Below, one piece after another: positions 1 to 64,000 of a DNA stretch of 64,000 nt. The notes beneath the pieces were generated by a model. That model had not been told where the DNA came from. It did not search any database and saw nothing but the letters and a program-made list of their open reading frames with translations. A program made the translations under genes and the position numbers. Source of the stretch: Streptomyces cellostaticus (GTDB lineage Bacteria; Actinomycetota; Actinomycetes; Streptomycetales; Streptomycetaceae). Every line of letters begins with the position of its first letter. Within the stretch, counting starts at the first letter, position 1. The stretch is taken from assembly GCF_023630175.1 (NCBI RefSeq), contig NZ_JALLIN010000006.1:124001-188000 (forward strand), read 5' to 3'.

Positions 1-1
1 C

Positions 2-589
2 GCGGCGGACAACATAGAGGTCGTGGCGGCGGTGCCCGGCGGCCAGGCGCTGCCCGCCGTGCGGGAGACGGTGCCGGACGTCGTGCTGCTGGACATCCGC
101 ATGCCGGACGTGGACGGACTGACCCTCCTGGCGGAGATCCGCCGGCTGCCGCACCCCCCGGTCGTGGCCATGCTCACCACGTTCGACATGGACGAGTACG
201 TGGAGACGGCCCTGCGCTCGGGCGCGGCGGGCTTCCTGCTCAAGGACACCGACCCCGAGGAGCTGCCCTTCCTGGTGCGGGCCCTGGCCGGCGGCGGCAC
301 CGTCCTGTCGTCCAAGGTGACCCGGACGGTCGTGGACGGCTTCCTGGGGGCCGGTTCCCAGGAGGCCGCCGCCCGCACCCTCGAACGGCTCACCGAGCGT
401 GAGCGCCATGTGCTGCTCCTGGTCGCCGAGGGGCTGTCCAACGGTGACATCGCCGCCCGGATGCACCTGAGCACCGGGACGGTCAAGGACCATGTGAGCG
501 CCATCCTGACCAAACTGGAGGTGGGCGGCCGTGTCCAGGCCGCCCTGCTCGCCCAGCGGGCCGGGCTTCTGGAGAAGGGGGAGGCATGA
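2..589 (+). CDS. NarL/LuxR-family response regulator, 5' end outside window
   Basis: DNA-binding response regulator that answers the sensor kinase encoded immediately downstream. The reading frame is open to the left edge, so the true start lies before the window; the GTG at 23 is internal, because the frame before it still reads as receiver domain (AADNIEV). Visible are the phospho-acceptor Asp in DIRMPD (codon 92-94), the receiver Thr/Lys region (MLTTFDM and LLKD), and a C-terminal LuxR-type helix-turn-helix with LTERERHVLLLVAEGLSNGDIA and GTVKDHVSAIL. Its stop overlaps the kinase start by 4 bp (ATGA), which indicates translational coupling. The target promoter cannot be seen. Confidence 0.93.
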   Translation, partial: AADNIEVVAAVPGGQALPAVRETVPDVVLLDIRMPDVDGLTLLAEIRRLPHPPVVAMLTTFDMDEYVETALRSGAAGFLLKDTDPEELPFLVRALAGGGTVLSSKVTRTVVDGFLGAGSQEAAARTLERLTERERHVLLLVAEGLSNGDIAARMHLSTGTVKDHVSAILTKLEVGGRVQAALLAQRAGLLEKGEA

Positions 590-1698
590 CACGGATGACA
601 CCCCGCCGCCCGCCCGCACCGCTGATCGACGCCGCCCTCGTCGTCTGCTCGCTGTTCGACGTCTGGGTGCACTTCGACAGCGACGAACCGCTGCGCATGA
701 CCTTCGCCCTGGTGGCCGCCTTCGCGCTGCTGCTGCGCCGCCGCCTGCCGCTGCTGACGTTCCTGCTCACCCTGCCCTCCGTCCTGCTCTCCGACGCCGT
801 CTTCGCGGCGCTGGCCGCGCTGTACACCCTCGCCTCGCTCACCCGGCGCCGGGTCCTGCTCTTCCTGTGCGCCCTCGCCTTCACGTTCAGCGACGTCACC
901 CGATGGCCGTCGCCGGCGATAGACCTGCTGGGCACCTCGACCCTGATCACCCTGACCTACACCGCGGCGATGGCCGCCGCTCCCGTGTTCCTCGGCCGGC
1001 TCGTCCAGACCCGGCGCGATCTGTCGCTGCGGCTCACCGAGATCTCCGAGGCGCGCGACCACGAGCAACTGCTGACCGCCCAGGCCGCGCTGTCCAAGGA
1101 ACGTGCCCAGCTCGCCCGCGAGATGCACGACGTGGTCTCCCACCAGGTCAGCCTGATCGCGGTACGGGCGGGGGCGCTGCAGGTCGGCAGCCGGGACCCG
1201 GAGGCCAAGGAGGCGGCGGCCACGATCCGGCGGCTGAGCGTCCAGACCCTGGACGAGCTGCGGCACATGGTCAACGTCCTGCGGGCCTCGGGGGGCCGCC
1301 CGACCGAGCTGACCCCGCAGCCGTCGCTGGCTGACCTCCAGCAGCTCGTCGCGGGCAGCGGCATCGAGACCAAACTGCGCATGGATCTGCCGGAGGACCT
1401 GCCGCCGACCGTGCAGCGCGCGGTCTACCGCACCGTCCAGGAGGCCCTGACCAACATCCGCAAGCACGCCCCCGGCGCCGCCGCGACCGTCTGCCTCGGC
1501 CACCAGGACGGCACCGTGCGGGTGACGGTGACGAACTCCGCGCCGACCCGCCCCGGACTCCCCCTGCCCAGCTCGCACTACGGTCTCGTCAGCCTCGGCC
1601 AGCGCGCCTCGCTCCTCGGGGGGACCATCACCTCCGGACCGACGACGGACGGCGGCTACGAGCTGCGGCTGGAGCTGCCCGCGACGGGCGGGCCCTGA
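586..1698 (+). CDS. DesK-type sensor histidine kinase
   Basis: Membrane sensor kinase of 370 aa, partner of the overlapping response regulator. Residues 10-145 contain about five hydrophobic segments with very short loops, so the signal is probably sensed in or near the membrane. The HisKA_3 dimerization box REMHDVVSHQVSLIAVRAG carries the phospho-acceptor His near residue 181. A HATPase domain follows, with TVQEALTNIRKHAPG (N box) and YGLVSLGQRASLLGG (G box). Family and pairing are clear; the ligand is unknown. Confidence 0.93.
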   Translation: MTRMTPRRPPAPLIDAALVVCSLFDVWVHFDSDEPLRMTFALVAAFALLLRRRLPLLTFLLTLPSVLLSDAVFAALAALYTLASLTRRRVLLFLCALAFTFSDVTRWPSPAIDLLGTSTLITLTYTAAMAAAPVFLGRLVQTRRDLSLRLTEISEARDHEQLLTAQAALSKERAQLAREMHDVVSHQVSLIAVRAGALQVGSRDPEAKEAAATIRRLSVQTLDELRHMVNVLRASGGRPTELTPQPSLADLQQLVAGSGIETKLRMDLPEDLPPTVQRAVYRTVQEALTNIRKHAPGAAATVCLGHQDGTVRVTVTNSAPTRPGLPLPSSHYGLVSLGQRASLLGGTITSGPTTDGGYELRLELPATGGP

Positions 1699-1749
1699 GC
1701 GCCGGGAGGGGGGAGGCCGGCCGGTGCTGCGGCCGGCCGCCCTCACGGC

Positions 1750-1960
1750 TCACGGCGTCCGGGGCGCACCGGGCGCCGGCCATGAGCGACCCGCCCTGGC
1801 AGGCGGGGATGGTGCGGGCGCGATCCTCGGGGCCGGGCAGGCCCGGCTCACGGAGCTGGGCGGTGGCGCGGTCCAGCGGCTCCCGGAGCACCGCTCCCGC
1901 CTCCGCGCCGAGGGTCGCGCCGGCGCGCTCGCCGGGTTCGGCGGCCGGGTTCCGGCCGGG
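1750..1960 (-). pseudogene. Possible relic of a TetR-family C-terminal domain
   Basis: The stretch between the kinase and the acyltransferase has no convincing intact gene. On the minus strand one frame reads REPLDRATAQLREPGLPGP, then EDRARTIPACQGGSLMAGAR. This resembles the end of TetR ligand-binding domains, where a (W/P)LDR..AQLR..GLP.PE.RARTL pattern is followed by (V)QGG.LMA.AR. No helix-turn-helix partner is visible upstream. I read it as decayed, with low confidence; high GC makes long open frames common here. The rest of 1699-2189 shows nothing I can name. Confidence 0.3.
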
Positions 1961-2189
1961 CGGCTCCGCCGCGCCCCGCGCCGGACGGCCCGGGCGGCCG
2001 GTGGGCCGCCGGCGGCCCTGCGGTGTTCGGCCGGCACCTGTTCGGGGCAGCCGGTCAGGACCGGATCCGACACGGTCCGCACCGGTGCCGACGGCCGTGC
2101 CTGCACCTACACTGACATCCCACGGCAGGCCGAATGACGTGGGGGAACGCGGTGGTTGAGCCAGTCCGCCAGGAGTGAGGAGCGACCCC

Positions 2190-2909
2190 TTGTTCTACTA
2201 CCTGCTCAAGTACGTCCTTCTGGGCCCCTTGCTCAGGCTGGTCTTCCGGCCCCGGATCGAGGGGCTCGAACATGTGCCGGCCTCGGGTCCGGCGATCGTC
2301 GCGGGGAACCACCTGTCGTTCTCGGACCATTTCCTGATGCCGGCGATCCTGAAGCGGCGCATCACCTTCCTCGCGAAGGCCGAGTACTTCACCGGACCGG
2401 GGCTCAAGGGCCGGCTGACCGCGTTCTTCTTCCGCAGCGCCGGGCAGATCCCGGTGGACCGCTCGGGCAAGGAGGCGGGGCAGGCCGCGATCCGCGAGGG
2501 GCTCGGGGTGCTCGGCCGGGGCGAGCTGCTCGGCATCTACCCGGAGGGGACCCGGTCGCACGACGGCCGGCTGTACAAGGGCAAGGTCGGGGTAGCGGTC
2601 ATGGCGCTGAGGGCCGGAGTGCCGGTCGTGCCCTGCGCGATGATCGGCACCTTCGAGGCGCAGCCGCCGGGCAAGGTCGTCCCCCGGGTGCGCCGCGTCA
2701 CGATCCGCTTCGGTGAGCCGCTGGACTTCTCCCGCTACGCCGGGATGGAGAAGGAGAAGGCCGTGCTGCGGGCCGTCACCGACGAGATCATGTACGCGAT
2801 CCTCTCGCTGTCCGAGCAGGAGTACGTCGACCGGTACGCGGCCGTCGTCAAGGCGGAGCAGGCGGACGCGAGGAAGGAACGCAGGTTCCCCCGGACGCCG
2901 CTCGGCTGA
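2190..2909 (+). CDS. 1-acyl-sn-glycerol-3-phosphate acyltransferase (PlsC family)
   Basis: Acyl-CoA/ACP-dependent acyltransferase that makes phosphatidic acid or modifies a related lipid at the inner membrane face. The N-terminus is a hydrophobic anchor (FYYLLKYVLLGPLLRLVF). The catalytic NHxxxxD motif is NHLSFSD, and the phosphate-binding EGTR motif appears in YPEGTRSHDG. I chose TTG at 2190 because AGGAG sits 7 bases upstream; a GTG at 2175 would add five residues but its ribosome site abuts it. About 240 aa is normal for the family. Several paralogues usually exist per actinobacterial genome, so the exact substrate is unknown. Confidence 0.88.
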   Translation: MFYYLLKYVLLGPLLRLVFRPRIEGLEHVPASGPAIVAGNHLSFSDHFLMPAILKRRITFLAKAEYFTGPGLKGRLTAFFFRSAGQIPVDRSGKEAGQAAIREGLGVLGRGELLGIYPEGTRSHDGRLYKGKVGVAVMALRAGVPVVPCAMIGTFEAQPPGKVVPRVRRVTIRFGEPLDFSRYAGMEKEKAVLRAVTDEIMYAILSLSEQEYVDRYAAVVKAEQADARKERRFPRTPLG

Positions 2910-2967
2910 CCTCTGCCCTCGGCAGAACGGCTCGTGCGAGGGCCTGTCCCGCGCCTAGCCTCGCCGC

Positions 2968-3996
2968 ATGAAGAGGGCAGTGGTGATCGGGGCGAGCGGG
3001 CAGATCGGCCGTCCGGTGGTGGCGGCGCTGGCACGGGACGGCTGGGAGGTGACGGCCGCCTCGCGGGGCGGCGGCCGGGACGACGCGTGGGACACCGGGG
3101 TGCGGGTGGCACGGCTGGACCGGGCCGACGACGGCGCGCTCGCCGCCGTGGTCGGCGACGGCTGCGACCTCGTGGTCGACGTGGTGGCGTACGACGCCTC
3201 GCACGCACGCCAGTTGACCTCGCTCGCGGACCGGATCGGCGCCGCGGTCGTGGTGTCCAGCGTGTCGGTCTACGAGGACGGCACGGGGCGGGGATTCGAC
3301 ACCACCGCCGAGCCGGACGGCTTCCCGGTGTATCCGGTGCCGGTACCCGAGTCCCAGCCGCTGGTGGCACCGGGCGCGGCGACCTACTCCACCCGCAAGG
3401 CGGCCCTGGAGCTTGAACTGCGTCTCGCCGGAGCGGAGTTGCCGACGACGGTGCTGCGCGCGGGCGCGGTGCACGGTCCGCACAGCCCGCTCCCCCGCGA
3501 GCTGTACTTCGTGAAGCGGAACCTGGACGGCAGGCGCCGTCGGGTGCTCGCCCACCGCGGGGAGAGCCGCTTCCACCCGGCGAGCGCCCGGAACGTCGCG
3601 GAGCTGGTCAGGCTGGCGGCGGCCCGGCCGGGGTCCCGGGTGCTCAACGCCTGTGACGGCGAGGCGCCGACCGCGGCGGAGATCGGGGCGGCGATCGACA
3701 CGGTCATGGGCGTGGAGACGGAGACGACGCTGTTGGACGGTCCACCGCCCGGCGGGACGGTGGGCGGTGGACCGTGGTCGGTGCCGCTGCCGGTGGTCTT
3801 CGACATGTGCGCCGCCGAACGGGAGTTGGGCTACCGGCCGGTGGTGTCGTACCCGGACAGCCTGCCGGGGACGGTGGAGTGGCTGACCGGTGCGCTGCGC
3901 GAGGGGGACTGGCGGGAACGCTTCCCGCTCATGGCGCGGGCCTACCCCGGTGCCTTCGACTACGAGGCCGAGGACGCCTGGCTGCCGCGGGCGTGA
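2968..3996 (+). CDS. NAD(P)-dependent epimerase/dehydratase-like protein
   Basis: Extended short-chain dehydrogenase family protein, 342 aa, cytoplasmic. The N-terminal Rossmann motif is GASGQIG at residues 8-14 (GxxGxxG). The catalytic Tyr-Lys pair appears as YSTRKAALE, with VVSSVSVYED as the preceding Ser region. There is almost no Shine-Dalgarno sequence before the ATG, and TAGCCT lies 13 bases upstream, so a leaderless transcript is plausible. The substrate is unknown; many Streptomyces relatives are simply labelled NAD-dependent epimerase or reductase. Confidence 0.85.
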   Translation: MKRAVVIGASGQIGRPVVAALARDGWEVTAASRGGGRDDAWDTGVRVARLDRADDGALAAVVGDGCDLVVDVVAYDASHARQLTSLADRIGAAVVVSSVSVYEDGTGRGFDTTAEPDGFPVYPVPVPESQPLVAPGAATYSTRKAALELELRLAGAELPTTVLRAGAVHGPHSPLPRELYFVKRNLDGRRRRVLAHRGESRFHPASARNVAELVRLAAARPGSRVLNACDGEAPTAAEIGAAIDTVMGVETETTLLDGPPPGGTVGGGPWSVPLPVVFDMCAAERELGYRPVVSYPDSLPGTVEWLTGALREGDWRERFPLMARAYPGAFDYEAEDAWLPRA

Positions 3997-4046
3997 CGAA
4001 GGGGCGGCCGGGCATCCCGGTCGCCCCTCGTGCGTACCGCCGCCGG

Positions 4047-4200
4047 TTACGTCGCGTGCGGCGCGCGGGTCACGTCCGCGGCGTCCAGCTCGCCGTCGAC
4101 GAGGCAGGCGTCGACCCGCTCGCTGACGCAGGGGTCGACCTGGCTCGTCATACCGTGGGAACCCGCGTTTCGCGACGGGATCCTCACGGCTGTGCGGCCC
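4047..4200 (-). pseudogene. C-terminal relic of a TAP-like tripeptidyl aminopeptidase
   Basis: The minus strand reads NAGSHGMTSQVDPCVSERVD, then ACLVDGELDAADVTRAPHAT and a stop at 4047. This matches the extreme C-terminus of secreted alpha/beta-hydrolase peptidases of the TAP type: the catalytic His region (NAGSHG) followed by a D.CV...V.AYL.DGELDA.DVTC.PHA tail. Nothing upstream in any minus frame continues the enzyme; a MITE-like repeat begins 70 bp away. I infer that a full-length peptidase gene once lay here and only about 45 codons remain. Confidence 0.6.
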
Positions 4201-4269
4201 CCGGGAACAGGGGGCCGGTCTTCCTTGCCGATCCGATGAACGGATCGATCCGTCTCCTGAGCGGGACGG

Positions 4270-4452
4270 CCAGGGCCTGTTGCGAAAGTCCCGTCGTCCG
4301 CCCGCAGGGCGGGCCGCGCGGTGTCCGGTGCGTGCTCCCGGTGTGCCGGGTGCGGGCCCTCGTACGGGACGTACTCGGGCTTGCACCCGGTGCGGCGCGT
4401 GTGCGTGCCGGGCGTCGCGGGGCAGGCGGGAAGCTCTCGCGACAGGCCCTGG
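4270..4452. repeat. MITE-like element with terminal inverted repeats
   Basis: A segment of about 183 bp bounded by inverted repeats: CCAGGGCCTGTTGCGAAAG at 4270-4288, and its near-complement ending at 4452 (CTCTCGCGACAGGCCCTGG). About 17 of 19 positions match. The interior has no coding potential. These ends resemble IS termini, which suggests a non-autonomous derivative of an insertion sequence. No clear target duplication was found. The element lies directly upstream of the peptidase relic and may have taken part in its loss. Confidence 0.55.
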
Positions 4453-4489
4453 TGCTGCGACCGGAGAGGTTCACCGGCTCGCGGCGCCC

Positions 4490-4595
4490 GGCACGGCACC
4501 TCGCCGCGTTTTCGCATCACCCGAGTACGTCCAGTACGCGGACGTACGCTCCGCCTTGCGCTGCACCGCACCGGACGCCGCGAGCCTTCCGGCAG
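4490..4595 (-). repeat. Diverged copy of the dispersed 160-bp intergenic repeat
   Basis: This stretch shares an ordered series of blocks with the element at 19285-19448: ACCTCGCCGCG, then CCGAG/ACACG, then CTCCGCCTTGCG, then a TGC.CCGCA.CCGG.CGCCG.G run. Similarity is roughly 70% over about 100 bp, and the terminal inverted repeats are not recognisable. I treat it as an old, partial copy. It lies between the MITE-like element and the 3' end of ureD, so 3997-4613 holds only relics and repeats. Confidence 0.45.
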
Positions 4596-4613
4596 ACTCT
4601 TCCGGTCACAGCA

Positions 4614-5372
4614 CTAGCCGAGCAGGGCGAGCGCTTCGTCGAGCAGCCGCCGCAGCCTGAGCGCGTCGGGGGCGAGGGCGCTGACGAGCACCGCCGGTCC
4701 GGCGAGCGGCATCAGCGCGGCGCACTCCCCCAGGGAGCGCGCTGCGGGCGGCGCCTCCGCGAACTCGGGCCGTACCACGATCAGTTGCCCCAGGGACCGG
4801 TGTCCGCCGAGGACTGCGGGGCCGTCCCAGCCGCCCGGTGCTCCGGGCCCGCAGCTCAGCTCCTGGTCCAGCAGGGTCCGGCCGGCCAGCCGCACGGTGA
4901 GACGGCTGGTCAGCCGTCCCGGTTCCTCCCCGGCCCGCCCGAGCACCTGCTCCTCACGCAGCACGAGCCGTGCTCCGGGGGCGAGTTCGGCCCGGGTGCG
5001 GACGCGCAGGTCGCTGCCGTCCGCGGAGATGAGCTGCTCCGGCAGCCAGTTGAGCTCAGCGCCCCCGGCCACGTCGAGCTCCACGTCGTACCGCGCCTCA
5101 CCCTTGTGCTGGCCGGGCAACGCGATCGTGGCGGCGGCCGAACCGACGTGCAGCCGGGCGCCCTCGGCCACCTCGGCGCGCAGCCGGAGGTGGTCGCCGC
5201 CGAGCGGGCCGCTCATCGCGCCGACGACCATCACCCGTGCCTCGTCGCCCCGGGCCCGGACCCGGCGCAGAGCGAGCGGACCCGCACCGTCCAGCACGGG
5301 CAGGGCGGTGCCGCCCCGTCCGTCGCCCCGCGCGACGATCCGCGCCCGCGCCCGGACCCCGGCCGCCGTCAC
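4614..5372 (-). CDS. ureD: Urease accessory protein UreD (UreH)
   Basis: Scaffold that, with UreF and UreG, forms the complex delivering nickel to apo-urease. Length is 252 aa, usual for actinobacterial UreD. It is mostly beta-strand and has a [10 protein letters not shown] segment and the LNWLPEQLI motif typical of the family. I chose the GTG at 5372, which overlaps the ureG stop as GTGA; an in-frame start 33 bases earlier would lie deep inside ureG. It is the last gene of the minus-strand operon ureABCFGD. Confidence 0.92.
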
Positions 5373-6046
5373 GCCGTCCACGCGGCCAGCCGTCCCCGCA
5401 CCCACGCGGCCACGTCCGAGACTCCCGAGTCGCCTCGCAACGACTGCAGGATCACCGGGAGTTCGGCCCGCTGCGCCTTGGCGTCGGCGGCCATCCCCGC
5501 CAGGTCGGAACCGACGTACGGCGCCAGGTCGGTCTTGTTGACGACGAGCAGGTCGGCGGTGGTGACGCCGGGTCCGCCCTTGCGCGGGATGTCGTCGCCG
5601 CCGGCCACGTCGATGACGAAGATCTGCGCGTCGACGAGTCCTCTGGAGAAGGTGGCGGTGAGGTTGTCCCCGCCGGACTCCACGAGGATGAGGTCCAGTG
5701 GCCCGACCGCGTCCTCCAGGTCCTCCACCGCCTCGAGGTTGGCGGAGATGTCGTCGCGGATCGCGGTGTGCGGGCAGGCACCCGTCTCCACGGCCGTGAT
5801 CCGCTCGGGCGGCAGCACGGCCTCCCGGAGCAGGAACTCGGCGTCCTCACGGGTGTAGATGTCGTTGGTGACGACGGCCAGGGACAGCTCCTCGCGCAGG
5901 GCCCGGCAGAGCGCGGCGACGGTGGCGGTCTTCCCGGACCCGACGGGACCGCCGAGCCCGATGCGCAGGGCGCGCCGGGCGCCGTCGGGACGGTGGGCGT
6001 CGGCGCTCACGGCGGCGGGGCCGTGGTGGGTGTGGTCGAGGTGCAT
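5369..6046 (-). CDS. ureG: Urease accessory GTPase UreG
   Basis: Nickel-binding SIMIBI GTPase that powers nickel insertion into urease. The P-loop is GPVGSGKT, the metal site is the conserved CPHTAIRDD motif, and NKTD is the guanine-specificity motif. [12 protein letters not shown] and [16 protein letters not shown] are further UreG signatures. The N-terminus carries a short His-rich stretch (HLDHTHHG) that could store nickel. An 83-bp gap separates it from ureF, the largest gap in the operon. Confidence 0.96.
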
Positions 6047-6129
6047 GAACGGCTCCTGTCTGGGATGCCTTGGCCCAGGGGTGGTGTCCCCGGTGGGCGG
6101 CAGGTGTCATGGCGGGGGGTGAGGGTTCC

Positions 6130-6804
6130 TCAGGACGCGAACAGCCGCACGGGCCAGGCCGCGTGCCACTCGGCACCGGCCTCGAGCAGCGGTCCCGACC
6201 CGGCCGGCAGCGCGTCGACCCCGTCGTCGGGCACGCTCCGCGCGGCGGCCACCGCCCGGTCCACGACCCGGTCCAGCTCCGGTGCCAGTCGCGCCAGCAC
6301 CCCGGTCGCGTCGAACGGGTCGAGGCTCAGCAGCCGCACCGCCGCAGTCGCCGGCCCGCTGACGCTCTCGTACACCGCGCAGTGCGCCGCGTCCGCGGGT
6401 TCGAGACCGGCGGCCCGGGCGGCCAGGCCGAGCACGACCGGCTGGTGCGCGCCCTTGGGGAACTCCCGGGCCAGCAGGTCGAGTTCCTCGCAGGGCCAGC
6501 AGGTCCGGGCGGCCCGGAGCAACTGCCGCCCCAGCCGCCGTGCGGTCGCTCGCAAGGCGGGTGACGGCGTGCGGGCGTCCGCGGCCGCGTCCAGCTCCCG
6601 CGGCTCGAGACCCAGCACGGCGGCCGCCGCGAGCGCGCCCGCGACCAGCCCGGCGGTGTGCAGCCGCCCGCGGCAGAAGTCCTCCAGGTCTGCGGCGGAG
6701 CTGATCCGTCCCGCCTTGACGGCGGCCTCCGCCCCGCCCGAGTGCGCGTGCCCTCCGGCGGGGAACCGGCCGTCGGCCAGGACGAGCAGTGCTGCCCTGG
6801 TCAT
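6130..6804 (-). CDS. ureF: Urease accessory protein UreF
   Basis: All-helical accessory protein that couples UreG GTP hydrolysis to nickel delivery in the UreDFG complex. At 224 aa it is the normal length. The N-terminal LLVLADGRFPAGGHAHSGG is the UreF signature (DxxxPxGxxxHSxG). Its ATG overlaps the ureC stop by one base (TGATG), so the two are translationally coupled. Confidence 0.93.
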   Translation of the reverse strand: MTRAALLVLADGRFPAGGHAHSGGAEAAVKAGRISSAADLEDFCRGRLHTAGLVAGALAAAAVLGLEPRELDAAADARTPSPALRATARRLGRQLLRAARTCWPCEELDLLAREFPKGAHQPVVLGLAARAAGLEPADAAHCAVYESVSGPATAAVRLLSLDPFDATGVLARLAPELDRVVDRAVAAARSVPDDGVDALPAGSGPLLEAGAEWHAAWPVRLFAS

Positions 6805-8525
6805 CAGAAGAGGAAGTAGCGTTGGGCCATGGGCAGTTCGGCGGCCGGTACCGCCTCGACCAGCTCACCGTCGATGTGCACGGCGAAACTGTCCGGGTCG
6901 ACCCGCACCCGCGGTCGCGCGTCGTTCTCCCGCATGTCGGCCTTGGTGACCGACCGCGTCGATTCGATGGCGACGAACCGCTTGCCGAGCCCGAGGCGCT
7001 CCGGCAGCCCGTCCTCGACGGCGAGCGGTGCCACGAAGTTGAACGAGTTCCCGGCCGGAGCCCGTCCGATCGCCCCGTACATCGGCCGGGGCAGGACCGG
7101 CTGCGGGGTGGGGATGGAGGCGTTGGCGTCGCCCATCTGGGCGTACGCGATCTGGCCGCCCTTGATGACGAGGAGCGGCTTGACACCGAAGAACGCGGGC
7201 TCCCACAGCACCAGGTCGGCCAGCTTGCCGGTCTCCACCGACCCGATCTCCCGGGCCAGCCCCTGGGCGAGCGCCGGATTGATCGTGTACTTGGCGACGT
7301 AGCGCCGGACCCGGTGGTTGTCCGCCCGGTCGTCGCCGGGCAGCGCGCCGCGCCGCCGCTTCATGACATGGGCGGTCTGCCAGGTGCGCAGGACGACCTC
7401 GCCGACCCGGCCCATGGCCTGCGAGTCCGAGGAGATGATGGAGATCGCCCCCAGGTCGTGCAGGACGTCCTCGGCACCGATGGTGGACGGCCGGATGCGG
7501 GACTCGGCGAAGGCCAGGTCCTCCGGGACCGCCGGGTTCAGGTGGTGGCAGACCATCAGCATGTCGAGGTGTTCCTCGGCGGTGTTGACGGTGAAGGGCC
7601 GGGTCGGGTTCGTCGAGCTGGGCAGCACGTGCGGCTCGGAGACGACCGTCATGATGTCCGGCGCGTGCCCGCCGCCCGCGCCCTCGGTGTGGTAGGCGTG
7701 GATGCCCCGTCCGGCGATCGCGGCGAGCGTGTCGCCGACGAACCCGGCCTCGTTCAGGGTGTCGGTGTGGATCGCGACCTGGATGCCGGTCCGGTCGGCC
7801 ACGGTGAGGGAGGCGTCGATGACGGCCGGGGTGGAGCCCCAGTCCTCGTGCAGTTTGAGCCCCAGGGCACCGCCGCGGATCTGGGAGAGCATCGCCTCGT
7901 GCGAGACCGTGTTGCCCTTGCCCAGCAGGCCGATGTTGAGCGGGTACTGCTCCATCGCCGCGAGCATCCGGGCCAGGTGCCAGGGGCCGGGCGTCACGGT
8001 GGTCGCCTTCGAGCCCTCGGCGGGGCCGGTGCCGCCGCCGACCAGGGTGGTGATGCCCGCGGCCAGCGCCTCGTCGGCGATCTGCGGGCAGATGAAATGC
8101 ACGTGGGCGTCGATGGCGCCCGCCGTGAGGATCCGCCCGTTGCCCGCGATGACCTCGGTCTCCGGACCGATCACCAGGTCGGGGTGGACGCCGTCCATGG
8201 TGTCCGGGTTGCCGGCCTTGCCGATACCGGTGATCCGGCCGTCGCGGATGCCGACGTCGGCCTTGACGATGCCCCAGTGGTCGATGACGACGACCCCGGT
8301 GATGACGGTGTCGGGGGTGCCCTCGGCGCGGGTGGCCCGGGACTGGCCCATGGACTCGCGGATGACCTTGCCGCCGCCGAAGACCGCCTCGTCCCCGGCG
8401 AGCCCGGGCCCGCCGCAGCGGTCCTCCTCGATCTCGATCAGCAGGTCGGTGTCGGCGAGGCGGATGCGGTCGCCGGTGGTCGGGCCGAACAGGTCGGTGT
8501 ACGCGGCGCGGGAGATCTCAGGCAT
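6804..8525 (-). CDS. ureC: Urease alpha subunit UreC
   Basis: Catalytic subunit that hydrolyses urea to ammonia and carbamate at a dinickel centre in the cytoplasm. The metal ligands are visible: HVHFICPQ (HxH), the carbamylated Lys in GLKLHEDWG, and HTDTLNE and [12 protein letters not shown] as His ligands. The mobile flap is [13 protein letters not shown] with the conserved Cys-His. Length is 573 aa. I chose ATG 8525 ([12 protein letters not shown]) because GGAGGTG lies 6 bases upstream; a GTG nine bases earlier is less likely. The start overlaps ureB by 8 bp. Confidence 0.97.
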
Positions 8526-8829
8526 CCAGGGCACCTCCGGTCTCCCCGCGCAGTCCGGGCACGATCCGGGCGCCGGCCAGGGGCACGAGTTCCACGTCGA
8601 CGGGGATGCCCGGCTCGAAGCGCACGGCGGTGCCGGCGGCGACGTTCAGCCGCTTGCCGTGCGCGGCGGCGCGGTCGAACCGCAGACCGGGATTGGCCTC
8701 GGCGAAGTGGTAGTGGGAGCCGACCTGGACCGGCCGGTCGGCGGCGTTGAGGACGATGAGGCGGGTGACCTCGCGGCCCTCGTTGCAGACGACGGGGCCG
8801 TCCGCGAACAGGATCTCTCCGGGAATCAT
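8518..8829 (-). CDS. ureB: Urease beta subunit UreB
   Basis: Structural subunit of the (alpha-beta-gamma)3 urease, 103 aa. It starts [14 protein letters not shown] and has the [18 protein letters not shown] core and the [12 protein letters not shown]-like turn (here [12 protein letters not shown]) typical of UreB. It is a separate gene here, not fused to ureA. It lies between ureA (11 bp gap) and ureC (8 bp overlap). Confidence 0.96.
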
Positions 8830-8840
8830 CGCGCCCTCCC

Positions 8841-9143
8841 TCAGACGATCGGCTCGTGCACGGTGACGAGCTTGGTGCCGTCCGGGAAAGTGGCCTCGAC
8901 CTGGACGTCGTGGATCATCTCCGGGATGCCGTCCATGACGTCGTCCCTGGTGAGGAGCTTGCGACCGGACGACATCAGCTCGGCGACGGTACGGCCGTCC
9001 CGCGCGCCCTCGAGGATGTGCGACGTGATGAGGGCGATGGCCTCGGGGTGGTTCAGCCGCAGTCCGCGGCCCCGGCGCCTCTCGGCCACGTCGGCCGCCA
9101 CATGGATCAGCAGCCGCTCTTGCTCGTGCGGGGTCAGTTGCAC
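8841..9143 (-). CDS. ureA: Urease gamma subunit UreA
   Basis: First gene of the urease operon, 100 aa. The start is GTG 9143 ([20 protein letters not shown]), preceded by GAGGTGGGAC as ribosome site; a longer frame upstream lacks family similarity. The [20 protein letters not shown] and LVTVHEPI segments are family signatures. Urease supplies ammonium from urea, so nitrogen control is expected (see the GlnR-like box upstream). Confidence 0.96.
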
Positions 9144-9300
9144 GTCCCACCTCACAGTCCTCGCTCCGGACCGTGCGGGGTCCGGTTGCCGCAGCCACCG
9201 CGACGGGGACAGATGTAACACACAGACAAATTGCCCCGATGGTGATCAACGCGGGCAGAAAAACCCCTGGTGGCGTGGATCGGCAGGCTAGTTCGCCGGA

Positions 9301-9316
9301 GTTTCAGCGACGTTAA
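9301..9316 (-). promoter_or_regulatory. Possible GlnR box half-site upstream of ureA
   Basis: Read on the minus strand this is TTAAC, six bases, GAAAC. The GlnR consensus in Streptomyces is gTnAC-n6-GaAAC, so 9 of 10 defined positions agree. It lies about 160 bp before the ureA start. GlnR control of urease is established in the genus; this particular site is my inference. A second a/b half-site pair at the proper spacing is weak. The rest of 9144-9451 shows no gene. Confidence 0.4.
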
Positions 9317-9362
9317 CCAGCCCTTGGCCGACCCATGACGCCTCGATGGACTCCCCCATGCA

Positions 9363-9393
9363 CGGGTGCCGGGCGGGGACCGCCCGGCACCCG
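9363..9393. terminator. Strong hairpin between ureA and phd regions
   Basis: CGGGTGCCGGGCGG, loop GGA, CCGCCCGGCACCCG: a perfect 14-bp GC stem. It lies about 60 bp past the stop of the minus-strand antitoxin gene and is best read as its terminator. There is no U-tract, as is common in Streptomyces. Confidence 0.7.
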
Positions 9394-9451
9394 GCGGATC
9401 GGGCCGCGGACGAGCGGCGGCACGCGTCCGCGGCGTGGCCCCGGAAAGCCC

Positions 9452-9730
9452 TCAGGAGACGCCGGGCCCGCGGTGCTCGGCGGCGATACCGAAGCGCTGC
9501 CGCTCCCGGGCCGCCGGCGCGGGCTCCCGCACCTGGGAGACGGAGCCGGCGATCCCCTCCTCGGCCACCTCCTCGAGGGCGTCGAGGCGTTCGAGGTCGA
9601 CGGCCGAGACCAGGGCGACGAGGGGCTTGCCGTGCCGGGTCACGACGACGCGCTCACCGCCGTACACCACCCGGTTGATCAGGTCGGCGAACTCAGCCCT
9701 GGCTTGCGTCACCGGAATCTCGTAGGCCAT
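9452..9730 (-). CDS. Phd/YefM-family antitoxin, apparently orphan
   Basis: Type II antitoxin-like protein of 92 aa. The N-terminal DNA-binding fold is clear: [19 protein letters not shown] followed by [17 protein letters not shown], the PhdYeFM signature. The C-terminal part, which usually wraps the toxin, is Arg/Ala/Glu-rich with no recognisable homology. No RelE, Doc or YoeB toxin gene lies on either side; the next minus-strand gene is ureA. It probably autoregulates through the TGTACA operator just upstream, and may also control the divergent ClpP-like gene. Confidence 0.85.
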
Positions 9731-9748
9731 GCCCCCATCATAACGTCA

Positions 9749-9773
9749 CGTACTTCCTGTACATTTTGTACAG
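9749..9773. promoter_or_regulatory. YefM-type operator with two TGTACA hexamers
   Basis: CTGTACATTTTGTACAG at 9757-9773 is a perfect 6-5-6 inverted repeat containing two TGTACA hexamers (9758-9763 and 9767-9772). A third, degenerate CGTACT lies at 9749-9754, so three GTAC cores recur every 9 bp. TGTACA is the established core of YefM-YoeB operators in E. coli. It lies 19-43 bp upstream of the antitoxin ATG and 44-68 bp upstream of the ClpP-like ATG, in the shared divergent promoter. Confidence 0.75.
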
Positions 9774-9816
9774 AAGCGAGGCCGCCGGAGGTCTCGCCGT
9801 GAGGAGGGGTACGTCC

Positions 9817-10455
9817 ATGGCACGACCGTCAGCCCGTCACGTCCTGCCCGAGTTCACCGAGCGTGCGAGTACGGGTGGGCACCGCACGCTCGATCCCCAC
9901 TCGAAGCTCTTCGAGAGCCGGATCGTCTTCCTCGGAACCCCCCTGGACGACACCGCGGCGACCGATGTGATCACCCAGTTCATGCACCTCGAACACGCCG
10001 CGCCGGACCGGCGCATCACGCTGTACCTCAACTGCCCGGGCGGCTCCTTCGACGCCATGACGGCCGTGTACGACACGATGCGCTACGTCGGCTGCGACGT
10101 GGAGACCTACTGCCTGGGCCAGGCCGCCGGCACCGCGGCGGTCCTGCTCGCGGCCGGCGCCCCGGGCCGTCGCTTCATCCTGCCCGGGGCGCGGGTGGTG
10201 CTCGAGCAGCCCGCGCTGCCCGAGCCCGCCCGGGGACAGCCGAGCGACCTCCTCATCCGGGCCGGGGAGCTGAACCGGACACGGGCGCTGATGGAGGGGA
10301 TGCTCGTCCGGCACACCGGGCGCACGCCGGAGCAGGTCGGCCAGGACCTGGAGCGGGACCTGGTGCTGGACGCGCCGGGTGCGCTGGCGTACGGCCTGGT
10401 GGACGGCGTGGTCCCGAGCCGCGGGGCCGGCCCCGGCGCCGAGCGGGCGGAGTGA
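9817..10455 (+). CDS. ClpP-like protein lacking catalytic Ser and His
   Basis: 212 aa with the ClpP fold. [37 protein letters not shown] and YGLVDGVV all align to ClpP. Where ClpP has GMAASMGAFLL the sequence is [11 protein letters not shown], so the nucleophile Ser is Gly105. Where ClpP has RIMIHQP it is RVVLEQP, so the catalytic His is Glu130. The acidic residue in ERDLVL is kept. It is therefore probably not a peptidase by itself, but could join mixed ClpP rings. ATG 9817 follows AGGAGGGG at good spacing; a longer frame from 9766 overlaps the operator. The small gene at 10463 follows within 8 bp. Confidence 0.85.
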
Positions 10456-10462
10456 CCCGCCG

Positions 10463-10771
10463 ATGCTGCCGCCGGAGCTTCCACCGCTGCCCGCGCTGAC
10501 CAGGGCCGAGGGCGAGCTGATCGACCGTTATCTGGAGGCGGCCGACCTGCTGGGCCGGATCAACCCGGCGCGGCCGGGAGACACCTACAGCGGGCTGCGC
10601 GCGGCGCAGGCCCTGGTGCGCAAGGCGGCCGAGCTGCGCGACGCGCTCGCCCTGATGCACCGGCGGGGCGAGACGGAGCTGCACGGGGACACGCTGGCAC
10701 GGGCCCTGCGGGTGCTCGACGGTGAGCGCCGCACCGCGCGCGTCGTGCTCCCGCCCGACTGCGTGGGCTGA
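10463..10771 (+). CDS. Small hypothetical protein co-transcribed with the ClpP-like gene
   Basis: 102 aa, charged and largely helical, with no signal peptide or membrane segment. It starts MLPPELPPLPALTRAEGELI, 7 bases after the ClpP-like stop, and ends before a strong terminator, so the two form a short operon. Predicted helices around residues 13-28, 43-67 and 75-90 suggest a helical bundle. No family is recognised. A role as adaptor or ring partner is a guess from position only. Confidence 0.75.
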   Translation: MLPPELPPLPALTRAEGELIDRYLEAADLLGRINPARPGDTYSGLRAAQALVRKAAELRDALALMHRRGETELHGDTLARALRVLDGERRTARVVLPPDCVG

Positions 10772-10786
10772 CCCGGACGCCGAGTG

Positions 10787-10829
10787 CCGCGCCGGGTGGA
10801 CCTCGCCGTCGACGGTCCGCCCGGCGCGG
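10787..10829 (+). terminator. Rho-independent-type terminator
   Basis: CCGCGCCGGGTGGACC at 10787-10802 pairs with GGTCCGCCCGGCGCGG at 10814-10829 through an 11-base loop: 16 pairs, one of them G-U. It ends the ClpP-like operon. A second, weaker stem with a run of six T lies near 10875-10885. Confidence 0.85.
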
Positions 10830-11109
10830 AGTTGAAACGACCCGAACGACGGACCCCCGGCCGGCGTATCTCCGGGCCTTTTTTCCGACTCCCCGACTTG
10901 CGCGATCGGCCCGGCCGGGATCCACGTGGCGGTGCTTCGCCCCAGGTCCGGAGCTACGCGCGGAAGTTGACGGTGCCTCGAACAGAGCACTGTCCACCCG
11001 AACGGGTGAGTGGTGAGTAACGCCACAAATCCTCGGTTCCGTTGGGATTTTCGGACACCTGTGAGTGAAGATCCCTGTCTGACGACAAGCCCCCGCCACC
11101 GCGGTGGGG

Positions 11110-11320
11110 CGATCCGTGCGGACGCCGAGTCCTGCCGCCGCCCGGATGACCGGTCGACAGGAGTGGATCGGCAGGAGTGGAGGACCCAGGCAAGACGGGT
11201 CGCCGGGACGGACGTTCGTCGCAGACGGACGGTCGTGCCGAGCAGCCCTTGGGGTGAAGCCGCGGCAACGCGGCCGGGCAACTTCGCCAGCCCGAATCCG
11301 ACAGGTCATCCTTCACAGGC
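11110..11320 (+). ncRNA. c-di-AMP riboswitch (ydaO/yuaA type)
   Basis: The 5' leader of the NlpC/P60 gene holds the blocks of the ydaO-yuaA class as found before Streptomyces cell-wall hydrolase genes: CGCCGAGTCCTGCCG, GGTCGACAGGAGTGGATCGG, GAGGACCCAGG, CCTTGGGGTGAAGCCGC, CGGGCAACTTCGCCAGCCCG and AATCCGACAGGTCATCCTTC, in that order. The class binds cyclic di-AMP and usually turns expression off at high ligand. Boundaries are approximate. A TTGACG at 10967-10972 is one possible -35, but I cannot fix the promoter. The rest of 10830-11110 shows no gene. Confidence 0.9.
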
Positions 11321-11339
11321 GGCTGACGAAGGGTTGCGC

Positions 11340-11813
11340 ATGACTGCGCTGAATCGTGTCCCGTCGATGATGGCCCGAGCAGGTACGGCCTCGGCTCTTA
11401 CGCTTGCCGCGGTGAGCGGCTCCATCGCCGTGCCCGGCCTGGCCGGCGAGGCCTCGGCCGCCACCATGGCGGCGAAGGCCCTGCACATCGCCGCCTCCAA
11501 GAAGGGCTCCCCCTACCAGTACGGGGCAACCGGTCCGCGCCGGTTCGACTGCTCGGGTCTGACGCTCTACTCGTTCAAGAGGGCGGGCAAGAAGCTCCCG
11601 CGTACGGCGGCCCAGCAGTACAACAGGACCCACCACATCTCCGCCGGCCACCGCAAGGCCGGTGACCTGGTCTTCTTCCATTCCGGATCCAGCGTCTACC
11701 ACGTCGGCATCTACGCCGGGAAGGGCAAGATCTGGCACGCCCCGAAGACCGGGGCCGTGGTGCGGCTCGAGAAGATCTGGACGCGGAGCGTCTGGTACGG
11801 CCGGGTGAGCTGA
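11340..11813 (+). CDS. Secreted NlpC/P60 peptidoglycan hydrolase
   Basis: Exported cell-wall endopeptidase of 157 aa. A signal peptide covers residues 1-40, with probable cleavage after ASA. The NlpC/P60 domain follows directly: FDCSGLTLYSF with the catalytic Cys71, SVYHVGIYAG with His121, and WHAPKTG with the third polar residue His133. There is no LysM, SH3 or coiled-coil domain, so it is a minimal enzyme. It is likely controlled by c-di-AMP through the leader riboswitch, which links it to growth or germination-type wall remodelling. Confidence 0.93.
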   Translation: MTALNRVPSMMARAGTASALTLAAVSGSIAVPGLAGEASAATMAAKALHIAASKKGSPYQYGATGPRRFDCSGLTLYSFKRAGKKLPRTAAQQYNRTHHISAGHRKAGDLVFFHSGSSVYHVGIYAGKGKIWHAPKTGAVVRLEKIWTRSVWYGRVS

Positions 11814-11980
11814 CCCCGTCCGGCCCCTGAGCCGCTCCAGCAGCAGAGCCGGCTCCTCCTGATCGTCGGCGCCGTCCCGGCGCCCGCCCGCAGCGTGCGG
11901 CGGCCCCGGGGCGGCGCAGCCGCGTCCGGCCGCGTGATCGCCGCCGTGGCGGCCGGGCGGGGGCCGCGGCCCCGGCGCCC

Positions 11981-12439
11981 TCAGGGTTCCTGCTGCCCGG
12001 CCGCCGTCAGGTGCTCGCCCCGGTGGGTCCACGGCAGTTCGATCGACACCGTCTTGCCGCCCTCGCGGGTGGGGCGGACGCGGAGTCTGCCGCCGGCCTC
12101 TGCGGTGAGCCAGCGAATGATGACCATGCCGCGCCCGTTGTCCTGCTGTACGGCGGCGGGCAGTCTCTTCGGAAAGCGCGGATGGCTGTCCGTGACACCG
12201 ATGCGCAGGTGCTCGTCACGGTCCAGCGCGATGTCGACCGTGAAGGTGGGTGACTGGCCCAAGGTGTGCTGAACGGCGTTGGTGGCGAGTTCGGAGACGA
12301 TGAGCCGCACGGTGTCGGCCGCGTCGGTGTCGGACGGCAGGCCCCACTCCACCAGGGTGGCCACCACGTAGGACCGGGCCGCGGAGACCGAGGCGGGATC
12401 GCTCGGCAGAGTGACGGATGCTTCCAGGTGGTCTGCCAT
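11981..12439 (-). CDS. RsbW-like ATP-binding regulatory protein (HATPase_c_2)
   Basis: 152 aa GHKL ATPase without a histidine phospho-acceptor domain, of the anti-sigma kinase type abundant in Streptomyces. VRLIVSELATNAVQHT is the N box, and DNGRGMVIIRWLTAE is the G1/G2 region. The start is ATG 12439 (MADHLEASVTLPSD); a longer frame upstream runs into the shared promoter. It is divergent from the HTH-DUF5753 and DUF397 genes, the usual neighbourhood for WhiJ/AbaA-type developmental regulators. Confidence 0.88.
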   Translation of the reverse strand: MADHLEASVTLPSDPASVSAARSYVVATLVEWGLPSDTDAADTVRLIVSELATNAVQHTLGQSPTFTVDIALDRDEHLRIGVTDSHPRFPKRLPAAVQQDNGRGMVIIRWLTAEAGGRLRVRPTREGGKTVSIELPWTHRGEHLTAAGQQEP

Positions 12440-12564
12440 GGCGACGTCGTCCCTTTCCCACGGGACCGCAGTCCGACGAAGGGCGGATGGTTCGAGTACG
12501 GTCCCGCACTGGTGCTTCTTCGCCAGACTGCCATCACCGGGCCGGTCGGGGGAGCGATCCACCA

Positions 12565-12580
12565 AGATATGCATATATCT
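12565..12580. promoter_or_regulatory. AT-rich palindrome in the divergent promoter
   Basis: ATATGCATAT at 12567-12576 is a perfect 10-bp palindrome inside the AT-rich run AGATATGCATATATCT, striking in DNA of over 70% GC. It lies about 75 bp before the HTH gene and 127 bp before the ATPase gene. It could be a -10 element, an operator for the HTH-DUF5753 protein, or both. Confidence 0.4.
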
Positions 12581-12650
12581 GTCGCCCGAAGCGGTGAACT
12601 CTGCGACGCGAGACCGTATCCGGGCGGCCCGGGAGGAGTAAGGAGTTCCC

Positions 12651-13511
12651 ATGCAGAACGGTCCCGCGGTGCGGCGCCGCAAGCTGGGTGCCGAACTGCG
12701 CGCGCTGCGCACCGGGGCCGGGCTCACCAGTGGCGAGGCGGCCCTGCTGGTGGGCTGGCACCAGTCGAAGGTGAGCCGCATCGAGACCGGCGCCAGCGGG
12801 GTGAGACCGGCCGACGTGCGGTTGCTCCTCGACGCCTACGACGTCCGGGACCGGCAACTGCGCGACATGCTGCTGATGTTGAGCGGATCGGCGGACACGG
12901 GCGGACGCAACCGCTGGTGGCACGCCTACCGGGGCGTCCTGCCGCCGACCTACCGCGACTTCATCAGCCTGGAGTCGCAGGCGAGCCGGATGCGCACCCT
13001 GGAGACCACGGTGGTTCCCGGCCTGCTGCAGACGTCCGAATACGCTCGCGCGGTGACCCGGGCGGCGGTGGAGGGGGTGGCCGAGGAACGGCTGGACGCC
13101 CTGGTGGAGGTGCGGCTGGCGAGGCAGGACGTGCTCCGGTCCGAACCGCCGCTGGAGCTGACCGCGGTACTGGACGAGGCGGTGCTCAGGCGCGAGGTGG
13201 GTGGCCCCGAGGTGATGGCGCGGCAACTGGAGCGGCTGGTGGAGGCCGCACGGCTGCCCCAAGTACGGCTCCAGGTCCTGCCGTTCACGGCGGGGGCGCA
13301 TGTCGGCCTCACCGGGCCTTTCGTTATCTTCTCATTTCCGAGCACTTCTGATCTGGACGTGGTTGTTCTCGACCAGTTGACGAGTAGCCTCTATCTGGAA
13401 CGGAAAGAAGACCTCATGGCCTACGCCGAGGCCTTCGACACCCTTCAGTTCCACGCCCTTTCACCCGAGGAATCGTTGGACTACATCGCCGGGATAGGTG
13501 ACGGCGCGTAA
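12651..13511 (+). CDS. XRE-family HTH regulator with DUF5753 (WhiJ-like)
   Basis: 286 aa. An N-terminal helix-turn-helix occupies residues about 10-65 (LRTGAGLTSGEAALLVGWHQSKVSRIE). A DUF5753 domain fills the remainder, with VVPGLLQTSEYARAV and RQDVL near the middle and VTGPF-like LTGPFVIFSFPS near the end. Such proteins are often paired with a DUF397 protein that modulates them. AAGGAG lies 6 bases before the ATG. The DUF397 gene follows after 9 bp. Confidence 0.92.
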   Translation: MQNGPAVRRRKLGAELRALRTGAGLTSGEAALLVGWHQSKVSRIETGASGVRPADVRLLLDAYDVRDRQLRDMLLMLSGSADTGGRNRWWHAYRGVLPPTYRDFISLESQASRMRTLETTVVPGLLQTSEYARAVTRAAVEGVAEERLDALVEVRLARQDVLRSEPPLELTAVLDEAVLRREVGGPEVMARQLERLVEAARLPQVRLQVLPFTAGAHVGLTGPFVIFSFPSTSDLDVVVLDQLTSSLYLERKEDLMAYAEAFDTLQFHALSPEESLDYIAGIGDGA

Positions 13512-13520
13512 GGAGGCACC

Positions 13521-13745
13521 ATGACAGCTCTGCCTCGGAACGTCCCAGCCAGTACCGACCTGCACGACGTGCTGTGGCTGCGCAGCAGCCACAGCACCGG
13601 AGCGAACAACTGCGTGGAGACGGCCCGGCCGCGCTCCGGCCCGTGGGCCGGACTGCTCGCCGTGCGCGACTCCAAGGCCCCGGCCCGACCCGCGCTGCTC
13701 TTCTCCCCCGGGAGCTGGGCGGGCTTCGTCGCCACGCTCCGGTGA
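13521..13745 (+). CDS. DUF397 domain small protein
   Basis: 74 aa. LWLRSSHSTGANNCVETA and LLAVRDSKAPARPALLFSPG are the two DUF397 signatures (S.SGG..CVEVA and VRDSK.P.GP.L.F). The family partners the upstream HTH-DUF5753 protein; in S. coelicolor such pairs affect development. AAGGAGG overlaps the preceding stop region and gives a strong ribosome site. Confidence 0.92.
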   Translation: MTALPRNVPASTDLHDVLWLRSSHSTGANNCVETARPRSGPWAGLLAVRDSKAPARPALLFSPGSWAGFVATLR

Positions 13746-13770
13746 CCGGGTCGAACCCGACCTGACAACC

Positions 13771-13786
13771 GGTCGGCGGGCCGACC
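13771..13786. terminator. Short hairpin between convergent genes
   Basis: GGTCGGC, two bases, GCCGACC lies between the DUF397 stop and the bioF stop, which converge. The stem is only 7 bp with a tight loop, so the call is modest. Confidence 0.45.
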
Positions 13787-13839
13787 CCTACCGATCAGAC
13801 CCGATCACTTCGCCGGATGTGCGGCCGTGTCACGCCGAC

Positions 13840-14967
13840 TCATGGTCGCGCCTCGCGAATCACACGTACAGCGCGTTCGATCTCGGAACCGGAGAGGTCC
13901 GCGCGGGCGGTCAGCCGCAGCCGCGAGATGCCGTCGGGCACGGAGGGAGGACGGAAGCACCCGACGGCCAGACCCGCCGTACGGCAGTCCGCCGCCCAGC
14001 GCACGGCCTCCTCCGGGGACGGGGCACGCACGGAGACCACCGCCGCGTCCGGCCGCACCGCCTCCAGCCCCTCGGCGGTCAGACGTGCGTGCAGTTCGGC
14101 GGCGACCGCGCGGGCCCGTTCCGCCCGCGACGGCTCGCGCCGCAGCAGCCGGAGCGCCGCGAGCGCGGCGCCCACGGCCGCGGGGGCGAGACCCGTGTCG
14201 AAGATGAACGTGCGGGCCGCGTTGACCAGGTGCGCGATGACCCGGGCGGGTCCGAGCACCACACCGCCCTGGCTGCCCAGCGACTTCGACAGCGTGGCCG
14301 TGACGACCACGTCGGCGGCGCCCGCGAGCCCGGCGGCGTACGGGGCGCCGCGACCGCCGGCGCCGAGCACCCCGAGCCCGTGCGCGTCGTCCAGGACCAG
14401 GCCCGCGCCGTGCTCGCGGCAGACCTCGGCCAGGGCGGCCAGCGGTGCCGCGTCACCGTCGACGGAGAACACCGTGTCGGAGACGACGACCGCCGGTCCC
14501 GGACGCGTGCCGAGCGCCTTGCCCGCGGCCTCCGGGTCGGCGTGCCCGACGACCTGGGTGGTACCCCGGGCGAGCCGGCAGCCGTCGATGAGCGAGGCGT
14601 GGTTGCCGGCGTCGGACACGATCAGGGACCCGTGCGGGCCCAGCGCGGTGACCGCGGCCAGATTGGCGGCGTAGCCGGAGGAGAAGACCAGGGCCGCCTC
14701 GAAACCGCAGAAGTCCGCCAGCTCCCGCTCCAGCTCGCAGTGCAGCTCGGTGGTGCCGGTGACCAGCCGGGAGCCGGTGGATCCGCCGCCCCAGGTCCGG
14801 GCGGCCCCGGCCGCTCCCTCGGTGACCTCGGGATGGTGGGCGAGACCCAGGTAGTCGTTGCTCGCCAGGTCCAGCAGCGGCGAGTCGGCCGGGCGCGGTC
14901 GCAGCGTCCGCACCAGTCCGGCGCGCCGGCGCGCCTCGGCCTGCTCGTCGATCCAGCCGAACGCCAT
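13840..14967 (-). CDS. bioF: 8-amino-7-oxononanoate synthase
   Basis: PLP enzyme that condenses pimeloyl thioester with L-alanine, the first committed biotin ring step. At 375 aa it has the alpha-oxoamine synthase layout: LDLASNDYLGLAHHP near the N-terminus, GSTGSRLVTGT, DDAHGLGVLG with the PLP Asp, and the Schiff-base Lys in TATLSKSLGSQGG. It is divergent from bioB, with 147 bp between them containing a perfect palindrome, so it is likely co-regulated with bioBAD. No bioC/bioH pimeloyl genes are in the window. Confidence 0.95.
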   Translation of the reverse strand: MAFGWIDEQAEARRRAGLVRTLRPRPADSPLLDLASNDYLGLAHHPEVTEGAAGAARTWGGGSTGSRLVTGTTELHCELERELADFCGFEAALVFSSGYAANLAAVTALGPHGSLIVSDAGNHASLIDGCRLARGTTQVVGHADPEAAGKALGTRPGPAVVVSDTVFSVDGDAAPLAALAEVCREHGAGLVLDDAHGLGVLGAGGRGAPYAAGLAGAADVVVTATLSKSLGSQGGVVLGPARVIAHLVNAARTFIFDTGLAPAAVGAALAALRLLRREPSRAERARAVAAELHARLTAEGLEAVRPDAAVVSVRAPSPEEAVRWAADCRTAGLAVGCFRPPSVPDGISRLRLTARADLSGSEIERAVRVIREARP

Positions 14968-15042
14968 GGGTCCTCCGGGGCTTTTGTAGGTAGCGGACAG
15001 ACACTAGCCGCACGGCCGCCCGCCCAGGATGTGGCAATACCC

Positions 15043-15058
15043 ACACGGTGAACCGTGT
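15043..15058. promoter_or_regulatory. Perfect 16-bp palindrome between bioF and bioB
   Basis: ACACGGTGAACCGTGT (7-2-7) lies 57 bp before the bioB ATG and 76 bp before the bioF ATG. Its position suggests the operator of a biotin-responsive repressor acting on both directions. I cannot tell whether the factor is BirA-like or a TetR-type BioQ-like protein; no such gene is in the window. Confidence 0.6.
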
Positions 15059-15114
15059 CCGTTGTGCAAACTCTCCTTGGCCCGAAGCGGTCCCGTAGGA
15101 CAGGATCGTGCCTC

Positions 15115-16341
15115 ATGGACCTGCTGAACACGCTGGTGGACAAGGGGCTTCGGCGCGAGTCGCCGACCCGCGACGAGGCTCTCGCCGTGCTCGCCACCTC
15201 CGACGACGACCTGCTCGATGTGGTGGCCGCGGCCGGCAAGGTACGCCGGCACTGGTTCGGCCGGCGCGTGAAACTCAACTACCTGGTCAACCTCAAGTCC
15301 GGCCTGTGCCCCGAGGACTGCTCCTACTGCTCCCAGCGGCTCGGCTCCACTGCCGGCATCCTCAAGTACACCTGGCTCAAGCCGGGCGAGGCCTCCGAGG
15401 CCGCCGCCGCCGGCCTGGCGGGCGGCGCCAAGCGGGTCTGCCTGGTGGCGTCCGGGCGGGGCCCCACGGACCGGGACGTGGACCGGGTCTCCGAGACCAT
15501 CCGGACCATCAAGGACCAGCACGAGCACGTCGAGGTGTGCGCCTGCCTCGGCCTGCTCTCCGACGGCCAGGCCGAGCGGCTGCGCGATGCGGGCGCGGAC
15601 GCCTACAACCACAACCTGAACACCTCCGAGGCCACCTACGGGGACATCACCACCACCCACACGTACGCCGACCGGGTGGACACGGTGAACAAGGCACACG
15701 CGGCCGGGCTGTCCGCCTGCTCCGGGCTGATCGCCGGTATGGGTGAGAGCGACGGGGACCTGGTGGACGTCGTCTTCTCGCTGCGCGAGCTCGACCCGGA
15801 CTCCGTTCCGGTGAACTTCCTGATCCCGTTCGAGGGGACCCCGCTCGCCAAGGAGTGGAACCTCACCCCGCAGCGCTGTCTGCGCATCCTCGCCATGGTC
15901 CGCTTCGTCTGCCCGGACGCCGAGGTGCGCATCGCGGGCGGCCGCGAGGTCCACCTGCGCAGCATGCAGCCCCTGGCCCTGAACCTGGCGAACTCCATCT
16001 TCCTGGGCGACTACCTGACCAGTGAGGGTCAGGCGGGCAAGGCCGACCTGGAGATGATCGCGGACGCCGGGTTCGAGGTGGAGGGCGCCGAGCAGGTGAC
16101 CCTGCCGGAGCACCGGGCGGCGGCCGCCGCCGGCGGCTGCGGCTCCCACGAGAGCGCCGGCTGCGGGTCGCACGCGGCGGCGGGCTGCGGATCGGAGGCC
16201 GGGTCCGGCTGCGGGTCGCACGAGGGCGGCGGTGTCTGCGGCACGGCGTCGTCGCCGGAGCCCGCGACCGGTGAGGCGCGCACCGACCTGGTCGCCGTGC
16301 GCCGCCGGGGCGCCGGAACGGACCTCGCGCCCAATGCCTGA
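15115..16341 (+). CDS. bioB: Biotin synthase with Cys/His-rich C-terminal tail
   Basis: Radical-SAM enzyme that inserts sulfur into dethiobiotin. The [4Fe-4S] motif is CPEDCSYC at residues 65-72. [25 protein letters not shown] and [14 protein letters not shown] are BioB hallmarks. The core ends near residue 335. A tail of about 70 residues follows, with four or five repeats of the type [28 protein letters not shown] and a final GVCGTA, rich in Cys and His. Total length is 408 aa, against about 330-350 for typical BioB. ATG 15115 is preferred over upstream GTG because the family starts there. It overlaps bioA by 8 bp. Confidence 0.95.
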
Positions 16342-17623
16342 TCTGCCCGCCCTGAGCCTGCCCGAACTGCTCGAACTGGACCGGCGGCATGTCTGGCATC
16401 CGTACGGTCCGATGCCCGGGCGGCGCGAGCCGCTCGTCGTGGAGTCGGCGAGCGGGGTGCGGCTGCGCCCCGCCGACGGCTCGGGCGAGCTGGTCGACGG
16501 CATGTCCTCGTGGTGGTCGGCGATCCACGGCTACAACCACCCCGTCCTCAACGAGGCGGCCCGGGGGCAGCTCGACCGGATGAGCCACGTCATGTTCGGC
16601 GGGCTCACGCACGAGCCCGCCGTCCGGCTGGCCAAGCTCCTCGTCGACATGTCGCCGGAGGGGCTCGAGCACGTGTTCCTCGCCGACTCCGGCTCGGTGT
16701 CGGTCGAGGTGGCGGTGAAGATGTGCCTGCAGTACTGGCGCTCGCTCGGCCGCCCGGCCAAGCGGCGACTGCTGACCTGGCGCGGCGGCTATCACGGGGA
16801 CACCTGGAACCCGATGTCGGTGTGCGACCCGGACGGCGGGATGCACGACCTGTGGACCGGTGTGCTGCCGCGTCAGGTGTTCGCGGACGCGCCGCCGGCC
16901 GAGTACGAGGAGTCGTACGCGCTGCGGTTGCGTGAGCTGATCGGGCGGCACGCCGACGAACTGGCCGCGGTGATCGTGGAGCCGGTGGTGCAGGGTGCCG
17001 GCGGGATGCGGTTCCACTCCCCCGCGTACCTGCGGGTGCTCCGCGAGGCCTGCGACGAGCACGGCGTACTGCTGGTCTTCGACGAGATCGCGACCGGATT
17101 CGGGCGCACCGGCGCCCTGTTCGCGGCGGACCACGCGGCCGTCACCCCGGACGTGATGTGCGTGGGCAAGGCGCTGACCGGCGGCTATCTCACCATGGCG
17201 GCCACGCTGTGCACCGCGCGGGTGGCGGACGGCATCTCGCGTGGCGAGGTGCCGGTGCTCGCCCACGGCCCGACGTTCATGGGGAACCCGCTGGCGGCGG
17301 CCGTGGCCTGCGCCTCGATCGGCCTGCTGCTCGGGCAGGACTGGCGGTCGGAGGTCCGGCGGATCGAGGCGGGCCTGCGGGCGGGCCTGGCACCCGCGGC
17401 CGCGACGCCCGGGGTGAAGGACGTCCGGGTCCTGGGCGCCATCGGCGTGGTGCAGCTCGACCACGAGGTCGACATGACCGCGGCCACCCGGGCCGCCGTG
17501 CGGGAGGGCGTGTGGCTGCGCCCGTTCCGCGACCTGGTCTACACGATGCCGCCGTACGTCACCTCGGACGAGGACGTCGCGCGCATCGCACGCGCGGTGT
17601 GCGCCGCGGCGCGGGAGGGATGA
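16334..17623 (+). CDS. bioA: Adenosylmethionine-8-amino-7-oxononanoate aminotransferase
   Basis: PLP aminotransferase that makes 7,8-diaminononanoate, with SAM as usual amino donor. [11 protein letters not shown] at the N-terminus is typical of Bio[38 protein letters not shown] and the PLP Lys in [13 protein letters not shown] are all present. Length is 429 aa. The start ATG overlaps the bioB stop, and bioD follows after one base, so bioBAD is a single operon. Confidence 0.95.
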
Positions 17624-17624
17624 G

Positions 17625-18341
17625 ATGCCGGTACTGGTGATCACGGGGACGGGCACGGAGGTCGGCAAGACCGTCACGACCGCGGCCGTCGCCGCCACCG
17701 CGCTCGCGGCCGGACGCTCGGTGGCGGTGCTGAAGGCCGCTCAGACGGGCGTACGGCCGGACGAGCGCGGTGACGCGGACGAGGTGGCGCGGCTGGCCGG
17801 TCCGGTCACGGCCGGCGAACTGGCGCGCTTCCCGGAGCCGTTGGCGCCGGGTACGGCTGCCCGGCGGGCCGGGATGGCTCCGGTGCGTCCGCACGAGGTG
17901 GCCGAGGCCGCGGCCAAGCTGGCCACCGAGCACGATCTGGTGCTGGTCGAGGGGGCGGGCGGGCTGCTCGTCCGGTTCGACACGGCGGGCGGAACCCTGG
18001 CCGACACGGCCCGGCTGCTGAACGCGCCGGTGCTGGTCGTCGCCTCGGCCGGTCTCGGCACCCTCAACACCACCGAGCTGACGGCGCGTGAACTGCGGGC
18101 CCGCGAGCTGGATCTCGCCGGGATCGTGATCGGGAGCTGGCCCGACGACCCGGACCTGGCCTGCCGCTGCAACGTCGCCGACCTGCCGGAGGTGGCGGAC
18201 GCCCCGCTGCTGGGCGCGCTGCCCGCCGGGGCGGGCGCGCTGCCGCCCGGCGCCTTCCGGGCCGCCGCACCGGGCTGGCTGGCCGCGCGGCTGGACGGGA
18301 CCTGGGACGCGGAGGCGTTCCGCGTCCGGCAGACGCCCTGA
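17625..18341 (+). CDS. bioD: Dethiobiotin synthetase
   Basis: ATP-dependent carboxylase that closes the ureido ring of dethiobiotin. The P-loop is GTGTEVGKTVTT at residues 7-18, VLKAAQTGV carries the substrate Lys, and LVEGAGGLLVRFD is the EGAGG motif. Length is 238 aa. With bioF, bioB and bioA this completes the four late steps of biotin synthesis. An imperfect GC hairpin follows at about 18345-18415. Confidence 0.94.
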   Translation: MPVLVITGTGTEVGKTVTTAAVAATALAAGRSVAVLKAAQTGVRPDERGDADEVARLAGPVTAGELARFPEPLAPGTAARRAGMAPVRPHEVAEAAAKLATEHDLVLVEGAGGLLVRFDTAGGTLADTARLLNAPVLVVASAGLGTLNTTELTARELRARELDLAGIVIGSWPDDPDLACRCNVADLPEVADAPLLGALPAGAGALPPGAFRAAAPGWLAARLDGTWDAEAFRVRQTP

Positions 18342-18450
18342 GGGGACGGCCCCGCACCCCCTCGCCCGCCGCTCATGACCATGGACGCGGCGGGGGTGTG
18401 CCGGGGCTCTCCGGGGGACAATCACCGTAGGCCCTGTCCGGGAGGTTGCC

Positions 18451-19143
18451 ATGCGGTTGTCGTCGGCCGGTTCCGGCACGGTGGCGCGGAGTTCCGTCCA
18501 CCACCCGCTCTTCGCCCGCTACTACGCCCGGCTCAGCGTGGGCGCCGAGACCCGGCTCGGGATGGCCGGTATACGCGAGCGGCTGCTCGCCGGACTGTCC
18601 GGGCGGGTGATCGAGATCGGCGCCGGGAACGGGCTGAACTTCGGTCACTACCCGGGGGCGGTCGCGGAGGTCGTCGCGATCGAACCCGAACCGCTGCTGC
18701 GGAAGCTGGCCCTGGAGTCGGCCCTGCGCGTCCAGGTGCCGGTCGACGTGGTGCCGGGCGTCGCGGAGGCGCTGCCGGTGAAGAGCGAGGCCTTCGACGC
18801 GGCCGTGCTGTCGCTGGTGCTGTGCAGCGTGCGGGACGTGGCGCGGGCGCTGGGCGAGGTGCGGCGGGTGCTCAGACCGGGGGGCGAGGTGCGGTTCTTC
18901 GAGCACGGCCGGGGCGGCGGCCGGATGATGACGCTGACCCAGCGGACCCTGGACCGCACGCTGTGGCCGGCCCTGAGCGGAGGCTGCCATCTGGCCCGTG
19001 ACCCGTTGGCCGGGCTGCGGGACGCCGGGTTCGAACTCGGGCCGCACCGGCGGGTGCTGCTGCCGGAGCGGGGGCCGGTGCTGCCCACGTCGTACTGCGC
19101 GCTGGGCACGGCCTGGCGGCCCGGGGAACCGGCCCGGCGCTGA
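18451..19143 (+). CDS. Class I SAM-dependent methyltransferase
   Basis: 230 aa soluble methyltransferase. SAM-binding motif I is VIEIGAGNGLNFG near residues 54-66, followed by an acidic motif II (VVAIEPEP), motif post-I VAEALPVKSEAFDAAVLS, and VLRPGGEVRFFEHG. The pattern fits the type-11 methyltransferases related to METTL7/PmtA-like lipid or small-molecule enzymes. It starts at ATG 18451 after a GGGAGG site. The substrate is unknown and it stands alone between bioD and the ABC exporter. Confidence 0.85.
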   Translation: MRLSSAGSGTVARSSVHHPLFARYYARLSVGAETRLGMAGIRERLLAGLSGRVIEIGAGNGLNFGHYPGAVAEVVAIEPEPLLRKLALESALRVQVPVDVVPGVAEALPVKSEAFDAAVLSLVLCSVRDVARALGEVRRVLRPGGEVRFFEHGRGGGRMMTLTQRTLDRTLWPALSGGCHLARDPLAGLRDAGFELGPHRRVLLPERGPVLPTSYCALGTAWRPGEPARR

Positions 19144-19284
19144 CCGCCGGACCCGTCACGGCGGCCGTCCCGGCGCGGGCGGCCGGCGGCCGGGGCGGCG
19201 GGCCGCCCGGCCGTGCCGGGGTCGGTGCCCCGTGCACGGCGTGTGTCGTGGACCCCGGAAGGGACACCGGCTGCGGGGCGCGCC

Positions 19285-19448
19285 AAGGGCTGTCCCGGAG
19301 TCCCCGGCGGGCGCACGACGACGGCCACGGGACCTCGCCGCGCTGCCGGATCGCCCGAACACGACCGGTATGAGGACGACCCTCCGCCTTGCGGTGCGCC
19401 GCATCCGGCGCCGTGCGCTGATCCACCGGGGATCACGGGACAGCCCTT
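19285..19448 (-). repeat. MITE-like 164-bp element with 23-bp terminal inverted repeats
   Basis: The left end begins AAGGGCTGTCCCGGAGTCCC and the right end closes GGGATCACGGGACAGCCCTT. The two 23-base termini (19285-19307 and 19426-19448) match at about 20 positions as inverted repeats. The interior is conserved with the copy at 32944-33101 (about 80% by eye), including a translated frame reading RAIRQRGEVPWPSSCARR. The ends look like those of IS elements, so this is probably a non-autonomous mobile repeat. It accounts for most of the 19144-19490 gap; the left flank is low-complexity GC. Confidence 0.7.
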
Positions 19449-19490
19449 AGGCTCGGTGGGGACGAGGGAGTCGACGACCGGGAGGCGGTC

Positions 19491-20303
19491 TTGTCCACAC
19501 CTGCTGCTGAGCACGCGCCGGGCCTGACACCGGACGGCGGGATCGCGGCCCGCGCGCGTGGGCTCACCAAGGCGTACGGCTCGGGCGAGACCGCGGTGCT
19601 CGCCCTCGACTCGGTGGACGTGGACATCGCCCGCGGCCGCTTCACCGCCGTGATGGGCCCGTCCGGCTCGGGGAAGTCCACGCTGATGCACTGCCTCGCC
19701 GGCCTTGACAGCGTGTCCGCCGGTCGGGTCTGGCTCGGCGACACCGAGATCACCGGCATGAAGGACCGGGAGCTGACCCGGCTCCGGCGGGACCGGATCG
19801 GCTTCATGTTCCAGTCGTTCAACCTGGTCCCGACGCTGACCGCGGCCGAGAACATCACGCTGCCGATGGACATCGCGGGCCGCAGGCCCGACGGGGCCTG
19901 GCTGGACCAGGTCATCGACACCCTCGGGCTGCGCGAGCGCCTGTCCCACCGGCCGGCGCAGCTCTCGGGCGGTCAGCAGCAGCGGGTGGCGTGTGCGCGG
20001 GCGCTGGCCTCCCGACCCGAACTGATCTTCGCCGACGAGCCGACCGGCAACCTCGACTCGCGGGCCGGTCTCGAGGTGCTGGGGTTTCTGCGCGGAGCGG
20101 TGGACGATCTCGGGCAGACGGTCGTCATGGTCACCCATGACCCGGGCGCGGCCGCCCACTCCGACCTGGTGCTCTTCCTGGCCGACGGGCGGATCGTGGA
20201 CGAGATGGCGCGCCCGACCGCCGACGCGGTGCTGGAGCGCATGAAGGCGTTCGACGTGGTGCGCGGGCGGCTCGGCGACGACGTCACCGCGCACGAGGGC
20301 TGA
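19491..20303 (+). CDS. ABC transporter ATP-binding protein (MacB/LolD type)
   Basis: 270 aa ATPase that powers the FtsX-like permease next to it. Walker A is GPSGSGKST, the signature is LSGGQQQR, Walker B is LIFADEPTGNLDS, and the switch His is VTHD. MFQSFNLVPTLTAAENI is the characteristic Q-loop of the MacB/LolD/FtsE group. The start codon is TTG 19491 with GGGAGG upstream. The C-terminal 40 residues extend beyond the usual domain. It is separated from the permease by 4 bp. Confidence 0.94.
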   Translation: MSTPAAEHAPGLTPDGGIAARARGLTKAYGSGETAVLALDSVDVDIARGRFTAVMGPSGSGKSTLMHCLAGLDSVSAGRVWLGDTEITGMKDRELTRLRRDRIGFMFQSFNLVPTLTAAENITLPMDIAGRRPDGAWLDQVIDTLGLRERLSHRPAQLSGGQQQRVACARALASRPELIFADEPTGNLDSRAGLEVLGFLRGAVDDLGQTVVMVTHDPGAAAHSDLVLFLADGRIVDEMARPTADAVLERMKAFDVVRGRLGDDVTAHEG

Positions 20304-20307
20304 TCCG

Positions 20308-22875
20308 GTGCTCAGGGCGACCCTGCGCGGCTTCCTCGCCCACAAGGGCCGGCTGGCGCTGTCGGCGCTGGCCGTCGTGCTGTCCGTGGCGTTCGTCGCG
20401 GGCAGTCTGATCTTCTCCGACACCGTCGCCCGCACCTTCGACCGGCTGTTCGCCTCCACCGCCGCCGATGTGACCGTGGAGGCGAAGGACGACCTGACGT
20501 CGTCCGTGCCAGGCGGCGTGGTCCAGACCGTGCCCGCGGACCTGGCGCGCCGGATCGCGAAGGTGGACGGGGTCGCCGCAGCGTACGCGGACGTCTCGGT
20601 ACGGAACGTGGTGGTCGTCGACAGCCACGACCGGTCCGTCGGGCCGACCACCGGCGCCCCGACCGTCGCCGGCTCCTGGTACGCCGGCCGCCGCAGTCCG
20701 GTGGAGCTGACCTCCGGTCGCGCCCCGCGCGGCGCCGGCGAGGTCCTCCTCGACGCGGACACCGCGGGCAGGAAGGGCGTGCGGATCGGCGACCCGCTGA
20801 CGGTGCAGGCGCAGCCGGGCTCGTTCCGGGTCCGGGTCGTCGGTATCGCCACGTTCACCACCACGAACCCGGGTGCCGCCCGGGTGTTCCTGGACCCCGC
20901 GGTGGCCGGCCGCGTGCTGCTCGGCTCCGCGGGCCGGGCCACCAGCGTCTCGGCGGACGCGGTCGAGGGCGTGAGCGACGCCGAGCTGAAGCACCGGATC
21001 GGCGCGGCGATCGGCACCGGGACGTACGACCTGAGGACCGCCGACGAGCAGGCCGAGTCCGCGGCGGCCGACCTCGGCGGTTTCCTCGATGTGATCAAGT
21101 ACGTGATGCTGGGCTTCGCCGGTGTCGCCGTGCTCGTCGGGGTCTTCCTGATCGTCAACACCTTCTCCATGCTGATCGCCCAGCGCACCCGCGAACTGGG
21201 CCTGCTGCGGGCGCTGGGCGCGGACCGGCGGCAGGTGCGGCGGTCGGTGCTCACCGAGGCGGTGCTGCTCGGGGTGGTCGGTTCCACGCTCGGCCTGGCC
21301 GCCGGCATCGGCCTGGCGTTCGGTCTCATCCGGCTGATGGCCGTGTTCGGGATGAACCTGAAGGCCACCGAGATGGTCATCGGCTGGGGCACCCCGGTCG
21401 CCGCGTACGCGGTCGGCGTCGGCGTGACCTTCGTCGCCGCGTATCTGCCCGCGCGCCGGGCGGCGGCCGTCTCCCCGATGGCCGCGCTCACGGACGCCGA
21501 GGTCGGCGGTGCGGGCAGGCCGTTGCGGACCCGGGCGATCGTCGGGTCCCTGGTCGGGGCGGCCGGCGCGGCCGCGCTGGCCGGCTGTGCCACCGCCGAA
21601 CGGACCGCCCCGGCGGCGTCGTCGCTGGGCCTCGGTGTTCTGCTGACCCTGATCGCCACCGTGGTCGCGGGCCCGCTGCTGGTGCGGCCGGTGATCCGCG
21701 TCCTCGGCGGCGCCTTCCCCGCGCTGTTCGGGCCGGTCGGCCGGATGAGCCAGCGCAACGCGCTGCGCAACCCGCGCCGTACCGGTGCCACCGCCGCCGC
21801 GCTGATGGTGGGCCTGGCACTGGTCGGCGGGATGTCCGTGGCGAGCGCGTCGATGTCGGCGTCGTTCGACCGGCAGATCGACCGGACGCTCGGTGCCGAC
21901 TTCATCGTGCAGGGCACCGAGTTCAGGCCGTTCAACCAGGACGTCACGGACGCCGTGGCCGGTACCCCGGGCGCCGGGCTCGTCGTGCGGCAGCGGATCG
22001 CCCCGATCGCCCTGCGGCTGCCCGACGGCGAGCGCGTCCGGACCACGGCCGCCGGGTACGACCCCCGGCTGGACGACGTCGCCCACCTCACCTACGCGCG
22101 GGGCGGCTCGGCCGCGGCGCTGGCGGCCGGGCACCTCGCCCTGGACGCCGGCTTCGCCCGGGACCACCGGGTGCGGATCGGCACGGTGCTCCCGGTCGAG
22201 TTCCAGGGCGGCCGCCGGGCGGACCTCACGGTGGGGGCCCTCACCCGGCAGGAGGGCTCGCAGGCCTTCGGATCGCAGGGAGGTGTCTTCCTCGGCCTCT
22301 CGACGCTCCGGAAGCACGTGCCCGACGGCCAGGACTCCGCGCTGTACGTCGACGCGGCCCCCGGCACCGGCGCCCAGGAGCTGCGCTCGGCTCTGCAGCG
22401 GTCGCTCAAGCCGTTCCCGCAGGTACAGGTGCGCGACCAGGCCGACTACAAGAAGCTCGTGCACGACCAGATCGCGGTGCTGCTGTACCTCGTGTACGCG
22501 CTGCTCGGGCTCGCGATCGTCATCGCCGTGCTCGGCGTGGTCAACACCCTGGCCCTGTCGGTGGTGGAGCGCACCCGGGAGATCGGGTTGCTGCGCGCCA
22601 TCGGGCTGGGCAGGCGGCAGCTACGCCGGATGATCCGGCTGGAGTCGGTGGTGATCGCGGTGTTCGGGGCGGTCCTGGGACTGGCGCTCGGTCTGGTGTG
22701 GGGTCTGTGCATGCAGCGGGTGCTGGCCCTGCAGGGCCTGACCGCGCTCGCCGTCCCGTGGGGCACCGTCGTGGCGGTCGTGGTCGGCGCTGCGGTGGTC
22801 GGTGTCGTGGCGGCCCTGCTGCCGGCACTGCGGGCGTCCCGGATGAACGTGCTGGCGGCGATCGCGCACGAGTGA
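20308..22875 (+). CDS. FtsX-like ABC transporter permease, 8+ TM, double core
   Basis: 855 aa permease with two FtsX domains, so one chain can form the whole membrane part. A first TM (residues about 13-35) precedes a large extracellular domain. Then come three TMs around 255-385, a middle TM pair, a second extracellular domain, and three C-terminal TMs. TRELGLLRALGADRRQVR and TREIGLLRAIGLGRRQLR are the two conserved coupling loops. Such proteins use ATP to drive mechanical work on lipids or peptides outside the cell instead of classical transport. The start is GTG. Confidence 0.93.
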   Translation: MLRATLRGFLAHKGRLALSALAVVLSVAFVAGSLIFSDTVARTFDRLFASTAADVTVEAKDDLTSSVPGGVVQTVPADLARRIAKVDGVAAAYADVSVRNVVVVDSHDRSVGPTTGAPTVAGSWYAGRRSPVELTSGRAPRGAGEVLLDADTAGRKGVRIGDPLTVQAQPGSFRVRVVGIATFTTTNPGAARVFLDPAVAGRVLLGSAGRATSVSADAVEGVSDAELKHRIGAAIGTGTYDLRTADEQAESAAADLGGFLDVIKYVMLGFAGVAVLVGVFLIVNTFSMLIAQRTRELGLLRALGADRRQVRRSVLTEAVLLGVVGSTLGLAAGIGLAFGLIRLMAVFGMNLKATEMVIGWGTPVAAYAVGVGVTFVAAYLPARRAAAVSPMAALTDAEVGGAGRPLRTRAIVGSLVGAAGAAALAGCATAERTAPAASSLGLGVLLTLIATVVAGPLLVRPVIRVLGGAFPALFGPVGRMSQRNALRNPRRTGATAAALMVGLALVGGMSVASASMSASFDRQIDRTLGADFIVQGTEFRPFNQDVTDAVAGTPGAGLVVRQRIAPIALRLPDGERVRTTAAGYDPRLDDVAHLTYARGGSAAALAAGHLALDAGFARDHRVRIGTVLPVEFQGGRRADLTVGALTRQEGSQAFGSQGGVFLGLSTLRKHVPDGQDSALYVDAAPGTGAQELRSALQRSLKPFPQVQVRDQADYKKLVHDQIAVLLYLVYALLGLAIVIAVLGVVNTLALSVVERTREIGLLRAIGLGRRQLRRMIRLESVVIAVFGAVLGLALGLVWGLCMQRVLALQGLTALAVPWGTVVAVVVGAAVVGVVAALLPALRASRMNVLAAIAHE

Positions 22876-23033
22876 CGCCACCCGCCGCCGCGGGGCGGCA
22901 CCGGTTCGCGCCCGGCACCCGTCCCCGCGGGGCGCGGCACGGGCTGCCCGGTGCCACCTCCCGCACCGGCACCCGCGGACGGCACGGGCTTCCCCGCGGC
23001 GGGGCGGGGACTTCCCGGTGGCACGGCGTGAGC

Positions 23034-23053
23034 GGGGCGGCGGCCTCCGCCCC
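23034..23053 (+). terminator. Hairpin after the FtsX permease
   Basis: GGGGCGG, six bases, CCGCCCC. It lies in the 402-bp gap 22876-23277 between the permease and the convergent hydrolase gene. The left half of the gap is GC-rich with short imperfect repeats of GGCACGGGCT. A 58-codon frame from ATG 23127, preceded by GGAGGAG, is open but overlaps the end of the hydrolase gene, and I do not claim it. Confidence 0.5.
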
Positions 23054-23277
23054 GCCCCGCGGGCGTGACGCGGGCATGAAGGAATCGGAGGGCCGGGCTC
23101 AAGTCGTGTGCCGCGGAGGAGAGTTCATGCCAGGTCGTCCTCCCGGCCCGCGAGCGGGTCTCGGCACGGTGGATCCGTTCTGCGACGGAGCCGGGGAAGA
23201 GGTCGTCCTGACCGGCCCCTTGGCCCGACGTGAGGAATCGCGAAAATCCTCCGGGGCCGCCGGCGGCGCGGCGGGCC

Positions 23278-24156
23278 TCAGTCCGCGGACGCCGAGGACG
23301 TGAGTTCGTCCGGCCGGGCGAGATACGGAGCGATTGCCGTGGCAACCATGCCGCACGACAGGTACATGCCCATGGTGTGGCAGTCGACGCGTGCCATGTG
23401 TACGGCGTCGTCGATGTGCACACCGTCGAACCGGTCCGACAGCGGACGCGGAACGGCGATGAGGTCACCTGCCTCCGCCAGGTTCACCCAGCGCCTCACT
23501 CCGGGTGGCCTGGCGCCGCGCACGGTCCGTCCGCCGTGGTCGAGCAGATCGAAGACGCCTCCAGGCAGGGCCAGCGGCGAGCCCAGCGTGACGAGGAGGT
23601 CCACCTCCGGATACGGCTTGCGCCACAGGCTCTCGTAAAGGACCACCGACCCGAGTGAGTGGCCGATCGCCACGGCCGGCGCATGCACGGTCAGCAGATC
23701 GCGGACCACATCCTGCGCCGCTTCTCGACGGACCCGCTGGTCCAGGTAGGTGCGGACCTCGCGCAAGGCCCTCGCAGCGAGACCCGCCGTTCGCCTCCCT
23801 ACACCTCCGGTGTTGCGCAGTACCCAGCTCAGAGCAGGCTCGAGAATCGCAGTGGGCAGCCCCTGAGCCACCTCCTGCGGCATTCCGTGTGCCAGAGCCC
23901 ACTCCGCCAAGAGACGCTGTTCGGCCGGCGTCAGACTCTCGGGGTCGAGAGCACCCGCCTGCTCGGCCTCGTCCCGCAAGAGGTGCGCGTAATAGGCGGC
24001 GACAATGCTCGGCGTGCGAAGGTGCCCGAGGCCCGCTTCGAGGTATCCGTCGCGGAGCTTCCCCTTCCACCCGGCGCCGAGGTCCGCGGCAGCCTGTGCT
24101 GCTGTCCGATGCGGCTGGTGGTTCCACACGCCGTGTACCGCGATGACCTCTGCCAT
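23278..24156 (-). CDS. Serine alpha/beta hydrolase (lipase/esterase-like) paired with the caspase gene
   Basis: 292 aa, no signal peptide, so cytoplasmic. The N-terminus reads VIAVHGVWNH (oxyanion HG). The nucleophile elbow is GHSLGS with Ser167. AEAGDLIAVPRP holds the probable acid Asp231, and DCHTMGMYLS the catalytic His260. The middle (residues 60-155) is an extra helical region that could be a lid or an interaction domain. The gene is divergent from the caspase-NTPase-WD40 gene across 134 bp and convergent with the upstream ABC operon. Substrate unknown; lipid, ester or peptide are all possible. Pairing suggests it acts in the same response. Confidence 0.85.
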   Translation of the reverse strand: MAEVIAVHGVWNHQPHRTAAQAAADLGAGWKGKLRDGYLEAGLGHLRTPSIVAAYYAHLLRDEAEQAGALDPESLTPAEQRLLAEWALAHGMPQEVAQGLPTAILEPALSWVLRNTGGVGRRTAGLAARALREVRTYLDQRVRREAAQDVVRDLLTVHAPAVAIGHSLGSVVLYESLWRKPYPEVDLLVTLGSPLALPGGVFDLLDHGGRTVRGARPPGVRRWVNLAEAGDLIAVPRPLSDRFDGVHIDDAVHMARVDCHTMGMYLSCGMVATAIAPYLARPDELTSSASAD

Positions 24157-24233
24157 TGCCCCCCCGTGGGCTGCTTCCGCGTTTTCCGCTCCAAGCCCTG
24201 CCGGGCGCGCGCCGAGTCTATGCTGCTGCGGAC

Positions 24234-24263
24234 GGTGCGAGCCCCCTGACGCGGGGTCGCACC
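24234..24263. promoter_or_regulatory. Inverted repeat in the hydrolase/caspase divergent promoter
   Basis: GGTGCGA at 24234-24240 pairs with TCGCACC at 24257-24263. Inside these, CCCC pairs with GGGG, giving an 11-bp stem with one bulged G. It lies between the two divergent start codons, about 27 bp before the caspase TTG. It could be an operator or a 5' leader hairpin on the caspase mRNA. Confidence 0.45.
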
Positions 24264-24290
24264 CGGCACCACGTGTGACACAGGGGGGAG

Positions 24291-27200
24291 TTGGCCATTA
24301 CGCGAGCACTGGTGGCGGCGGTCGGCGAATTCTCCCGCACCCCGCCTCCCGGCGAACCAGACCCCAACACCCCTGAGCCGTACGCACGCCTCGGGTTCGC
24401 GAGCGGCCTGGCCGACGAAATGGCATCTGTCCTCAGCGACCTGGGACACGAACTGCACGGCGGCGGCGCGCTGCACGACCCCGATTGCGCAACCCTTTCA
24501 CACGCCCTGCTCACAACTCGGCGGGAAGGACGGGCGGACGACGGGCTTGTCGTCCACCTCCTGGGCCACGGTGTACGGGATGCCCGCCTCGGTTCGCTCC
24601 ATCTCGTCGCCGGCGACACCGATCCCGATCGGATCGGTGACTCAGCCGTGGAAGTGGGCGCGTTCATCCGGAGCGTAGAGGCCAATGCAACGGGCCCGCG
24701 TGTGCTCCTTCTGCTCGACATCTGTCACGCCGGCCAGGCGGCGAGAACACAGGCGGGCCTCGCGGTCCCCGAAGCCGCCAGGAAGTGCTGGATCATCGGA
24801 GCCTCCACCGACAGGGAATCGGCGTACTCCGGGAAGTTCACCAGGGCAGCGGTCTCCGTCCTGCGTAAACTCGCCGACGGCACACTCGACATCCATTTCT
24901 CCTACGAGTACGTTCCCGTGGAGACCGTGGCCCGCGAAATACACCGCACGATCGCGGCCATGGATCCGGAGGGAACCTCGCACCGCCAGACGGTCTCCCT
25001 CACCGGGCTGACCGAGATCGCCGACACCACACAGCCGTTCTTCCGCAACCCCGCCTACGACCAGGCACCCGCCGAGTGGTACCGGAAGAGGTCGGAGAGC
25101 GGCCTGCGCGGATTCCTGGAGACGCTCGACCCGGGGTTGGACGCGCCGCATTTCCTGGGCCGCGCCTTCGCCGCACCACGGGAGTCACGATTCAGCGGAC
25201 GATGTCTGTTCACGGGGCGCCGGGAGGAACTGCGCAGGCTGGGCACCTGGCTGGGCTCGCCTGACGACCAGGAGCCGCTGGTCGTCGTCACCGGCAGCCC
25301 GGGCGTAGGCAAGTCTGCGCTGCTCGGAGTGCTCGTATGCCTGGCGCATCCCGCTCTCGACGGTGTCGTCGACCCGCTGGAGAACCGGATTCCGCGAAGG
25401 GAACGACCGGCCGGACGCCATGCGGGGCTGGCCGCCGTCCACGCCCGCGGACTGTCCCTGGAACAGGTCACGGCGTCGATCTCCAGGCAGTTGGGCCTTC
25501 CTGTGCCCGCTCCGGGTACCGAGACGGAGGGCATTGATCAGTTCGTCGCACGGCTGGGCGACACCGCCCAGACTCCGGTGCTCGTCATCGACGCCCTCGA
25601 CGAAGCGGCACAGCCCGCACTGTTGGCCGATCTCGTGCTGCGGCTGACCAAGGCACGCCGGAAGGGACCGGACGCCGAGGACCGGCCCGTCTGCCGGCTT
25701 CTGGTGGGCTGTCGCCCTTGGCGAGTCTTCGCCAGACTGCTCGCGTCGGCCGAGGACGAGGGCACCCTCATGGACCTGGACGCGGTGGACTCCGCACGGA
25801 TGCGCCAGGAACTGTCCGAATACATCGCGGAAGTACTGGAAGACCCGGATACCTCCTCTTACGCGAGATGTGGACGCGAGGCGGTCGACACGGCCGCCGA
25901 GATGATCGCTGATCGCCTCACCGACGCGGCCGAGCACCAAGGCACCTTCCTTGTCGCCGGGCTCTTCGCCCACTACCTGGCCGCGCAGGAGTTCATCGCC
26001 CCCGCCGCCCTGAGCGCAGCCGTGCCCACCACCCTCGCGGGCATGCTCGAACTGGACCTGCACGGCCTCGGTAGGCACAGCCCCTGGCTGCGTCCGATCC
26101 TGGCCGGTCTCGCGTACGCCGAGGGCGCGGGCCTGCCCCGGGCACTCCTGCACGCCGCCGCCTCGGCCCTCGCCCCGGACCGACCTCCCCCGGGCCCGGG
26201 GGACGCGGACGTCGACGAGTGCCTGGCCACCGCCTCCTTCTACCTCCGTCGCTCGGTCGACAAGGACGGCAGCACCCTGTACCGGCTCTTCCACCAGGCT
26301 CTCGCCGACCATCTGGTCCGCCATCCCGTCGACCCCGCCGAACCCACCGCGGATCCCCGAGCCGATGCGGAACGCGTGCTCGCCCACCTCCTGAGGGGCA
26401 CCGCCGGGAACATCGGACCAGCGGCGGGATCCTGGCAGTTCGCCCCGCCCTACCTGCTGCGCCACGCTGCGGCCCACGCGGCCCACGCTGACAGGTTCGA
26501 ATGGCTACTGTCCGATCCCGGGTTCCTGATGTACGCCGATCCGGCGTCGGTACTGCCTTACCTGGACCGGGCCGGATCACCCGACGCGCGACTGTACGCC
26601 GCCGTCTACCGGACCTCCGCCGAAGTCCACCGACACCTCAGCCCGCAGGACAGACTGCGAGTACTCGCGCTGGACGCCTCACGATGGGGCTCGGGCGAAC
26701 TGTCCGACGCCCTCTGGTCGCAGGCGGATTCCGGGCTTCCCGAGCACACCGCCCTTCGGCGCACTCGCTGGGCCACCGGCTCGCTGCTCAGCCGCAGCCT
26801 GCTGGGGACCATGTCGGACCGGGGCGGACCGCTGACCGCGGTCGCCACCGTGGCAGGAGAGCGATCGGACCCTCTGGCGGTGGCCCTGGACGACGAAGGG
26901 GGCCTGCGAGCCTGGGCGCTGCAGACCTTCGCCCTCGTGGGCCGAGTGAGTCCGGACCCCGGTTACCGGGCCGTCGCCGTCACCGCGACGACCCTGGCCG
27001 ACGGCACACCAGTGGCCGTCACCGCGTGCGACGACCTCTGTGCCCGACTGTGGGACCTGAGCACGATGCGGCCGCTGGGTGACGCGGTTCTCGCCCACGT
27101 CGCACCCCTGACCACGGTGACCTCGGCGCGGCTCACGGACGGGAGGGGGATATTCGCCACGGGAAGCCGGGACGGCACGGCTCAGCTCTGGGACCTGGAG

Positions 27201-28751
27201 TCCCGTCTGCCCCTGACCGCGCCCATGAACGGTCACCGAGGGGCTGTGACAGGGATCACCGTGCTTCCCTGCTCCTCCGGCCCCGTCTCGGTCACCGTGG
27301 ATCAAGCGGGGACTGCACGCCTCTGGCCCCCTGACGGATCCTCCTGGGAACTGCCGGCGGAGGAGCGGGTGACCGCCGTGGCGTCGGCTGTACTCGGGGA
27401 CGGATCGCCGGTGATCGCCACAGGACACCTCGACGGCAGCGTCCGGCTGTGGGACGCGGAAGTCCCCGGGCCGTCTCTCGCACCGGTCAGCGGCGGAGCG
27501 GGCAGCCCGGTCGTGTCGATCTCCGTCGTACCGTCCGCCACCGGTCCCCTCGTGGTCATCGTCGACGAGGCGGGCACGGTGGGTGTCCGCGACCTGGACG
27601 GGCCGCCGGACGCACCCGGCCGGGAACTTCACGGGCACACCGATGCGGTGGTCCAGGCAACGGGCGCCGGGCTCCCCGGCACCTCCCCATGCGCGGTCAC
27701 GGCCAGCCGGGACGGTACGGTCCGGTGCTGGAGCCTGACTTCGGGGTCCACTTTGTTCGGCAACCGACAGCCCCAGCCGCTGCCCGGTCATCTCCAGCCG
27801 GTGACCGCCGTTGTCGCGGCACATCGGAACGGGGCCCCGGTTCTGATCAGCGCGGCCGAGGACGGCGTTGTACAGCTGCGGGAGCTGCGGTCCGGGCGAC
27901 TCGTCCACGAGCCCCTTCAGGCCGGTCACCCCCTCTCCACCAATGCGTTCGCGTTCACCGACCTCCAAGGCGGCGCGAAGCTGGCACTCGTGGTCGATGA
28001 ACGCTCCTACGTACAGGTCTGGGACCTGTACCGCCAAAAGACACACGGGCCGCCCCTGCCGGCCACGCACGGACGCAGACGGTGGGCTTCCCCGAATGTC
28101 AGGTCCATCACCGAACTGACGGCGATCGAGGTCCCCGTCGGTGCGGATCCCCTTGTCGCCGGCGTGCTGGCCGACCGCCGCATCCGCGTATGGAACCTCC
28201 GGAGCCGCCAGCTGTGGCGAAGACCTCTGGGGTGGTGCGTGGCGGGTATCAACGTCCTCCTCTCCCTGCCCCTCGCCGACGGCGGTCCCGGTCTCGTCTC
28301 CGGGGACGACACCGGCGAGATCCGCTACTGGGACGTGGGCGCCCGGCGTTCTCTCACTGTGCTGCGCGGGCACACCGGACCGGTGCTCGCACTGGCACCC
28401 CTGACACGCCGGAACGGCCGCTCCGGCCTTGTCTCGGCAGGTGAGGACGGTCAGATCCGTCTCTGGGACATGAGCGACGGAAGCCTTCTGCAGGTGCTGC
28501 CGGGACCCGTCAATCCCGTTCTCGCACTGGCCGCGACAGGCGAAGCCGGAACCACGCCGCTCCTGGCGGCCGCAGGCGGCGACGGCACCCTGCGTCTCTG
28601 GGCTCTCCACGAGGCCGGGCCCACCCCGCTGGACTCGCTCACCCTGCCTCACGCGGCACGGACCCTGGCCTTCGCCGACCCGCTCAGCCTGTGTGTCGGA
28701 TTCGGCAATGACGTTGCGGTGTTCAGCGTCAGAGGGCGTCAGAACTGGTAG
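24291..28751 (+). CDS. Caspase-like protease / signalling NTPase / WD40 protein
   Basis: 1486 aa. Residues 1-240 are a caspase-family (C14-like) domain: LVVHLLGHGVRD with His93 and LLLLDICHAGQ with Cys145 form the dyad. Residues 300-820 are a STAND-type NTPase: Walker A GSPGVGKSALL at 335-345, Walker B VLVIDALDEA at 430-439, then helical and winged-helix-like segments. Residues about 845-1486 are roughly 14 WD40 repeats (ARLWDL, AQLWDL, VRLWDA, VQVWDL, IRVWNL, IRYWDV, IRLWDM, LRLWAL), enough for two propellers. The layout fits a sensor-switch-effector in which WD40 detects a cue, the NTPase assembles, and the protease fires. TTG 24291 abuts GGGGGGAG; an ATT six bases on has better spacing. 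Confidence 0.93.
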   Translation: MAITRALVAAVGEFSRTPPPGEPDPNTPEPYARLGFASGLADEMASVLSDLGHELHGGGALHDPDCATLSHALLTTRREGRADDGLVVHLLGHGVRDARLGSLHLVAGDTDPDRIGDSAVEVGAFIRSVEANATGPRVLLLLDICHAGQAARTQAGLAVPEAARKCWIIGASTDRESAYSGKFTRAAVSVLRKLADGTLDIHFSYEYVPVETVAREIHRTIAAMDPEGTSHRQTVSLTGLTEIADTTQPFFRNPAYDQAPAEWYRKRSESGLRGFLETLDPGLDAPHFLGRAFAAPRESRFSGRCLFTGRREELRRLGTWLGSPDDQEPLVVVTGSPGVGKSALLGVLVCLAHPALDGVVDPLENRIPRRERPAGRHAGLAAVHARGLSLEQVTASISRQLGLPVPAPGTETEGIDQFVARLGDTAQTPVLVIDALDEAAQPALLADLVLRLTKARRKGPDAEDRPVCRLLVGCRPWRVFARLLASAEDEGTLMDLDAVDSARMRQELSEYIAEVLEDPDTSSYARCGREAVDTAAEMIADRLTDAAEHQGTFLVAGLFAHYLAAQEFIAPAALSAAVPTTLAGMLELDLHGLGRHSPWLRPILAGLAYAEGAGLPRALLHAAASALAPDRPPPGPGDADVDECLATASFYLRRSVDKDGSTLYRLFHQALADHLVRHPVDPAEPTADPRADAERVLAHLLRGTAGNIGPAAGSWQFAPPYLLRHAAAHAAHADRFEWLLSDPGFLMYADPASVLPYLDRAGSPDARLYAAVYRTSAEVHRHLSPQDRLRVLALDASRWGSGELSDALWSQADSGLPEHTALRRTRWATGSLLSRSLLGTMSDRGGPLTAVATVAGERSDPLAVALDDEGGLRAWALQTFALVGRVSPDPGYRAVAVTATTLADGTPVAVTACDDLCARLWDLSTMRPLGDAVLAHVAPLTTVTSARLTDGRGIFATGSRDGTAQLWDLESRLPLTAPMNGHRGAVTGITVLPCSSGPVSVTVDQAGTARLWPPDGSSWELPAEERVTAVASAVLGDGSPVIATGHLDGSVRLWDAEVPGPSLAPVSGGAGSPVVSISVVPSATGPLVVIVDEAGTVGVRDLDGPPDAPGRELHGHTDAVVQATGAGLPGTSPCAVTASRDGTVRCWSLTSGSTLFGNRQPQPLPGHLQPVTAVVAAHRNGAPVLISAAEDGVVQLRELRSGRLVHEPLQAGHPLSTNAFAFTDLQGGAKLALVVDERSYVQVWDLYRQKTHGPPLPATHGRRRWASPNVRSITELTAIEVPVGADPLVAGVLADRRIRVWNLRSRQLWRRPLGWCVAGINVLLSLPLADGGPGLVSGDDTGEIRYWDVGARRSLTVLRGHTGPVLALAPLTRRNGRSGLVSAGEDGQIRLWDMSDGSLLQVLPGPVNPVLALAATGEAGTTPLLAAAGGDGTLRLWALHEAGPTPLDSLTLPHAARTLAFADPLSLCVGFGNDVAVFSVRGRQNW

Positions 28752-28907
28752 GGCGGAGGTTCACCGTGGCTTGCGACCTGGCGCCGACAGACAGCACCTC
28801 CCGAGGTTCGTGTCGGGTACACGCCCAGGAGCAAGCCCGCCCCACTCCCGCTTCCCCGCACGGAAACCCGTTCGCAAGACAGGCAGGCGCTCTGCTTGTC
28901 TCACCGC

Positions 28908-29327
28908 ATGAGTGATCTTCGCATCCGCTGCGCCACCCTCTCGGACATCGACACCGTGCTGCACTTCTGGAGCCACGCCGCGGAAGGAACGAGCATCAGC
29001 GACGACCACGACGGAGTCGCCCGACTCCTCACACGAGACCCCGAAGCCCTGCTCCTCGCAGAACGCGACGGCATCCTCACCGGAACCGTCATAGCCGGCT
29101 TCGACGGATGGCGATGCTCCGCCTACCGACTCGCCGTACACCCCGACCACCGTCGGCAAGGCATCGCCACCGCCCTGCTGGAGGCCGCGGAACAACGCTT
29201 CGCCGCCCTCGGCGGACGACGTGCCGACGCCATGGTCCTGGAAGCCAACGAACGGGCACACCACACCTGGGCTGCCGCCGGATACCACCGCGAGGACCAC
29301 TGGCGACGCTGGGTCAAGCCCCTCTAG
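28908..29327 (+). CDS. GNAT-family N-acetyltransferase
   Basis: 139 aa acetyl-CoA-dependent acetyltransferase. Motif A is YRLAVHPDHRRQGIATALLE (V..RxxGxA), and the C-terminal motif B is NERAHHTWAAAGYHRED. The start is ATG 28908 rather than the TTG four codons upstream. The similarity of YRLAVHPDHRRQGIA to small-molecule or protein-terminal acetyltransferases does not fix the substrate. It follows the caspase gene on the same strand after 156 bp, but a shared transcript is uncertain. Codons are less GC-extreme than in flanking core genes. Confidence 0.88.
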   Translation: MSDLRIRCATLSDIDTVLHFWSHAAEGTSISDDHDGVARLLTRDPEALLLAERDGILTGTVIAGFDGWRCSAYRLAVHPDHRRQGIATALLEAAEQRFAALGGRRADAMVLEANERAHHTWAAAGYHREDHWRRWVKPL

Positions 29328-29341
29328 ACAAACGCAGCAGT

Positions 29342-29461
29342 GGTGGTGAGCAGCCAGGTCTCGACGGCTGGCGCTGCCACCTGTACCGGCTCCAGGTGTG
29401 TCCGGGACGGCGGCGGCAGGGCATCGGCTCCGTGCTCCTGGCCGCCGTGCGGGAGGCGCGG
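29342..29461 (+). pseudogene. Fragment of a second GNAT acetyltransferase
   Basis: One frame reads LDGWRCHLYRLQVCPGRRRQ then GIGSVLLAAVREAR. This parallels FDGWRCSAYRLAVHPDHRRQ and GIATALLEAAEQRF of the intact gene just upstream. No start, N-terminal half or C-terminal motif B is present. It is the core of a duplicated or recombined acetyltransferase, broken on both sides. The remaining 29462-29709 shows a short direct repeat (CCG.TGTTCGCGGACC type, near 29497 and 29537) and no gene. Confidence 0.6.
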
Positions 29462-29709
29462 GCCGGCCCCCGCCTCCCGCACGGCCCGGGCGTCCCGCCG
29501 TTCGCGGACCGGGCCCTCTCCCCCGCACCTGCCGGCGTTCCGCTGTTCGCGGACCACCCCTCCCGGCACTCTTTGCCCATCCTTTACCATTGAGGGAGCA
29601 CTCGGTCCTCCATGAAAGGTTGTGAGCGTCCGCCCATGGGCGATCCTCCCAGTCCGCGACACCGCGCGCACCGCCGCGCCCTGCCCGATCATGGGACGGG
29701 GGTGACCCG

Positions 29710-31053
29710 ATGACCGAAGTGCTGCTCCTCCTGCTGGCGATCCTGCTCGCCGTGGCCTGCGGCGCCTTCGTGGCGGCTGAGTTCTCGCTGACCACCGTCG
29801 AGCGCGGTGAGCTGGAGCGGGCCGCCGAACGCGGCGAGCGCGGCGCCGTGGGTGCCCTGAAGGCCGTACGGAACCTGACCTTCCAGCTCTCCGGCGCCCA
29901 GCTCGGCATCACCGTGACCAACCTGGTGGTCGGCATGCTCGCCGAGCCGTCCATCGCCAAGCTCCTCGCCGGCCCGTTCACCGCGCTCGGCCTGTCCGCG
30001 ACCACGGCGAGTTCCGTCGCACTGGTGGTGGGCACGGCCCTGTCCACGGTGTTCCTGATGGTGGTCGGCGAACTGGTGCCGAAGAACTGGGCGATCTCCT
30101 CGCCGCTGGCCGTGGCCAAGCGGGTGGGCAACGCGCAGCGCTGGTTCAGCGCCGCCTTCCGGCCCTTCATCACGCACCTGAACAACATGGCCAACCGGGT
30201 GGTGCGCCGGATCGGTGTCGAACCCGCCGAGGAGCTGGCCTCCGCGCGCGGACCGCAGGAGCTCGCGGCCCTCGCCCGGCACTCGGCGAAGCAGGGCTCG
30301 CTGGCGGCCGACACCGCCGAACTGTTCGTGCGGACGCTGAACCTGGCCGACCTGACCGCGGAGAACGTGATGACCCCGCGCGTGCAGGTCGTCGCCCTCG
30401 ACGCCCAGGCGACCTGCGAGGACGTCGCGAACGCGACCCGGGCGACGGGCCTGTCCCGGTTCCCGGTCTACCGGGGCAGCCTGGACTCGGTGGTGGGCGT
30501 CGCCCACATCAAGGACGTCCTGGCCATGCCCGCCGACCAGCGCACCCGCCGCTCCGTCGGCCAGGTGATGCGCGAACCGCTGATGGTGCCCGAGTCCCTC
30601 ACCGTCGACCGGCTGCTGGACCGGCTGTCCGGCAGGCGCACCATGGCCGTCGTCATCGACGAGTACGGCGGCACGGCCGGCGTGGCCACGCTCGAGGACA
30701 TCGTCGAGGAGGTCGTGGGCGAGGTGCGGGACGAGCACGACCCGCACGAGACGCCCGACCTGGCCCCCGCCGGCGCCGACGGGGACGGGCGGGCCCTGTA
30801 CTCCGCGGACGGCGCCGCCCGCACCGACCAGCTCGCCCGGGTGGGCCTGCGGGCGCCCGAGGGGCCCTACGAGACGCTGGCCGGCCTGGTCGCCACCGAG
30901 CTGGGCCGCATACCGAGCGTCGGGGACACCGTCGAGGTGGCCGGCTGGCGGCTGGACGTGGTGGACGCCTCGGGGCGCCGCGCCGCGCGCGTGCTGCTGC
31001 ACGCGCCGCTGGACGACGAGGAGCACGACCGCCGGACGGAGGGGGCGCGATGA
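29710..31053 (+). CDS. HlyC/CorC-type transporter with DUF21, CBS pair and CorC domain
   Basis: 447 aa membrane protein of the CNNM/CorC family, associated with Mg or other divalent cation export. The DUF21 domain, residues 1-180, has TM segments including LLLLLAILLAVACGAFVAAE and the LGITVTNLVVGMLAEPS motif. Two CBS domains lie at about 210-330 (VMTPRVQVVALDA, FPVYRG, TMAVVIDEYGGTAGVATLED). The CorC_HlyC domain lies at about 360-435. The stop overlaps the next gene's ATG (ATGA), so the two paralogues are coupled and may form a heterodimer. Confidence 0.93.
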   Translation: MTEVLLLLLAILLAVACGAFVAAEFSLTTVERGELERAAERGERGAVGALKAVRNLTFQLSGAQLGITVTNLVVGMLAEPSIAKLLAGPFTALGLSATTASSVALVVGTALSTVFLMVVGELVPKNWAISSPLAVAKRVGNAQRWFSAAFRPFITHLNNMANRVVRRIGVEPAEELASARGPQELAALARHSAKQGSLAADTAELFVRTLNLADLTAENVMTPRVQVVALDAQATCEDVANATRATGLSRFPVYRGSLDSVVGVAHIKDVLAMPADQRTRRSVGQVMREPLMVPESLTVDRLLDRLSGRRTMAVVIDEYGGTAGVATLEDIVEEVVGEVRDEHDPHETPDLAPAGADGDGRALYSADGAARTDQLARVGLRAPEGPYETLAGLVATELGRIPSVGDTVEVAGWRLDVVDASGRRAARVLLHAPLDDEEHDRRTEGAR

Positions 31054-32063
31054 CCGCCGTGCAACTGCTGATCGGCCTGGCGACGCTCGTCGTCAACGCC
31101 TTCTTCGTGGGCGCCGAGTTCGCGCTGATCTCGGTGCGCCGCTCGCAGGTCGAGCCGCTCGCCCAGGAGGGCGACCGGCGCGCGAAGGCCGTGCTGTGGG
31201 GACTGGAGCACGTGTCCGCGCTGCTGGCCGCCGCCCAGCTCGGCATCACCCTGTGCACGCTGGTCCTGGGCGTGGTCGCCGAGCCGGCGATCGCGCACCT
31301 GCTGGAGCCGGTCTTCCACGCGGTCGGTGTGTCCGCCGGCGTGGGCCACGCGGTGTCCTTCGTGGTCGCGCTGACCCTGGCCACCTACCTGCACATGCTG
31401 CTGGGCGAGATGGTGCCCAAGAACATCTCGCTCGCCGAACCCGTGCGCAGCGCGCTGCTGCTCGGCCCGCCGCTGGTCGCGCTCTCCCGCGCGCTGCGCC
31501 CGGTGATCTTCGCGATCAACGCCTTCGCGAACGGGCTGCTGAAGCTGCTCAGGGTGGAGGCCAAGGACGAGGTCTCGGCGACCTTCACGGACACCGAGCT
31601 CGCCGAGATCGTCAAGGACGCCAGCGAGGCGGGGCTGATCGACGACCGGGCCCAGGAGCGGCTGCACGACGCCCTGGAGCTCGGCCGCCGCCCCGTGCGG
31701 GACGTCGTCGTCCCGCTCCGGCGCGTGGTCTACGCGCGCGTGGGCGTCACCGCCGAGCAACTCGAGCGGCTGTCGGCCGAGTCCGGCTACTCGCGGTTCC
31801 CCGTGGTCGACGAGGGCCGCCGGATCGTGGGCTACCTGCACGTCAAGGACGCGCTGGACGCCCTGCCCCGGGACCTGCCGTTCCGGCTGCGGGACATGCG
31901 GCCCATCGCACGCGTACGGGAGAGCACCCCGCTGGACGACGTGCTCACCGCGATGCGCGGCAGCCGCACGCACCTGGCGGGCGTGCTCGGCGACGACGGC
32001 CGGCTGGCGGGCCTGGTGACCATGGAGGACGTGCTGCGGGAGCTGTTCGGGCAGCCCGCCTGA
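31050..32063 (+). CDS. HlyC/CorC-type transporter, short form without CorC domain
   Basis: 337 aa paralogue of the preceding gene. DUF21 (LLIGLATLVVNAFFVGAEFA, LGITLCTLVLGVVAEPA) and the CBS pair (VVPLRRVVYARV, YSRFPVVDEGRRIVGYLHVKD, LVTMEDVLRELFG) are present, but the chain ends right after the second CBS domain. Actinobacteria commonly carry this long-short tandem. Partnership with the long form is inferred from overlap. Confidence 0.93.
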   Translation: MTAVQLLIGLATLVVNAFFVGAEFALISVRRSQVEPLAQEGDRRAKAVLWGLEHVSALLAAAQLGITLCTLVLGVVAEPAIAHLLEPVFHAVGVSAGVGHAVSFVVALTLATYLHMLLGEMVPKNISLAEPVRSALLLGPPLVALSRALRPVIFAINAFANGLLKLLRVEAKDEVSATFTDTELAEIVKDASEAGLIDDRAQERLHDALELGRRPVRDVVVPLRRVVYARVGVTAEQLERLSAESGYSRFPVVDEGRRIVGYLHVKDALDALPRDLPFRLRDMRPIARVRESTPLDDVLTAMRGSRTHLAGVLGDDGRLAGLVTMEDVLRELFGQPA

Positions 32064-32155
32064 GCCCGCGCCGCCCGGTCGCCCGCGGGCTCGCCCCGGG
32101 CGGGCCGAGGGCGACCGACCGGCGGGTATGGAGCCGGGTTACCATCGCTGACGCC

Positions 32156-32944
32156 ATGCACACGAATCCCATGCCTCCCGCGCACACCAGCCTGGTCGCC
32201 CTCGGCGACTCCTTCACCGAGGGCATGTCGGACCTGCTGCCCGACGGCTCCTACCGGGGCTGGGCCGATCTGCTCGCCGCGCGGATGGCCGCCCGCACCC
32301 CCGGGTTCCGGTACGCGAACCTCGCGGTGCGCGGCAAGCTCATCAAGCAGATCGTCGACGAGCAGGTGGGCGTGGCGGCGGCGATGGGCGCCGATGTGAT
32401 CACCCTCGTCGGCGGGCTCAACGACGCGCTGCGGCCCAAGTGCGACATGGGCCGCGTGCGTGGCCTGCTGACGGAGGCCGTGGAACGGCTGGCGCCGAAC
32501 TGCGAGCAGCTCGTACTGATGCGCAGCCCCGGCCGGCAGGGCCCGGTGCTGGAGCGGTTCCGGCCGCGCATGGAGGAGCTGTACGCCTGCATCGACGAGC
32601 TGGCCGCCCGGCACGGCGCGCTGGTGGTCGACCTGTACGGCGCGCCGTCGCTGGCGGACCCGCGGCTGTGGGACGTGGACCGGCTGCATCTGACGGGCGA
32701 GGGGCACCGCAGGGTCGCCGAGGCGGTGTGGCAGGCGCTCGGTCACGAGCCCGAGGACCCCGAGTGGCGCGTCCCGATACCGGCGACGCTGCCGCCCGGC
32801 TGGATGCACCGGCGCATCGCGGACGCGCGGTTCGCCCAGCAGCACCTGCTCCCGTGGATAGGCCGCCGGCTGACCGGCCGTTCCTCCGGGGACGGCCGCC
32901 CGGCGAAGCGCCCCGAGCTGCTGCCCTACGAGGGGCGGGCCTGA
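32156..32944 (+). CDS. SGNH/GDSL-family hydrolase
   Basis: 262 aa esterase-like protein. Block I is VALGDSFTEGM with the catalytic Ser, block II has RGKLI, block III is GGLNDALRP (GxxND), and block V is DRLHLTGEGHR with the Asp-x-x-His pair, so all catalytic elements are intact. There is no signal peptide, so it is cytoplasmic. The ribosome site is weak and a second ATG lies five codons later. Substrate unknown. Confidence 0.9.
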   Translation: MHTNPMPPAHTSLVALGDSFTEGMSDLLPDGSYRGWADLLAARMAARTPGFRYANLAVRGKLIKQIVDEQVGVAAAMGADVITLVGGLNDALRPKCDMGRVRGLLTEAVERLAPNCEQLVLMRSPGRQGPVLERFRPRMEELYACIDELAARHGALVVDLYGAPSLADPRLWDVDRLHLTGEGHRRVAEAVWQALGHEPEDPEWRVPIPATLPPGWMHRRIADARFAQQHLLPWIGRRLTGRSSGDGRPAKRPELLPYEGRA

Positions 32945-33101
32945 GGGCTTTCCCGTGATCCCCGGTGGATCCGCGCACGGCGCCGGATGCGGTGCATCGC
33001 GAGGCGGAGGGCGTGGTACGGGTGTGGCCGGGCGATCCGACGACGCGGCGAGATGCCGTGGCCGTCGTCGTGCGCGCGCAGCGGATCGCGGTTCAGCCCC
33101 T
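32944..33101 (+). repeat. Second copy of the dispersed MITE-like repeat
   Basis: It begins at the last base of the SGNH stop codon with AGGGCTTTCCCGTGATCCCC and ends GCGGTTCAGCCCCT, 158 bp in all. It aligns in the opposite orientation to the element at 19285-19448 with about 80% identity by eye, including CGCACGGCGCCGGATGCGG and GCCGTGGCCGTCGTCGTGCG. The terminal inverted repeats are still visible but decayed (GGGCT...CCGYGATCC). A translated frame again reads RAIRRRGEMPWPSSCARS. Confidence 0.7.
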
Positions 33102-33223
33102 GGGGTCCTCCGTCGGGTTCGGGCCGGCGGCGGGCCGCCTCGCGGCGTGACCCGGCTCTCGTAGCTTCCGCCGAACGGGACCGTGGCGCCGACCTGCACG
33201 AACCGCCAGTAGACTCTGGTCAC

Positions 33224-34666
33224 GTGACTTCTGCGCCCGCCAAGCCCCGCATCCCGAACGTCCTCGCCGGACGGTACGCCTCCGCCGAGCTCGCCACGCT
33301 CTGGTCCCCCGAGCAGAAGGTGAGGCTGGAGCGGCAGCTCTGGCTCGCCGTCCTGCGGGCCCAGAAGGACCTCGGCATCGACGTGCCGGACGAGGCGCTC
33401 GCCGACTACGAGCGCGTCCTCGACACCGTGGACCTGGCCTCGATCGCCGAGCGCGAGAAGGTCACCCGGCACGACGTGAAGGCACGCATCGAGGAGTTCA
33501 ACGACCTCGCCGGGCACGAGCACGTGCACAAGGGCATGACCTCCCGCGATCTCACGGAGAACGTGGAGCAGCTCCAGATCCGGCTCTCCCTGGAACTGGT
33601 GCGGGACCGCACCGTGGCCGTCCTGGCCCGGCTCGGCAAGCTGGCGGGCGAGTACGCCGAGCTGGTCATGGCCGGCCGCTCGCACAACGTGGCCGCCCAG
33701 GCCACCACCCTCGGCAAGCGGTTCGCGACCGCCGCCGACGAACTGCTGGTCGCCCACGGCCGCGTCGAGGAACTGCTGGGCCGCTACCCGCTGCGCGGCA
33801 TCAAGGGCCCGGTCGGCACCGCCCAGGACATGCTGGACCTGCTCGGCGGCGACGCGGCCAAGCTGGCCGAGCTGGAGGACCGCATCGCCCGGCATCTGGG
33901 CTTCTCGCAGGCGTTCACCTCGGTCGGCCAGGTGTACCCGCGCTCGCTGGACTACGAGGTCGTGACCGCGCTGGTGCAGCTCGCCGCGGCGCCGTCCTCC
34001 CTGGCGAGGACGATCCGGCTGATGGCCGGCCATGAACTGGTCACCGAGGGCTTCAAGCCGGGCCAGGTGGGCTCCTCGGCGATGCCGCACAAGATGAACA
34101 CCCGCTCCTGCGAGCGCGTCAACGGCCTGATGGTCGTCCTGCGCGGCTACGCCTCGATGACCGGCGAGCTGGCCGGCGACCAGTGGAACGAGGGGGACGT
34201 CTCCTGCTCGGTGGTGCGCCGGGTGGCCCTGCCGGACGCGTTCTTCGCGCTGGACGGCCTGCTGGAGACCTTCCTGACGGTGCTCGACGAGTTCGGCGCC
34301 TTCCCGGCCGTCGTCGCGCGCGAGCTGGACCGCTACCTGCCGTTCCTCGCCACCACCAAGGTGCTCATGGGCGCCGTGCGGGCGGGCGTGGGCCGCGAGG
34401 TCGGGCACGAGGCCATCAAGGAGAACGCGGTGGCCACCGCGCTCGCGATGCGTGAGCAGGGGGCCGAGCGCAACGACCTGCTCGACAAGCTCGCCGCCGA
34501 CGAGCGGCTGCCGCTCGGCCGCGAGGAGCTGGCCGCGCTGATGGCCGACAAGCTGTCCTTCACCGGTGCGGCCGCGGAACAGGTCGCAGTGGTCGTCGGC
34601 CGGATCGAGGAGATCGTCAAGCAGCGCCCCGAGGCCGCCGGTTACACCCCGGGAGCGATCCTCTGA
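33224..34666 (+). CDS. purB: Adenylosuccinate lyase
   Basis: Purine pathway lyase that makes AICAR and, later, AMP by releasing fumarate. 480 aa of the fumarase/aspartase superfamily: GMTSRDLTENVEQLQ, the catalytic His region AGRSHNVAAQATTLGKR, and the signature loop GSSAMPHKMNTRSCE with the catalytic Ser. The start is GTG 33224. TAGACT lies 8 bases before it with no Shine-Dalgarno sequence, which suggests a leaderless message. The length and HEHVHKGMTS spacing favour PurB over argininosuccinate lyase. Confidence 0.95.
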   Translation: MTSAPAKPRIPNVLAGRYASAELATLWSPEQKVRLERQLWLAVLRAQKDLGIDVPDEALADYERVLDTVDLASIAEREKVTRHDVKARIEEFNDLAGHEHVHKGMTSRDLTENVEQLQIRLSLELVRDRTVAVLARLGKLAGEYAELVMAGRSHNVAAQATTLGKRFATAADELLVAHGRVEELLGRYPLRGIKGPVGTAQDMLDLLGGDAAKLAELEDRIARHLGFSQAFTSVGQVYPRSLDYEVVTALVQLAAAPSSLARTIRLMAGHELVTEGFKPGQVGSSAMPHKMNTRSCERVNGLMVVLRGYASMTGELAGDQWNEGDVSCSVVRRVALPDAFFALDGLLETFLTVLDEFGAFPAVVARELDRYLPFLATTKVLMGAVRAGVGREVGHEAIKENAVATALAMREQGAERNDLLDKLAADERLPLGREELAALMADKLSFTGAAAEQVAVVVGRIEEIVKQRPEAAGYTPGAIL

Positions 34667-35214
34667 CCCGCTTCACCGCGGCGGAACTGGAGGCCGCCCG
34701 CGACCGCCTCGTCCCGGACGTGGTCGCGGACGGCCTCCGGGTGCTCTTCTGCGGCATCAACCCCGGCCTGATGTCCGCGGCCACCGGCCACCACTTCGCC
34801 CGGCCGGGCAACCGGTTCTGGCCGGTGCTGCATCGGTCCGGCTTCACGCCGCGGCTGCTGGAGCCCGCCGAGCAGCGGGAACTGCTGACGTACGGGCTGG
34901 GCGTCACCAACGTCGTGGCGCGCGCGACCGCTCGCGCCGACGAGCTGACCGCCGAGGAGTACGTGGCGGGCGGTCGGGAGCTGTCGGCCCGGGTGACGCG
35001 GCTGGAACCGAGGTGGCTCGCCGTGGTCGGCGTGATGGCGTACCGGGCCGCCTTCGGCGACCGCGGGGCCGCGGTCGGTCCGCAGGAGGCGACCGTCGGA
35101 GGCGCCCGGGTGTGGGTGCTGCCCAACCCCAGCGGGCTGAACGCGCACTGGACGGCGGCGGCGATGGCGGAGGAGTTCGCACGGCTGCGCAGGGCGGCGG
35201 ACGAGGGGTCCTGA
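34663..35214 (+). CDS. mug: G/U mismatch-specific DNA glycosylase, probable CTG start
   Basis: Uracil-DNA glycosylase superfamily enzyme that removes U or T opposite G. CGINPGLMSAATGHHFARPG is the active-site motif 1 (GINPG) and VLPNPSGLNAH is motif 2 (NPSGLN). The family N-terminus (TRFTAAELEAARDRLVPDV) is encoded, but only a CTG at 34663, overlapping the purB stop as CTGA, is available as its start. The first conventional codon is GTG 34720, which would remove 19 residues of family-like sequence. Coupled to purB. Confidence 0.88.
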   Translation: MTRFTAAELEAARDRLVPDVVADGLRVLFCGINPGLMSAATGHHFARPGNRFWPVLHRSGFTPRLLEPAEQRELLTYGLGVTNVVARATARADELTAEEYVAGGRELSARVTRLEPRWLAVVGVMAYRAAFGDRGAAVGPQEATVGGARVWVLPNPSGLNAHWTAAAMAEEFARLRRAADEGS

Positions 35215-35218
35215 CGGG

Positions 35219-35659
35219 TCAGGGCGGGTCCGTCTCGGTGACCACCGCCAGTAGCTGTAAGGGCAGTTCGCTCTCCCACTGGGACACCCCCAGGGCGAGC
35301 CAGCGGCCCGGCTCGACCCGCCACAGGTGCAGATCCGGTACGTGCGCGGCCAGCGAGCCCCAGGGCTCCGCCGCCGCCTCCCCCTCCGCGCCGCGCAGGA
35401 AGACTCCGGCCAGACCGAACACGTCCGCCGGTCCCCACCGCTCGGCGAGCCGCTCGCCGAGCGCGTCCCGGTCGGCCTCGTACTGCGCCCGCGCCGTCTG
35501 CCGTTCGGTGCCGTCGTCCTCGTGGAAGTCGCCGCTCGTGCGCAGTTCGGCCATCAGGTAGCCGGGCCCGCCCGTACCGGTGTCCGTCCTGCCGTGCTCC
35601 GCCGGGAACTCCCGCTCGCACAATCGCTCGATCACAGCAAGACAGTTCACGATGTCCAT
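35219..35659 (-). CDS. Hypothetical protein, conserved-looking
   Basis: 146 aa soluble protein starting MDIVNCLAVIERLCEREFPA. It is acidic, with a Trp-rich C-terminal half (LHLWRVEPGRWLALGVSQWE) and GGPGYLMAEL near residue 37. No known domain is recognised. It converges with mug, 4 bp apart. ATG 35659 is preferred to a longer upstream frame, which reads into the ABC permease 3' region. Function unknown. Confidence 0.7.
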   Translation of the reverse strand: MDIVNCLAVIERLCEREFPAEHGRTDTGTGGPGYLMAELRTSGDFHEDDGTERQTARAQYEADRDALGERLAERWGPADVFGLAGVFLRGAEGEAAAEPWGSLAAHVPDLHLWRVEPGRWLALGVSQWESELPLQLLAVVTETDPP

Positions 35660-35700
35660 GAGACCCAGTAAAACGGCCCCCACTGACAAGTGGCGTACCG

Positions 35701-36411
35701 TCAGGCGTCCCTGCGGCACAGGCTCCACGCCCCCGCGGACAGGGCCGCCGCCGACCAGAGCGCGGCCACCGCGAGCCCGCTCCAGGGGCCGAGGGCTCCG
35801 TCATGGGCGCTGTGCAGGACGACCTGGCCGGCCCGGTCGGGCAGCAGGTCGGCCACGCCCGAGGACATGTCGCCGATGACGAAGGACACGATCAGCAGGA
35901 ACGGGATCAGCACGGAGAGCGTCGCGACGCCGCTGCGCAGCACGGCCGTGAGTCCCGCGGCGAACAGCGCCATCAGCGTGAGGTGGACACCGCAGCCGAC
36001 GGCGCCGCGCAGCCCCTCGGTCCAGTTCGGCCCGGAGTCCCCGAGGACGGCCTTGCCCACCAGCAGGGTCACCAGGCCGGTGCCCAACCCCGTCGCCAGC
36101 ACCGGCAGGGCGACGGCCGTCGCCTTCGCGGCGAACCACCGCCGCCGGTCGGGTACGGCCGCCAGGGTCAGCCGCAGCGCGCCGCCCCGGAACTCGGAGG
36201 CGACGGCCGTCGTCCCGAAGGCGATCGCGGCGATCTGCCCGAAACTGACGCCGAAGAACACCGAGTACAGCGGGTCCGTCTCCTCGGCGTCGGCGGAGGC
36301 GAGCGCGGAGAACGCGACGGTGGCGACCAGGACCGCGGCCAGGCTGCCGACGAGCGGGCGCAGGGTGCGGATCTTGATCCACTCCGCGTGCAGGACCGGG
36401 GCGAACGGCAT
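35701..36411 (-). CDS. ABC-2 type transporter permease
   Basis: 236 aa membrane protein with about six TM segments (LVGSLAAVLVATVAFSALA, FGQIAAIAFGTTAVASEF, LPVLATGLGTGLVTLLVG, LTLMALFAAGLTAVL, TLSVLIPFLLIVSFVIGDM, and a C-terminal pair). The SEFRGGALRLTL motif after TM2 is typical of small actinobacterial antibiotic or lipid exporters. It starts 2 bp after the ATPase stop, forming an operon, and lies divergent from a two-component system. Confidence 0.9.
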   Translation of the reverse strand: MPFAPVLHAEWIKIRTLRPLVGSLAAVLVATVAFSALASADAEETDPLYSVFFGVSFGQIAAIAFGTTAVASEFRGGALRLTLAAVPDRRRWFAAKATAVALPVLATGLGTGLVTLLVGKAVLGDSGPNWTEGLRGAVGCGVHLTLMALFAAGLTAVLRSGVATLSVLIPFLLIVSFVIGDMSSGVADLLPDRAGQVVLHSAHDGALGPWSGLAVAALWSAAALSAGAWSLCRRDA

Positions 36412-36413
36412 GG

Positions 36414-37334
36414 TCAGGCCTCCTGGGGCTGGGCGGTGAACTCGGCCTCGGCGGCCGTCAGATCGAGATAGGCCTCTTCGAGCGTGGCCTCCTGGGCGGT
36501 CAGTTCCAGCACGGGCACGCCCGCCCGCGCCACCAGCCGGCCGATGTCGTCCACGCGTGCGTGCCGCACGGTCCAGGTGCCGTCCGCGTCCTGGGAGGCG
36601 TCGTGACCGTGTCGGGTGAGCAGGCCGCCGAGCGCGGCGGGGTCGGTGGTGCGGATCCTGACCCGGGGCCGGAGCCGCGCGTGGATGAACTCCCGGACCG
36701 GTGCGTCGGCGAGGAGACGGCCGCGGCCGACGATCACCAGGTGGTCGGCGAAGGCGGCGGTCTCGTTCATCAGATGGCTGGAGACGAGGACCGCGCGGCC
36801 CTGCGCGGCGAGGTCGCGCAGCAGGGTGCGGATCCAGACGATGCCCTCCGGGTCGAGGCCGTTGGCCGGCTCGTCCAGCAGGACCACCTCCGGGTCGCCG
36901 AGCAGGGCGGCGGCGATGCCGAGCCGCTGGCGCATGCCCAGGGAGAACGTCCGCACCCGGCGGCGCGCCACCGCAGCGAGGCCGGTCCGCTCCAGGACCG
37001 TGTCCACCCGGTGGGCCGGGATGCGGTTGCTGACCGCCAGGGCCCGCAGGTGGTCGCGGGCGCTGCGGGAGCCGTGCGCGGCCCCGGCGTCCAGCAGGGC
37101 GCCCACCCGGCGCAGCGGGTCCCGGAGTTCGGTGTAGGCCCGACCGCCGATGGTGGCGGTGCCGGAGGTCGGCCGGTCGAGGCCGAGGACGAGCCGCATG
37201 GTGGTGGACTTGCCGGCGCCGTTGGGGCCGAGGAATCCGGTGACGTGTCCGGGCCGGACGCCGAAGGTGAGCCGGTCCACGGCTCGCCGGCCGCCGTACT
37301 CCTTGGTGAGGTCTCGTACGTCGATGCTGGTCAT
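36414..37334 (-). CDS. ABC transporter ATP-binding protein (CcmA/DrrA type)
   Basis: 306 aa ATPase for the adjacent permease. Walker A is GPNGAGKST, the signature is FSLGMRQRLG, Walker B is VVLLDEPANGLDPEG, and the switch region is VSSHLMNETAAFAD. The DrrA-like C-terminal extension (residues 220-306) is present. Start ATG 37334 is chosen because MTSIDVRDLTKEYGGRRAVD is the family start. It is divergent from the kinase gene at 37441 and is likely switched on by it. Confidence 0.94.
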   Translation of the reverse strand: MTSIDVRDLTKEYGGRRAVDRLTFGVRPGHVTGFLGPNGAGKSTTMRLVLGLDRPTSGTATIGGRAYTELRDPLRRVGALLDAGAAHGSRSARDHLRALAVSNRIPAHRVDTVLERTGLAAVARRRVRTFSLGMRQRLGIAAALLGDPEVVLLDEPANGLDPEGIVWIRTLLRDLAAQGRAVLVSSHLMNETAAFADHLVIVGRGRLLADAPVREFIHARLRPRVRIRTTDPAALGGLLTRHGHDASQDADGTWTVRHARVDDIGRLVARAGVPVLELTAQEATLEEAYLDLTAAEAEFTAQPQEA

Positions 37335-37388
37335 GGCAACAGCCTTGCGGCAACGGGGCGTCGGTTCCTCCCCCGCCGGTGGGAAGCG

Positions 37389-37408
37389 TCTCCCCCGTGC
37401 GGGGGAGA
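37389..37408. promoter_or_regulatory. Perfect 20-bp palindrome between exporter and two-component genes
   Basis: TCTCCCCCG, TG, CGGGGGAGA (9-2-9) in the 106-bp divergent promoter. It lies 33 bp before the kinase ATG and 55 bp before the ABC ATPase ATG. Position and symmetry suit binding of the dimeric LuxR-type regulator encoded downstream. It could also fold as an mRNA hairpin. Confidence 0.6.
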
Positions 37409-37440
37409 TCCGCCGGCACGGCTCCTGCGAGGATGGGCCC

Positions 37441-38595
37441 ATGGTCCAATTCCTGCGCCCGCTGTCGCGCGGGACCACGTACACACGTCTGCTGCATCTG
37501 TGGGTCCCCATGCTGCTGCAGAGCCTGTGGACGCTGATCGACGTGTCGAAACCCTGGGTGCCCGCGCTGGTGCTCGTCCCGGTCGGCCTCCTGCCCGCCG
37601 TACGTGTGGGCGAGGGCGTCCAGGGACGGCTGCTGCTGACTCCCGGCGCGCAGGATCCCGGCATCTCCGCCACCGCGTCGGTGGGCTGGCGGGACCGCGG
37701 CCGCACGGTGCTGTGGCTGGAGCTGCGTGTTCTCCTCGGCTGGGTCACCGCGTTCCTGTCGGTGTGGATGCCGATCGCGGCGTACGAGCTGGCGAAGTGC
37801 GCCTGGGGGCGGGCACCCTCCGGGGTGCCCGTGCTGGACCTGCTGCCGGCGAACCGGGCGTGTGCCCTGCTGGCGCCGCTGCCGCTGATCGTCCTGTACG
37901 GAGCCGTCGTCGGACTGGGCGAGCTGATCACCACGTGCGCCCGCGGCTTGCTCGGGCCGTCCGCGGCCGAGCGGCTGGCCGCGCTGGAGGAGCGCACCGA
38001 ACGGCTCCTGGAACGCACCCGGATCGCACGGGAGTTGCACGACTCCATCGGGCACGCCCTGACGGTGGCGGTGGTGCAGGCGGGCGCGGCGCGGGCGGCG
38101 GGAGATCCGGGGTTCACCGACCGGGCCCTGGAGGCCATCGAGGAGACCGGCCGGGCCGCGCTCGGCGATCTGGAGCGGGTGCTCGGTGTGTTGCGCGAGT
38201 CGGACCGGCCGGCCGCCGCCCGGCCCACCCTGGCCGACGCCGACCGCCTGCTGGAGTCGGCACGCGCCTCCGGCGCCGGGGTCGAGGCCGAGGTGACCGG
38301 ACCGGTGGCCCTCGTGCCGGGGCCGGTCTCGCGTGAGGGGTACCGGATCCTGCAGGAGGCGCTCACCAATGTGCTGCGGCACGCCGGAGCGGTCCCGGTG
38401 CGGGTGCGGGTGTCCGTGGACGGGGACACGCTCGCTCTGGAGGTCCGCAATCCGCTGCCCGCCGAACCGCCCGGGACGGGGCGGGGCAGCGGACTGCGCG
38501 GGATACGGGAGCGGGCGGCACTGCTCGGGGGCAGCGCCCGCACCGGCCCCGACGAGGGCGACTGGCAGGTGCGTGCGGAGCTGCCGCTGCGTTGA
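37441..38595 (+). CDS. Sensor histidine kinase next to ABC exporter
   Basis: 384 aa. Two or more membrane segments around residues 20-60 and 95-165 (VLLGWVTAFLSVWMPIAAY, ALLAPLPLIVLYGAVVGLG). The HisKA_3 box is TRIARELHDSIGHALTVAVV with His200. The HATPase part has REGYRILQEALTNVLRHAG and GSGLRGIRERAALLGG. Like other kinases beside ABC exporters it may sense the exported compound or cell-envelope stress. The response regulator gene starts 14 bp after the stop. Confidence 0.93.
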   Translation: MVQFLRPLSRGTTYTRLLHLWVPMLLQSLWTLIDVSKPWVPALVLVPVGLLPAVRVGEGVQGRLLLTPGAQDPGISATASVGWRDRGRTVLWLELRVLLGWVTAFLSVWMPIAAYELAKCAWGRAPSGVPVLDLLPANRACALLAPLPLIVLYGAVVGLGELITTCARGLLGPSAAERLAALEERTERLLERTRIARELHDSIGHALTVAVVQAGAARAAGDPGFTDRALEAIEETGRAALGDLERVLGVLRESDRPAAARPTLADADRLLESARASGAGVEAEVTGPVALVPGPVSREGYRILQEALTNVLRHAGAVPVRVRVSVDGDTLALEVRNPLPAEPPGTGRGSGLRGIRERAALLGGSARTGPDEGDWQVRAELPLR

Positions 38596-38609
38596 TCTAC
38601 GCTGGCCGG

Positions 38610-39263
38610 ATGCCGGTCACCGTACTCCTGGTCGACGACGAGCCCCTGGTGCGCGCGGGTCTGCGCGCCGTGCTGGAGGCACAGCCCGACATCCAGGTGG
38701 TCGGTGAGGCCGCCGACGGGGCGGCGGTCATCCCGCTCGTGCGCCGGCTGCGGCCGGACGTGGTCGCGATGGACGTGCGGATGCCGCTGATGGACGGGAT
38801 CGAGGCCACGCGCGCGGTGCTGCGCACGGTGGACGCACCGCCCAAGATCATCGTGGTGACCACCTTCGAGGACGACGAGTTCGTCTACGAGGCGCTGCGC
38901 GCCGGCGCCGACGGCTTCCTGCTCAAGCGGTCCCGGCCGGCCGAGATCGTGCACGCGGTGCGGCTGGTCGCGGACGGCGAGTCGCTGTTGTTCCCGGCAT
39001 CCGTGCGGCGCCTCGCCGCCCGGTTCGGGGAGCGGCGCACGGCCGGCGCCGCGCTGACCGGAGCCGGGCTGACGGAGCGGGAGGCGGAGGTGCTGCGGCT
39101 GATGGCGCGAGGGCTGTCGAACGCGGAGATCGCCGCCCGCCTGGTCGTCGGGACCGAGACGGTCAAGTCGCACGTGAGCGCCGTACTGGCCAAGCTGGGG
39201 GCGCGTGACCGCACCCAGGCGGTGATCGCGGCCTATGAATCGGGGTTCGTCGCACCCGGCTGA
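38610..39263 (+). CDS. NarL/LuxR-family response regulator
   Basis: 217 aa. The receiver has DDEPLVRAG, phospho-acceptor Asp55 in VAMDVRMPLMDG, VTTFEDD and FLLKRSRP. The DNA-binding domain has LTEREAEVLRLMARGLSNAE and TETVKSHVSAVLAKLGARDR. ATG 38610 begins MPVTVLLVDDEPL; a TTG 18 bases earlier is unlikely. It is the natural partner of the upstream kinase and likely regulator of the divergent ABC exporter. Confidence 0.95.
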   Translation: MPVTVLLVDDEPLVRAGLRAVLEAQPDIQVVGEAADGAAVIPLVRRLRPDVVAMDVRMPLMDGIEATRAVLRTVDAPPKIIVVTTFEDDEFVYEALRAGADGFLLKRSRPAEIVHAVRLVADGESLLFPASVRRLAARFGERRTAGAALTGAGLTEREAEVLRLMARGLSNAEIAARLVVGTETVKSHVSAVLAKLGARDRTQAVIAAYESGFVAPG

Positions 39264-39359
39264 CCCGGGGCCGCAGGGCCGGCGGGGCCCGGCACTCGCC
39301 GGGGTGGGCCGGGCCGAGTACGATCCGCCCAACACGCCCGCGAGCTGGGAGGACGGACG

Positions 39360-40517
39360 GTGGGGCAGCTTACCGGTGGCGACCCCTCGCTGCTGCGAAG
39401 GATCAACTCCGCTGTGGTGCTGCACGCGTTGCGGGCCACGGACTGCGCGACGCTCACCGAGATCACCCGGGTCACCGGCCTGTCCCGGCCGACCGTCGAA
39501 GGCGTCGTCGAGGGACTCGTCGAGGCGGGGCTCGTGGTCGGGAAGGCGGCGGACGAGGGCACCGCACGCCGCCAGGGACGGCCCGCCCGCCGGTACCGGT
39601 TCCGGGCCGAGGCAGGACATCTGCTGGGCCTGGAGATCGGCCCGCACCGGGTCGCCGCGCTCCTGTCCGACCTGGACGGACGGGTGCTGGGCACGCAGGC
39701 CAAGGAGGTGGCCGAGACGGCGCAGGCGGACGAGCGTCTCGACCGGCTGCGCGGCACGGTCGCCGAACTGCTGCGCCGGGCCGGGGTGGCACGGGGCTCG
39801 CTGCGGGCGGTGGGCGTGGCCTCACCGGGCATCGTGGAGGCGGACGGGACGGTACGGCTCGGCACGGCGCTGCCGGAGTGGACCGGCCTGCGGCTCGGCG
39901 AACGGCTCGGCCGCTCCTTCAGGTGCCCGGTGCTGGTCGAGAACGACGCCAACGCGGCGGCCGTCGCCGAGCACTGGAAGGGCGCGGCGACCGAGACCGA
40001 CGACCTGGTGTTCGTCCTGGCCGGACTCAGCCCGGGCGCGGGCGCGCTGATCGGCGGCCGGCTGCACCGGGGGTACGGCGGGGCGGCCGGGGAGATCGGC
40101 GCGCTGCATCTGCTGGGCCGGGAGGCGACCCCGGAGACCCTGCTGTCCACCACCGACGAACCGCTGCACCCGCTGGACGAGCAGGCGGTCGCCGAGGTGT
40201 TCGCGCTCGCCCGGAGCGGCGACCAGCGGGCCCGGGCGGCGGTCGACCGGTTCCTCCAACGGCTCGTCCACGACGTGGCCGCGCTGGTGCTGGCCCTCGA
40301 CCCCGAACTGGTGGTGATCGGCGGCTGGGCGGCCGGCCTGGACGGGGTGCTCGATCCGCTGCGCCGGGAACTCGCCCGCTACTGCCTGCGCCCGCCCCGG
40401 GTGGCGCTCTCCGCGCTCGGCGAGGCGGCCGTGGCCACGGGTGCGCTGCGGCTGGCCCTCGATCACGTCGAGGCGGAGCTGTTCGCGGTGGAGGGAACCG
40501 TCACCGCCCGGCGTTGA
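39360..40517 (+). CDS. ROK-family transcriptional regulator
   Basis: 385 aa. An N-terminal winged helix-turn-helix (LTEITRVTGLSRPTVEGVVE, residues 33-52) is followed by a ROK kinase-like fold (GLEIGPHRVAALLSDLDGRVL, VGVASPGIVEADG, VENDANAAAVAEHW). The glucokinase Asp is present in NDAN, but the zinc-binding CxCGxxGC segment normal after GEIGHxxV is absent (here GEIGALHLLGREATPE), so sugar kinase activity is doubtful. It probably senses a sugar. GTG start, 385 codons; the target is unknown. Confidence 0.9.
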   Translation: MGQLTGGDPSLLRRINSAVVLHALRATDCATLTEITRVTGLSRPTVEGVVEGLVEAGLVVGKAADEGTARRQGRPARRYRFRAEAGHLLGLEIGPHRVAALLSDLDGRVLGTQAKEVAETAQADERLDRLRGTVAELLRRAGVARGSLRAVGVASPGIVEADGTVRLGTALPEWTGLRLGERLGRSFRCPVLVENDANAAAVAEHWKGAATETDDLVFVLAGLSPGAGALIGGRLHRGYGGAAGEIGALHLLGREATPETLLSTTDEPLHPLDEQAVAEVFALARSGDQRARAAVDRFLQRLVHDVAALVLALDPELVVIGGWAAGLDGVLDPLRRELARYCLRPPRVALSALGEAAVATGALRLALDHVEAELFAVEGTVTARR

Positions 40518-40578
40518 GACCGGGCACGTGCCCGCCGGGCGTCAGCGGCGGCCACCGGCTGCGCAGAACGCCGGGCGG

Positions 40579-40600
40579 CGCCCCGGTGGTCTCCGGGGCG
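40579..40600. terminator. Bidirectional hairpin between ROK and GntR genes
   Basis: CGCCCCGG, six bases, CCGGGGCG between convergent stops. A perfect GGGCACGTGCCC palindrome lies just before it, near 40523. Confidence 0.65.
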
Positions 40601-40618
40601 CGGGCCGGGACGGGTCGC

Positions 40619-41380
40619 TCAGGAGGCCCGCTGCCCGGGGTCGTGGTGTATCTCCACGTCGGGCGAGTCGCCGAAGGTCAGCCGGCAGGTGTCCGCGCGG
40701 TAGGTCGCCACCGAGAGCGCGGCGGTGCGGCCCTCGACGAAGAAGCGCGTGGTGACGACCAGGACGGGTGCGCCGGGCAGCCGGTCGAGGTCCCTGGCGT
40801 CCTCCGCGCGCGCCGAGCCCAGCTCGACGGCGCGGTCCTGGCCGTCCAGTTCGAGGCGCTGCAGCTCGCGCAGCACCGCGCGGGCGCGCGCGGCGCCGGA
40901 CGGGGCGTCGATCGCCGTCAGGTCGGGCACCGCGGCGTCGGGGACGTGGAGCAGTTCGGTGGCCACGCGCTGGCCGCCCGACATCCGTGAGCGGCGCACG
41001 ACGTGCACCTGCTCCCCCGAGCCGGTGTCCAGGGCGGCGGCCACCGCGGCGGGCGGCGCGGAGCGTACGCAGTCCACGGGCTGCCAGGCGTCGTCGGCGG
41101 AGCCCGGCCAGGTGTGCTGCCGGCTGCCCACGGCCACGCCCACGCGCGGGGGCGCGACGGTCGTGCCGACACCGCGGCGGCGCTGCAACCGGCCTTCCAG
41201 CTCCAGTTGTTCGAGGGCCTGGCGGAGTGTGGCGCGGGCGACGCCGAAGCGGGCGGCCAGATCACGCTCGTTGGGCAGGATCTCGCCGACCGAGAACTCC
41301 GAGTCGAGTGCCTCACTGAGCACGGTCTTGAGGTGCCAGTACTTCGGCTCCGGCACCGATTCGAGCTGCGTGGTCCCCAC
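40619..41380 (-). CDS. GntR-family regulator, HutC/UTRA subfamily
   Basis: 253 aa. The winged-helix domain covers residues about 8-75 (EPKYWHLKTVLSEALDSEFS, GEILPNERDLAARFGVARAT, LRQALEQLELEGRLQRRRGV). A UTRA ligand-binding domain follows, with RRSRMSGGQRVATELLHVPD and VVTTRFFVEGRTAALSVATY. GTG 41380 has GGAGG upstream. Such regulators respond to sugar phosphates or amino acid derivatives. It converges with the ROK gene. Confidence 0.9.
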   Translation of the reverse strand: MGTTQLESVPEPKYWHLKTVLSEALDSEFSVGEILPNERDLAARFGVARATLRQALEQLELEGRLQRRRGVGTTVAPPRVGVAVGSRQHTWPGSADDAWQPVDCVRSAPPAAVAAALDTGSGEQVHVVRRSRMSGGQRVATELLHVPDAAVPDLTAIDAPSGAARARAVLRELQRLELDGQDRAVELGSARAEDARDLDRLPGAPVLVVTTRFFVEGRTAALSVATYRADTCRLTFGDSPDVEIHHDPGQRAS

Positions 41381-41711
41381 CCTGTCCTCCGCAAGTGCCG
41401 TGGTCGGGCGGTTTTTCGCGCCCTTGTTTATTAAAGGTTGTTGCACTTGTCTGCGACCATAGGGCGGCCCACACCCTTGGTCAAGACCAATCATCGATCC
41501 CGCGGGCGGCACCCGAGGGCCGCACCGCGCGGCGTTCACGCGGCGTTCGCACAGGTGGGCGAGTGCGGCCTTCCGGGGAAGCCCGTCGCACGACGGCTCC
41601 CGGAGCGGGCCGCGGCGCGGGCCGCGGGCGCCGGCAAGGGGCTACCCGTCGGTAGTAATTGCTGACAAGCTGTCTACGGCGTCCGTCAGCAGTCCAGCCG
41701 AGGAGCACTCC
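41381..41711. other. Divergent promoter region, GntR and alpha/beta hydrolase
   Basis: No gene is visible. Near 41420-41450 is an AT-rich run (TTGTTTATTAAAGGTTGTTG), unusual here and a likely promoter for the GntR gene. Near 41642-41655, CTACC-4-GGTAG is a short inverted repeat of the kind bound by TetR-like repressors. At 41661-41690, GCTGAC and GTCAGC form a wider one, just before the GAGGAGC ribosome site of the hydrolase. Confidence 0.45.
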
Positions 41712-42542
41712 ATGTCCGCCACCGTCACCTTCCCGGTCCCCACCCCGCACGGCCCGAGGGACGTGACCGTCTCCTACGCGCGCGTGGGACGCGGCGCGCC
41801 GCTGGTGCTGCTGCACGGCATCGGCCACCACCGGCAGGCCTGGGACCCGGTCGTCGACATCCTCGCCACCGAGCGCGAGGTCGTCGCGGTGGACCTGCCG
41901 GGCTTCGGCGCGTCCCCCGGCCTGCCGGGCGGCCTGCCCTACGACCTGCCCACGACCAACGCCGTGCTCGCCTCCCTCTTCGAGGCGCTGGAACTGGACC
42001 GCCCGCACGTGGCGGGCAACTCCCTGGGCGGCCTGCTGGCGCTGGAACTGGGCCGCGGGAAGCTCGTACGGTCCGTCACCGCCCTGTCCCCGGCCGGGTT
42101 CTGGACGCAGGCCGAACGCCGCTACGCCTTCGCGATGCTGCAGACCATGCGGGGCGTGGCCCAGCGGCTGCCGCTGCCCCTCGTGGAGCGGCTGTCGCGC
42201 TCCGCGGCCGGCCGCACCGCGCTGACCAGCACCATCTACCGCCGGCCCGGGCGCCGTTCCCCCGACGCCGTGGTCGCCGAGACGCTCGCGCTGGCCGGTG
42301 CCACCGGCTTCGACGCGACCCTGCGCGCGGGGGCCACCGTCCGGTTCACCGACGGCCTGCCCGGGCTGCCGGTCACCGTCGCGTGGGGCAGCCAGGACCG
42401 GCTCCTGGTCCGCCGCCAGGGCGTCCGCGCCAAGACGATCATCCCGCACGCCAGGCTGGTACGGCTCCCGGGCTGCGGGCACGTCCCGATGAACGACGAC
42501 CCGGCACTGGTCGCCCGCGTCATCCTGGACGGAAGCCGCTGA
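41712..42542 (+). CDS. Alpha/beta-fold hydrolase
   Basis: 276 aa cytoplasmic hydrolase. Oxyanion motif LLHGIGHHRQAWDPV, nucleophile elbow GNSLGG with Ser, acid region WGSQDRLL with Asp, and GCGHVPMNDDP with His form a full triad of the epoxide hydrolase/haloperoxidase-like group. GAGGAGC precedes the ATG. Substrate unknown; a 157-bp gap separates it from the next gene. Confidence 0.9.
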   Translation: MSATVTFPVPTPHGPRDVTVSYARVGRGAPLVLLHGIGHHRQAWDPVVDILATEREVVAVDLPGFGASPGLPGGLPYDLPTTNAVLASLFEALELDRPHVAGNSLGGLLALELGRGKLVRSVTALSPAGFWTQAERRYAFAMLQTMRGVAQRLPLPLVERLSRSAAGRTALTSTIYRRPGRRSPDAVVAETLALAGATGFDATLRAGATVRFTDGLPGLPVTVAWGSQDRLLVRRQGVRAKTIIPHARLVRLPGCGHVPMNDDPALVARVILDGSR

Positions 42543-42663
42543 CCCGCGGGAAACCCCCGCGGACGGCTCGTCGTCCCCGCCCGGCCGGACGTCCGGCGAA
42601 CCGGTACTGGAAAATCCAACAAAAAGGACGGAAGCGCGCTTTACCCATCGGTCACACATCGTT

Positions 42664-42673
42664 CGTGATCACG
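42664..42673. promoter_or_regulatory. Short perfect palindrome before the ACT-GNAT gene
   Basis: CGTGATCACG lies 27 bp before the ATG. It is flanked by the sequence ACATCGTT and ACGCAACACC, less GC-rich than the surroundings. It may be an operator. Ten bases alone are weak evidence. Confidence 0.3.
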
Positions 42674-42699
42674 CAACACCGTTCCTCCACAGTGGCTGC

Positions 42700-44139
42700 A
42701 TGACTTCGGACCTGTCTCGAGTGACCCGGACGCGGCACGGGCGGCCCGTGCACCACTGGCGGCGGGACCTCGTCGAACTCGCCGCCCTGTTCACCGCGGT
42801 GGCGGTGGCCGACGGCGTGGCCAACCTGATCGGACACGGCCCCGACGGTCCAGCGCTGCTGGTGATCTCGGCGCTCGTGCTGGCCGCGACGGCGGGCTTC
42901 CACACCTGGTGGGCACGCCGCCACGGGCACGCGCCGCCGGCCGAGCATACCGGTGCCCGGCCGGCCGCGGAGGTGCGGCCGGCCGGGCCCGCGCGGGCCA
43001 CGGACGCGGCGGAACCGGACCCGGCCCGGGCGAGCGTGCTGTGGCGGATGCGGACCACGGTGCGGGACGAGCCCGGCTCGCTGGCCGCGCTGTGCACGGC
43101 GCTGGCCGGGCGGCGGGTCGACATCCTGAGCCTGCAGACGCACCCGCTGGCCGACGGCACCGTGGACGAGTTCCTGCTGCGGGCGCCGGAGGCGCTCACG
43201 GCGACCGAGCTCACCCGGACCGTGTCACTGGCCGGCGGCCTGTCCACCTGGATCGAGCGGGCCGACGCCCACGACCTGGTGGACGCCCCGACCCGGGTAC
43301 TGGCCCTCGCGGCGCGCACCGCGCTGGACGCGGCGGAACTACCCCTGGCCCTGCGGCAGTTGCTGGGGCGGTGCACGATCCGTTCGCTGCCCGCCACGCC
43401 CTTCGGCGGGGGCCGCGGGCCGGAACCGGTGCCCGTGGAGGGAGTCCTCGAGGACACCGTCATGCGGCTGCGGGCGCCCGAGGGCGGCGTGCTCACCGTG
43501 GAACGGCCGTATCTGCCCTTCACCCCGGCCGAGTTCGCGCGGGCCAGGGCGCTGGTCGAGCTGGACAGCCGGCTCGGACCGCGGATCCCGGACGGCCACG
43601 ACGTGCTGACCCTGCCCGAGGGCGCCGACATCACCGTGCGCCGGGTGGACACCGGCGACCTCGCGGCGGCCAGGGACATGCACGAGCGGTGCTCGCGGCG
43701 CACCCTCGGCCTGCGCTACCACGGGCCGGCCGGGGACGCCGACCGCTATCTGAACCACCTGCTCAGCCCCCGCTTCGGCCGCACCCTGGCCGCGCAGACC
43801 GCCTCCGGGCGCATCGTCGGCCTCGGCCATCTGCTCTGGGACGGTGACGAGACCGAGGTCGCGCTGCTGGTCGAGGACGCCTGGCAGCGGCGCGGCATCG
43901 GCGCCGAACTGCTCGGCCGCCTGGTGACGATGGCCGCCGAGGCCGGCTGCGAGAGCGTGTACGCCGTGACGCAGGCCTCCAACACCGGCATGGTCGCGGC
44001 GATGCGCGGCCTGGGGCTGCCCCTGGACTACCAGATCGAGGAGGGCACCCTGGTCGTCACGGCGCGTCTGGACACCACCGCCGCGGCCGCCCGCGAGGGC
44101 CGCGGCGAGCGGCTCGGCGAGACGGCCCGCGCCGACTGA
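42700..44139 (+). CDS. Membrane-anchored ACT domain-GNAT acetyltransferase fusion
   Basis: 479 aa. Residues 25-45 and 51-70 are two membrane segments (LVELAALFTAVAVADGVANL, ALLVISALVLAATAGFHTWW), followed by a Pro/Ala-rich linker to 110. Residues about 113-185 look like an ACT domain (MRTTVRDEPGSLAALCTALA, then GRRVDILSLQTH). The middle is unassigned. The C-terminal GNAT domain, about 305-460, has VRRVDTGDLAAARDMHERCS and VEDAWQRRGIGAELLGRLV, with EAGCESVYAVTQASNTGM. ACT domains bind amino acids, so acetyltransferase control by an amino acid at the membrane is plausible. Confidence 0.85.
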   Translation: MTSDLSRVTRTRHGRPVHHWRRDLVELAALFTAVAVADGVANLIGHGPDGPALLVISALVLAATAGFHTWWARRHGHAPPAEHTGARPAAEVRPAGPARATDAAEPDPARASVLWRMRTTVRDEPGSLAALCTALAGRRVDILSLQTHPLADGTVDEFLLRAPEALTATELTRTVSLAGGLSTWIERADAHDLVDAPTRVLALAARTALDAAELPLALRQLLGRCTIRSLPATPFGGGRGPEPVPVEGVLEDTVMRLRAPEGGVLTVERPYLPFTPAEFARARALVELDSRLGPRIPDGHDVLTLPEGADITVRRVDTGDLAAARDMHERCSRRTLGLRYHGPAGDADRYLNHLLSPRFGRTLAAQTASGRIVGLGHLLWDGDETEVALLVEDAWQRRGIGAELLGRLVTMAAEAGCESVYAVTQASNTGMVAAMRGLGLPLDYQIEEGTLVVTARLDTTAAAAREGRGERLGETARAD

Positions 44140-44154
44140 GGCCGCGTCGGGAGC

Positions 44155-44183
44155 GGCGGCCCGGACCCCCGTGCCGGGCCGCC
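44155..44183. terminator. Bidirectional hairpin between convergent genes
   Basis: GGCGGCCCGG, nine bases, CCGGGCCGCC: a perfect 10-bp stem between the ACT-GNAT stop and the PLP enzyme stop. Confidence 0.85.
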
Positions 44184-44203
44184 GTCGTTCCCGCGGGACC
44201 TGT

Positions 44204-45421
44204 TCAGCCCGCGGTCTCCTGGAGGGGGGCGGCGTCCCGCAGCGGGACCGGCGTGAGGGTCCGCTCCCCCAGCGCCTGGTCCAGGTCCGCCCACAGGTCG
44301 TCGACGTCCTCCAGTCCCACGGACATCCGCAGCAGCCGGTCGCTCACCCCGGCGCCGCGCCGGTCGTCGGCGTCGACGATGCGGTGGCTGATGGACGCGG
44401 GGTGCTGGATGAGGGTGTCGACGCTGCCCAGGCTGACCGCCGGAGTGATCAGACCGACCCGGCCGATCACCTCGTGCGGGTCGCCGTGCACCTCGAAGGC
44501 GATCATCGCGCCGCCCAGCTTCGGGTAGTGGACACGGGCCACCCGCGGGTCGGCGGCGAGCCGGCCGGCCAGTTCGGCGGCGCTCGCGGAGGCGGCCCGG
44601 ACCCGCACCGGCAGCGTGGACAGGCCCCGGAGCAGCAGGTACCCGGCCAGCGGATGCAGGACCCCGCCGGTGGCGAAGCGTATCTGCCGGAGCCGTCCGG
44701 CGAACTCCTCGTCGCAGGCCACCACACCGGCGAGGACGTCGCCGTGTCCGCCGAGGTACTTGGTGGCGCTGTGCAGCACCAGGCGTGCGCCGTGTTCGGC
44801 GGGACGCTGCAGCACCGGCGTCGCGAAGGTGTTGTCGGCGAGCAGCGGGACCGACCCGCAGGAGTGGGCGACGGCCCGCAGGTCGACCTCGGCGAGGGTC
44901 GGGTTGGCCGGTGACTCGACCATCACCAGGCCGGTGTCGGGGCGCAGCGCGTCGGCGATCCCGGCCGGGTCGGTCCAGGTGACCTCGGTGCCGAGGAGCC
45001 CGGCGGTCAGCAGGTGGTCGCTGCAGCCGTACAGCGGGCGTACCGCGACCACGTGCCGCAGGCCCGTCGCGGACCGCGCCAGGAGGACCGCGCTGAGCGC
45101 GGCCATGCCGCTGGCGAAGGCGACCGCGGACTCGGTGCCCTCCAGCCGGGCGAGGGCGGTCTCGAAGCGGGCCACGGTCGGGTTGCCGAGGCGGCCGTAG
45201 ATCGGCGGGCCCTCGGGGTCGGCGCCGTCGGTGGCGAAGGCGTCGATACGGGCGGCCTCGCCGCGGCTGTCGAAGGACGGGTAGGTGGTGGACAGGTCGA
45301 TCGGCGGGGCGTGCAGCCCCTGGCGGGCCAGGTCGTCGCGGCCGGCGTGCACGGCCTCGGTGGCCAGTGCTCTCGATGCGGTGCGTACGGCGTCGTAGGC
45401 ACCCGTGCTCGCTGTGTCCAT
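44204..45421 (-). CDS. Cys/Met metabolism PLP-dependent enzyme (trans-sulfuration family)
   Basis: 405 aa member of the cystathionine gamma-synthase/lyase, methionine gamma-lyase family. ATEAVHAGRDD and PPIDLSTTYPSF are at the N-terminus, YGRLGNPTVARFETALARLE is the PLP-phosphate Tyr/Arg motif, VESPANPTLAEVDL the ring-stacking part, DNTFATPVLQRP has the PLP Asp, and SATKYLGGHGD the Schiff-base Lys. Length and the HAPPIDLSTTYPS start favour a lyase or gamma-synthase; I cannot separate them. Divergent from an Lrp/AsnC regulator by 60 bp, its likely controller. Confidence 0.93.
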   Translation of the reverse strand: MDTASTGAYDAVRTASRALATEAVHAGRDDLARQGLHAPPIDLSTTYPSFDSRGEAARIDAFATDGADPEGPPIYGRLGNPTVARFETALARLEGTESAVAFASGMAALSAVLLARSATGLRHVVAVRPLYGCSDHLLTAGLLGTEVTWTDPAGIADALRPDTGLVMVESPANPTLAEVDLRAVAHSCGSVPLLADNTFATPVLQRPAEHGARLVLHSATKYLGGHGDVLAGVVACDEEFAGRLRQIRFATGGVLHPLAGYLLLRGLSTLPVRVRAASASAAELAGRLAADPRVARVHYPKLGGAMIAFEVHGDPHEVIGRVGLITPAVSLGSVDTLIQHPASISHRIVDADDRRGAGVSDRLLRMSVGLEDVDDLWADLDQALGERTLTPVPLRDAAPLQETAG

Positions 45422-45433
45422 GGGCGGAAGGGT

Positions 45434-45450
45434 GAACACCGGCCGGGTTC
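45434..45450. promoter_or_regulatory. Possible Lrp/AsnC operator
   Basis: GAACACCGGCCGGGTTC in the 60-bp divergent promoter is nearly palindromic (one extra base, GAAC-a-CCGG / CCGG-GTTC). It lies 13 bp before the PLP enzyme start and 32 bp before the Lrp start. Low confidence from symmetry alone. Confidence 0.35.
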
Positions 45451-45481
45451 CGGAGGCGGGACGCCGTGTTACGTTCGACAC

Positions 45482-45973
45482 ATGGCTGAATCTGTCGCAC
45501 TGGATCCGGTGGATCTCCATCTGCTGCGGCTGCTGCAGAACGACGCGCGGACGACCTACCGCGATCTCGCCGCCCAGGTGGGGGTGGCGCCGTCGACGTG
45601 CCTGGACCGGGTCGCCAGGCTGCGCCGCGCGGGCGTGATCCTCGGCCACCAACTGCGCCTCGACCCGGCCAGGTTGGGGCGCGGCCTGGAGGCGCTGCTG
45701 CTGGTTCAGGTGCGGCCGCACCGCCGGGAGCTGGTGGGTCCGTTCGTCGAGCGGATCCGCGCGTTGCCGGAGTCGCGGACGGTGTTCCATCTGACCGGTC
45801 CCGACGACTATCTGGTGCACGTGGCCGTGGCGGACATGGCCGATCTGCAACGGCTGGTGCTGGACGGGTTCACCGCGCGGCGGGAGGTGGCCCGGGTGGA
45901 GACCCGGCTGATCTTCCAGCAGTGGGACTGCGGGCCGCTTCTGCCCCCGGCTGAATCCGGGACGCACGGGTGA
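45482..45973 (+). CDS. Lrp/AsnC-family transcriptional regulator
   Basis: 163 aa. Helix-turn-helix: LDPVDLHLLRLLQNDARTTY then RDLAAQVGVAPSTCLDRVAR (residues 7-46). A RAM/ligand-binding half follows (LEALLLVQVRPHRRELVGPF, TVFHLTGPDDYLVHVAV, ARVETRLIFQQW). The start is ATG 45482. Its neighbour, a Cys/Met PLP enzyme, suggests a sulfur amino acid as effector. A DUF885 gene follows after 32 bp. Confidence 0.93.
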   Translation: MAESVALDPVDLHLLRLLQNDARTTYRDLAAQVGVAPSTCLDRVARLRRAGVILGHQLRLDPARLGRGLEALLLVQVRPHRRELVGPFVERIRALPESRTVFHLTGPDDYLVHVAVADMADLQRLVLDGFTARREVARVETRLIFQQWDCGPLLPPAESGTHG

Positions 45974-46005
45974 CGCGGGCGGTGCGCGCGTACGAGGATG
46001 GCGCC

Positions 46006-47697
46006 ATGTCTGAGATCCGGATCCCGCTGCCCCGTCAGGTCGCCGACGCCTACGTGGACGACCTCATCGCCCTCGACCCGGTCGCCGGTACCTACCTCGG
46101 TGTACAGGAGAGTTCGACCCGGCTGCCCGACTTCTCCCCGGCCGGCCAGGAGGCCGTGGCGGAGCTGATGCGGGCGACGCTCGCGAGGCTCGACGAGGCC
46201 GAGCGGCAGCCCGGTGCGGACAGCGACGTGGAGCGTCGCTGCGGCCGGCTGCTGCGGGAGCGGCTGACCGCCGAGCTGGCCGTGCACGAGGCCGACGAGC
46301 ACCTGCGCGCGGTCGGCAACATGAGCACGCCGGGGCACTCGGTGCGGGACGTGTTCACGGTCATGCCGGCGCGGACCGAGCAGGACTGGGCGGCGATCGC
46401 GCAGCGGCTGCGCGCGGTGCCGGCCGCGATCGCGGGCTACCGGCAGTCCCTGGAACTGGGCCTGGAGCGCAAGCTGTACGCGGCGCCCCGGCCGACCGCG
46501 ACGTACATCGGGCAGCTCTCCGACTGGACCGACACCGACGGCCGGGGCCGCGGCTGGTACGAGGACTTCGCCGCCGCCGGTCCGGACGCGCTGCGCGCGG
46601 AGCTGGACGAGGCGGCCCGCACGGCGACGGCCGCGCTGGCCGGGCTGCGGGACTGGATGCGCGACGTGTACGCGCCGACCGTCGAGGGCGCGCCGAACAC
46701 GGTGGGCCGCGAGCGGTACGCCCGCTGGGCCCGCTACTTCAACGGCACCGACCTTGACCTGGACGAGGCGTACGCGTACGGCTGGTCGGAGTTCCACCGC
46801 ATCCTCGGCGAGATGAGGCAGGAGGCGGAGAAGATCCTGCCGGGCGCCGGGACGCCCTGGGTGGCGCTGGCCCACCTGGACGAGCACGGCCGGCACATCG
46901 AGGGCGTCGACGAGGTCCGCGAGTGGCTGCAGGGCCTGATGGACCGGGCCATCGCGGACCTGGACGGCACGCACTTCGAACTCGCCGAGCGGGTGCGGAG
47001 GGTGGAGTCGCACATCGCCCCGCCCGGCGGTGCCGCCGCCCCGTACTACACCGCCCCGTCGGAGGACTTCTCGCGTCCGGGCCGGACCTGGCTGCCGACC
47101 ATGGGCCTGACCCGGTTCCCGGTGTACGACCTGGTGTCGACGTGGTACCACGAGGGCGTGCCCGGGCACCATCTGCAGCTCGCGCAGTGGGCGCACGTGG
47201 CGAAGGACCTCTCCCGCTACCAGGCCACGGTCGGCGGGGTCAGCGCCAACGCGGAGGGCTGGGCGCTGTACGCGGAGCGGCTGATGGACGAACTGGGCTA
47301 TCTCACGGATCCGGAGGAGCGGCTCGGATATCTGGACGCGCAGATGATGCGCGCGGCCCGGGTGATCGTCGACATCGGTATGCACCTGGAGCTGGAGATC
47401 CCGGCGGACTCGCCGTTCCACCCCGGTGAGCGCTGGACCCCGGAGCTGGCGCAGGAGTTCTTCGGCTCCCACAGCAGCCGTCCGGCGGACTTCGTGGAGA
47501 GCGAGCTGACCCGGTACCTCACGATCCCGGGCCAGGCGATCGGCTACAAGCTCGGCGAGCGCGCCTGGCTGCTGGGCCGCGAGAACGCCCGTGCGCGGCA
47601 CGGTGACGCCTTCGACCTGAAGGCCTGGCACATGGCGGCCCTCTCCCAGGGTTCGCTGGGCCTGGACGACCTGCTGGACGAGCTCTCCCGCCTCTGA
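46006..47697 (+). CDS. DUF885-family zinc metallopeptidase-like protein
   Basis: 563 aa. The metal site is STWYHEGVPGHHLQLAQW near residues 380-397 (HExxxGHH variant), with ANAEGWALYAERLMDELG supplying the next Glu. No signal peptide, so cytoplasmic. DUF885 proteins are thermolysin-like peptidases of poorly known substrate. ATG 46006 gives MSEIRIPLPRQVADAYV; TACGAGGAT lies just before it with no Shine-Dalgarno sequence, which fits a leaderless transcript. At 563 aa it is normal length. Confidence 0.9.
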   Translation: MSEIRIPLPRQVADAYVDDLIALDPVAGTYLGVQESSTRLPDFSPAGQEAVAELMRATLARLDEAERQPGADSDVERRCGRLLRERLTAELAVHEADEHLRAVGNMSTPGHSVRDVFTVMPARTEQDWAAIAQRLRAVPAAIAGYRQSLELGLERKLYAAPRPTATYIGQLSDWTDTDGRGRGWYEDFAAAGPDALRAELDEAARTATAALAGLRDWMRDVYAPTVEGAPNTVGRERYARWARYFNGTDLDLDEAYAYGWSEFHRILGEMRQEAEKILPGAGTPWVALAHLDEHGRHIEGVDEVREWLQGLMDRAIADLDGTHFELAERVRRVESHIAPPGGAAAPYYTAPSEDFSRPGRTWLPTMGLTRFPVYDLVSTWYHEGVPGHHLQLAQWAHVAKDLSRYQATVGGVSANAEGWALYAERLMDELGYLTDPEERLGYLDAQMMRAARVIVDIGMHLELEIPADSPFHPGERWTPELAQEFFGSHSSRPADFVESELTRYLTIPGQAIGYKLGERAWLLGRENARARHGDAFDLKAWHMAALSQGSLGLDDLLDELSRL

Positions 47698-47769
47698 CCC
47701 CGCGCCCGCCTCCCGTCCGGCATCCCGCGCGGATCGGGCCGGGCCCGGCCCGCGGGCACCGGCCGCGTC

Positions 47770-47793
47770 CCGTACGGCGGCTCGGCCGTACGG
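47770..47793 (+). terminator. Terminator hairpin after the DUF885 gene
   Basis: CCGTACGGC, six bases, GCCGTACGG: a perfect 9-bp stem that extends outward by GCGT/ACGC with one bulge. Confidence 0.8.
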
Positions 47794-47866
47794 ACGCCTC
47801 CGGTGGCGTGGGCCGGGACGAGGCCGCTTGCTGGTGCCCGGACTGTACGACGGGAGGCGGGCCGGC

Positions 47867-48541
47867 ATGCAGCAGACGGGACCGAGGCAGCAGGCGCTGG
47901 AGACACCGCGGGCCGCCGGGTTGGCGGGAGTGGTGTTCGCGCTGCTGCTGACGGCGGCGATCGTGCTGGTCAGATTGGGGATTCCCGAAGGTGTCGACGC
48001 GGTCACGGCGCAGGGTTTCACCGACGCGGGCCGGCGCGAGGCGGTGGGCTGGGCGCTCGACCTGATCCCGTTCGCCGGGATCTTCTTCCTGTGGTTCCTC
48101 GGTGCCGTACGGGCCCATGTGGGCGAGGTGGAGGACAGGTTCCTCGCCACCGTGCTGCTGGGCAGCGGGCTGATCTTCACCGCCTCGATGTTCGCCGCCG
48201 CCGCGGCGGCGGCGGCCGTGCTGGCCGTCGGCCACGTGGCCGGCACCACGCCCGCGCCGGCCGCGTGGGACTTCGGCCGCCATTTCGCGTACACGCTGCT
48301 CACCGGGTACGCGATGCGGATGGCGGCCGTCTTCGTGTCCTCGCTGTCGGTGATCGGGCACCTGCTCGGTGTTCTGCCGCGCTGGCTCACGGCCCTCGGT
48401 GCCCTCACCGCCCTGACGCTGCTGTTCTTCTCGTCGAACGTCCCCTGGGCGGAACTGGTCTTCCCCGCCTGGTCACTGGTGCTGAGCGTGTACATCCTGG
48501 TGAGCCGGCGTGCGGGGCCCCGTGCCCGCGCGGCCACGTGA
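47867..48541 (+). CDS. Hypothetical four- to five-TM membrane protein
   Basis: 224 aa. Hydrophobic segments: AAGLAGVVFALLLTAAIVLV, WALDLIPFAGIFFLWFLGAV, TVLLGSGLIFTASMFAAAAA, MRMAAVFVSSLSVIGHLLGV and ALTALTLLFFSSNVPWAELV. ATG 47867 (MQQTGPRQQALET) follows GGGAGG at proper distance; a TTG 39 bases earlier is less likely. No conserved domain is recognised. It is upstream of, but separated by 168 bp from, the ferredoxin-P450 operon, so a link is uncertain. Confidence 0.8.
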   Translation: MQQTGPRQQALETPRAAGLAGVVFALLLTAAIVLVRLGIPEGVDAVTAQGFTDAGRREAVGWALDLIPFAGIFFLWFLGAVRAHVGEVEDRFLATVLLGSGLIFTASMFAAAAAAAAVLAVGHVAGTTPAPAAWDFGRHFAYTLLTGYAMRMAAVFVSSLSVIGHLLGVLPRWLTALGALTALTLLFFSSNVPWAELVFPAWSLVLSVYILVSRRAGPRARAAT

Positions 48542-48709
48542 GGCGGGGCGCTCGCACCGCGTCGGGCCGCTCACCCGAACGGCCCGCCCGGCGCGCGGGA
48601 CGGGCGCGCGGCCTCCATGCTGGCCAGCGGGACACGATCGCTGTCCGGGGATGCCCGCACTGGGCGGGTGGTATGCACCGGACCTGGCCACCGGAAGGGC
48701 GGAGCGTCG

Positions 48710-48955
48710 ATGCGACTCGTCGTCGATCTCAACAAGTGTCAGGGGTACGCGCAGTGCGCGTTCCTGGCGCCCGACGTCTTCTCCATGCACGGCGAGGAGT
48801 CGCTGGTGTACAACCCGCGGGCGGACGAGGACCAGCGCGAGCGGCTGACCCGGGCGGTCGCCGCCTGCCCCGTGCAGGCGATCACCGCCGACGGCCTGGA
48901 CGGTCCGGCCGGCGCTTCCGCCGGAACCACCGGGGAGGCCTCCGATGACCGCTGA
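48710..48955 (+). CDS. Small ferredoxin for P450
   Basis: 81 aa. LVVDLNKCQGYAQCAFLAPD holds Cys9 and Cys15 (Cx5C), and AVAACPVQAI holds the third Cys-Pro, the pattern of 3Fe-4S ferredoxins that feed actinobacterial P450s. The ATG 48710 follows GGAG; an in-frame upstream extension lacks similarity. The last 15 residues are an Ala/Gly/Ser tail. It overlaps the ferredoxin reductase by 11 bp, and the P450 follows. Confidence 0.93.
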   Translation: MRLVVDLNKCQGYAQCAFLAPDVFSMHGEESLVYNPRADEDQRERLTRAVAACPVQAITADGLDGPAGASAGTTGEASDDR

Positions 48956-50333
48956 CCACATGGACTGGCTCCGGCGCGAGGGCCGGATCGTGATCGTCGG
49001 CGCCTCGCTGGCCGGGCTGCGGGCCGCGGAGACGCTGCGCGCCGAGGGGTTCGCCGGTTCGCTCACGATGATCGGTGACGAGCCCTACGAGCCGTACGAC
49101 CGGCCGCCGCTGTCCAAGGCCGTGCTGCTGGGCAAGGCGTCCCCGCACCACACCGAGCTGCCCCACCGCCGCGAGATCGACGCCAAGTGGCGGCTCGGTG
49201 TCGCGGCCACGGGCCTGGACCTGGCAGGCAAGCGGGTACGGCTGGCCGACGGGGACGAGGTGGAGTACGACCGGCTGCTGATCGCGACCGGCGTGCGGGC
49301 CCGGCCCTGGTTCAACGAGGAGGAGGGCCGCCTGGACGGCGTCTTCCTGCTGCGCACCCGGGACGACGCGGCCCGGCTGCTGCAGCGGCTGAGGTCGGCG
49401 CGCCGGGTGTTCATCATCGGCGCCGGGTTCGCCGGGTGCGAGGTCGCTTCCGCGTGCCGGGAGATGGGCCTGGCCGTCACCCTGGCGGAGCGGGCCGGAG
49501 CCCCGCTGGTGGGGGCCCTCGGCGGGGTGGTCGGCCCTGTCGCCGCCGCGCTGCAGACCGAGAACGGCGTGGACCTGCGCACCGGTATCACGGTCACCGC
49601 GCTGGAAGGCGATCCGGCCGGCCGGGTGCGCGCCGTGCATCTGTCCGACGGGAGTGAGGTCGATACGGATGTGGTGGTCGTCTCGCTCGGTTCGCTGCGC
49701 AACACCGAGTGGCTGTCCGGATCGGGACTCGGCGCCGGACCGCGGGGCATCGCCTGCGACGCCGGCTGCCGGGCCTTCGACTTCCGGGGCATCGTCACCG
49801 ACGACGTCTTCGTCGCGGGTGACGTCGCACGGTCGCCGCACGCGCTGTTCGGCTACCAGTTCCTCTCCCTCGAGCACTGGGGCAACGCCGTCGCCCAGGC
49901 GGAGACCGCCGCGCACAACATGATCTGCGCGGGTGCCGACCGGCGCCCGCACCTGTGGATGCCCGCCTTCTGGTCCTCGCAGTTCCGGGTGAACATCAAG
50001 TCCGTCGGCGTGCCGTCCATGGGCGACCAGATCATGATCACGCAGGGTTCGCTGGCCGAGCGCCGGTTCGTCGGTGTCTACGGGTTCAAGGGCCGGGTGA
50101 TCGCCGCCGTCAGCTTCGACAACACCCGCTGGCTGGAGTTCTACCAGCGGCAGATCGAGCGGGGCGCGCCGTTCCCGGTGGAGTACCCGACGATGGACCG
50201 GCGTCCCGAGGGCCGGCAGCCGGTCGACGCCGACTTCCCCGACCCGTCCCTGCCGACCCACGGCCCGACCGTGACCCTGAGCGGCTACTCACCTGCCGAC
50301 CAGCAACTGGTGTTCACACCGGCCCGCCACTGA
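48945..50333 (+). CDS. FAD-dependent ferredoxin reductase
   Basis: 462 aa. FAD motif IVIVGASLAGLRAAETLR near residue 15, the pyridine-nucleotide motif VFIIGAGFAGCEVASACREM near 157, and the FAD-closing TDDVFVAGDVARSPH. DRPPLSKAVL is typical of rubredoxin or ferredoxin reductases of the pyridine-disulfide class, here without active disulfide. It passes electrons from NAD(P)H to the preceding ferredoxin. The C-terminal reductase domain (residues 330-420) is intact; the last 40 residues extend the family. Confidence 0.93.
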   Translation: MTADHMDWLRREGRIVIVGASLAGLRAAETLRAEGFAGSLTMIGDEPYEPYDRPPLSKAVLLGKASPHHTELPHRREIDAKWRLGVAATGLDLAGKRVRLADGDEVEYDRLLIATGVRARPWFNEEEGRLDGVFLLRTRDDAARLLQRLRSARRVFIIGAGFAGCEVASACREMGLAVTLAERAGAPLVGALGGVVGPVAAALQTENGVDLRTGITVTALEGDPAGRVRAVHLSDGSEVDTDVVVVSLGSLRNTEWLSGSGLGAGPRGIACDAGCRAFDFRGIVTDDVFVAGDVARSPHALFGYQFLSLEHWGNAVAQAETAAHNMICAGADRRPHLWMPAFWSSQFRVNIKSVGVPSMGDQIMITQGSLAERRFVGVYGFKGRVIAAVSFDNTRWLEFYQRQIERGAPFPVEYPTMDRRPEGRQPVDADFPDPSLPTHGPTVTLSGYSPADQQLVFTPARH

Positions 50334-50368
50334 ACGCCGCCGTGGCCCCGACGCCCCAAGGACTTGTC

Positions 50369-51601
50369 ATGACGCAGGCCTCACTGTTCCGCCGGATCAC
50401 CGACTTCGCCAACCGCGCCGACCCGTACCCGCTCTACCAGGAGCTCCGCAGGACTCCGGTCCTGCACGAGGAGGAGGACGGCCCATACATCATCAGCTCG
50501 TACTGGGACATCGAGAACCTGCTCCACGATCCTCGGATCAGCTCCGACGCCGCCAACCTCGCGGCCGCCGGGGACGAGCTGGCCGAGGCACAGAGCACGG
50601 GACTCCCCCCGTCCTTCCTCCGGCTCGACCCTCCGGAGCACGACCGGCTGCGGCGGATCGCCAACAGCGCCTTCGGGCCGCCCCACAAGCCGCACCGGCT
50701 CGACTCCATGCGGGGTGAGCTGCACGAGATCGTCGACGGGCTGATCGACGGCTTCGGCGACGCGCGCGAGATCGACCTGGTGGACCAGTTCGCCTACCCG
50801 TTCCCGGTCACGGTCATCTGCCGGCTGCTGGGCGTGCCCCGCGAGGACGAGCCGCGCTTCCGCTCCTGGGTGGATCCGCTCGTCGCCAGCCTGGATCCCG
50901 AGACCCGCCAGAACGCGGACGAGGAGTTCCTGAAGGCGGCGCAGGAGGCGCGGATGGAGCTCGGCATGTACCTGGCCGGGCTAACCGAGCAGCGCACCAA
51001 GGACCCGCAGGACGACATGCTGTCCGACCTCGCGGACAGCCGCGGCCCGGAAGGCACCATGACGATGATGGAGGTGATGAGCACCGCGGTGCTGCTGCTG
51101 ATCGCCGGTCACGAGACGACGGTCAACCTCATCACCAACGGCATGCTCACCCTGCTGCGCCACCCGGACATCCTGCGGCGGCTGCGGGAGGACCCGGGCC
51201 TCGCGGCCAACATCGTGGAGGAACTCCTCCGGTACGAGCCGCCGGTGCAGATCGTCCCGCAGCGCACCTGCATCGCCGACATCGAGGTGCGCGGGGTGAC
51301 CATCCCCAAGGGCTCCCGCATCTGGCTGATGCTCGCCGCCGGCAACCGGGACCCGGAGCGGTTCAAGGACCCCGAGCGGTTCGACCCGGACCGCGGCGAC
51401 ATCCAGCACCTCGGTTTCGGCAGCGGCATCCACAGCTGTTTCGGTGCTCCGCTGGCCCGCATGGAGGCGCAGATCGCGCTGTCCGAACTGGCCCGGCGGC
51501 TGGACGATCCCCGACTGGTCGAGGATCCGCCGCCCTACCGGCCGAACGCCGTGCTGCGCGGCCCGCGCCACCTGCGGATCGCCTTCGGCGGCCTGCGCTG
51601 A
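50369..51601 (+). CDS. Cytochrome P450
   Basis: 410 aa soluble bacterial P450. I-helix LIAGHETTVNLI with the acid-alcohol pair variant Glu-Thr, K-helix EELLRYEPPVQ (ExxR), and heme loop LGFGSGIHSCFGAPLARME with Cys ligand near residue 356. ATG 50369 is 35 bp after the reductase stop. The three genes form a full electron chain, so this P450 has dedicated redox partners. The CYP family and substrate cannot be set from sequence alone; there is no biosynthetic cluster around it, so degradation or a simple tailoring role is possible. Confidence 0.95.
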   Translation: MTQASLFRRITDFANRADPYPLYQELRRTPVLHEEEDGPYIISSYWDIENLLHDPRISSDAANLAAAGDELAEAQSTGLPPSFLRLDPPEHDRLRRIANSAFGPPHKPHRLDSMRGELHEIVDGLIDGFGDAREIDLVDQFAYPFPVTVICRLLGVPREDEPRFRSWVDPLVASLDPETRQNADEEFLKAAQEARMELGMYLAGLTEQRTKDPQDDMLSDLADSRGPEGTMTMMEVMSTAVLLLIAGHETTVNLITNGMLTLLRHPDILRRLREDPGLAANIVEELLRYEPPVQIVPQRTCIADIEVRGVTIPKGSRIWLMLAAGNRDPERFKDPERFDPDRGDIQHLGFGSGIHSCFGAPLARMEAQIALSELARRLDDPRLVEDPPPYRPNAVLRGPRHLRIAFGGLR

Positions 51602-51617
51602 CCCGCGGGGCGCCGGG

Positions 51618-54608
51618 TCAGCCGGCGCGCTGGCGCAGCGCCGAACCCGATCTGCCCTTCACCACCTCGAGTTGGGCGTGGACACGGCGGCGCAGGTCGG
51701 CGACGTGGCTGACGATGCCCACACTGCGGTCGCGTTCGCGCAGCGTGTCCAGGACGTCCAGGACCTCGTCGAGACTCTGGTCGTCCAGGCTGCCGAAGCC
51801 CTCGTCGATGAAGAGCGTGTCCAGGCGGACGCCGCCCGCCTCGTCGGTGACGACGTCGGCGAGGCCGAGGGCGAGGGCGAGGGAGGCGAAGAAGGTCTCA
51901 CCACCGGACAGCGTGGCGGTGTCACGCTCGCGGCCGGTCCACGCGTCGACGACATGCAGCCCGAGGCCGCTGCGGCCGCGTCCGGTGCGGTCGTCGGAGT
52001 GGACGAGCGTGTAGCGGCCGGCGGACATGCGGTGCAGCCGCACGGTGGCCGCGGCGGCGACCTGCTCCAGGCGGGCCGCCAGCACGTACGACTCCAGGCG
52101 CATCCGGCGTTCGTTGTCGGCCGAGGTGCCCGCGGTCAGCGCGGCCAGGCGGGCCACCCGGTCGTACTCCTCGCGCAGGGGCGCCAGCCGGCGCACCGCG
52201 TCGGCGGCGCGGGCCGAGAGCCGGTCCAGCTCGGTGCTGCGGCGGTCCGCGGCGTCCCGCGCGGAAGCCGCCTCACGCAGCCGCCGTGCCGCCTCGGCCG
52301 CCGTCCGCTCCGCCGCGTCCGGGTCCGCGGGGGCCTGTCGGGCCGCGCTCGCGGCGCCGGGCTCCGCGAGCGCGGCGCGTACCGCCGTCTCCTCGGACTG
52401 CCAGGCGTCCAGGCGGTGCTGGAGTTCGCGGTGGGCCGCGTCGTCCAGGAGGGCGGCGGCCGCCGCCCGCGGGGTGTCGAAGCCTGCGCGGAAGGCGGCG
52501 TCGGCGAGGCGGGCGTCGGCGTCCTTCAGCCGCTGGGCGGCGTCCTCGGCCGCACGGGCGGCGTCGGCGGCCTCGGTGAGCCGGGCCGTCCGCCGCTCCA
52601 GTTCCGCGGCCCGGGCGGCGACGCTGGACGCGGCCCCCCGCGCCCGGGTCAGCTCCTGCTCCAGTGCGGCCTGCTCGCGCTCCAGGGTCTCGCGCCGGGT
52701 CAGGCGTGCGGCGGTGCGTACGGCGGCGCGCTGGCGCTCGTCCAGGCGCCGCTCGCGCTCCTGCTCGGCCGCGCGCAGCTCCTCGTGGGCGGCGTGCAGG
52801 GCGGAGGCTTCCCGGCGGGCGCCCGCGCAGTCACGCTCGAGTGCGTCGGCCTCGGCGGCCAGCCGCTCGGTCGGGGTGTCACCGGCCTCGGCGGTGGCGG
52901 CGGCCAGCGCCTCGCGGACGGCGCCGAGGCGCCGCTCGTTCTCGGCGTGCCGTTCCTCGGCCCGCCGGCAGTCGGCGAGGGCGCGCTCCTCGGTCTCGCG
53001 GTCGACGTGCCCGGCGGTCCGGCCGGCCGGCGCGGGGTGCTCGGTGGCTCCGCAGACGGCGCAGGGCTCGCCGTCGGTGAGCTGCGCGGCCAGCTCGGCG
53101 GCGATGCCGTTGAGGCGCTGTTCCTTCAGGTCGAGCCAGTGTGCGCGGGCGTCCACGGCCCGCTGCCGCGAGGCCAGCGCCAGGTTCCGGGCCCGCTCCA
53201 GCTCCGAGGCGAGTTCGTCCCGGCTGCGTGCCGCGGCGAGGCGCCGCTGCGCGGGTTCGCGCCGGACGGCGAGCTGTTCGGCTCGGGTGGCCGCCTCCTG
53301 CGCGGATTCGACGCGGGACCGCAGGGCCGCGCGGGTGGTGTCCCAGTCGGCGAGCCAGGCCTCGGCCTCGCGCAGCACGTCCTCGTCGGCGCGCTCCTGC
53401 TGGTCGAGCCCGGCCCGCTCCTCGGCGGCCTCGGCGAGCCGGCGTTCGGCGCGCCGGGCCGACTCCAGGCCGCCGAGTTCCTCGGCGGCCCGGCGGGCGG
53501 CGGCCGCGAGGCCCGCGGGGCCGTCGCCCGCGTGGGGGCCGGGCAGGGCGACGCGTGCGCGTGCCTCGGCCCCGGCCGCGTCGCGGTGCTCGTCCTCGGC
53601 CGCGTTCCGCAGGTCGAGCGCGGGTGCCACCGTCTCGGCCTTGCGGGCCCGCGCCATCCGCTCCTGCGCCTCGCGGTGCGCTCCGGCCTCCGCCTCGAGG
53701 CGTTCCGCGCGCCGCCGGGCCTCGACGAACCGGCCCTGCAGCCGGGCGAGTTCGCGTGCCTCGTCCAGGGCCTGCCGGGCCGTGCCGTGGGCGGACTCGG
53801 CGGCGGAGAGGCCGCACTGGGCGACGGCGAGGCGCTCACGCGCGGTGCTGCGGGCCACGGCGGCGGCACCGAGCACGGCCTCGGCGAGCCCCGGCTCCCC
53901 GGGGCCCAGCTCGGGCAGCTCCATGGCGTCGCCCGCCTCCTGCTGCATGCGGTGGGCGTCGGCGAGCAGCGCGGCGTCGCCTTCGCGCACCCGGGCCTCG
54001 CTCGCGCGCCGGCGCTCGGCGAGCCGCTTCTCGACGTCGGAGAAGCGCCGGGTGTCGAAGAGGCGGCCGAGCAGCCGGCCACGGGCCTCGGCGTCGGCGC
54101 GCAGGAAACGCGCGAAGTCGCCCTGGGGCAGCAGGACCACCTGGCAGAACTGCTCGCGGCTCATGCCGAGGAGCTGGGTGATCTCCTCGCCGATCTCCTG
54201 GTGGGAGCGGCTGAGGTCCTTCCAGGTACCGGCCGGTGCGTCGTACTCGCGCAGCCACGTCTGGGCCTTGTCGACGGTCGTGCCGGTGCCGCGCAGCTTG
54301 CGCCGCTCCCACGGCGGCTGCCGGGTGATCTCCAGCCGCCGTCCGGCGACGGTGAGTTCGAGGCGGATCGTGGTGCGCGTGCCCGGTTCGGCGTGGTCGC
54401 TGCGCAGGTTCATGCCCTGGCCGGTCTGCCGGGCGCCGGGCACGGTGCCGTAGAGGGCGTAGCAGACGGCGTCCAGGACGGAGGTCTTGCCGGCGCCGGT
54501 GGGGCCGTGGAGCAGGAACAGCCCGGCGGCGGAGAGGGCGTCGAAGTCGACGCTCTGGGAGCCGCCGAAGGGCCCGAAGGCGGTGATGTCGAGCCGGTGC
54601 AGTCTCAC
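51618..54608 (-). CDS. sbcC: SbcC subunit of the SbcCD nuclease
   Basis: 996 aa SMC-like ATPase that with SbcD opens hairpins and trims DNA ends. Walker A is LLHGPTGAGKTSVLDAV near residue 33, followed by a Q-loop (EQFCQVVLLPQGDFARFLRA). Two long coiled-coil arms of Ala/Arg/Glu heptads flank a zinc hook CAVCG near residue 518. The signature LSGGETFFASLALALGLADV and Walker B LDTLFIDEGFGSLDD are near the end. The start is GTG 54608, overlapping the sbcD stop (GTGA). It converges with the P450 gene 16 bp away. Confidence 0.95.
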   Translation of the reverse strand: MRLHRLDITAFGPFGGSQSVDFDALSAAGLFLLHGPTGAGKTSVLDAVCYALYGTVPGARQTGQGMNLRSDHAEPGTRTTIRLELTVAGRRLEITRQPPWERRKLRGTGTTVDKAQTWLREYDAPAGTWKDLSRSHQEIGEEITQLLGMSREQFCQVVLLPQGDFARFLRADAEARGRLLGRLFDTRRFSDVEKRLAERRRASEARVREGDAALLADAHRMQQEAGDAMELPELGPGEPGLAEAVLGAAAVARSTARERLAVAQCGLSAAESAHGTARQALDEARELARLQGRFVEARRRAERLEAEAGAHREAQERMARARKAETVAPALDLRNAAEDEHRDAAGAEARARVALPGPHAGDGPAGLAAAARRAAEELGGLESARRAERRLAEAAEERAGLDQQERADEDVLREAEAWLADWDTTRAALRSRVESAQEAATRAEQLAVRREPAQRRLAAARSRDELASELERARNLALASRQRAVDARAHWLDLKEQRLNGIAAELAAQLTDGEPCAVCGATEHPAPAGRTAGHVDRETEERALADCRRAEERHAENERRLGAVREALAAATAEAGDTPTERLAAEADALERDCAGARREASALHAAHEELRAAEQERERRLDERQRAAVRTAARLTRRETLEREQAALEQELTRARGAASSVAARAAELERRTARLTEAADAARAAEDAAQRLKDADARLADAAFRAGFDTPRAAAAALLDDAAHRELQHRLDAWQSEETAVRAALAEPGAASAARQAPADPDAAERTAAEAARRLREAASARDAADRRSTELDRLSARAADAVRRLAPLREEYDRVARLAALTAGTSADNERRMRLESYVLAARLEQVAAAATVRLHRMSAGRYTLVHSDDRTGRGRSGLGLHVVDAWTGRERDTATLSGGETFFASLALALGLADVVTDEAGGVRLDTLFIDEGFGSLDDQSLDEVLDVLDTLRERDRSVGIVSHVADLRRRVHAQLEVVKGRSGSALRQRAG

Positions 54609-55768
54609 CGGGCCACCTCCCGCACCGCGTCGTGGGCGCGCACCGCGTCGAAGGCGTCGCGGAGCACGGCCGCCTCCCGCTCGTCGGGGCCGGCGCCGCG
54701 CACGTGGGCGACGAAGTCCTCGGCGATCTCCTGGTCGCCGCGGCCGGCGAGTCGCCGGGCGTACGAGACGCGCGGGTCGTCGGCTTCCCGGTCCGGGGCG
54801 AAGACCAGGCTGAGGGTGTGCGGGAAGCGCTCGGTGAGGCGGGCCATGGGGTCGGCCGGGCGGACCGCGTCGGTGAGGGTGGCCTCGATCCAGGCGTCCT
54901 CGTGGGGGCTGAGGCCGGGGTCGGCGAGGAGGTCCTCCAGGGTGCCCCTGAGCCGGGCCAGCGGGCGCGGCACCGGGCAGTCGAGGCGCTCGGCGGTGAC
55001 GGAGCCGTCGGCGGCCAGGTCGACGAGCCACATGCTCTTGCGGTGGTCGGCCTCGGAGAAGGAGTAGGCGAGCGGGGAGCCCGAGTAGCGGACCCGCTCG
55101 GTGAGGGTCTGGCAGCCGTGCAGGTGCCCGAGCGCCACGTAGTCGACGCCGTCGAAGACCCCGGCCGGCACGGCGGCCACCCCACCGACGGTGATGTCCC
55201 GTTCGCTGTCGCTGGCCAGTCCGCCGGTGACGAAGGCGTGCGCGAGGACGACGGAACGCGTGCCCCGCGCGCGGCCGGCGAGGTCGGCCCGGACCCGCTC
55301 CATGGCGGCGGCGAGCACGGCCTCGTGACCCGCCTTCTCGACCGCGAACTCCTCCTTCACGAGGGCGGGTTCGAGGTACGGCAGGCCGTAGAAGGCGACG
55401 TCCCCGTGGGTGTCGCGCAGCACCACCGGGGTGCCGGCGGCGGCCGGCTCGGTGCGCAGGTATATGCCGGCGCGGTCGATGAGTCCGGCGCCGACGCCGA
55501 GGCGGCGGGCCGAGTCGTGGTTGCCGGAGATCATCACCGTGGGCACCCCGAGCTCCGCGAGGCGGTGCAGGGCGTCGTCGAAGAGCTCGACGGCGGCGAG
55601 CGGTGGCACCGCGCGGTCGTACACGTCACCGGAGACGACCACCGCGTCCACCGCGCGCTCACGCACGGTGTCGACGAGGTGCCCGATGAACCCGGCCTGG
55701 GCGCCGAGCATGTTCACCCGGTGGAAGGCCCGGCCCAGGTGCCAGTCGGACGTGTGCAGGAGTCGCAT
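54605..55768 (-). CDS. sbcD: SbcD nuclease subunit
   Basis: 387 aa Mre11-like metallophosphoesterase. LHTSDWHLGRAFH, VVSGDVYDRAVPP, VMISGNHDSARRL and LGHLHGCQ are the phosphodiesterase motifs with metal ligands. ATG 55768 (MRLLHTSDWHLG) is chosen over a longer frame, as the family starts here. Coupled to sbcC by a 4-bp overlap. Confidence 0.96.
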   Translation of the reverse strand: MRLLHTSDWHLGRAFHRVNMLGAQAGFIGHLVDTVRERAVDAVVVSGDVYDRAVPPLAAVELFDDALHRLAELGVPTVMISGNHDSARRLGVGAGLIDRAGIYLRTEPAAAGTPVVLRDTHGDVAFYGLPYLEPALVKEEFAVEKAGHEAVLAAAMERVRADLAGRARGTRSVVLAHAFVTGGLASDSERDITVGGVAAVPAGVFDGVDYVALGHLHGCQTLTERVRYSGSPLAYSFSEADHRKSMWLVDLAADGSVTAERLDCPVPRPLARLRGTLEDLLADPGLSPHEDAWIEATLTDAVRPADPMARLTERFPHTLSLVFAPDREADDPRVSYARRLAGRGDQEIAEDFVAHVRGAGPDEREAAVLRDAFDAVRAHDAVREVAR

Positions 55769-55897
55769 GATCCCCGAGACTAACGGCCGGGTCCGACACC
55801 ACGGATGGTTGCTCCCGTATCGGCCCGTCATGACCCCCTCCATCCACAGGGGTTATGCCCGATTGGCGAATTACTTCCGTTATCGGGGCGGTGAACG

Positions 55898-56524
55898 TCA
55901 CGCGTCCCCGTAGGCCTCGCCGCCCACTTCGAGGGCGGCCGTGCCCGCCGTCGCGTCGGCCAGCCAGGCGCGGAAGGCCTCGACGTCGGCGTCCGGCAGA
56001 CCGATCTCGATGGTGACCGCCTCGCCGTAGCGGACGTCCCGGACCTCGCGTCCGGTGGCGCGCAGGTCGTTGTGGACCCTGCCCGCGCGCTGGTGGTCCA
56101 CGGTGACCGTGACGAGCCGGAACCGGCGCCGGGTGACCGTGCCGAGCGTGTCCAGGGCCTCGCCGACGGAGCCGCCGTAGGCCCGGATGAGGCCGCCGGC
56201 GCCGAGCTTGACGCCGCCGTAGTAGCGGGTGACGACGGCGACCACGTACCGCATGTCGCGGCGGAGCAGCATCTGCAGCATCGGCACGCCGGCCGTGCCA
56301 CCCGGTTCGCCGTCGTCGCCGGCCTTCTGGACGGCCGCGTCCGCGCCGATGACGTACGCCCAGCAGTTGTGCGAGGCGTCGGCGTGCTCCTTGCGGACGG
56401 CCGCGAGGAACTCCTGGGCCTCCCGCTCGGTGGCCGCCGGCGCGAGGGCGCACAGGAAGCGGGAACGGTTGATCTCGATCTCGTGCACGCCCGCGCGGGC
56501 GACCGTGCGGTACTCGTCCTGCAT
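55898..56524 (-). CDS. YigZ/IMPACT-family protein
   Basis: 208 aa. The UPF0029 N-terminal domain has EINRSRFLCALAPAATEREA and HADASHNCWAYVIG. DDGEPGGTAGVPMLQMLLR and VVTRYYGGVKLGAGGLIRAY are the family signatures. The C-terminal DUF1949 domain follows. The family is linked to translation regulation in eukaryotes (IMPACT); its bacterial role is unclear. The gene is monocistronic, separate from sixA by 60 bp. Confidence 0.92.
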   Translation of the reverse strand: MQDEYRTVARAGVHEIEINRSRFLCALAPAATEREAQEFLAAVRKEHADASHNCWAYVIGADAAVQKAGDDGEPGGTAGVPMLQMLLRRDMRYVVAVVTRYYGGVKLGAGGLIRAYGGSVGEALDTLGTVTRRRFRLVTVTVDHQRAGRVHNDLRATGREVRDVRYGEAVTIEIGLPDADVEAFRAWLADATAGTAALEVGGEAYGDA

Positions 56525-56584
56525 CCGGCCAGCCTATGCGAGCACCGCTGTCGCCCTGTTCACGGTGCGGGCCGCACCCGCGGG

Positions 56585-57136
56585 CTACCGCTCCCCGCCC
56601 TTCCTCCCGCGCGGCACGGTGACCGACGTCAGCAGGGCCCCGCCCCGGACGAGGGCCGGCCAGCCGGTGCCGCGCCAGGCCAGGACGGCGAGCGCGGACG
56701 TCGGGAACTTCGCGCGCACCCGCTCCAGGGTGTCGTCGAGCCCGTCCCCGGCCAGTTCGAGGACCAGTTCCTCCAGTCCGGGGTTGTGCCCGACCAGCAG
56801 CAGCGTCTCGACCTCGCGCGGCGTCTCGCGCACGGCCTCCATCAGGTCCGGCACGGCGGCCCCGTACAGCCTCGGGTCGTAGCGGACCGGGGGCGGGGTG
56901 CCCCACTGCGCGGAGGCCAGCTCCCAGGTGCGGCGGGCGCGCACGGCGGTGGAGCACAGGGCGAGGTCGGGCAGGCAGTCGGCCTCGGCGAGCGCGCGGC
57001 CGACGGCCGGGGCGTCCCGCAGACCGCGTGCCGCCAGCGGACGCCGGTGGTCCGCGACCCCCTCCGGCCAGGCAGACTTGGCGTGCCGCAGCACGACCAG
57101 CCGCCGCAGCGGGCCCGCGCCCGCCCGCTCGATCAT
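56585..57136 (-). CDS. SixA-type phosphohistidine phosphatase
   Basis: 183 aa histidine phosphatase superfamily. The catalytic RHG-like motif is LVVLRHAKSAWPEG (RHAKS, as in SixA). VGHNPGLEELVLEL supplies the second His. The ATG 57136 overlaps the stop of the next upstream gene (ATGA). It may dephosphorylate a phosphohistidine protein. Coupled to the CysRS-like gene. Confidence 0.9.
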   Translation of the reverse strand: MIERAGAGPLRRLVVLRHAKSAWPEGVADHRRPLAARGLRDAPAVGRALAEADCLPDLALCSTAVRARRTWELASAQWGTPPPVRYDPRLYGAAVPDLMEAVRETPREVETLLLVGHNPGLEELVLELAGDGLDDTLERVRAKFPTSALAVLAWRGTGWPALVRGGALLTSVTVPRGRKGGER

Positions 57137-57924
57137 CCGAGGCTCCCGAGATCCCGCGGGAGGTCGAGTGCGAGCAGCCGGTCGGCGTACGCGTACGTCT
57201 CGAACCGTGCCCCGTCCGGGATGCCCCGGGCGCACTCCACGTCGCCCAGCACGCCCAGCACCCCGGGCAGGTCGAGGTCGTCCTCCCAGGCGGCCCGCAG
57301 CCGCCTTCGCACCTCCTCCGGCACCGGCCGCGAGGGCTGCCGCGCCCACCCCGCCACGGCCCGCCGCCACCGGGCGAGCGTGCGCGCCGCCTCACCCAGC
57401 CGTTCGGTGTCGAGCGCCGCGGGCGCGGCGCGCGGGACGGAGAGGAGCGCGAGCCGGAGGGCGCCGGAGTCCGCGCCGGCGGAGAGGAGGGCGCGCAGCG
57501 CCGCGTCGGCCGCCGGGGCACCGGGCGGCGCCGCCGCGGCCGGCCCCGGCGGCTCCCCCGTCCAGGTCACCGGAGCGACGGCCACCACGGTTCCCGAGCC
57601 CGGCGCCGTGTCCCGCTCCCCCGTCACGTGCAGGACCTGGGCCTCCCCCAGGCCGGAGGCGAGGTCACGGCCGTCCTCGAAGGGACGGACGGACAGGGTG
57701 GTGGCGGCCGCGCGGAGTTCGGCGAGCCGCCGGGGCGCGGTGAGGATGGTCCAGACGGGGGTGCCGCCGAGTTCCAGGGCGCGGACGAGGACATCGGCGG
57801 TGAGCAGGACCCGCAGGGCGGTCAGGTCCAGGCCGGAGGCGTAGGCCTCGATCCGGGTCAGGCCGCGGCGGGCGGGCGCGGCGGAGACGGACTCACCGGT
57901 TCGGGCGTCGAGGATGCGCAGCAC
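57133..57924 (-). CDS. Cysteinyl-tRNA synthetase-like protein without catalytic motifs
   Basis: 263 aa, unknown function. The N-terminus MLRILDARTGESVSAAPARR then TRIEAYASGLDLTALRVLLT, ADVLVRALELGGTPVWTIL resembles the start of CysRS/MshC (RxYDT..., YVCGPTVYD, LRxxLxxDVLxRxLExxG). The C-terminal RRRLRAAWEDDLDLPGVLGV resembles the CysRS helical domain. The HIGH, zinc Cys and KMSKS motifs are missing and the chain is half the usual length. Probably a pseudo-enzyme. GTG 57924 with TACGCT upstream, perhaps leaderless. Coupled to the SixA gene. Confidence 0.7.
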   Translation of the reverse strand: MLRILDARTGESVSAAPARRGLTRIEAYASGLDLTALRVLLTADVLVRALELGGTPVWTILTAPRRLAELRAAATTLSVRPFEDGRDLASGLGEAQVLHVTGERDTAPGSGTVVAVAPVTWTGEPPGPAAAAPPGAPAADAALRALLSAGADSGALRLALLSVPRAAPAALDTERLGEAARTLARWRRAVAGWARQPSRPVPEEVRRRLRAAWEDDLDLPGVLGVLGDVECARGIPDGARFETYAYADRLLALDLPRDLGSLG

Positions 57925-58064
57925 GGCCCGAGCGTAGGCGCGGCGGCGGCCGGACGTGGGCACCTTGGGCCGATTCCGGCGCCGTGGCGGGGAACCGGGG
58001 GAATCAGCGCCCGGTGGGTGCTGTTGCCCCGACGACAGTTCCCCCGCAGCACGAGGAGGCGGCC

Positions 58065-58469
58065 GTGTACGGCGACGAGGCGACGATCCGCAGGATCCTG
58101 ACCGAGGTGGGGGACACCTGGGCCGTGGTCGGCCTGTCCGCGAACCGGCGGCGGGCCGCCCACGGCGTGGCACGGGTGCTGCAGCGGTTCGGCAAGCGCG
58201 TCGTGCCGGTGCATCCGAAGGCGGAGACGGTGCACGGCGAGCCCGGCTACGCCTCGCTCGCGGAGATCCCCTTCGAGGTCGACGTGGTGGACGTGTTCGT
58301 CAACAGCGAGCTGGCCGGCGCGGTCGCCGACGAGGCGGTGGCGAAGGGCGCCAGAGCGGTGTGGTTCCAGCTCGGCGTCGTCGACGAGGAGGCCGGGGAG
58401 CGGGTCCGGGCCGCCGGGCTGGACATGGTGATGGACCGCTGCCCGGCGATCGAGATTCCCCGCCTGTAG
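58065..58469 (+). CDS. CoA-binding protein (YccU-like)
   Basis: 134 aa single Rossmann domain like the N-terminal CoA-binding part of succinyl-CoA synthetase. WAVVGLSANRRRAAHGVARV has the GxSxxxxR.....V pattern. FGKRVVPVHPKAETVHGEPG and VDVVDVFVNSELAG follow the family. The C-terminus has DRCPAIEIPRL. GTG 58065 has GAGGAGG at six bases. No partner domain is present. The role is probably CoA or thioester sensing. Confidence 0.9.
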   Translation: MYGDEATIRRILTEVGDTWAVVGLSANRRRAAHGVARVLQRFGKRVVPVHPKAETVHGEPGYASLAEIPFEVDVVDVFVNSELAGAVADEAVAKGARAVWFQLGVVDEEAGERVRAAGLDMVMDRCPAIEIPRL

Positions 58470-58668
58470 GGGACTGCCTCAGCTTCTTCCCACCATGCGC
58501 CGCTGACCGGTCGGCGGCGGCGCTGCCCCGCCACCCGTGCACGGCGTCGGCCACCGGCGCCGTGCGCGCGGCCAGGCAGTCCGGGGCGGGAAGGGCGGTC
58601 TCGAAGTCTCCGACGGGTGCGCGCATGGCCGCACGCCGACAAGGCGCCCCGGCCGGCGGGCCGCCGTC

Positions 58669-59241
58669 TCAGAGGACGGGCGGCACCGAGACGGCCATCA
58701 TCATCTCCATCGGCACGTCACCCCGGTTGCCGTACAGGTGCGGCACATTGGCCTCGAAGGAGGCGCTCGCGCCGGCCGGCACGCGGTACTCCTCGCCGTC
58801 CACGGTGAGCGTCAGCTCGCCCGCGGTGACATGGACCAGTTCGACGGTTCCGGCGGGGTGGGGCTCGGAGGGGCTGTTCTCGCCCGGCATCAGCCGCCAG
58901 TCCCAGATCTCCAGCGGCCCGGGGGCCTCGGTCCCGGCCAGCAGCCGGTTGTAGCTGCCGGCCTCGGTGTGCCACAGCCGTACGGCGCGCTCGGCGGGGA
59001 CGATGCGGACCTTGGGGCCCCGCTCGTAGTCGAGGAGGGTGGTGACACTCACCCCGAGCGCGTCACCGATCTTGACGACGGTGCCGATGCTCGGGTTGGT
59101 GCGGGCCTGCTCGATCTGGATGAGCATCCCGCGGCTGACTCCGGCCCGGGCGGCGAGGACGTCCAGCGTGAAGCCGCGCACCGCGCGCCAGTGCCGCACG
59201 TTGCGGGCCAGGGACTGGGTCAGGAGTTCGAGGTCCGACAC
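58669..59241 (-). CDS. XRE-family regulator with cupin domain
   Basis: 190 aa. HTH_3 at residues 10-70 (VRHWRAVRGFTLDVLAARAG, VSRGMLIQIEQARTNPSIGT). A cupin lies at about 110-185 (GENSPSEPHPAGTVELVHVT, AGELTLTVDGEEYRVPAGAS). Such HTH-cupin proteins (PuuR/SinR-like) bind small ligands. GTG 59241. It is next to an acetyltransferase-like gene 65 bp upstream on the same strand; regulation of it is uncertain. The gap 58470-58668 shows no gene. Confidence 0.92.
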   Translation of the reverse strand: MSDLELLTQSLARNVRHWRAVRGFTLDVLAARAGVSRGMLIQIEQARTNPSIGTVVKIGDALGVSVTTLLDYERGPKVRIVPAERAVRLWHTEAGSYNRLLAGTEAPGPLEIWDWRLMPGENSPSEPHPAGTVELVHVTAGELTLTVDGEEYRVPAGASASFEANVPHLYGNRGDVPMEMMMAVSVPPVL

Positions 59242-59305
59242 GATCCGTCCAATGTCCGGGGTTCAGCAAACTGTACCGAGCAGTATCCCCCGGCGACCGG
59301 TCGCC

Positions 59306-60085
59306 TCAGCCCTCGGCCTCCAGCACCTCGGCCTCCAGCCGTGCCAGCTCCGCGACCCCTTCCTCGTCCAGATCGGCCAGCGCCCGCCACTGCCCCGGGG
59401 TGATCCCCTCCGGCGGCGGCACCGGAGCCGGGGTCCGCAGCGGCGGCTGCCAGCCGTCCTCGGGCGTCCAGCGCCTCACGACCCGGGCGGGCGCCCCCGC
59501 CACGACGGCGTGGTCGGGCACCGTGCCGCGCACCACCGCGCCGGCCGCCACCACCACGTTCCGGCCGATCCTCGCTCCGGGCAGGATCACCGCGCCGGTT
59601 CCGATCCAGCAGCCCGGGCCGATCTCGACCGGCTCCATGCGCGGCCACTGCCTGCCGATGGGCTCGTGCGGGTCGTCGTAGGAGTGGTTGGTGGAGGTGA
59701 CGTAGACGTACGGCCCGAAGTAGCAGTCGCTGCCGATGGTGACCGTCGTGTCGGCGATGACATGGCTGCCGCGGCCGAGGACGACCCCGTCGCCGATGCG
59801 CAGGATCGGGTCGGGACCGAGGTCGAGGTCCGGCATCAAGCCGGCGGTCAGCGTGACCTGCTCGGCGATGATGCAGTGCGAGCCGATGTGGATCCAGGGC
59901 TCGCCGAAGACGGTGCCCAGCGGGAAGGCCAGCCTGGTGACCGGTCCCAGCGAGCCGAAGCGGAACCTCCCGGGGTGCTCCGCGCTGACGGACCCCGCGC
60001 GCTGCGCCCACGCCCAGACCGCGTGGACGGCGCGCTGGGCGAGGCCCCGCCGCCGGGATGAGAACGTGTTCCTGCGCTTCGGCAC
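59306..60085 (-). CDS. Hexapeptide-repeat (LbetaH) acyltransferase
   Basis: 259 aa. It carries a left-handed beta-helix (residues 65-205) with repeats such as IGDGVVLGRGSHVIADTTVT, IGSDCYFGPYVYVT, and IGPGCWIGTGAVILPGARIG. NHSYDDPHEP (a His likely catalytic) and VVAGAPARVVR are family hallmarks of acetyltransferases. The C-terminal 45 residues are acidic helices. GTG start. Substrate unknown; sugars are common. Confidence 0.88.
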   Translation of the reverse strand: MPKRRNTFSSRRRGLAQRAVHAVWAWAQRAGSVSAEHPGRFRFGSLGPVTRLAFPLGTVFGEPWIHIGSHCIIAEQVTLTAGLMPDLDLGPDPILRIGDGVVLGRGSHVIADTTVTIGSDCYFGPYVYVTSTNHSYDDPHEPIGRQWPRMEPVEIGPGCWIGTGAVILPGARIGRNVVVAAGAVVRGTVPDHAVVAGAPARVVRRWTPEDGWQPPLRTPAPVPPPEGITPGQWRALADLDEEGVAELARLEAEVLEAEG

Positions 60086-60193
60086 GGGCTCACGTTACTC
60101 AGCGGGAGCCCGGGGCGAGGGCGTGGGCCGCTGTGATCTTTGCCCCAGTCCTGACGTAGCGTGCGCAGTACTACGGCGGACGAGGAGACGGTG

Positions 60194-60721
60194 ATGACGC
60201 ACAAGGCGCTGATCGTGGGCATCGCAGGGAAGGAACCGCAGGTCGACGCGGAGGCGTTCGTGGCGCCCACGGCCTCGGTGATCGGGGACGTCACGCTGCG
60301 CGCGGGGGCCAGCGTCTGGTACGGCGCCGTGGTGCGCGGGGACGTCGAGCGGATCACCGTGGGCGCCGACGCGAACGTGCAGGACAACGTCACCCTGCAC
60401 GCCGACCCCGGCTTCCCGGTGACCGTCGGGGAGCGGGTCTCCATCGGGCACAACGCGGTGGTGCACGGAGCGACCGTGGAGGACGACTGCCTGGTCGGGA
60501 TGGGGGCGACCGTGCTGAACGGGGCGGTGATCGGGGCGGGCTCCCTGGTGGCGGCCCAGGCCCTGGTCCCGCAGGGGATGGTCGTGCCGCCCGGGTCACT
60601 GGTGGCAGGAGTGCCCGCGAAGGTGCGGCGCGAACTGTCCGAGGAGGAGCGGCAGGGGGTCACCCTCAACGGCACGCTGTACGCGGAGCTGGCGAGGACC
60701 CATCGCGGGGTGCACGGGTAG
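60194..60721 (+). CDS. Gamma-carbonic anhydrase family protein
   Basis: 175 aa left-handed beta-helix of the PaaY/YrdA type. FVAPTASVIGDVTLRAGASV, WYGAVVRGDVERITVGADAN, VQDNVTLHAD with a zinc His and IGHNAVVHGATV with two more. These three His are the gamma-CA zinc ligands. The start is ATG 60194. Many members are zinc proteins with low or no CA activity. Divergent from the acyltransferase and convergent with dedA. Confidence 0.92.
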   Translation: MTHKALIVGIAGKEPQVDAEAFVAPTASVIGDVTLRAGASVWYGAVVRGDVERITVGADANVQDNVTLHADPGFPVTVGERVSIGHNAVVHGATVEDDCLVGMGATVLNGAVIGAGSLVAAQALVPQGMVVPPGSLVAGVPAKVRRELSEEERQGVTLNGTLYAELARTHRGVHG

Positions 60722-60735
60722 GCGCCCGGGCGGGC

Positions 60736-61374
60736 TCACTCCCCGGCGGGCACCGGCTCCGGCTCCCGTGCCTGGGCCTTCCTGGCGCGGCGCTTGAGGA
60801 CCAGCATCGAGGCCAGCCCGATCAGGACCGCCGCGGCCAGGCCCAGGTACGAGAAACGCTTGAGCCAGTCCTCGGCGACGACGCCCACGTAGTAGATGAC
60901 GGCGGTGGTGCCGCCGGCCCAGCAGATGCCGCCGAGGACGTTGGCGATGAGGAACTTCCAGTACGGCATGTGGAGCACGCCGGCGAGCGGTCCGGCGAAG
61001 ATGCGCAGCAGGGCGACGAAGCGGCCGAAGAACACGGCCCACATGCCCCACTTCTCGAAGGACCGCTCGGCGGTGGCGACATGGCCCTCGCCGAAGTGCC
61101 GCGGGAACTTCCTCCCCAGCCAGGCCAGCAGCGGGCGTCCGCCCTTGCGGCCGATCGCGTAGCCGATGGAGTCGCCGATGACGGCACCGGCGGTCGCGCA
61201 CGCGCCGAGCACGACCGGGTTGATGCCCGTGTGCTGGGAGGACATCAGCGCGGCCGAGACCAGGACGATCTCGCCCGGAAGCGGGATCCCCAGGCTCTCC
61301 AGGCCGATCACCAGGGCCACCACGGCGTAGACGGCGGCAGCGGGCACCGTGTCGAGCCACTCCTGGACGTGCAC
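60736..61374 (-). CDS. DedA-family membrane protein
   Basis: 212 aa. TMs around residues 10-35, 48-70, and three later ones. The signatures GLESLGIPLPGEIVLVSAAL and FFGRFVALLRIFAGPLAGVL (F.R..P..R....AG) are DedA/VTT, now linked to polyprenyl-phosphate or phospholipid flipping. Start GTG 61374 (MHVQEWLDTVPAAAV). A basic C-terminal tail (KRRARKAQAREPEP) lies in the cytoplasm. Confidence 0.93.
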   Translation of the reverse strand: MHVQEWLDTVPAAAVYAVVALVIGLESLGIPLPGEIVLVSAALMSSQHTGINPVVLGACATAGAVIGDSIGYAIGRKGGRPLLAWLGRKFPRHFGEGHVATAERSFEKWGMWAVFFGRFVALLRIFAGPLAGVLHMPYWKFLIANVLGGICWAGGTTAVIYYVGVVAEDWLKRFSYLGLAAAVLIGLASMLVLKRRARKAQAREPEPVPAGE

Positions 61375-61615
61375 CGCCGGTTCCTCCCGAGTCGCTGTCC
61401 CTGTCCGTACGCGGGGCGCGGCGTGCGCAACGCGCCCCAGGGGAAGGCTACCTGGTCGGCGTTGAACGGCGGCCCGCGCCCACGGGCCGCGGGGCACCGC
61501 CGCGCCCTCGCCCCGTCGCTTCCCGGCCACCTCGGTGTCACGCGGGAGGGAAAGGCTCCCCGAGGCTCCACCGGTCCGCCTCTTCCTGGCCCTCGCAGCT
61601 CCCCCGCCGGGCCCG

Positions 61616-62650
61616 ATGCGGAAGGACGTCGTCCTCGTGTCCTCACCGTCCCCGTCCCCGCCGCTCCCCCCGCCCTCCCGCCCACCGCCGCGGCCTCCCG
61701 CGCGCCGCGCCTCCCCGCCGGCCGCCCGGCCCGTCCGGTGGGCCCTGTGCCTGTCCCCCGTACTGCTCGCCGGGTGCTGGGCGCTGGCCCATCGGCCGGT
61801 GGCGTCCGAGGGGGCCGCCCGGCTGGCCGCGGCCGACCCGGGGTGGCTGTCCGCCGGGGCCGGTCTCACCTGCCTCACCTGGGTGGCGGCCTCCTGCGTC
61901 CGGCAGGGCGCGCTCCCGGACCGGTTGCCGCCGGGGCTCCTGCTGGCCTCGCAGTTCGCCGCCGGTGCGGCGAACCACGTGCTGCCGGGCGGTCTCGGCG
62001 CGCACGCCGTGACGCTGCGCTTCCTGCGCGCCCGGGGCGTGCCCCTGGACCGCGCGACCGCGTCGATCGGCCTGTACTCGCTGGCGCGGTCCGTGGCGAG
62101 GACGCTGGTGATGCTGGCCTTCCTGGCGGCCTGCCCCGCTCGCCGCCGACTCGGTGAGCTGGTCCCGGACGGCCCGGTACCGGTACCCGCCGCCGCGGCC
62201 GCGGGCGGCGCGCTCGCCGTCGCCGGGGTGCTGCTGACAGTGGTGCGGCCGGTGCGGCGGCCGGTGGCGGGCCTGGTGCGCGCCGCCCTCACCGGCGTGC
62301 GGACCGTGCACGGCCGGCCCGGCCGGGTGTTCGCACTGTGGGGCGGGGCGGTGGCGATGCCGCTCGTCCAGGCCGGCGCGCTGGTCTGCGTCGGTACCTC
62401 GCTGGGGCTGGGGCTGCCCTGGGAGCAGGTGGCGCTCGCCCATCTCGCGGCGGGTACCGCCGCGGGGGCCGTGCCGGCGCCGGGGGGTCTGGCGGTGGAC
62501 GCGGCCCTGGTCTGGACGCTCGTGTCGTTCGGCGCCGTGCCGGCGGTGGCCGCCGCGACCGTGATCGGTCACCGGGTGCTGAACGACTGGCTTCCGCTGC
62601 TGCCGGGCGCCCTGACCCTGTCGGCGCTCATCCGGGCCAAGGCGCTTTGA
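61616..62650 (+). CDS. Lysylphosphatidylglycerol synthase-like (UPF0104) membrane protein
   Basis: 344 aa membrane protein. After a Pro-rich N-terminus (PPLPPPSRPPPRPPARR) come about seven or eight TMs. GGLGAHAVTLRFLRARGVPL, DRATASIGLYSLARSVART and AGTAAGAVPAPGGLAVDAAL match the AglD/LPG-synthase flippase domain with its PGG..... and conserved R. No catalytic lysyl transferase domain, so it is a flippase-type or unknown transporter. ATG 61616 is tentative as the ribosome site is unclear. It overlaps the end of the convergent sigma-like gene by 23 bp. Confidence 0.85.
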   Translation: MRKDVVLVSSPSPSPPLPPPSRPPPRPPARRASPPAARPVRWALCLSPVLLAGCWALAHRPVASEGAARLAAADPGWLSAGAGLTCLTWVAASCVRQGALPDRLPPGLLLASQFAAGAANHVLPGGLGAHAVTLRFLRARGVPLDRATASIGLYSLARSVARTLVMLAFLAACPARRRLGELVPDGPVPVPAAAAAGGALAVAGVLLTVVRPVRRPVAGLVRAALTGVRTVHGRPGRVFALWGGAVAMPLVQAGALVCVGTSLGLGLPWEQVALAHLAAGTAAGAVPAPGGLAVDAALVWTLVSFGAVPAVAAATVIGHRVLNDWLPLLPGALTLSALIRAKAL

Positions 62651-63917
62651 GCGCGGCGGCACCGCGCGAGCACGACGGTTCCGGGCGGTTCCCGTCCCCC
62701 GGCGCCCGCCCGGGCTTCGGTGGTTCCGCGCGCCTCGGGGTTCGGCCCGGCGGGACGGTCGGGCAGACCGCCGCGGGCGGTCCCGACCCGCCCTCCGGCC
62801 GCAGCGGCGGCCGAGGACGTGTCCGAGGGCTCGGCGGGTGGCCCGGTGCCGGTGGCGGTGGGGCTGTCCGGGCGGCCGGCGGGGGCGCCCAGGGTGGGCG
62901 CGGCGTGCGGGACAGCGTTGTCGTCGGGCCGCCCACGGCCACCAGGGCGGTGGCGAGCAGTCCCAGCGAGGCCAGGCCGACGCCGACCGCGAGCGTGGTG
63001 CGGGATCGCCCGCACTGCGGTGCGGCGCCGGGCCGGCGGGTCGCCGCCGGGTGCCCGGCGTGGCCCCGGGACCCCTCGTGGGCGGCCCGGCCGGGGCGGG
63101 AGTCGAGGTAGCGCCGGGCGCCCCAGCCGAGCACGCTCTCGGCGATCAGGACACCGGCTCCGCCCTCGAAGCGGCTCAGCTGTTCGGCGGCGTGCCGGCA
63201 GTGGGAGCAGCGGGTGAGATGCCGTCGCAGATCCGTGGGCGGAGCTCCGCCCACGGGAATGGGATCGTCCAGCAGGCGGCTGTAGAAACGGCATTCGGCC
63301 GAGGGCGCGAGTTCCCGGTGGGCGCGCAGGCAGCCCGCCCGGAATTCCACTCGGGCCCGTCGCAGTGCGATAGCGGCGGTGGCCGTGTCCATACCCAGCA
63401 GACCAGCGGGTATGTTTATGGATTCCGCCTCGACCTCGGTATGCCACAGAAGGCACTGTGAAGCCCCGGGAAGGGCGTGGAAAGCGCGTTCGGCCACTCG
63501 CCCCCTTTCGGGCGTGCCGGGCGGCGTCGCACGCAGTCCGCGGCCGCCGGCGGGCTTGCGCAGCTCCGGCAGGACCACGCACGCGGCCTCGTCGGCGGCC
63601 CAGGCGCGGACGGTGTCCCGGACGGCCGCGAGCAGCCGTGGGCGCAGCGCGCCCCCGGCTGCTCCGCTCGCCGGCCGCCCAAGGACCTGCTGGAAGGCCG
63701 CGGAGGCCACCAGCCGAGCCGACGAACCGGCGGCGGCCAGACAGACGGCGGCGTAGTCGAAGGTGGCCCGCCAGTGCCGCGCCAGCAACAGGGCGACGGC
63801 ATCGTGCCGGCCGGCCGGGGGGCCGCCCAGCCGGGCGGCGAGGATGCGGTCGGACTCCCCCGGCGGGGAGCCGGGGCGGGACGGGAACGGCGGGTGTGGG
63901 GGGTGAGGGGACTGCAC
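62628..63917 (-). CDS. Sigma-like protein with zinc-finger and one TM segment
   Basis: 429 aa. Residues 20-195 resemble an ECF sigma factor (DAVALLLARHWRATFDYAAV, GDTVRAWAADE-like, ALPGASQCLLWHTEVEAESI for region 4), though decayed. HLTRCSHCRHAAEQLSRFEG is a zinc-finger like those of anti-sigma factors. A TM (TLAVGVGLASLGLLATALVA) then precedes a Pro/Ala-rich tail of about 120 residues. Streptomyces have such sigma-like membrane proteins, some with a secreted lectin domain; here only a low-complexity tail remains. GTG 63917 fits an AAGGA at 9-10 bases; ATG 63926 abuts it. Confidence 0.75.
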   Translation of the reverse strand: MQSPHPPHPPFPSRPGSPPGESDRILAARLGGPPAGRHDAVALLLARHWRATFDYAAVCLAAAGSSARLVASAAFQQVLGRPASGAAGGALRPRLLAAVRDTVRAWAADEAACVVLPELRKPAGGRGLRATPPGTPERGRVAERAFHALPGASQCLLWHTEVEAESINIPAGLLGMDTATAAIALRRARVEFRAGCLRAHRELAPSAECRFYSRLLDDPIPVGGAPPTDLRRHLTRCSHCRHAAEQLSRFEGGAGVLIAESVLGWGARRYLDSRPGRAAHEGSRGHAGHPAATRRPGAAPQCGRSRTTLAVGVGLASLGLLATALVAVGGPTTTLSRTPRPPWAPPPAARTAPPPPAPGHPPSPRTRPRPPLRPEGGSGPPAAVCPTVPPGRTPRRAEPPKPGRAPGDGNRPEPSCSRGAAALKAPWPG

Positions 63918-64000
63918 GGAACCCATTCCTTTCCAGCCGCGGGACGGCGGCCTACGGATTGGCGTCCTGTCGGAAAGCGGCGCCGCGTCGGTGCGCGCCC

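Follow-up and report, generated by a model that had tools for sequence, protein, structure and literature searches.

Why would a streptomycete retain a ClpP-fold protein in which two residues of the catalytic triad have been replaced? The question is raised by a gene in a 64,000 nt stretch of the Streptomyces cellostaticus genome (contig NZ_JALLIN010000006.1, positions 124,001 to 188,000), here called the window. We propose, with moderate confidence, that its product, ClpP5, is an accessory subunit of the ClpP2 type that selection keeps for a structural and not a catalytic job, that it contributes a noncatalytic ring or docking face together with ClpP1, and that its operon is probably repressed by a YefM-like protein. 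In the sequences compared, the ClpP5 triad has been lost many times, and most reading frames, the oxyanion motif, and one ATPase-docking tyrosine have been kept; across genomes, the gene is co-inherited with a 102-residue partner, a Phd/YefM-type gene, and a 25 bp element. This pattern suggests that the job of ClpP5 is shaping the Clp protease, not cutting.

The window gene encodes a ClpP2-type paralog with two catalytic residues replaced

9817 to 10455, plus strand: clpP5, ClpP2-type paralog of 212 amino acids (Ser to Gly105, His to Glu130, Asp181 kept)
10129 to 10131, plus strand: GGC codon of Gly105, at the catalytic Ser position
10204 to 10206, plus strand: GAG codon of Glu130, at the catalytic His position
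10357 to 10359, plus strand: GAC codon of Asp181, at the catalytic Asp position, unchanged

The window protein matches the Pfam profile CLP_protease (PF00574) at 8e-56 (189 bits; cutoff, 20.2). Its nearest solved relatives are mycobacterial ClpP2 proteins, with Mycobacterium tuberculosis ClpP2 (5dzk) matched at 1.5e-61. Because GQAAG aligns with GQAAS and VVLEQP with VLIHQP of 5dzk, Gly105 occupies the serine site and Glu130 the histidine site; the PGG motif and Asp181 are retained, and the Ser-His-Asp triad is incomplete. With these two replacements, the protein has the ClpP fold and is, by sequence, no active ClpP peptidase. In an AlphaFold2 model built from a 55-row alignment, most of the core exceeds pLDDT 90, and residues 1–26 at the N terminus are unordered. 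By VIA-align, the model superposes on 6nah_A (Z 28.9, 1.1 Å, 175 residues) and on M. tuberculosis ClpP2 4u0g_D (Z 28.7, 1.6 Å, 182 residues, 50% identity). An initial annotation, made from the letters of the window, had proposed that both catalytic residues are gone and that the fold is kept; the alignment to the Ser and His of M. tuberculosis ClpP2 bears out the former, and the Pfam match and the Z score to a solved ClpP bear out the latter.

The window ClpP is 51% identical to the ClpP2 of its own genome. In a tree with other ClpPs, the ClpP5 sequences form a clade (98/97) on the ClpP2 side, divided from ClpP1/P3 at 100/100, a split at which the tree program flagged long branches meeting. 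Judged from alignment and tree, the window ClpP is a ClpP2-type paralog. The ClpP2 proteins of Streptomyces and M. tuberculosis are members of peptidase family S14.

Residues S94, Y96, and Y116 of the Streptomyces ClpP2 pocket are required for ClpX, ClpC1, and ClpC2 (PMC9765437). At the aromatic positions, the window protein has Tyr70 (Y96, Streptomyces hawaiiensis numbering) and Tyr90 (Y116); at the S94 equivalent it has Thr68, where 91 of 125 family members have Ser. Tyr70 is present in 124/125 sequences of the family, and Tyr or Phe at position 90 in 118/126. No clpP1-type gene adjoins clpP5 in the window, and the clpP5 match stands isolated in the other genomes checked as well.

According to the portion of PMC9765437 consulted, streptomycetes mostly have three or five ClpPs, and clpP5 of Streptomyces lividans is a single gene outside two pairs. 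In line with the three-or-five statement, 3 or 5 PF00574 matches occur in 141 of the 161 genomes that carry the partner described below. Because ClpP1P2 and ClpP3P4 are accounted for, we assign the window gene, by elimination from published descriptions, to the ClpP5 of the literature. The two are alike in being ClpPs additional to ClpP1P2 and ClpP3P4. They differ in that the S. lividans gene is called monocistronic (same portion of PMC9765437), whereas a partner follows 4 to 12 bp downstream of the clpP5 studied here in 122 of 128 loci; that portion also makes no mention of triad loss in the S. lividans protein. SCO1230, considered as a candidate for clpP5, was ruled out, as PMC3276577 gives it as a possible secreted tripeptidyl aminopeptidase.

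ClpP5 is co-inherited with a small helical partner

10463 to 10771, plus strand: helical partner of 102 amino acids, without known family, 7 bases past the clpP5 stop codon

The AlphaFold2 model of the partner is of moderate confidence (mean pLDDT 71.9) and all helical, with helices at residues 14 to 32, 41 to 67, and 75 to 93. Searches against Pfam, NCBIfam, PHROGs, PADLOC, a PDB sequence profile, and Foldseek gave no significant match. The best VIA-align superposition (Z 8.5) covers 60 residues of a helical hairpin, a resemblance that reflects a common arrangement and no more; PA28, which appeared in Foldseek at E 3.4, was counted as chance.

The partner was detected in 161 of 199 Streptomyces genomes, and a same-strand ClpP gene lies directly upstream in 128 of the 130 loci examined, at a spacing of 4 to 12 bp in 122. 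Both counts argue that the partner reading frame is not a chance one. These loci come from 130 of the 161 partner genomes (30 + 100), the 31 left out including most of the weakest matches. The initial annotation had described a helical protein of 102 residues within 8 bp of the ClpP gene; its helical character is predicted here too, and it proves to be a co-inherited operon mate, with a gap of 7 bp. Of the 80 named loci closest by partner, 79 are from Streptomyces, with a top identity of 98%. The partner is more conserved than ClpP5 itself (43/102 positions invariant among 27 diverse members).

Because each partner search scored only 24 (genus) or 12 (class) first-look candidates per genome, the absence of the partner from a genome is soft evidence; a ClpP search backs it in 20 of the 38 partner-less genomes. 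Nineteen of these 20 had no ClpP5-like match, in favor of the proposed module. These 19 hold 2 or 4 full ClpP matches, at most 54% identical to the window ClpP (one, G050, has a weak fifth), which fits ClpP1/P2 with or without ClpP3/P4. The remaining genome, G010, has a ClpP5-like gene without the partner, which counts against it; ClpP5 was told from other ClpPs here by identity to the window ClpP, 62% in G010 and at most 54% in the others. Over all 199 genomes, the partner-less ones have 2 (21 genomes), 4 (13), 5 (3), or 3 (1) PF00574 matches, the names of 18 of the 38 having been worked out from gaps in the list, and the partner genomes have 3 (70), 5 (71), 4 (18), 6 (1), or 7 (1).

Co-inheritance is incomplete in ways that weigh against the proposed role. 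ClpP5 is absent in about a fifth of Streptomyces and partial, odd, or decayed at five loci (L028, L073, L085, L088, and L097). At L085/L309 and L088/L310, the partner is intact and ClpP5 is missing or in pieces; the 25 bp element is kept in L085/L309 and lost in L088/L310.

The catalytic triad has been lost repeatedly

The complete Ser-His-Asp triad is present in 52 of 128 aligned ClpP5 rows, with the window counted once. Ser is kept in 95/127 (otherwise Ala 20, Gly 7, Pro 3, Thr 2), His in 63/127 (otherwise Arg 22, Gln 21, Glu 10, Ser 8, Asp 2, Thr 1), and Asp in 112/126. The initial annotation had held that homologs mostly keeping both Ser and His would make this a case of simple decay; the pair is kept jointly in just 54/127, which does not bear this out, although Ser by itself is kept in 95/127. 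It had also asked about conservation of Gly105 and Glu130, and no such signature exists: five residues, including Ser, occur at the one site and seven, including His, at the other. Since each site carries several different residues, there is no fixed new chemistry, and we discarded the idea that Gly and Glu form a new active site.

Other ClpPs of the genus served as controls, and the comparison favors the structural reading. The triad is complete in 50/50 Streptomyces sequences of the ClpP1-type GMA/GLA motif, in 5/5 with a GFA motif, and in 48/56 of the GQA-motif class, the other eight being the window protein, the ClpP5 of G010, and six ClpP4-like sequences. ClpP2 keeps the triad in the sampled genomes, as do the ClpP1- and ClpP3-type controls. 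Among the 80 named loci, a sample biased toward close kin of the window, 78 have a ClpP; of the 77 that have letters at the triad sites, 21 show the complete triad.

On the best tree, the triad state changes at least 14 times, and well-supported branches force 6 changes, which again favors a noncatalytic role; with regain disallowed and a midpoint root, there are 17 losses. This was a quick tree of 127 rows with the three catalytic columns removed and 36 of 124 forks open; L073, a fragment, was excluded from it, and L046, without an Asp column, from the triad labels. The window falls in an entirely broken clade of 15 species (98 SH-aLRT, quick tree), in further support, whose members show the states GED, AED, SED, SEE, AEE, SSD, STD, AQD, and SRD; a second clade, of 28 species, is also wholly broken (support 96). 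Because sequences with the full triad sit at the unresolved base of the ClpP5 clade (98/97), the ancestor of ClpP5 was probably catalytic. As read from these alignments, the triad state reflects loss of constraint on catalysis; it amounts neither to a single episode of decay nor to a new active site that became fixed.

A tie between the broken triad and missing ClpP3P4 was considered and found unsupported once relatedness was allowed for, the independent pairs being nonsignificant and under-powered. The raw association, which ignores kinship, is 44 broken and 8 full at 3 ClpP matches against 27 and 40 at 5 or more (Fisher 8e-7), in a 2 × 2 table of raw PF00574 match counts that omits 7 loci of 4-match genomes.

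Broken copies remain under purifying selection

Median dN/dS is 0.415 for pairs of broken ClpP5 sequences, which evolve faster than intact pairs (0.331), a point against the structural reading; for the partner, it is 0.25 for either triad state. These are Nei-Gojobori values for all pairs at pS 0.10 to 0.55, overlapping and non-independent, with a broken-pair range of 0.126 to 0.875. Because this method is biased at high G+C, we simulated neutral evolution of the window gene to similar divergence and obtained a median dN/dS of 1.21 (5–95%, 0.89–1.6), in support of that reading. The reading frame stayed open in 32 of 300 neutral runs and gained a stop in 268.

Within the broken rows, position 130 exceeds 93% of core positions in variability, and the oxyanion residues P74-G75-G76 and Tyr70 are nearly invariant. 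Tyr70 is present in 73/73 broken sequences with a letter there, in keeping with a retained docking function. Against such a function, the other docking positions, 68 and 90, have entropy ranks (0.76 and 0.73) close to that of the Ser site (0.78), and median core entropy is 0.80 in broken versus 0.41 in full sequences. Taken together, the dN/dS and entropy patterns indicate that selection holds the protein and not the catalytic machinery, with some relaxation. The broken copies, pooled, are by these measures under purifying selection. The initial annotation's reading of a possible noncatalytic ring or ring-capping module that would alter Clp specificity is supported in part, for the lost residues, the kept fold, and the operon mate; purifying selection speaks against simple decay, which stays as a rival.

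A divergent YefM-like gene and a GTAC-repeat element accompany clpP5

9452 to 9730, minus strand: Phd/YefM-type antitoxin-like gene, 92 amino acids (PF02604), divergent from clpP5; proposed repressor
9750 to 9774, plus strand: 25 bp element GTAC-N5-GTAC-N5-GTAC, beginning 67 bp upstream of the clpP5 start codon; proposed operator

The initial annotation overlooked both of these parts of the module. The YefM-like protein matches PF02604 at 7.2e-13 (48.6 bits; cutoff, 29.8). Counting the window, 100 of the 128 loci have a divergent homolog at most 700 bp away. R11 and R32 are invariant in every one of these (101 rows, as the window appears twice), in favor of a DNA-binding role. From their xxAR and TRxG contexts, we take R11 and R32 to be the likely equivalents of R10 and R31 of Escherichia coli YefM. 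Whole-genome searches of 25 of the 28 genomes lacking the nearby gene, and of 5 with it, gave an ortholog of at least 71% identity in 29/30. Among 18 partner-less genomes, an ortholog occurs only in G010 (74%), which has ClpP5; the other 17 reach at most 44%. The gene is flanked in the window by clpP5 and by urease gamma (8841 to 9221, minus strand; Pfam), and no toxin is found among window reading frames of at least 70 amino acids. Urease genes adjoin the module at 5369 to 9221 on the minus strand, gamma being assigned by Pfam and the rest from translations. Farther downstream of the module are an HTH_31/DUF5753 regulator (12651 to 13511, plus strand) and a DUF397 protein (13521 to 13745, plus strand). 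Conservation of the YefM-like protein extends beyond its DNA-binding domain into a C-terminal tail (RFGIAAEHR-like), possibly a degron or partner-binding peptide.

The 25 bp element has the consensus GTACGTCCTGTACATTTTTTACAGA and scores at least 19/25 in 128 of 130 loci of the genus and at least 20 in 80/80 named loci, against a reverse-strand maximum of 16. With up to 3 mismatches allowed, its own genome has one copy. A genome-wide search at the same tolerance places it in 146 of the 161 partner genomes, as a single copy except in G189, and in 2 of 38 others; these two are G010 and G038, the latter with 3 mismatches, as in the two control hits, in G059 and G168. The gene and the element thus share the distribution of the partner and ClpP5, in support of a common module. 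Departures are found at L028 (G172), which has no YefM-like ortholog, a truncated ClpP5, and no element, and at L088/L310 (G170), where ClpP5 and the YefM-like gene survive just as pieces.

YefM proteins bind TGTACA cores, spaced 12 bp in E. coli, and depend on two arginines, R10 and R31 (PMC7730913 and PMC4803016, from the portions consulted). In the window, the GTAC sites are spaced 9 bp; the TGTACA core is present and paired 12 bp TGTACA palindromes are not, which counts against binding of this kind. Scans of 9300 to 11100 for a sigma-70 promoter and an intrinsic terminator found none.

The module and its partner outside Streptomyces

A search of 394 genomes of the class with the partner profile found the genus of the window and six genomes in two other families. 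In one of these (G625, another actinobacterial family), a YefM-like gene (60.5 bits) diverges from a ClpP2-type gene with a complete triad, followed by the partner, an arrangement that favors the proposed module. The intergenic region there reads GTACAGACT-GTACAACTT-TTACGTTCT-GTAC, with repeats spaced 9 bp, and the C-terminal tail of the YefM-like protein is partly shared (RRFGIA, IAAEHR). An AU test did not reject a single clade of the G625 ClpP, ClpP5, and G010 (p 0.63). G625 is the only genome outside Streptomyces with the full module, 1 of 35 in its family, which weighs against the reading; in two further genomes of that family, the partner matched only in part, and the stretch read contained no ClpP.

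Four of the 120 genomes of family f19 carry the partner (L341, L343, L344, and L347), in each case with no ClpP or YefM-like match within 1.5 to 2 kb on each side. Because the partner stands there without a nearby ClpP, it may also act outside ClpP5, a further point against the reading. Within Streptomyces, a partner paralog (46–48% identity) follows a ClpP2 duplicate with an intact triad at L304, L305, and L306 (G064, G225, and G016), without the YefM-like gene or the 25 bp element. The loci compared thus show the partner paired with a ClpP2-type ClpP three separate times, and also alone.

A proposed structural role for ClpP5 and its alternatives

In reconstituted Streptomyces ClpP1P2, catalysis comes from ClpP1, and ClpP2-S131A is fully active (PMC9765437). 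A ClpP2-type paralog can therefore drop its triad and stay useful. In the structural role that we favor, heptameric rings of ClpP5 would stack on catalytic ClpP1, replacing ClpP2 or mixed with it, so that the active sites would come from ClpP1, and ClpP5 would offer an alternative face for docking or gating. The partner, encoded in the same operon, may bind the ClpP5 ring as an assembly factor, cap, or adaptor, and the YefM-like protein would bind the GTAC repeats and repress the clpP5-partner operon. YefM antitoxins are protease-labile, so such a switch could read protease activity and adjust the supply of ClpP5, by analogy with ClgR and PopR. The likely order of events is a catalytic module first, as in G625 and part of Streptomyces, with catalysis becoming dispensable later. 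One observation may weigh against the structural role: for Streptomyces cattleya, co-expression in E. coli of ClpX and an apparently unpaired ClpP (ClpP3, SCATT_03550), a possible ClpP5 ortholog, shortened the half-life of RelB (PMC4989188, portion consulted).

A more specific version of the mechanism seems doubtful to us. There, the repressor would itself be a Clp substrate that senses Clp capacity through the single operator; its destruction would release a dead ClpP2-type ring and the partner, the ring would replace ClpP2 on ClpP1 and redirect or throttle ATPases and substrates, and the partner would read the repressor tail. Such a switch, if real, would be a bacterial counterpart of plastid ClpPR/ClpT of independent origin, with catalysis lost repeatedly.

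A competing account is slow decay, in which ClpP5 is nearly redundant, drift begins at its catalytic residues, and the gene is being lost. The several residues at each catalytic site, the higher dN/dS and more variable core of broken copies, and the absence or decay of ClpP5 in part of the genus are all as it predicts. Yet every member of two clades (15 and 28 species) is broken, dN/dS lies far below the neutral simulation, in which most runs gained a stop, the partner is equally constrained whatever the triad, and the YefM-like gene and element remain conserved; we consider decay unlikely. An improbable alternative, to our minds, is that ClpP5 forms its own homomeric, nonproteolytic ring (a holdase, gate, or sink) that competes for ClpX/ClpC and lowers Clp activity, capped by the partner. 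The retained docking tyrosine, the lack of an adjoining clpP1-type gene, and the dedicated partner would suit it, but ClpP2-type subunits of Streptomyces and mycobacteria act as heteromers with the ClpP1 type (PMC9765437; PMC4673316, portion consulted).

Two further accounts turn on the YefM-like gene. It could be a mere neighbor, with the element serving as a promoter or another regulator's site, a view that concerns this one part and is compatible with any other reading. The 9 bp spacing speaks for it, as does the position of the gene more than 700 bp off or its absence in 28/128 loci, with the element kept in all of these except L028. We nevertheless find it rather unlikely, since 24 of 25 such genomes have an ortholog farther away, some just past 700 bp, gene and element are both lost in G172 with its truncated ClpP5, and the gene and GTAC repeats recur jointly in G625. 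Alternatively, the locus might derive from a toxin–antitoxin system, in which the YefM-like protein both neutralizes (through contacts of its C-terminal tail) and represses a clpP5-partner effector pair, perhaps in a stress or phage response. A Phd/YefM domain above the Pfam cutoff, a C-terminal motif shared in part with G625, and the tight co-inheritance are in keeping with this origin; it is very improbable, however, given that the YefM-like gene is divergent and not co-operonic, that PADLOC gives no match for any of the three proteins, and that the partner has no toxin-like family.

Relation to known Clp subunits and regulators

ClpP5 resembles ClpP2 in fold, in sequence (~50% identity), in the docking tyrosine, and in lying on the same side of the tree, and the serine of ClpP2 is dispensable in the Streptomyces ClpP1P2 heteromer (PMC9765437). 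It differs in that the triad is gone from over half of the loci and that the gene stands away from clpP1, with the partner and a YefM-type neighbor. ClpR of cyanobacteria, plastids, and apicoplasts is a ClpP fold without the triad that occurs in mixed cores with catalytic ClpP (PMC4673316 and PMC7966870, portions consulted). Like ClpR, the window ClpP5 is a ClpP homolog without the triad, lacking Ser and His and retaining Asp. In contrast to ClpR, it is nearest to actinobacterial ClpP2, shows many losses within one genus in which intact orthologs persist, and would form a heteromer by inference. Plastid ClpT comprises small accessory proteins associated with a core that contains dead ClpP subunits (PMC7966870, portion consulted); likeness of the partner to ClpT is a functional analogy only, by description; the searches gave the partner no relatives with a known function. 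With YefM/Axe repressors, the YefM-like protein shares PF02604, the conserved arginines, and a TGTACA-type core in the control region; the differences are that no toxin is seen beside the window gene among reading frames of at least 70 amino acids, that it diverges from clpP5, and that the GTAC spacing is 9 bp and not 12 bp.

Dead ClpP subunits are thus already known from ClpR, and the degenerate ClpP5 with a partner and a YefM-type regulator appears to be new: the open-access literature consulted has in the portions seen no report of a degenerate ClpP5, of the partner, or of a YefM-type clpP regulator. The module offers a testable reason for the persistence of a fifth ClpP, namely a structural subunit with optional catalysis, a small partner, and a probable dedicated repressor with its operator. 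Repeated natural active-site losses within one genus, beside intact orthologs, also form a comparative set for the origin of pseudoenzymes. Clp is the target of the ADEP antibiotics, which Streptomyces makes, so an alternative ring subunit would matter for self-protection and drug action.

The six ClpP4-like genes of the GQA-motif class (L265–L270, in six genomes; e.g., L268, 1486 to 2100, plus strand) have Gly in place of the catalytic His in 6/6, with the triad S-G-D in five and S-G-E in one. Within the clpP3-clpP4 pair, ClpP4 is the member of the ClpP2 type, and with this replacement, it too looks noncatalytic, which points in the same direction as ClpP5.
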